A stretch of DNA of 37,327 nt from an uncultured Fluviicola sp. (lineage in GTDB: Bacteria; Bacteroidota; Bacteroidia; Flavobacteriales_D; Crocinitomicaceae). The translations under genes and the position numbers were made by a program. The stretch spans positions 1 through 37,327 of the forward strand of contig CALFOS010000307.1 in the NCBI GenBank assembly GCA_937919725.1. The letters run 5' to 3'. The notes under the pieces are model-generated. The model searched no databases, had not been told where the DNA came from, and was given only the letters and a program-made list of their open reading frames with translations. Of the stretch, positions 1 to 37,327 are shown piece after piece (position 1 is the first letter of the stretch; every line of letters starts with the position of its first letter).

Positions 1-84
1 GGAAAAATCGCACAACTATAACTGATAACTTTCCAATGCATCTTGACATTTATGGTCTAATTGGCGGATGTAAAAAAAATGACC

Positions 85-92
85 TATCTTTG
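85..92 (+). promoter_or_regulatory. Putative Bacteroidota -7 box TATCTTTG with TTG at 61-63 (about 21 nt upstream)
   Basis: TAnnTTTG consensus match upstream of the ORF at 173; TTG at suitable -33 spacing. Confidence 0.55.
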
Positions 93-172
93 CTAAATAG
101 TGTGTAAATTTCCACAAATTTCTCACTATAATTCAAAACTAGAGTACTACATAAATTTAATAAAAATCTTCT

Positions 173-2305
173 ATGAAAAAACAGTACAATCTTCTCACCC
201 GTGCGCGACTAGTCTTCGGGTGTCTCGTTGTCACAACGATGCTGAGCACTCAGGTTAATGCTCAAGCGATCAACGAACCATTTAATAACGTCACAACGTT
301 GTGGCCTGCAGGTTGGGCTCAACAGAATTTGAGTACTACAATTGGTACCGTTCCTACTTGGTTTCAAGGAAACACTACTGTGTTCCCTGCTTTTTCTAGT
401 CCTGACACTTCCTATATTGGTGCTAACTATAACAGCACAACGGGCACAGGCACAATTAGTAATTGGCTCTTCGCGCCAGAACGCATGATGAATAATGGAG
501 ATGTTTTTACCTTTTACACGAGGACAGTGGATGCCCCAGCCTACGCCGATCGTTTAGAATTTCGATTAAGCCTCAACGGCCCAAGTGTAAATGCAGGTGC
601 AACACCTACTGCAGTTGGAGATTTTACTACGACACTTTTAACTGTGAATTCGGGATTGACATTAGCAGGCTATCCTTCAATATGGACCCAATACACTGCA
701 ACCATATCAGGCCTTGCTGGCCCGACTTCAGGTCGCGTGGCATTCCGTTACTTCGTAATAAATGGCGGACCTTCAGGAACCAACTCGGATTTTATTGGGA
801 TAGATAATTTCGTTTATACTCCAGTAGGGGGAGGTGCTCCAGATGCGGCTATTACTGTGAATCCTGGTCAGTACACCATTATACCATTGAGTCAAGCTAC
901 ATCTATCGGAACTACGGGTTTAATTTCGAATGTTGGAACAGCAACGATGACTAACGCAGTTATGACGGTTAACGTCTATGACGGAACAATGACAAGCGTA
1001 TATACTGCGACAAGCGCGACAATTCCTTCTATTGGTATGGGCGCAAATGCTACAGCAACCGTACCAGGATTTATACCTACTCTAGCGGACGTATATACGG
1101 TAGAACAAATCGTAAGCATCACAGAGGTAGATGGGACTCCTGCAAATAATACATCGTCTTATCAAATTACAATTTCAGATAGTACGTATGCAAGAGATAA
1201 TGGCACTGTTACTGGTTCATTGGGAATCGGCGGTTCTACAACGGGAACGCTAGGACAACAGTTCACGATCAATGCCACGACTGATCTTACGTCGATTTCA
1301 TTTTATATCGTCAACAGCTCTAATTCAATGACGAATCAATCTGCGGTGATGTCTGTTTATAGCATGAATGCTTCTGGTCCAGTTGCGATACTCGCACAAA
1401 CAACTCCATTGACAATCGTTGACCTTGTTGATTCTTTGTACACCATGCCGATCTCTACGGGACCACTTAATTTGGTTCCTGGTAATTATATGGTTGCTAT
1501 TGAAGAAGGTGATTCAAATGTTGTGATTGGGACGTGTACAGCTATTTTCACTCCTCTCACAACCTGGGTAACGTTTCCAGGAGCGCCAATTTTACCTTGG
1601 GCACACAACGAAGATTACGGATTCCCAGTAAGCTACCTGATTCGTCCCAATTTCGGAGTACCACCTGCTTGTCCAAATTCGGGTGCAAGTGTGACTGCAA
1701 CGACATGTACTTCTTATACAGCACCAAGTGGAGCGGTATTCTCATCAACTGGAACTTACACGGACATCATTCCGAATGCATGTGGTTCAGATAGTGTGAT
1801 CACAATTAACTTAACGGTTCCAGTGTTGAACCTTACAACATCAACGGCTGGAGGAACAATTACTTCCGCTGCGACAGGTTCTACATACCAGTGGATTGAT
1901 TGTGTAACAGACATGGCAATTTCTGGAGCGACAGACTCATCCTACACTTCAGGAGTTGATGGTAGCTACGCGGTTATCGTTACGGAAAATGGATGTTCAG
2001 ATACATCTGCATGTGCTACTGTTCTTTACTGGGGATTGAATGAACTAAGTGAAAATGGAGGATTGGAAATTTATCCAAACCCATCGAACGGTGATTTCGT
2101 AGTGAACGTGAACGGACTTACAGCAAATACAGTGAACGTTGATTTACTTGACTTGAGCGGACGCGTTATTGAATCGAGAACATACAACAATGTTGAAGGT
2201 CAATTGAATGCTGCAATGAATGTAAAAGTTGAAGCTGGATCTTACCTAGTACGCATCACTGCGAACGGTGAGAGCATCGTTAAAACAGTCGTGATCTCGA
2301 AATAG
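173..2305 (+). CDS. Secreted protein with T9SS type A C-terminal sorting domain; choice-of-anchor-like N-terminal region
   Basis: 710 aa ORF; N-terminal signal peptide; C-terminus 'LEIYPNPSNGDFVVNV...GSYLVRITANGESIVKTVVISK' is typical of type A sorting domains. Confidence 0.9.
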   Translation: MKKQYNLLTRARLVFGCLVVTTMLSTQVNAQAINEPFNNVTTLWPAGWAQQNLSTTIGTVPTWFQGNTTVFPAFSSPDTSYIGANYNSTTGTGTISNWLFAPERMMNNGDVFTFYTRTVDAPAYADRLEFRLSLNGPSVNAGATPTAVGDFTTTLLTVNSGLTLAGYPSIWTQYTATISGLAGPTSGRVAFRYFVINGGPSGTNSDFIGIDNFVYTPVGGGAPDAAITVNPGQYTIIPLSQATSIGTTGLISNVGTATMTNAVMTVNVYDGTMTSVYTATSATIPSIGMGANATATVPGFIPTLADVYTVEQIVSITEVDGTPANNTSSYQITISDSTYARDNGTVTGSLGIGGSTTGTLGQQFTINATTDLTSISFYIVNSSNSMTNQSAVMSVYSMNASGPVAILAQTTPLTIVDLVDSLYTMPISTGPLNLVPGNYMVAIEEGDSNVVIGTCTAIFTPLTTWVTFPGAPILPWAHNEDYGFPVSYLIRPNFGVPPACPNSGASVTATTCTSYTAPSGAVFSSTGTYTDIIPNACGSDSVITINLTVPVLNLTTSTAGGTITSAATGSTYQWIDCVTDMAISGATDSSYTSGVDGSYAVIVTENGCSDTSACATVLYWGLNELSENGGLEIYPNPSNGDFVVNVNGLTANTVNVDLLDLSGRVIESRTYNNVEGQLNAAMNVKVEAGSYLVRITANGESIVKTVVISK

Positions 2306-2330
2306 GAGAGAAGGGATTTGTACTATATTG

Positions 2331-2366
2331 AAAGTGCCCTACCAATATTGGTTAGGGCACTTTTTT
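2331..2366. terminator. Rho-independent terminator hairpin
   Basis: AAAGTGCCCTA-CCAATATTGG-T-TAGGGCACTTTTTT, 11-bp stem plus a palindromic apex and T-run between convergent genes. Confidence 0.85.
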
Positions 2367-2371
2367 ATTCA

Positions 2372-2806
2372 CTATTCTTCTACCATTCGAGCACCAGCGA
2401 CTCCTGGATTTTCCTCAGCTAGCTTCAGAACAATTTTAAGTGTATCGAGATTGATTTCATCCAATTTCTTAAAACGAATGCAGCCTAAACCTTTGGTGAG
2501 CTTGCCCAAATCCTTTATGTATTTCTCAATGGAAGTCTTATCCACAGCAAGAGCACACACGTAAATACTCATATAATTCTTCTGATAAGCCAAGGAAATA
2601 ATAGGCCAAGCATTCTTTTTCTTTTTTGAATCGAGGTAATAGAATGAGCCGTAACCGATCATGTTGGAGGCGAAATAGGGCTCTAAGTTGGGAACTGTCT
2701 TCCGAATGAAATCGTGTAGAAAATCAATATCCGTTTTCTGCGTATCGGGAACCAAGGAAAGATATTCTTCAACGGAATTAGCGTCATTTTTGGCAAACAT
2801 GTTCAT
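2372..2806 (-). CDS. DUF1801 (YdhG-like) domain protein
   Basis: 144 aa; 'VEEYLSLVPDTQKTDIDFLHDFIRKTVPNLEPYFASNMIGYGSFYY' resembles DUF1801 proteins. Confidence 0.75.
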   Translation of the reverse strand: MNMFAKNDANSVEEYLSLVPDTQKTDIDFLHDFIRKTVPNLEPYFASNMIGYGSFYYLDSKKKKNAWPIISLAYQKNYMSIYVCALAVDKTSIEKYIKDLGKLTKGLGCIRFKKLDEINLDTLKIVLKLAEENPGVAGARMVEE

Positions 2807-2858
2807 GGATGAGGTTTTAGGTTAAACTTGCGCAGTAGTTCAACTGCTGAGCAATTTT

Positions 2859-3338
2859 CTACTTCAAATGAAATGCCACAAAAACAGCAATAAATACAAT
2901 CGCGGCTTCGGCTTCTTCAGAAATAGCATCGCCATCAATTTCGATGTCCCAACGTTCGTAATCGTTCGAGAAAACGGTGCGCAGTCTTCCATCAGCATCG
3001 CCAGAGATATCCCATCGCTCTAGGTCGTTGTTGAACGTCGTTTTCACGTAAATAATTTTGTCACCATCGCGAATTTCCCACTGATCGAAATCGTTGTTGA
3101 AAATTGTTTTTAGTGTCACGCTCGAACCAACATTCCACGAATCCCAGTCGTTTGAAAACGTTGTTCGAACGGAAATAGAACCAAATTTCCAGTTGTCCCA
3201 ATCGTTCGAGAAAACTGTTTGAATGGTGCTCCCATCCCACGACCAACGCGATTCGTCTTTCGTAAATGTAGTGGAAAGACGCTGCGAATTGACGGTAAAA
3301 CCAATGAGAATGATGGCGAGAAAAAGAAGCTGCTTCAT
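2859..3338 (-). CDS. Small exported repeat protein with six TxFxNDxxxW repeats
   Basis: The listed ORF starts at 3512, but the signal peptide MKQLLFLAIILIGFTVNSQ begins at the ATG at 3338; repeats read directly from the translation. Confidence 0.75.
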   Translation of the reverse strand: MKQLLFLAIILIGFTVNSQRLSTTFTKDESRWSWDGSTIQTVFSNDWDNWKFGSISVRTTFSNDWDSWNVGSSVTLKTIFNNDFDQWEIRDGDKIIYVKTTFNNDLERWDISGDADGRLRTVFSNDYERWDIEIDGDAISEEAEAAIVFIAVFVAFHLK

Positions 3339-3346
3339 GTCTGTTT

Positions 3347-4537
3347 TTAAATAACTACGTTCGTTTCTTTGTCGAATCGCTTGTAGGAAATGAATACAGC
3401 GAGCACGGCAAGTGACACCATTACTGCAAAACTCAAGCCAAGTAATCCTGCGTCCAATGTTCCTGCAATCAGTTCTTTGGTTGCGAGCACAATGTTTACA
3501 ATTGGAATGCATGCTGTGACCACATTCAACTCAATTCCAGGGAAAAATCCGACCATGGCTGGCAGCACAACAATAATGTTCATCGGTGTGATGATGCTTT
3601 GCGCTTCTTTGAAACTTTTCGCGTAGACCGCTATAGGAATCATCATACCAGCGAAGAAAACAGTAAGCGGGAAGAGCAAACCGAAGAGCATTAGGATGAA
3701 TTTTGGACTTAAAATTCCGTGAATGACTTCCAAAATTTCGGGATCTTGCACGAGATCTAAAACTTCTATTGAGAGGAAAAGTCCGAGGAGCGCGAAGGTA
3801 GCGGCCAACAATCCTGAAAGGACAACAACGCCCATTTTCCCGAATAAAATTTGCCAACGAGCGACAGGTGTTGTTAATAAAGTTTCGATCGTTCCACGTT
3901 CTTTTTCGCCCGTAAATAGGTCGATGGCAGGGTACATGCACCCGATAAATCCGAAGGCGATGAAGATGTAGGGCAGAAATCCACCTGCTAATTTCCCGAT
4001 CATTTCTTTGGACGACGCCACGTTGGAATAGCTAATTTCGAGCGGTTTTATTTCTTCAGCATTAATTTTCAGATCGATGTATCGCTCTTGCTTTGCAATG
4101 GATTCGATGGTTCCCAAATACGCTTCTGCACGTTCTTTCATGCCCAAATCGGTTGCGTTGAAGAACACCGTTACTGCCGCTGGTTTTTTGATTTCCATGG
4201 ACATAGCGAAATCGGCACTTGGGAAAATTCCTATTTGTGCGGAGTCGATTTTTATCGCTGCTTTTAGCTCAACAGTATCTTTGTAAACGGTGATATTTTT
4301 CTTTCCCAATTCCTGCGGAAGTAAGCGCAATTGCTTGATAATGTAATTGTCTTCGCTGCCAACAACGCCAATTTGGATCGTTTTTTCGGCTGCTTCTTTT
4401 GAAAATGATTCAGAAACAGTAACGAACAAACTGAGAATTATAGGGAAGATCGCTACAGGAATCACCAACATCATTATGAGTGTTCGACGGTCGCGCAGCG
4501 TGTCTTTGAGTTCTTTTTTGAATATCGTAAAAATCAT
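3347..4537 (-). CDS. ABC transporter permease, NatB/ABC-2 type
   Basis: 396 aa; 'IFKKELKDTLRDRRTLIMMLVIPVAIFPIIL' N-terminus, 'GEKERGTIETLLTTPVARWQILFGK' motif, multiple TM segments. Confidence 0.88.
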   Translation of the reverse strand: MIFTIFKKELKDTLRDRRTLIMMLVIPVAIFPIILSLFVTVSESFSKEAAEKTIQIGVVGSEDNYIIKQLRLLPQELGKKNITVYKDTVELKAAIKIDSAQIGIFPSADFAMSMEIKKPAAVTVFFNATDLGMKERAEAYLGTIESIAKQERYIDLKINAEEIKPLEISYSNVASSKEMIGKLAGGFLPYIFIAFGFIGCMYPAIDLFTGEKERGTIETLLTTPVARWQILFGKMGVVVLSGLLAATFALLGLFLSIEVLDLVQDPEILEVIHGILSPKFILMLFGLLFPLTVFFAGMMIPIAVYAKSFKEAQSIITPMNIIVVLPAMVGFFPGIELNVVTACIPIVNIVLATKELIAGTLDAGLLGLSFAVMVSLAVLAVFISYKRFDKETNVVI

Positions 4538-5310
4538 ACTTTCTCGAGTTTGGTAGCGTTAACAATGCGGATAAATTCGGCGGTCAAGTTGGGTGCTTGC
4601 ATGTTGGCTCTAAAATCGTTCATCGTTCCGTTGTGAAGCAATTTCCCTTTGTGAATGATGGCGATATCGTCGCAGAGTAGGTCAACTTCACTCATGATGT
4701 GACTCGAAAAAATAACAGTTTTTCCTTCCGATTTGCAGTCGCGAATTAATTGAATGATGTTCTCGGCTGTGATCACGTCCAATCCGCTCGTTGGCTCATC
4801 AAAAACCACCACTTCGGGGTCATGAATCATGGTTCGGCAGATGGAAACTTTTTGTTTCATTCCTGTGGAGAGCTTTCCAATTCGCTTGCTTTGGAACTCG
4901 TGCATGTCTAGCAGGGTGTATAATTTCTCTCTTCGTTCTAGGCAGACGTCTTTTGGAATGCTGTACAAATCTGCGAAGTATTGAATCAATTCGTTGGGTG
5001 TCAATCGGGCGTACAATCCTGTCGATCCTGTTAAAAAGCCAATCTTTTTTCGTGCTTCCTGTGGATGTTCACTTACGTCGATTCCCGCAATTTTTATCGT
5101 GCCTGATGTCGGCTTGAAAATGGTGGATAGCATCCGCATCGTGGTCGTTTTTCCTGCACCGTTTGGACCGAGGATCGAAAATATCCGACCTGGTTCACAC
5201 ACAAAACTCACATCGTCGACAGCTAGTGCTGTGCGATCAGTTGTATTCAATTCCTTGCGCTGCGTCTTTGAGAGCGTAAATTCTTTGCGGAGCTTGTTAA
5301 CTTCAATCAT
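4534..5310 (-). CDS. ABC transporter ATP-binding protein, NatA type
   Basis: Walker A GPNGAGKTT, signature LSTGMKQK, Walker B VVVFDEPTSGLD; 4-nt overlap with the permease gene. Confidence 0.93.
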   Translation of the reverse strand: MIEVNKLRKEFTLSKTQRKELNTTDRTALAVDDVSFVCEPGRIFSILGPNGAGKTTTMRMLSTIFKPTSGTIKIAGIDVSEHPQEARKKIGFLTGSTGLYARLTPNELIQYFADLYSIPKDVCLERREKLYTLLDMHEFQSKRIGKLSTGMKQKVSICRTMIHDPEVVVFDEPTSGLDVITAENIIQLIRDCKSEGKTVIFSSHIMSEVDLLCDDIAIIHKGKLLHNGTMNDFRANMQAPNLTAEFIRIVNATKLEKV

Positions 5311-5443
5311 AGGGTTCGATGTGAGATGAACAATTTGGAAGAATCATCTCTGGGGTGAATATCGGAATTTTGCAGTAAAATGCGTCCGATTTTTTACAGG
5401 AGCGGAAGGAAATGGGGTTGAGCGAATTGAAAACTAGACGGTG

Positions 5444-6454
5444 TTAATCGCAAATTCGACCTTTGTGCACGCCGCTGTTATACATCTCGTCTATGCTTTT
5501 CATGTCTTCCAACAATTCTGCGGAGGGCGGAGTATGCTGCAATTTACTCAAATCGGGCTGGCCAGCATCTACCCAAGCGGTGTACCAAATCGATCCAACT
5601 GCCAAAATTGCCGTGCGGAGTCGTCGTTCCACCATGCCGTTCATGCGTCGGTGATATTCTTGTGAAAACTCATACGAATACACCTTAATCGTGCTATTAC
5701 CTCGGCGTTCGAAGCTGTATTTTTTGTCGGGATCCATTTCGGTGGTCAATTCTCGTTCGATGCGCAAAACGGAATCCACGGCGTAATGCGATTCTCTTAC
5801 TGACTCCCAGATGAAACTACGTACGTCGGGAATGTACTTCGACTTACCAATAAAATAATCGTAGTTTTCGTCGTTGATTTCCACCAATCTGCTTTCCCAC
5901 AATCCATGAATGCCTTTTTGATTGGTCATCTGACCGTTGTAGTTCTCGGTGGTGTGCAGTGGCACGTGTGCGTCTCCAATATAGTGACCAATATCTGCCG
6001 AATATTTGAGGATCAAATCCACATTTTGACTTTCGAAAGCGCGTTGCAATTTCAGTTTCATCACCTCGATGTGCCACGGAACAATTCCATAAGCTTGCAA
6101 GGTGTCTTCGGTGAATTTAGTAATGGCATCTTCCCATTTTCGAGGTACGTAGGCGAATGGATCTTGACCTTCAGAGACATAGTGATCAATGTCGATGTAA
6201 TGGCGCTGTGCTTCTCCATCAATGGCGTATCTGCGTTTGTCTGGATCGACAGCATGCTCGGTCAAAAATTCGATGTGATCTTTGTAAAAACCGAACATTT
6301 CTTGCGGAAGTGTGAATGTAGCAATACGGTTGATGCGCTGGTGGCCGAAAAAGCCCCATTTCTTTTGTTGATTCTCACTTTGGCTCGTAAATCCTATTAA
6401 ATAAACAGGAATTATTACGAGAAGCGTCCATTTATAGTTTGACCAATTTACCAT
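5444..6454 (-). CDS. Zinc-dependent nuclease/phospholipase C-like protein (S1/P1 nuclease fold)
   Basis: 'WGFFGHQRINRIA', 'RHYIDIDHY', 'DIGHYIGDAHVPLHTTENYNG', 'IHGLWES' zinc-ligand pattern. Confidence 0.8.
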   Translation of the reverse strand: MVNWSNYKWTLLVIIPVYLIGFTSQSENQQKKWGFFGHQRINRIATFTLPQEMFGFYKDHIEFLTEHAVDPDKRRYAIDGEAQRHYIDIDHYVSEGQDPFAYVPRKWEDAITKFTEDTLQAYGIVPWHIEVMKLKLQRAFESQNVDLILKYSADIGHYIGDAHVPLHTTENYNGQMTNQKGIHGLWESRLVEINDENYDYFIGKSKYIPDVRSFIWESVRESHYAVDSVLRIERELTTEMDPDKKYSFERRGNSTIKVYSYEFSQEYHRRMNGMVERRLRTAILAVGSIWYTAWVDAGQPDLSKLQHTPPSAELLEDMKSIDEMYNSGVHKGRICD

Positions 6455-7151
6455 CTCTCAATATTGGAATCACATTTGTTTGGTTGGGTGTGAGACAGTA
6501 TTTAATGTCCTTATTCAAATTCAAATTCTTTAACCTACGTCGATGCGAACTTGCTTTCAAAAATCCCAGGTAGCGATCCCACGCAGAAAGGTACAAATAT
6601 TTTGCCGCAATGGATGAATCTTCGTCTGAAGTGAATTTTCCTGTGCCAATCAAGTATTCAGAGATTGCGCCAGCGCAAATCGTATCTTCCAAATTAAATT
6701 TATCCTGCCATCCCGAGCAGAGACAAAGAATGTTTCGATCTTGTTTTGCAAGCCATTCGCAGAGCGCATCAAGATTCAGGAGCGATCCAATAACAACTAT
6801 TTCAGCGTCTTTTGCTATCTCGAGGGCCTTGGTTCCGTTCGTCGTTGTAAGCACAATTTCTTGTCCGCGTACTTCTTCGGTCATGTATGAATAGGGCGAA
6901 TTCCCGAAATCAAATCCTTCTACAATCTCACCTTTTCGCTCGGCACCCACCAAATAACCTTTCGCTTTGTATTCTAGTGCCTCTTCGATCGTAGAAACGG
7001 GAATAATCGACTTTACTCCATTGTGAAAAGCCGCGCAAATAGCTGAGGTAGCCCTCAGGACATCAATTACAACGACAATTTCGCATTCGTCTTTATAGTA
7101 TTCGTACTCCCCCGGTGTGAAGCACACTTCAATGTGTTTTCGATCGTCCAT
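6432..7151 (-). CDS. comB: 2-phosphosulfolactate phosphatase family protein
   Basis: 'VVVIDVLRATSAICAAFHNG', 'VLTTTNGTKAL', 'LCSGWQDKFNLEDTICAGAI' are ComB family motifs. Confidence 0.85.
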   Translation of the reverse strand: MDDRKHIEVCFTPGEYEYYKDECEIVVVIDVLRATSAICAAFHNGVKSIIPVSTIEEALEYKAKGYLVGAERKGEIVEGFDFGNSPYSYMTEEVRGQEIVLTTTNGTKALEIAKDAEIVVIGSLLNLDALCEWLAKQDRNILCLCSGWQDKFNLEDTICAGAISEYLIGTGKFTSDEDSSIAAKYLYLSAWDRYLGFLKASSHRRRLKNLNLNKDIKYCLTPNQTNVIPILRDGKLVKL

Positions 7152-7155
7152 GTGG

Positions 7156-7163
7156 CAAAAATA
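7156..7163 (-). promoter_or_regulatory. Putative -7 box TATTTTTG 4 nt upstream of comB ATG
   Basis: Minus strand TATTTTTG-CCAC-ATG. Confidence 0.45.
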
Positions 7164-7169
7164 GTTAAT

Positions 7170-8171
7170 TCAATTGTGTTTGTATGGTATGCGTTTGATG
7201 AGTTTTAAACTCGGTTTTTCAATCAATAAGTAAAATACATGTGAACCAAGGTAAGCAAGCACAAAAGCGCCCAAAAGTAATACGACTTTTTGCCAATTTT
7301 GTTCGGCGTAGCGTAAGGTGAAATAAAGGAACCATTGCCCCAAAAGTCCGTGCATTAAATAAAAACTGAAGGATGTTTCTCCCAAAAATTCAAAAAATCG
7401 GTGCTTTCCATGCACAAAAAGTAATACGGGAACGGAGAGAAGTGGAATGACGTAATAATATAGTGCTTGGTTGAGGATGAAATCTGCAGCGCCAATAGCG
7501 ATAATCAATAAAAGTTGAGGTCCTGAAAGCTGTTTGTTCACGAACAAGGACATCGAAATGCCGATGATGAAATACGATCCAAATTCGGCGAGCGTTCCGC
7601 GTGTATCAAATGTATAATTCAGTGCCAATGCGATTGCGGCAAGCAGTATAAATGCAACAAAGGGATTTTTTCGGATGAGTAAATAACCAAGTCCTAGAAA
7701 AAGGTAAAACTGAAATTCGACGCTCAATGTCCAAAAGATGGGATTGTACCATTGTTCACCCACAACATTTGCGGATAGCGTAATATTAGCGATGAATTGT
7801 CGGGCTGAAAATAGAATCGGGTCACCCAAATATGCTTGAAAAAGTCCGTTGATAGCAAGAATTGCGATGACGCACGAGAACATGGGAATCATCAGTCGAA
7901 TCAAGCGTTTCGCCATAAATGGAAGAAAGAGCGAGAGTGAATAGTTATTTCGCTGTAAGTGCAAGTACATCACGTAGCCTGAAATGACGAAAAACACACA
8001 AATCGATCCGTGAATGAAGGGATCAACAACGTTCATCACAGGATTTCCCTTTTCGATGAATGCTCCATGCTGATTTTCGAAGTGGAGGAAATGATACAAT
8101 GCAACGATGAATGCACAAACACCTCGCGCACTATCTAAAATTGCTATTTTCGGAGTACTCACCACGATCAA
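7170..8171 (-). CDS. Acyltransferase family 3 membrane protein
   Basis: 'ILDSARGVCAFIVALYHFLHF' N-terminus and 'WTLSVEFQFYLF' motif with many TM segments. Confidence 0.88.
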   Translation of the reverse strand: MIVVSTPKIAILDSARGVCAFIVALYHFLHFENQHGAFIEKGNPVMNVVDPFIHGSICVFFVISGYVMYLHLQRNNYSLSLFLPFMAKRLIRLMIPMFSCVIAILAINGLFQAYLGDPILFSARQFIANITLSANVVGEQWYNPIFWTLSVEFQFYLFLGLGYLLIRKNPFVAFILLAAIALALNYTFDTRGTLAEFGSYFIIGISMSLFVNKQLSGPQLLLIIAIGAADFILNQALYYYVIPLLSVPVLLFVHGKHRFFEFLGETSFSFYLMHGLLGQWFLYFTLRYAEQNWQKVVLLLGAFVLAYLGSHVFYLLIEKPSLKLIKRIPYKHN

Positions 8172-8471
8172 TTAGTTCTCTTCAAGTGGTTTGAGGTATA
8201 TAGCGTCCACCCAAAACGTGGCGAAGGGAAGGAGTGACGCAATCCAACAAACTCCCATTTTTTTCCAATTCCATTTACGATTGTTCCCGACCAGAAAAAC
8301 CCAAATTACATACGCGATGAACAAAACTCCGTGCGCCATTCCTACAATTTTGTTCGGCATTCCCATCTCAAATACATACTTGAGGGGCATTGTTAATGCA
8401 AATAGGAGATACGAAATTCCTTCCATGATCGCGAGGAGTCGCAGTTGACCCAGTGTTGTTTTTAATTTCAT
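8172..8471 (-). CDS. DUF3817 domain membrane protein
   Basis: 99 aa; 'LRLLAIMEGISYLLFALTMPLKY...KIVGMAHGVLFIAYV' pattern. Confidence 0.85.
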   Translation of the reverse strand: MKLKTTLGQLRLLAIMEGISYLLFALTMPLKYVFEMGMPNKIVGMAHGVLFIAYVIWVFLVGNNRKWNWKKMGVCWIASLLPFATFWVDAIYLKPLEEN

Positions 8472-10489
8472 TCTTTGGTTTGTTTTTGTTGTCGCTCCAG
8501 GGCGAAAAGTTCGTCGCGCAATCGAGCTGCTTCGATAAAATCGAGGTCTTTGGCAGCTGTTTCCATTAGTTTGCGTGTGTATTTTATACTTTGTTCGAGT
8601 TGTTTGTCAGACATGTAGCGAATCACGGGATCATTTACAATCGCCGTTTTGTCGTATTGTGTGTAATCTGTTGGACCGTCACCATCGGCAACTTTGGTCG
8701 AGTTCATGATCTTTTCTGTCGATTTTTTCAATGGCATTGGTTTCAATCCGTGCTCGGTGTTGTAGGCTTCTTGAATTTTTCGCCGGCGCAGGGTTTCGTC
8801 GATCGTGCGTTGCATGGAATTCGTTATTTTATCGGCGTACATGAACACCATTCCGTTCACATTTCGGGCAGCGCGACCAACAGTTTGAACCAAGGAGCGT
8901 TCATTTCTCAAAAATCCTTCTTTGTCCGCATCGAGAATGGCAACGAGCGATACTTCAGGTAAATCGAGTCCTTCGCGCAACAAATTGACACCTATCAACA
9001 CGTGGAATTCGCCCAAGCGTAACTGTCTCAAGATCTCAACGCGTTCTATTGTGTCGATGTCTGAGTGAATGTATCGGCACAAAATGCCCAATCGATCCAA
9101 GTATTTTTGTAATTCCTCGGCCATTCGCTTCGTGAGCGTCGTTACGAGAGTGCGTTCGTCTCGCGCGATGCGTACGTGAATTTCTTCGATGAGGTTGTCG
9201 ATCTGATTTTTGCTCGATCGTACTTCAATCATCGGATCTAAAAGTCCCGTGGGGCGAATGACTTGCTCTACCAAAATCCCTTCTGATTTCTCAATTTCGT
9301 AATCGGCTGGCGTGGCGGAAACGTAGATCGTGCGGTCGAGCATTCCTTCAAATTCTTCAAATTTCAGCGGTCGGTTGTCCATCGCGGCTTGCAAACGGAA
9401 TCCGTAGTCGACCAAGTTCGTTTTTCGCGCACGATCGCCTCCATACATTCCGCGCACTTGTGGGAGCGTCGCGTGACTTTCGTCCACGATCATCAAAAAA
9501 TCATCTGGAAAATAATCGATCAAGCAAAAAGGTCGTTGCCCTGGCACTCGGTTGTCGAAGTAGCGCGAGTAATTCTCAATTCCCGAGCAATACCCAAGTT
9601 CGCGAATCATTTCCAAATCGAAGGTCGTGCGCTCTTTCAAGCGTTCGCTCTCGTCAATAAGTCCTTGTTTTCGGAAATTCTCGACTTGAATCAGCATGTC
9701 TTCACCAATTTCGTCCACAGCTCGTTTCGTCGTTTCGGGACTTGTCACAAATATATTTGCTGGAAAGATCGAAATCTCTTCGTAACTCTCAATTTTATCC
9801 GTGGTTTTTGGATCGATGGCGGTAATTCCTTCAATTTCATCTCCCCAAAATTCGATGCGAAGTGCGTGATCGGCATACGCGAGGTTGATGTCGACTGTAT
9901 CGCCTTTCACACGAAACATGCCCCGCTCGAAATCGGCATTTGCTCGAGAATATAGATTTTCGACTAGCCTGAAAAGGAATTTGTTGCGTGAAATCACATC
10001 ACCTTTTTTAAGGTGAATGATGCTTTCGGCAAACTCCTCTGGATTTCCAATTCCATAAATGCACGAAACGGAAGCAACCACAATCACATCCGATCGCCCC
10101 GAAAGTAGAGAAGAGGTGGTGGAAAGTCGCAATTTTTCAATTTCATCGTTGATTTGAAGGTCTTTTTCGATGAATGTTCCCGTAACAGGCATGTAAGCTT
10201 CGGGCTGGTAATAATCGTAGTATGAAACGAAATATTCTACGGCATTTTTAGGGAAAAACTGTTTGAATTCTCCGTACAACTGAGCCGCGAGAGTTTTGTT
10301 GTGAGCAAGAATCAATGTAGGTTTTGCAATTTGCTCGATCACATTAGCAACTGTAAACGTTTTTCCGCTTCCTGTAACGCCTAACAAGGTTTGATGTTGC
10401 ATATTTTGCTTCAATCCTTCCACAAGTTGGCGAATTGCTTCGGGCTGATCACCTGTCGGCTTAAAATCGGAAACCAATTCAAATTCCAT
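8468..10489 (-). CDS. uvrB: Excinuclease ABC subunit B
   Basis: MEFELVSDFKPTGDQPEAIRQL, GVTGSGKTFT, 'YYDYYQPEAYMP', C-terminal UVR motif; start moved from 10528 to the ATG at 10489. Confidence 0.98.
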   Translation of the reverse strand: MEFELVSDFKPTGDQPEAIRQLVEGLKQNMQHQTLLGVTGSGKTFTVANVIEQIAKPTLILAHNKTLAAQLYGEFKQFFPKNAVEYFVSYYDYYQPEAYMPVTGTFIEKDLQINDEIEKLRLSTTSSLLSGRSDVIVVASVSCIYGIGNPEEFAESIIHLKKGDVISRNKFLFRLVENLYSRANADFERGMFRVKGDTVDINLAYADHALRIEFWGDEIEGITAIDPKTTDKIESYEEISIFPANIFVTSPETTKRAVDEIGEDMLIQVENFRKQGLIDESERLKERTTFDLEMIRELGYCSGIENYSRYFDNRVPGQRPFCLIDYFPDDFLMIVDESHATLPQVRGMYGGDRARKTNLVDYGFRLQAAMDNRPLKFEEFEGMLDRTIYVSATPADYEIEKSEGILVEQVIRPTGLLDPMIEVRSSKNQIDNLIEEIHVRIARDERTLVTTLTKRMAEELQKYLDRLGILCRYIHSDIDTIERVEILRQLRLGEFHVLIGVNLLREGLDLPEVSLVAILDADKEGFLRNERSLVQTVGRAARNVNGMVFMYADKITNSMQRTIDETLRRRKIQEAYNTEHGLKPMPLKKSTEKIMNSTKVADGDGPTDYTQYDKTAIVNDPVIRYMSDKQLEQSIKYTRKLMETAAKDLDFIEAARLRDELFALERQQKQTKE

Positions 10490-10493
10490 CCTA

Positions 10494-10501
10494 CAAAAAT
10501 A
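10494..10501 (-). promoter_or_regulatory. Putative -7 box TATTTTTG 4 nt upstream of uvrB ATG
   Basis: Minus strand TATTTTTG-TAGG-ATG. Confidence 0.45.
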
Positions 10502-10533
10502 CGAATTTAACCACCCGAAGAGAATCAAACTAT

Positions 10534-10541
10534 TATCTTTG
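10534..10541 (+). promoter_or_regulatory. Putative -7 box TATCTTTG
   Basis: TAnnTTTG match 20 nt before the ATG at 10562. Confidence 0.45.
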
Positions 10542-10561
10542 GTAACCTCAGAAATTTATTG

Positions 10562-11542
10562 ATGGATTATTTGTTTTTATTACTCGGACTAATTGTCCTA
10601 ATTGTTGGTGGAGAATTCCTCGTAAAAGGTGCTGTGGGTTGCTCCGCGATCTTCAAAATTTCTCCGCTCGTGATCGGAATGACGGTTGTTTCCTTCGGTA
10701 CATCTGCACCCGAGCTGCTCGTTAGTTTGCAAAGTGCTATGGCGGGAAATCCTGGAATTGCCGTCGGGAATGTAATTGGTTCGAACATCGCAAATATCTC
10801 CCTGGTTTTGGGAATCACGGTGCTTATTTTCCCCATTATTGCGAGTCGACAAACGAAAAGAATTGATTACACGATGATGCTGCTCGCCAGTTTTCTCTTC
10901 TACTTCTTTGCTTGGGATAACGTGATCGAGCGTTATGAGGGAATTATTCTGTTGGTAATTTTGATTTTATTCACGTACTTCCTTGTCTACAATTCTCGAA
11001 AACAGACGAAACGAGATCTTGCGTATGCTAGCGACGATCATGAGATCAGCAGCGTGCTAAAAACCCCTATTTGGAAATCAACTGTTTTTCTTTTGATTGG
11101 ACTCGTAGCACTGTATTTTGGGTCCGATTGGTTCGTTAGCGGAGCCGTCGGAATTGCCGAAATTCTCTTGGAAGGAAATCCCGACAAGGACAGTATTATT
11201 GGAGTAACGGTGGTCGCACTCGGAACAAGTGCACCGGAACTTGTCGCGTCCATTGTGGCTGCGGTTCGAAAACAGAGCGACATTTCCATTGGAAACTTGA
11301 TTGGTTCAAACATCTTCAACGTTTTCGCTGTCCTCGGAATCACGGCCATCGTACTGCCCATCGAAGTGACGGATCAAGTGCTCGGTTTCGACATGTTGTG
11401 GATGCTCGCTATTTTGCTTTTACTTATTCCAATTTTCTTATTGGGAAAACAAATCGGACGGTTCAAAGGAGTAATTCTATTTACTAGCTACGTGGCGTAT
11501 GTGGCAGTTATTTTGATGAAGATTGCAGGTTTTTTCGATTAA
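10562..11542 (+). CDS. Calcium/sodium antiporter (CaCA family, YrbG-like)
   Basis: Duplicated alpha repeats 'GTSAPELLVSLQSAMAGNPGIAVGNVIGSNIANI' and 'GTSAPELVASIVAAVRKQSDISIGNLIGSNIFNV'; ATG preferred over the listed TTG at 10559. Confidence 0.93.
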   Translation: MDYLFLLLGLIVLIVGGEFLVKGAVGCSAIFKISPLVIGMTVVSFGTSAPELLVSLQSAMAGNPGIAVGNVIGSNIANISLVLGITVLIFPIIASRQTKRIDYTMMLLASFLFYFFAWDNVIERYEGIILLVILILFTYFLVYNSRKQTKRDLAYASDDHEISSVLKTPIWKSTVFLLIGLVALYFGSDWFVSGAVGIAEILLEGNPDKDSIIGVTVVALGTSAPELVASIVAAVRKQSDISIGNLIGSNIFNVFAVLGITAIVLPIEVTDQVLGFDMLWMLAILLLLIPIFLLGKQIGRFKGVILFTSYVAYVAVILMKIAGFFD

Positions 11543-11557
11543 TTGATTCGTTGGTTA

Positions 11558-11695
11558 ATTGGATTTTTGGATCGCTGCGCTCTTGGATTCTTGGATTTAT
11601 TTCTTCTTCGGCGAAATCGACTAAATCCAGAAATATAACCTTTCAGTCCAATAATCCAATAATCCAGTAAATCCAACCCTCCAATAATCCAACTA
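11558..11695. repeat. Imperfect inverted/tandem array of TTGGATT and AATCCAA units
   Basis: Left arm AATTGGATTTTTGGAT...TTGGATTCTTGGATTTA; right arm TAAATCCAG...TCCAATAATCCAATAATCCAGTAAATCCAACCCTCCAATAATCCAAC. Confidence 0.6.
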
Positions 11696-11700
11696 TTCCC

Positions 11701-11708
11701 TATCTTTG
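11701..11708 (+). promoter_or_regulatory. Putative -7 box TATCTTTG
   Basis: TAnnTTTG match 17 nt before the ATG at 11726. Confidence 0.45.
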
Positions 11709-11725
11709 CCGAAACTTTCAGATTG

Positions 11726-13087
11726 ATGAAAATCTACAACAACATACTTGAGACCATCGGAAATACACCAATGGTGAGATTAAATGTACTGACGAAGGAC
11801 GTGAAAGCGACCGTTCTTGCGAAAGTGGAGACCACAAATCCAGGAAATTCTGTGAAGGATCGAATGGCCGTGAAAATGATTGAGGACGCGGAAGCGGCTG
11901 GAATTATCAAACCAGGAGGAACACTTATTGAAGGAACTTCTGGAAATACAGGAATGGGACTCGCGCTCGCGTGCATCATCAAAGGATATAAGTTGATTTG
12001 TGTCTTGAACGACAAACAATCGAAGGAGAAAATGGACATTCTGCGCGCTGTTGGTGCAGAGGTAGTCGTTTGTCCTACGGCAGTTGAACCAACAGATCCA
12101 AGATCTTATTACTCTGTTTCCAAACGATTAGCAGCTGAGACTCCGAACTCTTGGTATGTGAATCAATACGATAATTTATCGAATCGTCAAGCTCATTACG
12201 AGCAAACAGCACCCGAAATTTGGGATCAAACGGACGGAAAAATCACGCATTTCGTGGTGGGAGTTGGAACAGGCGGAACGATTTCGGGAGTTGGAAAATA
12301 CTTGAAAGAAAAAAATCCAAACGTGAAAATTTGGGGAATTGATACCTATGGTTCCGTCTTCAAAAAATACCACGAAACGGGAATTTTTGACGAAAATGAG
12401 ATTTATCCATACATCACCGAGGGAATTGGAGAAGACATTCTTCCAAAAAACGTTGATTTCGGACTAATCGATCATTTCGAGAAAGTCACGGACAAAGATG
12501 CCGCGGTTTACACACGACGTTTGGCGCGTGAAGAAGGAATTTTTGTTGGAAACTCGGCTGGAGCGGCGATCAAAGGTGTGCTTCAATTGGCTGATCAGTT
12601 GACGGAAGACGATGTTGTTGTGGTTTTGTTCCACGATCACGGAAGTCGATACGTGGGTAAAATGTTCAACGACGATTGGATGCGCGAACGTGGTTTCCTA
12701 GACGAAAAAATTACAACCGCTGGCGATTTAGTTACGAAGCACAACGGAACTCCATTGGTGACTTTGTATGCTGAAGAGCTTGTTTCTCATGCAATTGACA
12801 GAATGCGGAAATTTGGAATTTCTCAAATTCCTGTGATGCGAGATGGAAAATTTGTGGGCGCCGTAAACGATAATCGCGTGTATCAATTGCTAGTCGATCA
12901 ACCAGAATTACGCGACACAGCGGTTTCCACGATTATGGAAGCAGCGTTTCCAGTGGTGAAGGAAGATGCGAAAATCGAACAAATTTCTAAATTGATCAAC
13001 AAAGATGTGCACGCTGTCTTGGTGGAGCTGAACGATGGAAATTTCCACATTGTAACGCGTCACGATCTCATTTCGGCGATTGGCTAA
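11726..13087 (+). CDS. Pyridoxal-phosphate cystathionine beta-synthase/cysteine synthase with C-terminal CBS-domain pair
   Basis: 'ETIGNTPMVRLN', 'NPGNSVKDRMAVKMIEDAE', 'EGTSGNTGMGLAL', 'GVGTGGTISGVGKYLKE'; C-terminal 'DRMRKFGISQIPVMRDGKFVGAVND' CBS motif. Confidence 0.92.
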   Translation: MKIYNNILETIGNTPMVRLNVLTKDVKATVLAKVETTNPGNSVKDRMAVKMIEDAEAAGIIKPGGTLIEGTSGNTGMGLALACIIKGYKLICVLNDKQSKEKMDILRAVGAEVVVCPTAVEPTDPRSYYSVSKRLAAETPNSWYVNQYDNLSNRQAHYEQTAPEIWDQTDGKITHFVVGVGTGGTISGVGKYLKEKNPNVKIWGIDTYGSVFKKYHETGIFDENEIYPYITEGIGEDILPKNVDFGLIDHFEKVTDKDAAVYTRRLAREEGIFVGNSAGAAIKGVLQLADQLTEDDVVVVLFHDHGSRYVGKMFNDDWMRERGFLDEKITTAGDLVTKHNGTPLVTLYAEELVSHAIDRMRKFGISQIPVMRDGKFVGAVNDNRVYQLLVDQPELRDTAVSTIMEAAFPVVKEDAKIEQISKLINKDVHAVLVELNDGNFHIVTRHDLISAIG

Positions 13088-13948
13088 ATGGCGATTTATA
13101 CGGATCAAATGAATTCAACAATCCGACTGGGTATCCCGATAGCTATAGGTACCATTCGGATTGTTTCTTTAGTGCCATCTCAAACTGAACTCCTGCATTA
13201 TTTGGGATTGGAAGAGGAGGTGGTCGGAATCACGAAATTCTGTATTCACCCAAAATCATGGTTCGATTCGAAAACGCGGATTGGCGGCACGAAATCCGTT
13301 GATATTGAAAAAGTTCGCACCCTAGAACCCGATCTCATCATCGGAAATAAAGAGGAAAATACGAAGGAAGACATCGACGCGCTCCGCGAAATTGCACCCG
13401 TGTGGATGAGCGATATTTCTACGTTGGATGATGCGATCGAAATGCTGCAACTTCTCGGCGAAATATTGAACAAGAAAGTAGAGATTGATCAGTTGGTTTT
13501 TGAAATTAGAAGCGAGTTCGATGCCTTGCGAAAGTTCAGTTCGACTCATCCGACACTGCCGAAGAAGAAAAGCAACGCCTTGAAAGTGAACGAAGGTTCT
13601 CCTACTGCGAAGCTTAATGGAAAAACGGTCCTTTATTTCATCTGGAACGAACCACCTTTTTTGGCAGGAAAAGATACGTTTATCGACGCGATGTTGAACG
13701 CATGTGGATTGGTCAACGCCACTTCTGTCGTCCGTTATCCCCAAGCAGATCCATCGATTCAACCGGATTTTGTGTTCCTGAGTTCGGAGCCGTTTCCTTT
13801 CGAGGAAAAACACATCGAAAAATTCCGAGATGTGTATCCAACTTCCAAAATTATATTGGTGGATGGCGAACAGTTTTCGTGGTATGGATCGCGTTTGAAA
13901 ATTGCCCCGAAGTACTTTCAGAGCTTACTTGAATCGCTAGTTAATTAA
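13088..13948 (+). CDS. Helical-backbone periplasmic metal/cobalamin-binding protein (BtuF-like)
   Basis: 'RIVSLVPSQTELLHYLGLEEEVVGITKFCIHP', 'KVRTLEPDLIIGNKEEN', directly abutting the preceding stop (TAAATG). Confidence 0.85.
   Translation: MAIYTDQMNSTIRLGIPIAIGTIRIVSLVPSQTELLHYLGLEEEVVGITKFCIHPKSWFDSKTRIGGTKSVDIEKVRTLEPDLIIGNKEENTKEDIDALREIAPVWMSDISTLDDAIEMLQLLGEILNKKVEIDQLVFEIRSEFDALRKFSSTHPTLPKKKSNALKVNEGSPTAKLNGKTVLYFIWNEPPFLAGKDTFIDAMLNACGLVNATSVVRYPQADPSIQPDFVFLSSEPFPFEEKHIEKFRDVYPTSKIILVDGEQFSWYGSRLKIAPKYFQSLLESLVN
13134..13151. repeat. Degraded copy of the TCCCGAT-N4-ATCGGGA palindrome inside the BtuF-like CDS
   Basis: TCCCGAT AGCT ATAGGTA; same 7+4+7 layout as 37228-37245, two mismatches in the right arm. 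Confidence 0.55.
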
Positions 13949-15268
13949 TCCCGAATCTACTAAGAAGCGCATCAGTTCACGGAGCGCGCTTTTCCCTTGT
14001 TTAAATTCGAGCTTACCAGACATTGAAACGGCATTTTCACCCGCTTTTTTCATACTAAAATCGGATGTTTGGATGTTCGTGAGCAGTATTTTCGTCGCAC
14101 GGTACTCACTCGACATCGACAAAAGGCGCGTCATCATTCCACCATTTCTAATTTCAAGCACATGCTTTAACGAACCACTGAGCTCAAATAAGGTACTTTT
14201 CTCCATTCCGTGGCCAACGAATTTAGTTTGACCCAAATAGATCGTTTTCGGGTCGATTTGTTTGTAGTAGAGCGTTTTGGGTCCTAGTTTGAAGGAGGTT
14301 GAGGTAACTTCAGAAATCAGTTCTTTCGCGTTCAAAACATAGAGTGGAACTTGAATCGGGAGTGTGTCTTGAAAGGAATAAATTCCATCAAAGTGAGGTA
14401 AAAATTTAGGCAGGTCAATTCCCGAAGGTTCCATATAATGGTAGTTTCCGCTAATCGAGCTGAATGCGGGGAGTGGAAGTCCCATTTCCGTTGTGTATTC
14501 TTTCCAGAAGTCGTTGAGTGCGTCAGGAACTATCGCCATGCGGATGCTCAAGCCATCTTTTTTTAGTACTGGATAGTCGGTGTTTAAACTCGATTTTGAT
14601 GAAGCTAATCCGATTAAATCCAACGTGCTTCCATCCATGAAAAAGGCAAGCTGAATGTTGTCGAGAATGATAGATCCATCCGCTGAGGTATATTTTTTTT
14701 TCCAATAAGTGAGTTTCGAATTTTCTTTTTTCGTCGCCAGTTTTTCTTGGTCAAATCCCGTTTCTTTTTGGAGCATTTTACCCGCCAGCGCATTTAATTT
14801 TGATGTTTCTCCAACTTTTTCGCTCAAATCAACTAATACCAAACCAACACCATTTTTCACCGAATATCCTGAAGCTTCCGTTTTTCGACTGTGCATTCCA
14901 GCATCAAATTGCGCTTCATCGAGTACATGCATCAAAATTCCCAGTAATTTCTTGCCATCTTCCTCAAAGGAAAAAATGTAAACCGCCGAACGAAATTCGA
15001 TTCCAAGTGCCTCCGAATCATCTGATGTGTTCATAATGTCTCCCAAACCGCCGTCGGTCCTGTCAGCAAGTAAAAGTTCGGATGTAAACGTGTAGATAAT
15101 TTCTTCTCCATCAAGCTTCAACACGCTTTCTGCATGTGCGGGAATGTACAATTCATGGTGTGAATTTGTCCGTTGGAACAAGCCTTGAACCAACACGAAG
15201 GTGATCCATAGGAAAATTAGCAATGCGAGTGCCGCAAAAATATGTAGGATTTTTTTTGTCTTTAACAT
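13937..15268 (-). CDS. Hypothetical membrane-anchored protein
   Basis: 443 aa with one N-terminal TM segment; no family recognised; overlaps the 3' end of the convergent BtuF-like gene by 12 nt. Confidence 0.7.
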   Translation of the reverse strand: MLKTKKILHIFAALALLIFLWITFVLVQGLFQRTNSHHELYIPAHAESVLKLDGEEIIYTFTSELLLADRTDGGLGDIMNTSDDSEALGIEFRSAVYIFSFEEDGKKLLGILMHVLDEAQFDAGMHSRKTEASGYSVKNGVGLVLVDLSEKVGETSKLNALAGKMLQKETGFDQEKLATKKENSKLTYWKKKYTSADGSIILDNIQLAFFMDGSTLDLIGLASSKSSLNTDYPVLKKDGLSIRMAIVPDALNDFWKEYTTEMGLPLPAFSSISGNYHYMEPSGIDLPKFLPHFDGIYSFQDTLPIQVPLYVLNAKELISEVTSTSFKLGPKTLYYKQIDPKTIYLGQTKFVGHGMEKSTLFELSGSLKHVLEIRNGGMMTRLLSMSSEYRATKILLTNIQTSDFSMKKAGENAVSMSGKLEFKQGKSALRELMRFLVDSGLIN

Positions 15269-15273
15269 CGAAT

Positions 15274-15281
15274 CAAAAGTA
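15274..15281 (-). promoter_or_regulatory. Putative -7 box TACTTTTG 5 nt upstream of the ATG at 15268
   Basis: Minus strand TACTTTTG-ATTCG-ATG. Confidence 0.4.
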
Positions 15282-15300
15282 CGGGATTATGTTTAATGAC

Positions 15301-15308
15301 TAACTTTG
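15301..15308 (+). promoter_or_regulatory. Putative -7 box TAACTTTG 4 nt upstream of the ATG at 15313
   Basis: TAACTTTG-AGCC-ATG. Confidence 0.45.
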
Positions 15309-15312
15309 AGCC

Positions 15313-15855
15313 ATGAGAAAATTCGCACGCTTTCTGTTAAAAGCCTTTGGTTGGAAAATTGATGAGCATGTCCCTGATGGTGTGAAAAAGGCCGTTGTTG
15401 TAATGGGGCCGCATACGTCCAACTGGGATTTTATCATTGGGCGCATGGCGTTTGCTTCATACGGCATCAAGGTCAAATTGCTCATTAAAAAAGACCTGTT
15501 TTTTCCGCCCATGGGTTGGATCCTCAAGGGAATAGGTGGGATTCCAGTCGATCGAAAAAAGAACAACAATATCACCGATTTTGCAGTCGAGCAATTCAAT
15601 TCAAACGAGGAAATCTACATGGTTTTCACGCCTGAAGGCACGCGAAGCTATAATCCGAATTGGAAAAAGGGATTCTACTACATCGCCATCAAAGCAAACG
15701 TTCCAATTTATATGGCGTATATCGACTACTCGAATAAAACGGGTGGATTCCATGGTTTGTTTCAACCGACTGGTGATGTGAAAAAGGACATTGATTTCAT
15801 TAAAAAGGAACTCAGTCAATACAAAGGGCGAACGCCAGAAAACGGAATTCGTTAA
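15313..15855 (+). CDS. 1-acyl-sn-glycerol-3-phosphate acyltransferase family protein (PlsC-like)
   Basis: 'MGPHTSNWDFIIGRM' and 'FTPEGTRSYNPNWKKGFYYIA' acyltransferase motifs. Confidence 0.88.
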   Translation: MRKFARFLLKAFGWKIDEHVPDGVKKAVVVMGPHTSNWDFIIGRMAFASYGIKVKLLIKKDLFFPPMGWILKGIGGIPVDRKKNNNITDFAVEQFNSNEEIYMVFTPEGTRSYNPNWKKGFYYIAIKANVPIYMAYIDYSNKTGGFHGLFQPTGDVKKDIDFIKKELSQYKGRTPENGIR

Positions 15856-16049
15856 GTTTTTGGAAGATCGCGGACTTTCCCTGTCTTTGGGTTGAAGCCG
15901 TACGGACAATGTTTGCAGCCACTTTTGCAGCAATGTCCTCGCTTCAAATGATATGCTTCCGTGAACACGATAAATCCGTCTTCGCTCACGTAAAAATCCT
16001 CCTCGGAAAGTTTACTGCGCTTCGAAAATCCTGACATATCATCTGACAT
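15852..16049 (-). CDS. DUF5522 small cysteine-motif protein
   Basis: 65 aa; 'EDFYVSEDGFIVFTEAYHLKRGHCCKSGCKHCPYGF'; 4-nt tail-to-tail overlap with the PlsC-like gene. Confidence 0.85.
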   Translation of the reverse strand: MSDDMSGFSKRSKLSEEDFYVSEDGFIVFTEAYHLKRGHCCKSGCKHCPYGFNPKTGKVRDLPKT

Positions 16050-16053
16050 GCCA

Positions 16054-16061
16054 CAAATTTA
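16054..16061 (-). promoter_or_regulatory. Putative -7 box TAAATTTG 4 nt upstream of the DUF5522 ATG
   Basis: Minus strand TAAATTTG-TGGC-ATG. Confidence 0.4.
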
Positions 16062-16089
16062 ATAGATATTTGCCGAGAATTTGAGATGA

Positions 16090-17019
16090 ATGGACATAAA
16101 GCGATCAGTTGTAAAAGAAATTAAGGTGAAATCATTCCAAGAACGAGGAATTTCGCTCTTCATCAAGCGCGATGATTTGATCGATTCCGAAATCTCAGGG
16201 AACAAATGGCGCAAGCTCAAATACAACATTGAACTTTGCAATTCGAAGAAGAAGGAAGGAATTTTAACCTTCGGAGGAGCGTTTTCCAATCACTTGGTGG
16301 CAACAGCTGCGGCGTGTAAAAATTCGAAGTTGAAGTCGATTGGAATGGTGAGGGGAGAGGAACTCAATCCAGAAAGTAATTCAACTCTAAAGCGTTGCGT
16401 CGAGCTGGGAATGGAACTCGTGTTTATTTCACGGGAAGAATACGCCCTCCGAAACGACAAAGCGCTGCACGAAACGATTGGTGCAGATTATCCAAGTTTT
16501 CAAATTGTGAATGAAGGCGGCGCGAACTATTATGGAATGATCGGTTGTCAAGAAATAATGACCGAAATCGAAGAAGAAATTGACCACATATTCGTCGCGC
16601 AAGGGACTACCACCACGAGCTGCGGAATTCTATTCGGGCTTGAAGATCACCAAAAAATTCATGTTGTTCCCGTATTGAAAGGCTTCGATTCGCTTGCAGA
16701 AATGTCCGAACTTTTTTGGAAAACGGGCATCGACAAAGAAACGGTAAGCGATTTGATGGAGCGCGTAAATGTTTATCCCGAGGCGCACTTTGGTGGCTAC
16801 GCGAAATTCACGCCTGAGTTAATCGATTTTATTCGTTCGTTTTATGTTGAGCACGGCATCCAACTCGATCCAGTATATACTGGAAAGGCGATGTTTGAGT
16901 TGATGCGCCAGTTGGAATCGCCGAGTTTTGACAATTCAAGGGTGCTTTTTATCCACACAGGTGGATTGCAAGGGATTCCCGGAATCGAAAAGCAACTGGG
17001 CCAGAAGTTATTTCAATAA
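16090..17019 (+). CDS. 1-aminocyclopropane-1-carboxylate deaminase/D-cysteine desulfhydrase family PLP enzyme
   Basis: 'IKRDDLIDSEISGNKWRKLKYNI', 'LTFGGAFSNHLVATAAACK', 'VFVAQGTTTTSCGILFGL', 'FIHTGGLQGI'. Confidence 0.9.
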   Translation: MDIKRSVVKEIKVKSFQERGISLFIKRDDLIDSEISGNKWRKLKYNIELCNSKKKEGILTFGGAFSNHLVATAAACKNSKLKSIGMVRGEELNPESNSTLKRCVELGMELVFISREEYALRNDKALHETIGADYPSFQIVNEGGANYYGMIGCQEIMTEIEEEIDHIFVAQGTTTTSCGILFGLEDHQKIHVVPVLKGFDSLAEMSELFWKTGIDKETVSDLMERVNVYPEAHFGGYAKFTPELIDFIRSFYVEHGIQLDPVYTGKAMFELMRQLESPSFDNSRVLFIHTGGLQGIPGIEKQLGQKLFQ

Positions 17020-17061
17020 AAAAATCGTCCAGACATTCCAAAGAAGATCCAGACGATTTTT
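17020..17061. terminator. Bidirectional terminator between convergent genes
   Basis: AAAAATCGTC (17020-17029) and GACGATTTTT (17052-17061), 10-bp stem with 22-nt loop. Confidence 0.6.
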
Positions 17062-17086
17062 CGGTTTAGCTGAAACGTTCAGCGCG

Positions 17087-19834
17087 TTATCTTTTCACAA
17101 GTCGTAGAACTTGTCGTCCAACTTCATCTTCAATCGAAACAAGGTAAATGGCATTGTCCAAGTGTGAGATCGAAATTTCTTGTCCGTCCATAAAATTTGT
17201 TTCAGAAGTAACAACCCTTCCGTTCAAATCATAAATCACGACGTTCGCTTGGCCGGAAATCCCTCGAACACGGAAAGATAAATTCGCTGGATTAGGGTAA
17301 ATCAGGAATTCGTGAAGCTCAGGCTCCACAATGTTCAACGTACTTTCAGAAACATAGGTTCCAAAATTCCCTCCACATGGCGTTGTGTTTGTTCGGAACA
17401 TGGTGCGAATATTTGCACTTCTCTCAAACAGGCGTGTTAAGCTAGAGTCGATGGAAGCGTTTACTGAATCTAATCCAAGGACGAAAGCATTATATAGGAT
17501 TAGTGTGTCTTGTTGAGCCAAATCAGCTGGTCCAGATGCTCCAGACATTCTACGATCGCCAGGCGTGTTTAGAGTGAACTCGAAATCATTATTTCCGTGA
17601 TCAATTCCACCTGATGAATAGAAGAGTGGGTCTGAATTTCCAAAGGACGTATGTCTAACAGTAACTCCATTCACAGTTTGTGGAACCCCATTGGGGTAGG
17701 TCCCTGTCATTGCTTGATAAAAACTCCCAAAATCATTAACTGAATTTGTTGCGTTTAGCGATGATTCAAGCGTGTAGTGCTCGTTGTTTGGTATTCCATC
17801 TCCGAATCCAATTCCGTTTATCGACTCGCCAGGTCCAACTCCAATTGGTCTATCCGTGCCAATATTAGTTAACTTAACTCCCTGAAGTGTCATAACGCCC
17901 ATTGCTGGAAGTCTGGCGCCAAAACCAACGTTGCCGCCATTTGTCTCATCATTCAGGTCGCCGTTATACCCATAAATGATTCCCAATTCAACGTTACTTC
18001 CAACATAGTCATCTGAGTAGTTGCCAATGTCGAAATCCACATAATTACCCGCATAGAGCTCCACAAGATCGTGCGTTCTGGAGAAGTTGTCAGTTCGAGT
18101 GAAGATGGTGTTTTCCAAATCTTCATCGTTTAGACAATCGAAACTGAAGAAGTACTGATGTATTTCAAAAGAGGTGCTTAATTCCGCAAAAGAAGATTGA
18201 TGGAAAATGTTCAACAAACACGCATCGCCATAAATCGCTGGATAGTCACCATTTTCGGGGTTGTAGATATTGTTTCCATCCAAATCAATAAATCCTGCTA
18301 AATCTGCTGCTTGACCTTTGTTTACATCTCCGTGTGCTGGCCAATTGTGAATGGAGAAAGGCATCTCATAATTCGGATCATTCAAACCAATGCCTGTGAT
18401 GTGCGATTCGATCATTTCACGCGTCACATAATATCCACGATTGTATTTGTCCATGTCTTCAAAACCGTAAGCGTTTGGATTGGTGTACGGTCCAGGAATA
18501 GCCAATGTGGTGTATTTCCCAGCAAATAGTAGGGTGTCTCCGCTCTGTGTTTTGGCTCCAATATCGAGCTTTGAGCTATAGATCAAAGAGCGTTCTATGC
18601 TATCGAGAACGTACGTTAATCCCGCAGTGAAGTTTGGCTTGTTAAAGCTAATCCCACAGTGATTGGTGTGATAATGTATTTTGTGATGGATGAGCTCTCG
18701 GTTATATTCGACAAACGACTCAATTGATGATGTTAAATCGTCGCAAATCAAGGTTAGGGAATAAGGCGTATCCAGGAATTTGACGCCATCTACTCCCGTT
18801 TCGGATGGATAAATTCTGCGTAAGCCCACAATGTACACCTTGCTGCCAATTTTGGTTGAGAAAGTTGTTATGTTGTCAGTAATATTAGAGGAAATCACAT
18901 TAAAGTTAGCATCTAAGTCAATCTGCTTCGTTCCTTGTGAACCGTGACTCCAAATTCGGTACGATCCATTGTTCAATGCGTACATTTCTTCGGCACCCAG
19001 ATTAAACGTGTTTGCGCCCTGGTAGGTTCCTGAGGTGCTTAATGTGAATGAAGTACTAATTGTCGAGTAGTCTTGTCCTCTGAAGACTACGATTTCTCCA
19101 AGGTTGTTTTTCATCAGACTTGTACATGTAGCTGGTGCACTTGGAAGTGTTATATTTTGAAACGATCCAGAAATTGTTCGCTTAAGAATAGTGTTGCTAA
19201 ATCCAATATATTCAATGTCCCCATCGATCAATAAATCGATCCCCTTGGCATACTGATAGCCTGAAGAACTTATAGTGAGAGTTGGATCAGCTGCCGTGAT
19301 TGAATTGCTTGAGGTGTTCGACATTGATGCTGCAACTCTGTGGATTCCATTATTACCACCCACGGTATTGCCGAGATAGGTAATGAGGCTGTCACCTTTC
19401 GCGATGGAGTTCGAAAATCCAGTCCGATACATTGAAGGAAGTTGATGAAAGTTCGAAAATGTCCCGCTTATCGGATCAATTGTAATGTACCGAACAACGA
19501 ATTGTGCAGTGATTGGCCTTAAGATACAAAGCGTGATTTTCCCATCCGAACCAACTCCAGCTCCACTCAGTTGCATAGCAGTGGTGTTGAAGGAAGTGTA
19601 TTCTGAAATGCGATAATTACTCGTATTTCCCTCTGAATCAACGGAAATAAGGCTTACTACCAATGTGTCACCATGACTTGCACGAATGCTAACTAATTCT
19701 GTTGTATTCGATCGTTCGATCAGCACAGAATGTCTGTGTAAAAAGCCTTCTGAGGTATAAATTGTCCGCGAATACTGCGCAAAAGCAGAAGATGAAAACA
19801 CGAGAATGAGTGCGAGAAGAAGTTGATTTTTCAT
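17087..19834 (-). CDS. Secreted protein with T9SS type A sorting domain
   Basis: 915 aa; signal peptide MKNQLLLALILVFSSSAFAQ; C-terminus 'EFLIYPNPANLSFRVRG...NAIYLVSIEDEVGRQVLRLVKR'. Confidence 0.9.
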   Translation of the reverse strand: MKNQLLLALILVFSSSAFAQYSRTIYTSEGFLHRHSVLIERSNTTELVSIRASHGDTLVVSLISVDSEGNTSNYRISEYTSFNTTAMQLSGAGVGSDGKITLCILRPITAQFVVRYITIDPISGTFSNFHQLPSMYRTGFSNSIAKGDSLITYLGNTVGGNNGIHRVAASMSNTSSNSITAADPTLTISSSGYQYAKGIDLLIDGDIEYIGFSNTILKRTISGSFQNITLPSAPATCTSLMKNNLGEIVVFRGQDYSTISTSFTLSTSGTYQGANTFNLGAEEMYALNNGSYRIWSHGSQGTKQIDLDANFNVISSNITDNITTFSTKIGSKVYIVGLRRIYPSETGVDGVKFLDTPYSLTLICDDLTSSIESFVEYNRELIHHKIHYHTNHCGISFNKPNFTAGLTYVLDSIERSLIYSSKLDIGAKTQSGDTLLFAGKYTTLAIPGPYTNPNAYGFEDMDKYNRGYYVTREMIESHITGIGLNDPNYEMPFSIHNWPAHGDVNKGQAADLAGFIDLDGNNIYNPENGDYPAIYGDACLLNIFHQSSFAELSTSFEIHQYFFSFDCLNDEDLENTIFTRTDNFSRTHDLVELYAGNYVDFDIGNYSDDYVGSNVELGIIYGYNGDLNDETNGGNVGFGARLPAMGVMTLQGVKLTNIGTDRPIGVGPGESINGIGFGDGIPNNEHYTLESSLNATNSVNDFGSFYQAMTGTYPNGVPQTVNGVTVRHTSFGNSDPLFYSSGGIDHGNNDFEFTLNTPGDRRMSGASGPADLAQQDTLILYNAFVLGLDSVNASIDSSLTRLFERSANIRTMFRTNTTPCGGNFGTYVSESTLNIVEPELHEFLIYPNPANLSFRVRGISGQANVVIYDLNGRVVTSETNFMDGQEISISHLDNAIYLVSIEDEVGRQVLRLVKR

Positions 19835-19856
19835 AAGGCTGGGTTTAAGATTTACC

Positions 19857-19864
19857 CAAACTTA
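19857..19864 (-). promoter_or_regulatory. Putative -7 box TAAGTTTG
   Basis: TAnnTTTG on minus strand, 22 nt upstream of the ATG at 19834. Confidence 0.4.
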
Positions 19865-19960
19865 CATGGAACTCTTCGATTTATTCTACGCAAAATGACC
19901 TTCTGCACGAACGATTGAGTAATCAGTTAAAACTAACGAGTTAAGGAAAATTGAAATCGA

Positions 19961-20815
19961 CTAGTTCAGCAAATCAATGAGCGCTTTTGCTTCTTTGACA
20001 TCGTGCACACGAAGAATTTTCGCGCCTTTCAAGAGGGCAATAGTGTTGAGAGCGATCGTTCCTTCCAACGATTCTTCAGGCGAAATTCCGAGTTTCTTGT
20101 AAATCATCGACTTTCGGGATAATCCTACTAAAACAGGTTTCCCGAAGAGTTGAAACGCGTCCAGATTGCTTAAAAGATGGTGATTTTGTTCAATCGTTTT
20201 GGCAAATCCAAATCCGGGATCGAGGATGATGTCGTGGACACCTGATGTTTGAAGATGAGCGATTTTCTGAGAAAAATAGAGTGAGATTTCTTTAAAAATG
20301 TTCTCGTAATCCGTGAGCGATTGCATGGTCGTTGGGGTCCCGCGCATGTGCATGAGAACGTATGGAACGTTATATTTCGCCGTGACAGCTACAATTTTTG
20401 GATCGATTTCAAATCCGCTTACATCGTTGATGATATTAGCTCCCGCTAAAATCGCTTTTTCAGCTACTTCGGATCGAAAGGTATCAATCGAAATGGCAAT
20501 CGCTGGAAACTCGGAACGAAGGGCTTCGATGATCGGCAAAACGCGCCCAAGTTCTTGATCAATAGTTATTTCTGCTGCGCTGGGTCGAGTGGAGTAACCG
20601 CCAACATCAACGATTTTCGCGCCTTCCAAAATCATTTGCCGTGCGGTGTCTAGCGCGCTGCTTCGTTCCTGCTTCCGACTTCCTGCGTAGAAAGAATCGG
20701 GTGTGGCGTTCACAATTCCCATCACCACTGGAATCGACAAATCGAGCAAGTAATCACCCACTCGAATGCTGCTAATCGAACCAAAATATGTATCTTCAAC
20801 GCTTGAATTTTGCAT
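19961..20815 (-). CDS. folP: Dihydropteroate synthase
   Basis: 'VVMGIVNATPDSFYAGSR', 'GAKIVDVGGYSTRPSA', 'IINDVSGFEIDP', 'ILDPGFGFAKTIEQN', 'VGLSRKSM'; ATG at 20815 rather than GTG at 20818. Confidence 0.97.
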   Translation of the reverse strand: MQNSSVEDTYFGSISSIRVGDYLLDLSIPVVMGIVNATPDSFYAGSRKQERSSALDTARQMILEGAKIVDVGGYSTRPSAAEITIDQELGRVLPIIEALRSEFPAIAISIDTFRSEVAEKAILAGANIINDVSGFEIDPKIVAVTAKYNVPYVLMHMRGTPTTMQSLTDYENIFKEISLYFSQKIAHLQTSGVHDIILDPGFGFAKTIEQNHHLLSNLDAFQLFGKPVLVGLSRKSMIYKKLGISPEESLEGTIALNTIALLKGAKILRVHDVKEAKALIDLLN

Positions 20816-20825
20816 CACACATCAG

Positions 20826-21380
20826 ATGAATAAAACGAATACCGAATACACAAATGTAATCAATGTTTGCCGAGAACTTTTCTCGAAAAAAACAAGCGAT
20901 TATGGAACGGCTTGGCGCATTTTACGCCCAAGTTCGTTGACTGACCAATTGTTTATCAAGGCACAAAGAATCCGAACGATTCAGGAAACAGGGGAAAACA
21001 AGGTGGGAGAAAATATTGAGGATGAATTTGTTGCGATCGTTAATTACTGCATTATGGCGATCATTCAGGTCTGTGAAAAGGATTTGACCGAACTCGAACT
21101 GCCAGCAGATGAAGCCGTCCGACTGTACGAGAAATACGCCAAAATTGCCTTCGAATTGATGGAGATGAAAAACCACGATTACGGTGAAGCATGGCGCGAT
21201 ATGCGGGTCAGTTCACTCACAGATTTGATCTTACAAAAAATTCTTCGCGTTAAACAAATTGAAGACAACAACGGTGCAACGCTCGTGAGTGAGGGCATCG
21301 ACGCAAATTATTACGACATGATGAATTACGCGGTTTTCGCACTCATTCACATGGGAATTGGCCAAAATAATTCGGCATGA
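20826..21380 (+). CDS. DUF1599 (nucleotide modification associated domain 1) protein with internal duplication
   Basis: 'SKKTSDYGTAWRILRPSSLTDQLFIKAQRIRTIQE' and 'EMKNHDYGEAWRDMRVSSLTDLILQKILRVKQIED'; start moved from 20766 to the ATG at 20826. Confidence 0.88.
   Translation: MNKTNTEYTNVINVCRELFSKKTSDYGTAWRILRPSSLTDQLFIKAQRIRTIQETGENKVGENIEDEFVAIVNYCIMAIIQVCEKDLTELELPADEAVRLYEKYAKIAFELMEMKNHDYGEAWRDMRVSSLTDLILQKILRVKQIEDNNGATLVSEGIDANYYDMMNYAVFALIHMGIGQNNSA
20851..20858 (-). promoter_or_regulatory. Putative -7 box TACATTTG for folP, lying inside the opposite-strand DUF1599 CDS
   Basis: TAnnTTTG on minus strand about 35 nt upstream of the folP ATG. Confidence 0.4.
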
Positions 21381-23254
21381 AGCAACGAATAGCGACATAT
21401 TCTGGACGATCTAAGGTGTTCAATATCGTTTTTGTAGTTGTCAATCTGCTTGGACTTGCGCTGCTTGTGCTGGCAAATCACGAAAAGTTTGTTGACGTCG
21501 CGCTTTTGTTCAATCTTCTCGGAATCGGACTTTTACTTGTCTCCATCGCTGGAATGGTTCTTTTCAAAGGGAGATTGATGATGTCGGGCGTTTCACGCGT
21601 GCTCGTGGGAGGTTTGTTCATCGTTTCAGGACTCGTGAAAGCAAACGATCCACTCGGATTTTCATACAAACTTGAAGAATATTTCGAAGATGGCGCACTC
21701 GCTTACCGCATCAAAGAACTGTTTGGAGCACCTGAATTTTCGCTCGAATTCTTGATGAGTTCGGCACTCGCGCTGAGTGTGATCATTTCCATCGCTGAGA
21801 TCGTTTTAGGAGTGATGACGATCGTCGGCGGGAAAATAAAACTCGTTGCATACGCGCTTTTGGGAATGATGCTCTTTTTCACTTTTCTGACTTGGCATAC
21901 CGCGAATTGTGATCCTCATTCAAAATTCTTGGACCGAGATACCTACGCTATGTCCGATCCTGTTGCGCAGGAAAAACTCGAAGAAGCCAAGTCGAAAAAA
22001 GTGAAGATTTTTTCTCAAACTGACGAAGAATTGGTCGTAGATGAAATGAAATCTCCACAATGCGTGACGGATTGTGGTTGTTTCGGCGATGCGCTCAAAG
22101 GTTCGGTTGGTCGATCGCTCACGCCGCATGAATCTATGTGGAAAGATTTGATTTTGCTCTACTTCGTCGTGTGGATTTTCCTTGCGAAGCGACGTATTTA
22201 TCCTAATTCAGTGCAAGAAAATCTCATATTTTCTGGAAGTTCCTTGATCCTCATCTCGTTTTTCTCGTGGGTCTTTGGCTGGTATTTCCCAATTGTCTTC
22301 GCACTTTTTGCCATTTTTGGCTCGCTGTGGATTCGAAGAGTGGGAGGAAAGCTCCTCGGGAATTATTTGGGATCGGCCTTGTTGGTGATCCTGCTTTCAG
22401 CTCTCGTAGCCGGATTTAGCTTGCGTTATGACCCCATCAAAGATTACCGACCCTATCACGTTGGTTCCCATTTGAAATGGAAAATGACAGACGGCATTCC
22501 TGGGGTTTATCGATCTGAGTTGCTCTACAAAAACAAGAAAACAGGAAATAAACGTAGCTTTGAGTCATCTTCCGACGCATATGCGAAATCCAAAATTTGG
22601 GAAGATGAGGATTGGATTTTCGTGAAAATGGTTGATCGTGAGATTCGAGCTACGATCAGACCGTCCATCGCTGACTTTTCTCCCTTCGTTGCTGTTTCTG
22701 ACCTCACAGATGCCGAGCGAAATCTTCCTTTTGTGAAATCGATGCTCGCCAATGCAAAAGTGAAACAAATCCGACTTTTATCGTTACTAAACAAAACAAC
22801 GGAAGAAGTGCTACTGAGTGAATTCAATCGAACGGCTTATCCAGCAGACGAATACCAGATTTTGGACACTATCGAAGTGATAAATCCAGAACTTTCTGAT
22901 ATCGTGATTACGGATGCCTTGCTGCGCGAAAAACGTGTGGTCATCTTGATTTCTCGAAATTTTAACGAAGCAGATTGGTCGAGCATGCCCCGAATTAAAG
23001 CAATTGCTCAATCGTGTGCACAGAAGAAGGTTCCCTTCGTGATGATTGCAAATGGCACGCGGGAGCAGATCAAAGCGTTCCGTAAAACGAATAGTTTCAA
23101 ATGCGCGATTTTCTCGATGGATGAAATTGAACTGAAAATTATGTCTCGCTCAAATCCTGCATTGTTGGTTCTCGAAAATGGCGTGGTAGTGGAAAAATAT
23201 TCGCGCCGAACTATTCCGACAGGAAAAAAATTCAAAGAATATCATTTAAAGTAA
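21377..23254 (+). CDS. BT_3928-like DoxX/MauE-type membrane protein with C-terminal thioredoxin-like region
   Basis: 'RVLVGGLFIVSGLVKANDPLGFSYKLEEYF', 'CVTDCGCFGDALKGS'; C-terminal soluble region 'VVILISRNFNEADWSSMPRIKAIAQSC'; 4-nt overlap with the preceding gene. Confidence 0.85.
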   Translation: MKQRIATYSGRSKVFNIVFVVVNLLGLALLVLANHEKFVDVALLFNLLGIGLLLVSIAGMVLFKGRLMMSGVSRVLVGGLFIVSGLVKANDPLGFSYKLEEYFEDGALAYRIKELFGAPEFSLEFLMSSALALSVIISIAEIVLGVMTIVGGKIKLVAYALLGMMLFFTFLTWHTANCDPHSKFLDRDTYAMSDPVAQEKLEEAKSKKVKIFSQTDEELVVDEMKSPQCVTDCGCFGDALKGSVGRSLTPHESMWKDLILLYFVVWIFLAKRRIYPNSVQENLIFSGSSLILISFFSWVFGWYFPIVFALFAIFGSLWIRRVGGKLLGNYLGSALLVILLSALVAGFSLRYDPIKDYRPYHVGSHLKWKMTDGIPGVYRSELLYKNKKTGNKRSFESSSDAYAKSKIWEDEDWIFVKMVDREIRATIRPSIADFSPFVAVSDLTDAERNLPFVKSMLANAKVKQIRLLSLLNKTTEEVLLSEFNRTAYPADEYQILDTIEVINPELSDIVITDALLREKRVVILISRNFNEADWSSMPRIKAIAQSCAQKKVPFVMIANGTREQIKAFRKTNSFKCAIFSMDEIELKIMSRSNPALLVLENGVVVEKYSRRTIPTGKKFKEYHLK

Positions 23255-23262
23255 ACGCATAA

Positions 23263-24009
23263 ATGGCTCAAAAGATAGTAGCAGGAAATTGGAAAATGAA
23301 CCTACAGTTTGATGAAGGGGAAAAGCTCGTGAACGAAATTTTGGAAGGAAAGCGATCAAATAGCGTGAGTGTCATGATTTTTCCACCTGCACTCTATGTG
23401 CAACATTTTTCTGAATTGGGTGATGGTCGGATCAGTATTGGCGTTCAAAACTTCCATGTACACGAGAGTGGAGCATACACCGGCGAAATTGCCATTCCTC
23501 AAATCAAAAGCGCCGGCGGAAGCATCGGATTGATCGGTCACAGCGAACGTCGCGGACTTTTTTCAGAAACAAACGCGGACTTAAAAGCCAAAGTGGATGC
23601 CGCGATCGCTAACGACTTCAAATTCATCTTTTGCTGTGGAGAGCCCCTCGAAATCCGCGAGGCTGGAAGAGAGTTTAGCTACGTAAAATCGCAACTGGAA
23701 GAAAGTCTCTTTCACCTGACCGCAAGCCAAATGGCAGGAAAAATCCTTGCGTACGAGCCCGTGTGGGCAATCGGAACAGGGAAAACAGCAACTTCGGCGC
23801 AAGCAGAACAAATGCACGCGGAAATTCGTTCATGGATCACCGATAACTATTCTGATGAAGTCGCAAATTCAGTATCAATCCTCTATGGAGGAAGTTGTAA
23901 CGAAAAAAATGCCAGAGAAATCTTCGCCTGTCCGAATGTGGACGGTGGATTGATTGGCGGAGCATCGCTCAATTCGGAGTCATTCTTGGAAATCATAAAC
24001 GCGTTTTAA
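23263..24009 (+). CDS. tpiA: Triosephosphate isomerase
   Basis: 'KIVAGNWKMNLQ', 'IGLIGHSERRGLFSE', 'AYEPVWAIGTGKTAT', 'LYGGSCNEKN', 'VDGGLIGGASL'. Confidence 0.98.
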   Translation: MAQKIVAGNWKMNLQFDEGEKLVNEILEGKRSNSVSVMIFPPALYVQHFSELGDGRISIGVQNFHVHESGAYTGEIAIPQIKSAGGSIGLIGHSERRGLFSETNADLKAKVDAAIANDFKFIFCCGEPLEIREAGREFSYVKSQLEESLFHLTASQMAGKILAYEPVWAIGTGKTATSAQAEQMHAEIRSWITDNYSDEVANSVSILYGGSCNEKNAREIFACPNVDGGLIGGASLNSESFLEIINAF

Positions 24010-24854
24010 TGGAATCACTCGACACACTTGAATTGACGCTTACCCTCTCGCCTAAAGATCCGTGGAGTGAAATTCTTATTTCCGAACTATCTGAATTAGG
24101 ATTTGATGGATTTTTGCAAACTGACGAGGGAATTCAGGCCTACGCAAACGCGTCCATCGATCCGGAAAAAATAATGGATGAACTGTCCATCGCACGCAAT
24201 CAGCAAGTGACATGCGCTTGGAAAGCGAAGGTCATTCCACACCAAAATTGGAACGCGCAGTGGGAAGCCGATTTTCATCCAGTGTTTGTGGAGGACTACG
24301 CAACTATTCTCGCGCCATTTCACGACGAATCGCTCGGAAAGGGAATGGTGGTGCGTATTCAGCCGCAAATGTCCTTCGGGACAGGTCACCACCAAACAAC
24401 ATGGATGATGACAAAGGCGATTTTTGAATTGCCGGAGATGCCCTCAGATGTGCTCGACATGGGAACAGGAACAGGTGTTTTGGCGATTATAGCGGAAAAA
24501 TTGGGAGCGAAACGTATTCTCGCTATTGATATTGAAGAATGGTCAGCTGAAAATGCCCGTGAAAATGCTGATCGAAACAGCTGTACAGCAATCGAATGCA
24601 TGTGGGGCGACCGCGATAAAATGGAAGGACATGACTTTGGATTAATTATTGCAAACATCAACAAGAATATTTTGAAAGCGCAGATGGAAACCTATGCTTC
24701 GACATTGAACACGAACGGAACATTGCTCTTGAGTGGCTTTTTCTCGACGGATGTGGAGGAATTGATAACTTTTGCTGCACCATACGGTCTTACAATCGAG
24801 AAGGAATTCGCCAAAGATGAATGGGCGGCACTTCAATTGAAAAAAAATGGATAA
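24009..24854 (+). CDS. prmA: Ribosomal protein L11 methyltransferase
   Basis: 'QMSFGTGHHQTTWMM', 'VLDMGTGTGVLAIIAEKLGAKRILAIDIEEWSAENA', 'LIIANINKNIL'. Confidence 0.95.
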   Translation: MESLDTLELTLTLSPKDPWSEILISELSELGFDGFLQTDEGIQAYANASIDPEKIMDELSIARNQQVTCAWKAKVIPHQNWNAQWEADFHPVFVEDYATILAPFHDESLGKGMVVRIQPQMSFGTGHHQTTWMMTKAIFELPEMPSDVLDMGTGTGVLAIIAEKLGAKRILAIDIEEWSAENARENADRNSCTAIECMWGDRDKMEGHDFGLIIANINKNILKAQMETYASTLNTNGTLLLSGFFSTDVEELITFAAPYGLTIEKEFAKDEWAALQLKKNG

Positions 24855-27800
24855 CATGAAACAAATTTTTTACCTAATTTGCCTAGTAATGCTGACTTCG
24901 AATGTGGCTTACTCACAATCATTTCCAACCGCGCGCGACAAATTTGTGAAGGAGTTCGAAAAGCAACTCAACGAATATGGCAAGGGAGAATTCAGGGATT
25001 TCGCAAAACAAGAATTACCCGCTATGCTGCTAGAGGGGAACAGTTTTCCAGACGATTATTTTAACCGAATGGTGCTAACGTGCAACGAGTTCGAAGGGAA
25101 ACGCTTGAAGATTTATCCAGAAATTTACAACTATGTTTATTCTGTTTCGCAGTTCGTGAAAACCAAGCAAACCAAAGGAAGTTTCGAAGCTTGGCACTCG
25201 GCAGTAGACAAACAATTGGATTCGCGCTACATCAAGAAAATTGAAGAGTTCATGGAGTTTTCCGCTGGATTTCTATCAAAAGGCATGATTTCGGAGTCAT
25301 CTAATTTTGAATGGTATTACCTCGGAGGCGATTTCGCAGTGGAATTTACCGACAAAGTGAACATCAAACTCTCGAACGGAAACTTGGTTTGTCGTGCCGT
25401 TAGCAATTCGGGAAGCACCAAAGGAGAAGCTGTTGATAGTCTCGTGGTTTACGAAACGTCGGGCAATTTTGATCCTACCTTGAAAAAATGGATTGGTTCT
25501 GGTGGGACAATCAATTGGGTGAAAGTTGGACTGCCCCGAGATGCTTACTTCGCGAAAATCAATAACTATGATGTATCGTTGAAATCGTCCACAATCCGAG
25601 TTGATACGGTGACCATGACAAGTCCTTACTTCTCTAAACCGATCCAAGGATCACTTTCAGACAGAGCATTCAAAATCAATAGAGAAGAAGATAAAGTATT
25701 CCCACAGTTTTTGTCATTTGAACGAAAATTAATGATCAAGGACATTGTGCCAGATGTTGATTATTCGGGTGGATTTGCCATGCAGGGAGCCGATTTTCTT
25801 GGTGCTGGAACAACGACTGATCTCGCCAAAATCACAATTAAAAAAGCAGGTAAACCCTTCATGCAAGCGCGATCCTTGGAAATTTTTATTTCTCAGAAAA
25901 AAGTCTTTGTTCCAAGAGGACAATTTGCACTTTACTTGAATTCAGGTGATTCAATTTCACATCCTGGACTTGCCTTGAATTACGACCTCGCAAAAAAGGA
26001 AGTTCTCCTCAATCGCTCGCGCAACGGAATGGGGGAAGCGCCTTTTCAAGATTCTTACCATAAACTCGACATCTACGTTCCAAAAATTATTTGGGAGAAA
26101 GATGCGGATGTCCTCACTTTTACGTATGATTTCGGTACAAGCCAAGAACAACGCTACGCCACCTTCGAATCACAAGGTTATTTTGACGTACAGCTCTACG
26201 ACCGTTTGCAGGCAATGGAAGCAACGCATCCGTTGGTTTCTTTGTCAAATTACTCGTACAAATATGACAAACAGGTACTCACCACAGGTGAAGCTGCCAC
26301 GGCAATGGAGAAAACCATTGATCAATCAAAATCAACGCTGCTTACCCTTTCTAGTCTCGGATTTATTAGCTACGATTCTGAACTAAACACAGTGATTATC
26401 AATCCAAAGTTGAATAATTTCGTTCGAGCTAAAGCGGGTAAAATTGATTACGACAACATTGTGTTTACCACCGATTTGAGACCAAAAGAGCTCACGGGTT
26501 ACTCTGTAGAGGAAATTGCGAAAGATCCTTTTTTAAGTGACATCGATAAGATGTATAAGAAGCAAAATGAACAAAGAAGATTGCAACAGCATTTCGGAAA
26601 ACTCAATCTCACCACATTAGACTTAGACCTTGATGCTGTGGATCGAGTGCTGATTTCAGCGAACAAAAATGCCATCGTTTTTCCAGATAACGGTAGCGTA
26701 AAAGTGAAGAAAAACCGCGATTTCGTCTACTCTGGATGGTCAAATGCGGGGAAACTTGAAGTGAATGCGGAACTCGCATCGTTCGTGTACGATGATTTTA
26801 AAATCAAACTTCAAAAAACGAAGGAAAGTCTCTTCCGAGTTCGTCCACTCGATAAAACTCATGGAACAAAAGGTATCCCTATGACCAGTTCATTGACTGG
26901 AATTACAGGAGAAATTTTCATTGATGATGTGAAAAATCGATCAGGAACGAATACGAAGACGGAAGCATTCCCGAAATTGACCGTTTCGAATAAAACGAAG
27001 ATTTTCTATAATTCTAAAGATATTTACCGCGGAGTGTACGATAGCACACGCTTCTATTACACCGTTGATCCATTCGAAATGGATAGCTTGAATAATTTTG
27101 TTGAAGAGAAATTGCGCATCAAAGGTGAACTCGTTTCAGCTGGAATTTTCCCGATTATTCGTCAGGATGTGAAAATTATGCCTGATTATTCTTTTGGGTT
27201 CAAAACAACAGCTCCGAAGGGTGGTTATCAGTTTTATGAAACCGCAGCGAAGTACGATAGCGTTATTTTACTGTCGCACAATGGACTTCAAGGATCAGGA
27301 ACGATCAACTTTGTACATTCGACCTCAAAATCGAATATCTTGAGCTTCCTGCCTGATTCTACCGTAGGTTTCGCGCAATTTGTCAATCGAAAAATGGAAA
27401 AAGGTGCAACTTTTCCTGACGTAACGGGTGCCAAAGCGTACATCACGTATGTTCCAAAGCAAGATGTTTTGAAAGTGGTGTCAACAACAAATAGTGATTT
27501 AGAGTTTTTTAGTAAAGAAGCGACTTTACGTGGGACAGTTACCATTCGACCAGAAGGAATGCGCGGAAATGGCTTAATGACTTTTAAAAACGCGAACCTT
27601 ATTTCAAGTAATTTTAGGTACACCCATATAGATGTTGATGCCGACACCGCTTCGTTTAGATTGAAAAATGAGAGCGAAGATATTACCGAAGATGCCTTGT
27701 CATTTAAATCGGATAATGTGAAATCCCATGTTTCGTTCAAGGATCGTGTAGGTCAATTTTACTCTAATGACGGAGAATCAACGGTTGAATTCCCTGTGAA

Positions 27801-29472
27801 CCAGTACATCGCTAAAATGGATCAATTCAAGTGGCTCATGGACGAGTTGGCGATAGAAATGGAGAAAAAAGAAGAAAAAGATCTCCGCATCGAAGCAGGA
27901 GTTGATTTAGCGGGGTCGAACTTCTTCTCAACCAATAAATTGCAAGATTCTTTGAATTTCCGGGCACCACGTGCACGATTTGACACGAAAGAAAAAGCCA
28001 TCTACTGCGATAAAATTGAGTACATCGATATTGCCGATGCGCGAATTTCGCCAGATAGTATGAAAGTGACCATCCGTAGAAAAGCGAAAATGGAACCACT
28101 TAAAAATGCAAGTATTGTTGCCAACTATGTAACAAAGTACCACAAATTTGTGCGTACAGATGTTCAGATTACCGCGCGGAGAGCATACACGGCGGTTGGA
28201 GAATATCCTTACTATGACATTGATAGCAATGTGACATACATCACCATGAAGGATATTGGACTTGACACCTCCTTCCAGACGCGGGCATCAGGGAAAATCA
28301 CTGCAGAGCAAAACTTTAAGTTGAGCAAAGAATTTGATTACTACGGTGATGTAGCGATTCGTGCATCAAATCCACAAATTTCCTTTACCGGTGCCACACG
28401 GATCAATCACACTTGTGATAAATTCGATAGAAACTGGATGGCATTTAAATCAGAAATCGATCCGAAAAAGATCCAAATTCCCGTTGTGACGGAAATGAAA
28501 GACTTGGAAGGACGTGCTATTTCCGCTGGAATTGTATGGCGAGATTCGCCGAATACGGACAGCATTAAGCTATACCCAACTTTTTTATCAACCTTAATCA
28601 ATCCCGAAGATCCGATTGTGATGACTTCAAGTGGCTATCTGCAATATGACGCAGCCTCGAAGGAATTCCAAATTGCGTCTAAAGATAAATTGATCAATCG
28701 CGGGGAAAAAGGAAACTACATTGCCTTGCACACCGAAAGTTGCTCGATGAACGGTGATGGTGTGATTAACCTCGGAATGGATTATGGCGATGTGCTCGTG
28801 GAGACTGTGGGAATTGTGAATTACAATCAATCGACGGGCAAAACCGACATGAACATCACCGCACGATTCGATATGCCATTGGACAAAGGAGCGATGCAGG
28901 ATGTGGCAGAACGAATCAACGCCATCGAAGGACTCCAACCGATGGATTTCAACTCGACAACAATCGAAAATGCCATTGTAGAATGGGACGGACTTGCAGC
29001 GGCGGATAAATTCAAAGAAGAATTCGTGCAAGACGGAAAAGTGAAGAAATTGCCTGATGGCTTGGAAAAAGCGATGACGATTACTGGAATTCGATTGAGC
29101 TCTTACGAGAGTGATCGAGGACAAGAGCGCGGATTGATTACCAATGTGGAATCGGCGGTATTGGTCAGCATCTACGGTAAATCGGTGATGAAGTATGTGC
29201 CGTTGCGAGCATTTTTCCAACAAACCTATTCGGGACTTCGCGGCGACCGATTTATGATTGATATGCGTATTCCAGGTGGAGCGGATTACTTCTTCAATTA
29301 CACCATGGGTGGCAGGAAAGAAGGAGTTATGAGTATCCTCACAAACGACGGTGAATTCAGTGCTTTGATTAGCGAGATGAAGGAAGATAAGCGAAAAAAG
29401 CGTAATTTCAGCTACGAAATAACATCAAACACCGTATTTAAAGCGCAATTAATGCGTCTCTTTGAAGAATGA
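24847..29472 (+). CDS. Giant exported protein of unknown function, predicted beta-rich
   Basis: 1541 aa; signal-peptide-like MKQIFYLICLVMLTSNVAYSQ (alternative ATG at 24856); no family recognised. Confidence 0.8.
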   Translation: MDNMKQIFYLICLVMLTSNVAYSQSFPTARDKFVKEFEKQLNEYGKGEFRDFAKQELPAMLLEGNSFPDDYFNRMVLTCNEFEGKRLKIYPEIYNYVYSVSQFVKTKQTKGSFEAWHSAVDKQLDSRYIKKIEEFMEFSAGFLSKGMISESSNFEWYYLGGDFAVEFTDKVNIKLSNGNLVCRAVSNSGSTKGEAVDSLVVYETSGNFDPTLKKWIGSGGTINWVKVGLPRDAYFAKINNYDVSLKSSTIRVDTVTMTSPYFSKPIQGSLSDRAFKINREEDKVFPQFLSFERKLMIKDIVPDVDYSGGFAMQGADFLGAGTTTDLAKITIKKAGKPFMQARSLEIFISQKKVFVPRGQFALYLNSGDSISHPGLALNYDLAKKEVLLNRSRNGMGEAPFQDSYHKLDIYVPKIIWEKDADVLTFTYDFGTSQEQRYATFESQGYFDVQLYDRLQAMEATHPLVSLSNYSYKYDKQVLTTGEAATAMEKTIDQSKSTLLTLSSLGFISYDSELNTVIINPKLNNFVRAKAGKIDYDNIVFTTDLRPKELTGYSVEEIAKDPFLSDIDKMYKKQNEQRRLQQHFGKLNLTTLDLDLDAVDRVLISANKNAIVFPDNGSVKVKKNRDFVYSGWSNAGKLEVNAELASFVYDDFKIKLQKTKESLFRVRPLDKTHGTKGIPMTSSLTGITGEIFIDDVKNRSGTNTKTEAFPKLTVSNKTKIFYNSKDIYRGVYDSTRFYYTVDPFEMDSLNNFVEEKLRIKGELVSAGIFPIIRQDVKIMPDYSFGFKTTAPKGGYQFYETAAKYDSVILLSHNGLQGSGTINFVHSTSKSNILSFLPDSTVGFAQFVNRKMEKGATFPDVTGAKAYITYVPKQDVLKVVSTTNSDLEFFSKEATLRGTVTIRPEGMRGNGLMTFKNANLISSNFRYTHIDVDADTASFRLKNESEDITEDALSFKSDNVKSHVSFKDRVGQFYSNDGESTVEFPVNQYIAKMDQFKWLMDELAIEMEKKEEKDLRIEAGVDLAGSNFFSTNKLQDSLNFRAPRARFDTKEKAIYCDKIEYIDIADARISPDSMKVTIRRKAKMEPLKNASIVANYVTKYHKFVRTDVQITARRAYTAVGEYPYYDIDSNVTYITMKDIGLDTSFQTRASGKITAEQNFKLSKEFDYYGDVAIRASNPQISFTGATRINHTCDKFDRNWMAFKSEIDPKKIQIPVVTEMKDLEGRAISAGIVWRDSPNTDSIKLYPTFLSTLINPEDPIVMTSSGYLQYDAASKEFQIASKDKLINRGEKGNYIALHTESCSMNGDGVINLGMDYGDVLVETVGIVNYNQSTGKTDMNITARFDMPLDKGAMQDVAERINAIEGLQPMDFNSTTIENAIVEWDGLAAADKFKEEFVQDGKVKKLPDGLEKAMTITGIRLSSYESDRGQERGLITNVESAVLVSIYGKSVMKYVPLRAFFQQTYSGLRGDRFMIDMRIPGGADYFFNYTMGGRKEGVMSILTNDGEFSALISEMKEDKRKKRNFSYEITSNTVFKAQLMRLFEE

Positions 29473-30101
29473 CTCCGATTATCGAATTTCTTGTTTTTGG
29501 TTTTATTGCCTACTTATTGGGATCAATACCAACCGCGGTATGGATTGGAAGGATGAAGTACGGACTGGATATTCGTGAACATGGAAGTAAAAATGCGGGA
29601 GCCACTAATACCTTTCGCGTGCTTGGAAAAAATGCGGGAATCCTCGTTTTGACCATTGATATAATGAAAGGTGCATTTGCAGTTTTGCTCCCTTTTTTGT
29701 TCGGAATGGGCGAGTGGGGAACCAAAGAATTGGTTCATACGCAGTTGATTGCTGGAATTCTCGCCGTTGTGGGACACGTGATTCCGATCTTCGCCAAATT
29801 TAAAGGTGGAAAGGGCGTTGCGACATCTCTCGGAGTGATTGTGGGCATACATCCAGCAGCAGCTGGAATTTGTTTGCTGATTTTTTTAGTTGTCTTCATC
29901 ATTTCGAAATATGTTTCATTGGGTGCCATTTCAGCAGCACTTGCTTTTCCGTTGATCCTAAATTTAGTGTTTGGTGTTACCACTTTATGGTTGACGGTGT
30001 TTAGTTTCTTGCTCTCAGCTGCAGTGATCTTCGTACATCGAAAAAACATCAAACGACTCCTGAAGAATGAAGAGAATAAAATGAACCTTTTTAAGAAATA
30101 G
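29469..30101 (+). CDS. plsY: Glycerol-3-phosphate acyltransferase PlsY
   Basis: 'AYLLGSIPTAVWIGR', 'GSKNAGATNTFRVLGK', 'GHVIPIFAKFKGGKGVATSLGV'; 4-nt overlap with the upstream gene. Confidence 0.97.
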   Translation: MTPIIEFLVFGFIAYLLGSIPTAVWIGRMKYGLDIREHGSKNAGATNTFRVLGKNAGILVLTIDIMKGAFAVLLPFLFGMGEWGTKELVHTQLIAGILAVVGHVIPIFAKFKGGKGVATSLGVIVGIHPAAAGICLLIFLVVFIISKYVSLGAISAALAFPLILNLVFGVTTLWLTVFSFLLSAAVIFVHRKNIKRLLKNEENKMNLFKK

Positions 30102-30144
30102 GCGTACATAAATACCATGTATTCGCAGTGATGCGGACTGATTA

Positions 30145-33100
30145 GTGAGATTTTTTAAACATATCCTCTATGTTCTTTGTCTCACGCTCGTAGCCTTCAA
30201 TAGCGGGGCCCAAACCGAGGGTGAGATCAGGAAAAATGCGAATGAACTCTTCGAAAAGGAAGCGTACATTGAAGCAACGTCACTATTTTTGCAGTTATTG
30301 AACCTCTATCCAACTGATCCTGAGCTCAATTTTAAGTACGGAACATGCAGTCTCTACAACGACGATATGCAGAAGAAAGATGCCATCAAATTTCTCGTTG
30401 CCGCTACGCAAACTCCCACGGTTGATCCACGAGCATTTTATTATAGAGGAAAGGCGCTCCACTGGAATTATCAGTTCGACGAAGCCAAGAAATATTACCA
30501 AATTTACAAAGACAAACGCGGTGCTAAAGACGACCGTTACGATGTTGATCGCGAGATTGAGATGTGCGCTAACGGAAAAAAATTGATGATCGAATTCACT
30601 GACATCATCGTTTCCGAAAAAACGCAAATTGAGAATGATAAGTTTTTCCGATTGTACAAAGACATGCAAAGCATCGGCGGGGATATTCTTGTGACCGAAC
30701 GCTTCCAAAGCAAACTCGACAAGAAAAAAGGACACGTTCCCATCGTTCATTATCCCAAAGGTGCCAAGGCGGTGTATTATTCGAGTTATGGCGATGTTGG
30801 CTCTACGGGTCTAGATATTTACGTTCGAAAAAAGTTGCCTGACAATTCGTGGGGAGAACCCCAGAAACTTCCTGGTGAGGTAAATACGCCTTACGATGAT
30901 GACTTCCCTTACCTCCATCCAAATGGTCGCTACCTTTATTTCAGCTCGAAAGGTCACAACTCCATGGGCGGTTTCGATGTCTTTTTGGCGCGCATGAATA
31001 CGGAAACAACGCTATTTGAGCGGATCGAAAATGTCGATTTTGCGATCTCTTCCCCTGATGATGATCTGTTCTACGTGGTAGATTCAGCTTTTCAAAATGC
31101 CTATTTCGCTTCGGCTCGACAGAGTGAAAAAGGAAAATTCCACGTTTACCGCGTGAAAGTGGTGCGCATTCCGATTCAGGAAATCATTGTGATGGGAGAT
31201 TTTACTTCTCAAATTAATCCTGATAATAAGAATATTGTGATCAACGTAACATCCATAGCAACTGGATCAGAAATCGGCTCAATTGTATCGAACAAAGTTG
31301 GAAAATATTCGTTCGTTTTCCCCAAGGGAGGGAAGTATAATTTTGAAATTATCGTTGAAGGACTCCAGCCTGTCACGCAAATGATAGAACTTCCATTTTT
31401 GGATGAATTTCGTCCGCTCAAGCAAAAAATCATTCATTTTCGAGAAGATGGGATGGAGAAAGTGAAAGTGATCAACTTATTTGATGAACGAATTGAAGGG
31501 GGCGAGGAGCTCATGTCGCAAGTGCTACGTCAAAAATCGAGTTTGGAAGTGAACATCGATAAGTTTGATGCAGATGCATTGAGTAAAATGGAACTCGAAG
31601 CGCGACAAGCAGAAGTCATAGCAGCACTCGGATTTCAGGGAATGTCAGCGCGAGAAGTACAAAATAAATTGAGTGAATTAGTTGCTGGTGATGAGCAGCG
31701 GGCGGAAGAAGTAGCGAAGTTGAATGCTGGAATTGCGAATGGTATCATTGGGCTTTCTGGGGAAATCCAAACGACCATCGAAGAGCGCGATGCATTGCTG
31801 TTGAAGGCCGAATCTGAAAAAGATCCCACGAAGAAATACGATATACTCCTCGCGGCAGAGCGGAAAGAAGTTGAGCGTAACAGTTTACTGAATCAAGCGA
31901 TTGGTTTGCAAGAGTTAGCGGAGGAAGTTGATCGAAAGTTTAACAATTCTATTTCAAACGACAGTCAGATGAAAACAGTTGAGGCAGAATTCAACCGATT
32001 GATCATAGCTGGAAAAGATGACGAAGCATTGAGCTATCTCGCAGAACAGAATACGATAATTGAGCAATCGAAGGGAGCAACGACTGAAGGAATGGTGAGC
32101 AAGTTGGTAGATGAAACCTTGGTACTCAAAAAACGCCAAGATGAACTCACAAATAGAAATAACTCGAATTCACGTGAAATTGATGTTGCTCAAACGCAAA
32201 AAGAAATACTCGAAAGTAAGTTGCCAAACGCTAAAAGGAAGGATGCTGAGCACATGACAGAAGAAATTTCGACAATCGAAAAAACCATTCAACTGTTTGA
32301 AGATGAGCGAAGATTCAATCAAGAGGATATTATTGAAATCAATAATAAATTAAGCACCATCGACATTAAAGTAGAAGTGATTCAAAGTTCTGGAAATTCA
32401 GTTCTTACCGAGATTGATAAACGAAAATTGGCGGACGCACGAGCCGCATTGAATGGTCAAAAATCGAATTCGAAGGACGATGAAATCAAGGACCAACTGG
32501 TTCAAATAGAGAAAAACAATCCGAATGGTTTCGACGCAACGAAACATCCAGTAACAGACCCAACAACAGATCCAATTGCTTCGAATCTCATGCAGAAAGA
32601 AGTACTTAGCGAGCTTGTCCCTGATTATGCACCTACCAAAAAAAGTATAGAAGCTGATTTAGCATTAGGCGAACTAGACAAGCAAAAAGCACTGCAAGCC
32701 AACGATCAGAAGATGAAAACTGCCGCCGAACAGCGCTTGAAAGTGGTTCAAACAAAACTGAAAAAAGATCCAGAAAGTCTTTCCACGATTCAAGAACTTC
32801 AACTCCTCAACGACATTTTGTTCGATATTACTAAAGCCATCGACGAACGCGGAAAACGCATCGAAAGTCTCGAAAATCAAACGCCTGAGCTTGCCATTAC
32901 TAGGCAAGACGTGATTGCTTCAATTTCGCCCGACTACAAATCGGATGTGAAGCGGATTCAATCGAACACGGCAATGAGCGAGAAAGAAAAGCTTGTATCG
33001 ATGAATAAATTGGACGAATCGCTGAAAAAAACAGTTGAAACGCGGAGCAAAAAAGTGAACGATTTGCTCGAAATCAATCCAAGCGACATCGAATTACTCG

Positions 33101-36100
33101 GAGAAAAAGATCTACTCGCCGAGATTTCCGACGACCTCAACGCAGGAATCGACAAACGCAATACGGAGATTGCTGGTGTGACGCCAACCATCTTGAAACC
33201 GCTCACATCCGAGGAAGTCATCACGGAAGTGCAACCGAATTACTCCACAGAACAGCAATCGATCGAAGCGAATACTTCCCTCAATGCAGTTGAAAAATTG
33301 CAGCAACAACAGAAATTGGATCAAACGCTGATTTCGAAATTGAAGAACGAGCAATCCGATACGAAAGCGAAACTCGCCGCCGATCCATCGAACGCCCAAC
33401 TGAAAGTCCGTGAAAAGGGACTTCAAGACGCTTTGACAACTACTCAATCTCAAATCGACGAGCGAGCGCAAACGATCAACGCATTAACTGCCACATCGTC
33501 GGTCGTGGACGTCGAAGCAACGAAAAACGTAATTTCCGAGGAAGTAAAAGCCGACTACAGCGAACGACTCAACGCCATCAATTCTTCCAGCAGGCCCGAA
33601 CTCGAGAAGAACTTGGAACGACTTCAACTCGAACAAGAAATTCTCTCAAGATTAAACGAGCGCCAAACTCAAACGAGTGCCAAGGCGGCTAACGATCTAG
33701 CCAATCAGCAATTGCAAGCAGACCTGAATGCGTTTAAAGAGTTGATTTTAGAACAAGAAAAAACGGTGGTAGAACAACGCCAGGCAAGCTTGATCGCAGC
33801 GAAATCTGGACCAATTTACGAAGAAACCATTGGCGCAGCAGATCGGAAATACAGCATTGAAATTGGCGAACTCTCTTCCGAAACGAATCCATCAGGAGAA
33901 AAAATTTCCACACGCGAAGAAGCTTTGCAAGAACGACTGGAATCGGCGCTGGCGAAGAAGAAAAGCACCTTGGATCGGAAATATTCTGTGTACGTCGACC
34001 TCGAAGTGATGATCTTTGAGAATGAAATTGCGGAGAGTGAAAAACGCGCTGAGCAAGCACGAAATGCGACTACGATTGTGAGCACACCGACTCAAAATGA
34101 AACCGAATTTGTCGCCGATTTACGGAAAGAATTGTTGGTTGATCGCAGCATCGAATTCACCCAAGCGAATGCAACTGTGGAAGACGCCCTCGCTCACGAA
34201 ACGAAATTGAAGGATTATCAAATCGAATTGGAAACCCGTAAACTTGTCGCTCAGAATCAACTCGAAAAATCGCCTGAAGACATCGTATTATTGAATCAAC
34301 TCCAATGGATTACCGACGAAGAAAAAGCTATGGAAAAGGAACTTCAGCGCATGACGGTGATCATTGGCGAATTGGAAACAGGACCAATTGCCGTTCGAAA
34401 ATCGACACAAATGGATCCCGAACTCGCGCAACTAGATGCGAACTCGACTGATTTGAAAGCGGAACTCAACAAGCCAGCTCTTTCTTCCGCCGAGAAAAAA
34501 GAAATCGAGAAAGAATTGGCGCAAGTGAACGCGCAGATGGTTGCACGGAAAAATATTGTTCAAACAGAAGAAATTGCCATCGCGCAGCAAAAACAGGACA
34601 ACCTCAACAATGCTTTGCAACAACTCGGAGGATCGAATTCTCAATCGCCGACCGTGAAAGCAGCAACTACCGAAAGTGAAGAAGAGCGCAAAGCGATCGA
34701 AGCATTGTTGGTGCGAGCAGACAAAGCGAAATCCGAAGAAGAAAAAAACTATTTGATCACGCAAGCGCAGAACCGACAAGACGTTCTCAACAGTAATTTG
34801 GAACGCGTGGTGGAGAATCAAGAAATTCAAAACATCGAAGAAACGCAAGACATCACGGTGCTCTCGCGTGAAGAATTGGAAAAACGCAAGCGCGGATTTA
34901 TCATCGAAATTGGTGAATTGGAAGTGCGTCAAGGACGAGTAGATGATCAAATATCGACAGTGAAAAAGAAAGAAATTCCAGCTTTGGAAAAAGAGAAATC
35001 GGCCATCGACGCACAATTGAGTTTACTCAGAAAACAACTCGTGCAGATCGAGAGCCGCATCGACAACTTCAATGAAACCGAACCTGTCAATCGCATGGCA
35101 ACGGTAGGACTCGATCAGCAAATTTCCTTTAGTGAAGAGCGAAAAATTGCCGCATCCGACACCTACAAAAACTACCGTGAAGAAGGAGAAAAGGCACTTG
35201 AAATTGAAAACGAAATGCGTATTTTGCAGCAAGATTTGGACAAAGAGCGTGAAGAGTTGGTTCAATTGATGAGCGCACCGAAATCGGCGGAACGCGATGA
35301 AGAGATCAAGTTGAGCACGTTACGAATTAAGGCGCTGGAGCAAAAGCTTGAGCAGTTCGACACTGAATTTAAGCAACAAATGAGCGTAGCAGATGGACTG
35401 CTACCGGACGATGAGGAAGAAGCCATGAAGATTAAAAATTTATTAGTTCGAGGAGTTCAACCGATCAAAACCGCGGTGATTGCTGCAGCTTTGTTACAGA
35501 TGCCGAGCAACGGCTTCGCGATCGACAACGAAGCGAAAAGTATTTATTCGGAGTCGAATCCCATTCCAGTTGGCGTAAAAGGACCATCAGGCTTAACTTA
35601 CCGCGTTCAAGTCGGCGCATTCTCGAGGCCCATTCCACAAGATTTATTCAAAGAGTTCAATCCAGTTTCGGGCGAAAAAATCGGCACCACTGGCATCATA
35701 CGCTACATGGCAGGATTTTTCAATAGCAGTGAAACGGTCATCAATGCACGAGAATCCATCAAAGCACTCGGATACAGCGACGCTTTCGTGGTAGCGTATT
35801 GCGACGGCGAGCGCATCACATTTGGCGAAGCACGTAGACTCGAAGAAACGGGCGAATGCGTTCCAAAAGGAACCAACATTATGGTACTTGAAGTCTCCGA
35901 AAACACCGCCGAACACATGGGAATCCCCCTCGTGAACGAACTCGTTGAACTGCCAGAATTATCGTATAATCAGGCGCCAGGAGCAGCAAAAGCAGCACCG
36001 ATCGAGCTGAAACAAGGATTGTTTTACACCGTACAAATTGGTGTTTACAACCGACCTGTTGATGACATTCAATTGAAAAAGCTTCCTGAAATATTGACTA

Positions 36101-36861
36101 TTCGTCTGCCAAATGGACTGATACGTTACTCAACAGGAATGTTTGACTCTGCTGAAGAAGCAATGCCCCGAAGAAGCGATGCACAAACCCGTGGTATCTC
36201 CGACGCCTTCATCGTTGCATACTACAAAGGCGAACGCATCACTGTGGCCCGCGCACGCGCACTGTTGGAAGAAAACGGACCCTTCATTTTGCAATCGAAC
36301 ATCGAGAAGAAAACACCTGTGGAAGTCGTGAAAATTCCCGAGAACGCTCAACGCACCGATTCGGTAACCGTGCGCGTAGTGGAAACGGCACCCATCCAAA
36401 AATCTGACAACAGAAAAGTACAAATTGTTACGAAGTTAAGCTTCGACGAATATCCTCGCGACATCTTAAATCGCTACAATACCGAAGGGAATTTCTACTT
36501 CGACGAAAAGGATGGTAAAGTGAAATCAGAGATTTATTCCAACAAAAAAGCACTTCCGAGGCTTTATAAATTTGAAAAAGACATAGATACGGTGTATCTT
36601 TCGGACAACGAAGTTCAAAACGAGCGAGACAAAAAGCACCTTTTGGTGAATCTTTCTGGCGACAAAGTACCAGGCGATTTAGCCGATTGGCTGCTACGAA
36701 TGAGTTACCAGAAGAAATTTGTTCGCACCAAAGACGGTTTGCAATTGCACATCGAAGGAATTGAACCGAATCGAATTCAGGACTTACAGTACCACATCCG
36801 TGAAGTAGGATTGGAGCCGATTTTGGTTGAACCAGAGGTAGAAGAAATAGAAGATAAATAA
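30145..36861 (+). CDS. Giant exported TPR/PD40/coiled-coil protein with two SPOR-like modules
   Basis: 2238 aa, GTG start; signal peptide; TPR-like N-terminus; PD40 'DDFPYLHPNGRYLYFSSKGHNSMGGFDVF'; long Glu/Lys/Gln coiled-coil; 'YRVQVGAFSRPIPQ' and 'YTVQIGVYNRPVDD' SPOR-like modules. Confidence 0.85.
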   Translation: MRFFKHILYVLCLTLVAFNSGAQTEGEIRKNANELFEKEAYIEATSLFLQLLNLYPTDPELNFKYGTCSLYNDDMQKKDAIKFLVAATQTPTVDPRAFYYRGKALHWNYQFDEAKKYYQIYKDKRGAKDDRYDVDREIEMCANGKKLMIEFTDIIVSEKTQIENDKFFRLYKDMQSIGGDILVTERFQSKLDKKKGHVPIVHYPKGAKAVYYSSYGDVGSTGLDIYVRKKLPDNSWGEPQKLPGEVNTPYDDDFPYLHPNGRYLYFSSKGHNSMGGFDVFLARMNTETTLFERIENVDFAISSPDDDLFYVVDSAFQNAYFASARQSEKGKFHVYRVKVVRIPIQEIIVMGDFTSQINPDNKNIVINVTSIATGSEIGSIVSNKVGKYSFVFPKGGKYNFEIIVEGLQPVTQMIELPFLDEFRPLKQKIIHFREDGMEKVKVINLFDERIEGGEELMSQVLRQKSSLEVNIDKFDADALSKMELEARQAEVIAALGFQGMSAREVQNKLSELVAGDEQRAEEVAKLNAGIANGIIGLSGEIQTTIEERDALLLKAESEKDPTKKYDILLAAERKEVERNSLLNQAIGLQELAEEVDRKFNNSISNDSQMKTVEAEFNRLIIAGKDDEALSYLAEQNTIIEQSKGATTEGMVSKLVDETLVLKKRQDELTNRNNSNSREIDVAQTQKEILESKLPNAKRKDAEHMTEEISTIEKTIQLFEDERRFNQEDIIEINNKLSTIDIKVEVIQSSGNSVLTEIDKRKLADARAALNGQKSNSKDDEIKDQLVQIEKNNPNGFDATKHPVTDPTTDPIASNLMQKEVLSELVPDYAPTKKSIEADLALGELDKQKALQANDQKMKTAAEQRLKVVQTKLKKDPESLSTIQELQLLNDILFDITKAIDERGKRIESLENQTPELAITRQDVIASISPDYKSDVKRIQSNTAMSEKEKLVSMNKLDESLKKTVETRSKKVNDLLEINPSDIELLGEKDLLAEISDDLNAGIDKRNTEIAGVTPTILKPLTSEEVITEVQPNYSTEQQSIEANTSLNAVEKLQQQQKLDQTLISKLKNEQSDTKAKLAADPSNAQLKVREKGLQDALTTTQSQIDERAQTINALTATSSVVDVEATKNVISEEVKADYSERLNAINSSSRPELEKNLERLQLEQEILSRLNERQTQTSAKAANDLANQQLQADLNAFKELILEQEKTVVEQRQASLIAAKSGPIYEETIGAADRKYSIEIGELSSETNPSGEKISTREEALQERLESALAKKKSTLDRKYSVYVDLEVMIFENEIAESEKRAEQARNATTIVSTPTQNETEFVADLRKELLVDRSIEFTQANATVEDALAHETKLKDYQIELETRKLVAQNQLEKSPEDIVLLNQLQWITDEEKAMEKELQRMTVIIGELETGPIAVRKSTQMDPELAQLDANSTDLKAELNKPALSSAEKKEIEKELAQVNAQMVARKNIVQTEEIAIAQQKQDNLNNALQQLGGSNSQSPTVKAATTESEEERKAIEALLVRADKAKSEEEKNYLITQAQNRQDVLNSNLERVVENQEIQNIEETQDITVLSREELEKRKRGFIIEIGELEVRQGRVDDQISTVKKKEIPALEKEKSAIDAQLSLLRKQLVQIESRIDNFNETEPVNRMATVGLDQQISFSEERKIAASDTYKNYREEGEKALEIENEMRILQQDLDKEREELVQLMSAPKSAERDEEIKLSTLRIKALEQKLEQFDTEFKQQMSVADGLLPDDEEEAMKIKNLLVRGVQPIKTAVIAAALLQMPSNGFAIDNEAKSIYSESNPIPVGVKGPSGLTYRVQVGAFSRPIPQDLFKEFNPVSGEKIGTTGIIRYMAGFFNSSETVINARESIKALGYSDAFVVAYCDGERITFGEARRLEETGECVPKGTNIMVLEVSENTAEHMGIPLVNELVELPELSYNQAPGAAKAAPIELKQGLFYTVQIGVYNRPVDDIQLKKLPEILTIRLPNGLIRYSTGMFDSAEEAMPRRSDAQTRGISDAFIVAYYKGERITVARARALLEENGPFILQSNIEKKTPVEVVKIPENAQRTDSVTVRVVETAPIQKSDNRKVQIVTKLSFDEYPRDILNRYNTEGNFYFDEKDGKVKSEIYSNKKALPRLYKFEKDIDTVYLSDNEVQNERDKKHLLVNLSGDKVPGDLADWLLRMSYQKKFVRTKDGLQLHIEGIEPNRIQDLQYHIREVGLEPILVEPEVEEIEDK
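32590..33829 (+). repeat. Four diverged coding repeats of about 103 aa in the giant coiled-coil protein
   Basis: VLSELVPDY, VIASISPDY, VITEVQPNY and VISEEVKADY motifs with the third-last residue codon near 32620, 32929, 33235 and 33550. Confidence 0.7.
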
Positions 36862-36877
36862 GCATTAAGTGAAAGAC

Positions 36878-37153
36878 ATGAATCCACAAATCGACATTCA
36901 AGACGACGTATTAACGATTGAGAAAGCCGTAGACAAAAAAGACTTGGTTGTGTTCAACGACGACTTCAACACATTTGACCACGTAATCGATGCCCTGATC
37001 AAAGTATGCGAACACGAACCGATGCAAGCTGAACAGTGTACATTTTTGGTGCATTACAAAGGCAAATGTCAGGTAAAACGCGGCGACTACGAAACGCTTG
37101 AGCCTATGTGCGTTGCCTTGCACGACCGAGGAATTACCGCAGAAATTCAATAA
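36878..37153 (+). CDS. clpS: ATP-dependent Clp protease adaptor ClpS
   Basis: 'LVVFNDDFNTFDHVIDALIKVCEHEPMQAEQCTFLVHYKGKCQVKRG'; alternative GTG at 36869. Confidence 0.93.
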   Translation: MNPQIDIQDDVLTIEKAVDKKDLVVFNDDFNTFDHVIDALIKVCEHEPMQAEQCTFLVHYKGKCQVKRGDYETLEPMCVALHDRGITAEIQ

Positions 37154-37168
37154 AATTAATTGGAGTTG

Positions 37169-37199
37169 TTGGTCAACAAGAAAAAACAGTGTATATTTG
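37169..37199 (+). promoter_or_regulatory. Bacteroidota-type promoter: TTG (37169-37171) and TATATTTG (37192-37199)
   Basis: -33/-7 layout with a 20-nt spacer immediately upstream of the tRNA-like region. Confidence 0.6.
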
Positions 37200-37209
37200 C
37201 ACTCCAATT

Positions 37210-37276
37210 GGATTCGTAGCTCAACTGTCCCGATAACGATCGGGAAGAGCAAAGAACTAAAAAGGTTAGAATAAAT
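37210..37276 (+). pseudogene. Degenerate tRNA-like copy carrying a palindrome in its D-loop and lacking a recognisable anticodon arm
   Basis: GGATTCGTAGCTCAACTG matches the tRNA-Arg 5' end (GGCTTCGTAGCTCAACTG) at 17/18 positions; AGAGCA retained; AGGTTAGAAT resembles a T-arm. Confidence 0.6.
37228..37245. repeat. Palindrome TCCCGAT-AACG-ATCGGGA
   Basis: Perfect 7-bp inverted repeat with 4-nt loop. Confidence 0.8.
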
Positions 37277-37327
37277 GGCTTCGTAGCTCAACTGAATAGA
37301 GCACTACATTACGGCTGTAGAGGTTTC
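37277..37327 (+). tRNA. tRNA-Arg(ACG), 3' end beyond the window
   Basis: Acceptor GGCTTCG, TA, D-arm GCTC-AACTGAATA-GAGC, anticodon stem CTACA/TGTAG with loop TTACGGC giving anticodon ACG. Confidence 0.88.

Follow-up and report, generated by a model that had tools for sequence, protein, structure and literature searches.

A palindrome-capped, tRNA-like leader and a recurrent arrangement at Bacteroidota tRNA genes

Between a promoter and the start of a tRNA-Arg(ACG) gene lie 67 nt that look like part of the same tRNA with a palindrome set into its D-loop. An earlier note on this DNA had offered three readings of that stretch: a decayed duplicate, a tRNA-like leader or RNase P substrate, and a place where a short palindromic element has landed. 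Which of these applies is the question addressed here, starting from the window (the whole 37,327-nt stretch analysed, which is the entire contig C307) and extending to the same locus in relatives, other tRNA genes and other genomes of the phylum.

The tRNA-Arg locus and its displaced copy

All features of the locus lie on the forward strand. The ATP-dependent Clp protease adaptor gene clpS (36869–37153; Pfam PF02617, E 1.9e-16) is the conserved upstream neighbour of tRNA-Arg(ACG), and is followed by a Bacteroidota-type promoter (37169–37199) with the architecture that had been described for it, namely TTG (37169–37171), N20 and TATATTTG (the -7 box, 37192–37199). Throughout the genus clpS, promoter and tRNA-Arg(ACG) follow one another in this way, and the promoter is nearly unchanged across relatives, with the -7 region aligned in nine of them. 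The tRNA, previously taken to be intact, is present in its 5′ part and cut off by the contig end: its 51 nt (37277–37327) match Rfam RF00005 as a 3′-truncated hit (22.4 bits) and are identical to the start of complete tRNA-Arg(ACG) genes in the relatives G022 and G028. ARAGORN found no complete tRNA at the window end, and the rest of the gene was not found elsewhere in the assembly, a draft genome (G000) of 3.04 Mb in 315 contigs in which only 18 tRNAs were found. Many of its tRNA genes stop or start only a few bases from a contig end (C61, C67, C19, C150, C110 and C307), and contigs probably break at tRNA genes as a result of tRNA sequence common to co-occurring relatives.

The displaced copy occupies 37210–37276. 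Its first 18 nt (GGATTCGTAGCTCAACTG, 37210–37227), corresponding to the acceptor strand and the 5′ side of the D-arm, match the tRNA start (GGCTTCGTAGCTCAACTG, 37277–37294) at 17/18 positions, which confirms the single mismatch counted by the earlier note. Part of the D-loop is replaced, as the note had also seen, by the palindrome TCCCGATAACGATCGGGA (37228–37245; 7-bp stem, 4-nt loop), a member of a dispersed family that here takes the 3′ part of the loop, as in some loci elsewhere in the phylum. The 3′ side of the D-stem survives as AGAGCA (37246–37251), including the GAGC partner at 37247–37250 that had been recognized before. In the AT-rich remainder (37252–37276), the T-arm-like sequence of the note is AGGTTAGAAT (37263–37272), which matches the T-loop of tRNA-Arg(ACG) in close relatives (AGGTTTGAAT or AAGTTTGAAT) at no more than 9/10 positions and is weak on its own. 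The stretch folds at -17.6 kcal/mol (z = -3.5) into a structure made of the D-stem and the palindrome. It has no complete cloverleaf: in a tRNA check of the kind that the note had proposed, neither the Rfam tRNA model nor ARAGORN matched 37210–37276. An Rfam search of the leader returned nothing credible, with matches to DUF2815 and SNORA55 far below the gathering score.

A draft genome whose contig ends inside a tRNA invites the suspicion of an assembly artefact or a chance resemblance. However, the 17/18 match sits beside a family palindrome within continuous unique sequence, and the same design recurs in many independent assemblies, including those of cultured strains; an assembly chimera therefore seems unlikely, and artefact or chance is the least probable of the explanations considered here.

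In relatives, orthologous tRNA-Arg leaders are short and unrelated and carry neither a tRNA copy nor a palindrome. Because these loci share clpS and the promoter yet are without the copy, the displaced copy is, as far as sampled, a lineage-specific insertion. The earlier note had regarded a lack of tRNA-like sequence in related genomes as grounds for abandoning the remnant interpretation; that lack holds at the tRNA-Arg locus, where it points to a gain in one lineage and leaves the remnant interpretation standing.

Capped partial copies at other tRNA genes

The upstream regions of 113 tRNA genes in four close genomes were surveyed without selection for palindromes. Capped half-copies were found at tRNA-Leu(TAA) in G000, G008 and G022, with G028 an empty site, and at tRNA-Arg(TCG) in G028 (with CTCCGATAGTTATTGGAA) and G022 (with another hairpin, TTTCGTTGAAA); tRNA-Ser(GGA) in G000 is a weaker and less clear case, recognized by inspection alone. 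A displaced 5′ half without a D-loop hairpin was not seen in any of the 113 regions. When each tRNA was aligned with its own upstream region and complete neighbouring tRNAs were set aside, five cases came near the top, with scores (9 to 15) inside the upper tail of the control. In the spare tRNA-Leu(TAA) copy of three loci (L006, L145 and L212), the acceptor partly follows species changes in the intact tRNA (GCCTAGA/GCCCGGA; GCTTGAG/GCTCGAG), which hints that gene conversion has acted or that duplication has happened more than once. In G000, tRNA-Phe and tRNA-Ser(GGA) also have displaced 3′ ends downstream of the intact genes (L153 and L152), that of tRNA-Phe behind a GAAGCAGTGCTTC hairpin. 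An odd, degenerate tRNA array in G022 (L217; C57, 45000–47200) has palindromes in a variable arm and a T-loop.

These loci bear on the proposal that selection maintains the capped half-tRNA as a 5′ leader, through which the tRNA precursor would be tuned in its transcription, folding or processing. Its position between promoter and tRNA, its stable fold (z = -3.5) and the tRNA-Leu(TAA) version in three species would fit such a role. However, it is missing from orthologous tRNA-Arg loci and from tRNA-Leu(TAA) of G028, the leaders of orthologous loci are short and unrelated although the promoter is shared, the tRNA that carries the feature varies from species to species, and displaced 3′ ends downstream of a tRNA cannot be leaders at all. 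A conserved regulatory leader was rejected as the main reading because orthologous leaders differ, and a functional leader of any kind, including the RNase P substrate of the earlier note, is improbable.

Across the phylum, the pattern GTAGCTCA-N(0-8)-CCGATNNNNATCGG-N(0-8)-GAGC, which selects for the palindrome and for its D-loop version, returned 61 loci from 85,462 species genomes. By hand count, the same intact tRNA lies 50–507 nt downstream in 45 of the 61, all Bacteroidota, and in 0 of the 11 loci from outside that phylum. The tRNAs at the 45 loci are Phe, His, Met, Gly, Arg, Trp, Asn and Lys, and the cultured genera among these loci include Belliella, Algoriphagus, Muricauda, Winogradskyella and Leeuwenhoekiella. 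At most loci GCTCA-GTT-GGTTAGAGC has become GCTCA-palindrome-GGTTAGAGC; at some, the palindrome lies in the 3′ part of the loop. Some displaced copies (L262, L279, L295 and L307) keep almost the whole tRNA and have a further palindrome in a different arm. The comparison draws on draft assemblies, and hairpin counts vary with thresholds. The arrangement is phylum-wide but patchy. Both the decayed duplicate and the landing site of the earlier note are supported, and spare copies and palindromes go together at many tRNA genes.

A tRNA-Thr(TGT) copy in a Saprospiraceae metagenome-assembled genome (L270) is complete save for a palindrome in the D-loop, and the same genome has an intact copy on another contig. 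In a Woesearchaeota tRNA (L276, 3203–3238) the D-loop region is enlarged by a hairpin segment that may be an intron and is unrelated to the Bacteroidota pattern.

Palindromes and GIY-YIG genes

The perfect palindrome CCCGATNNNNATCGGG is present in G000 in 8 copies (0 for the reversed control), and the 18-mer with up to 2 mismatches in 37 (1 for the reversed control); the palindrome in the window is not a chance sequence. The close relatives G008, G022 and G028 have 12, 18 and 23 palindromes, and many genus members have none. Away from tRNAs, the palindrome in this clade frequently caps a longer stem, in most cases a terminator (7/15 in G000, 4/12 in G008 and 16/21 in G028, against ~1% of random positions), a preference that was absent in the more distant G036; the D-arm, like these terminator tips, is a hairpin. 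Nucleases were not seen near palindromes on terminator tips. Palindromes differ among some displaced copies, so that no single palindrome sequence is required. A RAYT/Y1 transposase was considered as the mover of the palindrome and rejected, having no match in G000 or G022 (nor PF01797 in G000). The matches listed for the palindrome sequence in the open-access literature were, judging by title, seemingly chance matches of primer type. The window holds a second, imperfect copy (TCCCGATAGCTATAGGTA, 13134–13151) near the start of the open reading frame at 13088–13948, and the leaders of tRNA-Val, tRNA-His and tRNA-Leu(TAG) (L003, L014 and L015) contain a short GCGAACGAGC-based hairpin 3′ of the promoter, with related forms in relatives.

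Long spacers between a displaced half and an intact tRNA-Asn (L259, from Mucilaginibacter; L277; and L283, from Winogradskyella) encode a GIY-YIG protein of ~97 amino acids, the domain being confirmed by Pfam in L259 and L283. In G000 itself, a GIY-YIG gene separates tRNA-Leu(CAA) from its displaced 3′ end, which has a T-loop palindrome (L143), and the stop codon of the GIY-YIG reading frame falls inside that palindrome. The family is assigned by Pfam match, and a role in DNA cleavage is putative. At the same tRNA in G008 (L142, 1459–2100; contig C43), three displaced tRNA-Leu(CAA) 3′ ends stand in tandem, each with a T-loop palindrome and with a terminator copy behind it, and a GIY-YIG-like reading frame seems to be left in only one of the three units.

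Two surveys started from GIY-YIG genes, picked regardless of palindromes. Among 30 PF01541 loci in relatives, a tRNA was present in 10 and a displaced copy in 8; the hairpins at these 8 comprise 5 defined by script and 3 that are imperfect or offset and were found by eye. Among 30 class-wide homologues of the L283 protein, a tRNA was in the locus in 26 and a displaced partial copy in 22. Hairpins accompany 18 of these copies by script, where ~10% of random 80-nt windows also score, and 3 by eye (L340, L345 and L357), so that ~21 class-wide pieces carry a palindrome in the D-, anticodon or T-arm; for one or more of the 18 (L358) the hairpin chosen by the script was a terminator, but a CCCCGATTCATCGGGG palindrome also lies beside the copy. 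Tandem GIY-YIG units recur 320–404 nt apart in several genomes. Displaced copies without a GIY-YIG gene are common among the scan loci, and displaced 3′ ends downstream of a tRNA are equally found. These surveys, with the scan, show an arrangement that recurs in Bacteroidota: beside an intact tRNA, and in some cases a small GIY-YIG gene, stands a displaced piece of the same tRNA capped by a palindrome in the D-, anticodon or T-arm. Among the results listed by open-access literature searches for GIY-YIG genes or palindromes at Bacteroidota tRNAs, no paper describes this arrangement.

The main rival to a GIY-YIG origin treats the palindrome as a selfish or repair-borne repeat that spreads independently to any hairpin tip, with ordinary tandem duplication making the spare tRNA pieces, dispensability letting palindromes survive in them, and GIY-YIG genes as mere co-residents of tRNA flanks. 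The stem-tip palindromes away from tRNAs (7/15 in G000 and 16/21 in G028, against ~1%), the several different palindromes at displaced copies and the many displaced copies without a GIY-YIG gene are all as it would predict. Yet palindrome-blind GIY-YIG genes separate an intact tRNA from its own displaced copy much more often than mere co-residence would allow. G017 and G020 hold just 1 and 2 palindromes, and in both genomes one of them adjoins such a GIY-YIG gene. On balance, independent spread appears rather unlikely.

Proposed origin and closest known systems

We favour, as the probable explanation, that the 67 nt derive from a spare copy of the neighbouring tRNA-Arg(ACG), decayed to its 5′ half and a T-loop trace and capped by a palindrome, and that it is the solo, nuclease-less form of a tRNA-associated GIY-YIG element of homing type. 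The window locus has the spare copy and the arm palindrome; its ~25-nt spacer contains no GIY-YIG gene or trace of one, and because of this absence we term it a solo relic rather than a full member of the element.

By analogy with the phage enzyme SegB, we propose nuclease-triggered duplication, loop capping and later loss of the nuclease. A GIY-YIG nuclease of the family would break DNA at or near a tRNA gene, and repair would leave a spare tRNA piece in tandem, whether or not the nuclease gene came to lie in the middle, and always with one working tRNA. The spare piece, free of selection, would keep a palindrome at a hairpin tip, the original loop sequence being lost thereby, and later the nuclease gene would disappear, as would the greater part of the spare piece. 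We infer both the causal part of the GIY-YIG protein in tRNA duplication and the way in which the palindrome gets into the spare copy. Palindromes on terminator tips with no nuclease nearby speak against this reading, and palindromes may stem from some other process, to which spare tRNA copies are simply an acceptable site. A bolder version, which we put forward only tentatively, is that a tRNA-riding GIY-YIG family acts phylum-wide, duplicating part of its target tRNA and writing palindromes into the loops of spare copies and terminators, so that the tiny palindromes of Bacteroidota would be footprints of a nuclease at DNA hairpin tips.

The tRNA-Arg leader changes from an oddity to one case of an unexplained arrangement that recurs in a major bacterial phylum. 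Three things usually handled apart are linked by it: orphan GIY-YIG genes, partial copies of tRNAs and palindromic repeats of very small size. It offers a direct test of how short palindromes enter hairpin loops, and suggests that tRNA genes may be acted on by GIY-YIG proteins of the chromosome, much as has been proposed for SegB. It also warns annotators that such loci can give false tRNA calls and break assemblies.

Integrative elements that use a tRNA as target typically leave partial tRNA copies, and an attachment-site fragment, like the displaced copy, lies beside an intact tRNA. A scar of this kind is nonetheless very improbable here: the copies examined showed no integrase or island in between or alongside, spacers go down to 15–50 nt, displaced pieces include 5′ as well as 3′ halves, and palindromes occupy several arms. 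Among very short dispersed repeats in genes and structured RNA, Rickettsia palindromic elements, cyanobacterial small dispersed repeats and fungal mitochondrial double-hairpin elements are likewise self-complementary; the palindrome described here probably differs from them in sequence, and is found at displaced tRNA loops and terminator tips with GIY-YIG genes as frequent neighbours. REP sequences and their RAYT transposases share the short dispersed palindromes (PMC3733652), whereas the palindrome sequences inspected here have no constant GTAG tag, and no RAYT/Y1 match was found in G000 or G022. The nearest experimentally studied parallel is SegB, a free-standing GIY-YIG homing endonuclease of T-even phages. 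SegB is phage-borne, whereas the Bacteroidota genes are chromosomal, and palindrome-capped tRNA pieces do not figure in the part of the SegB description considered here (PMC13096335). In that same part, the enzyme is encoded beside the phage tRNA genes and is needed for tandem amplification of a tRNA segment, and the Bacteroidota loci resemble it in both respects, with a small GIY-YIG gene beside tRNA genes and units in tandem (PMC13096335).
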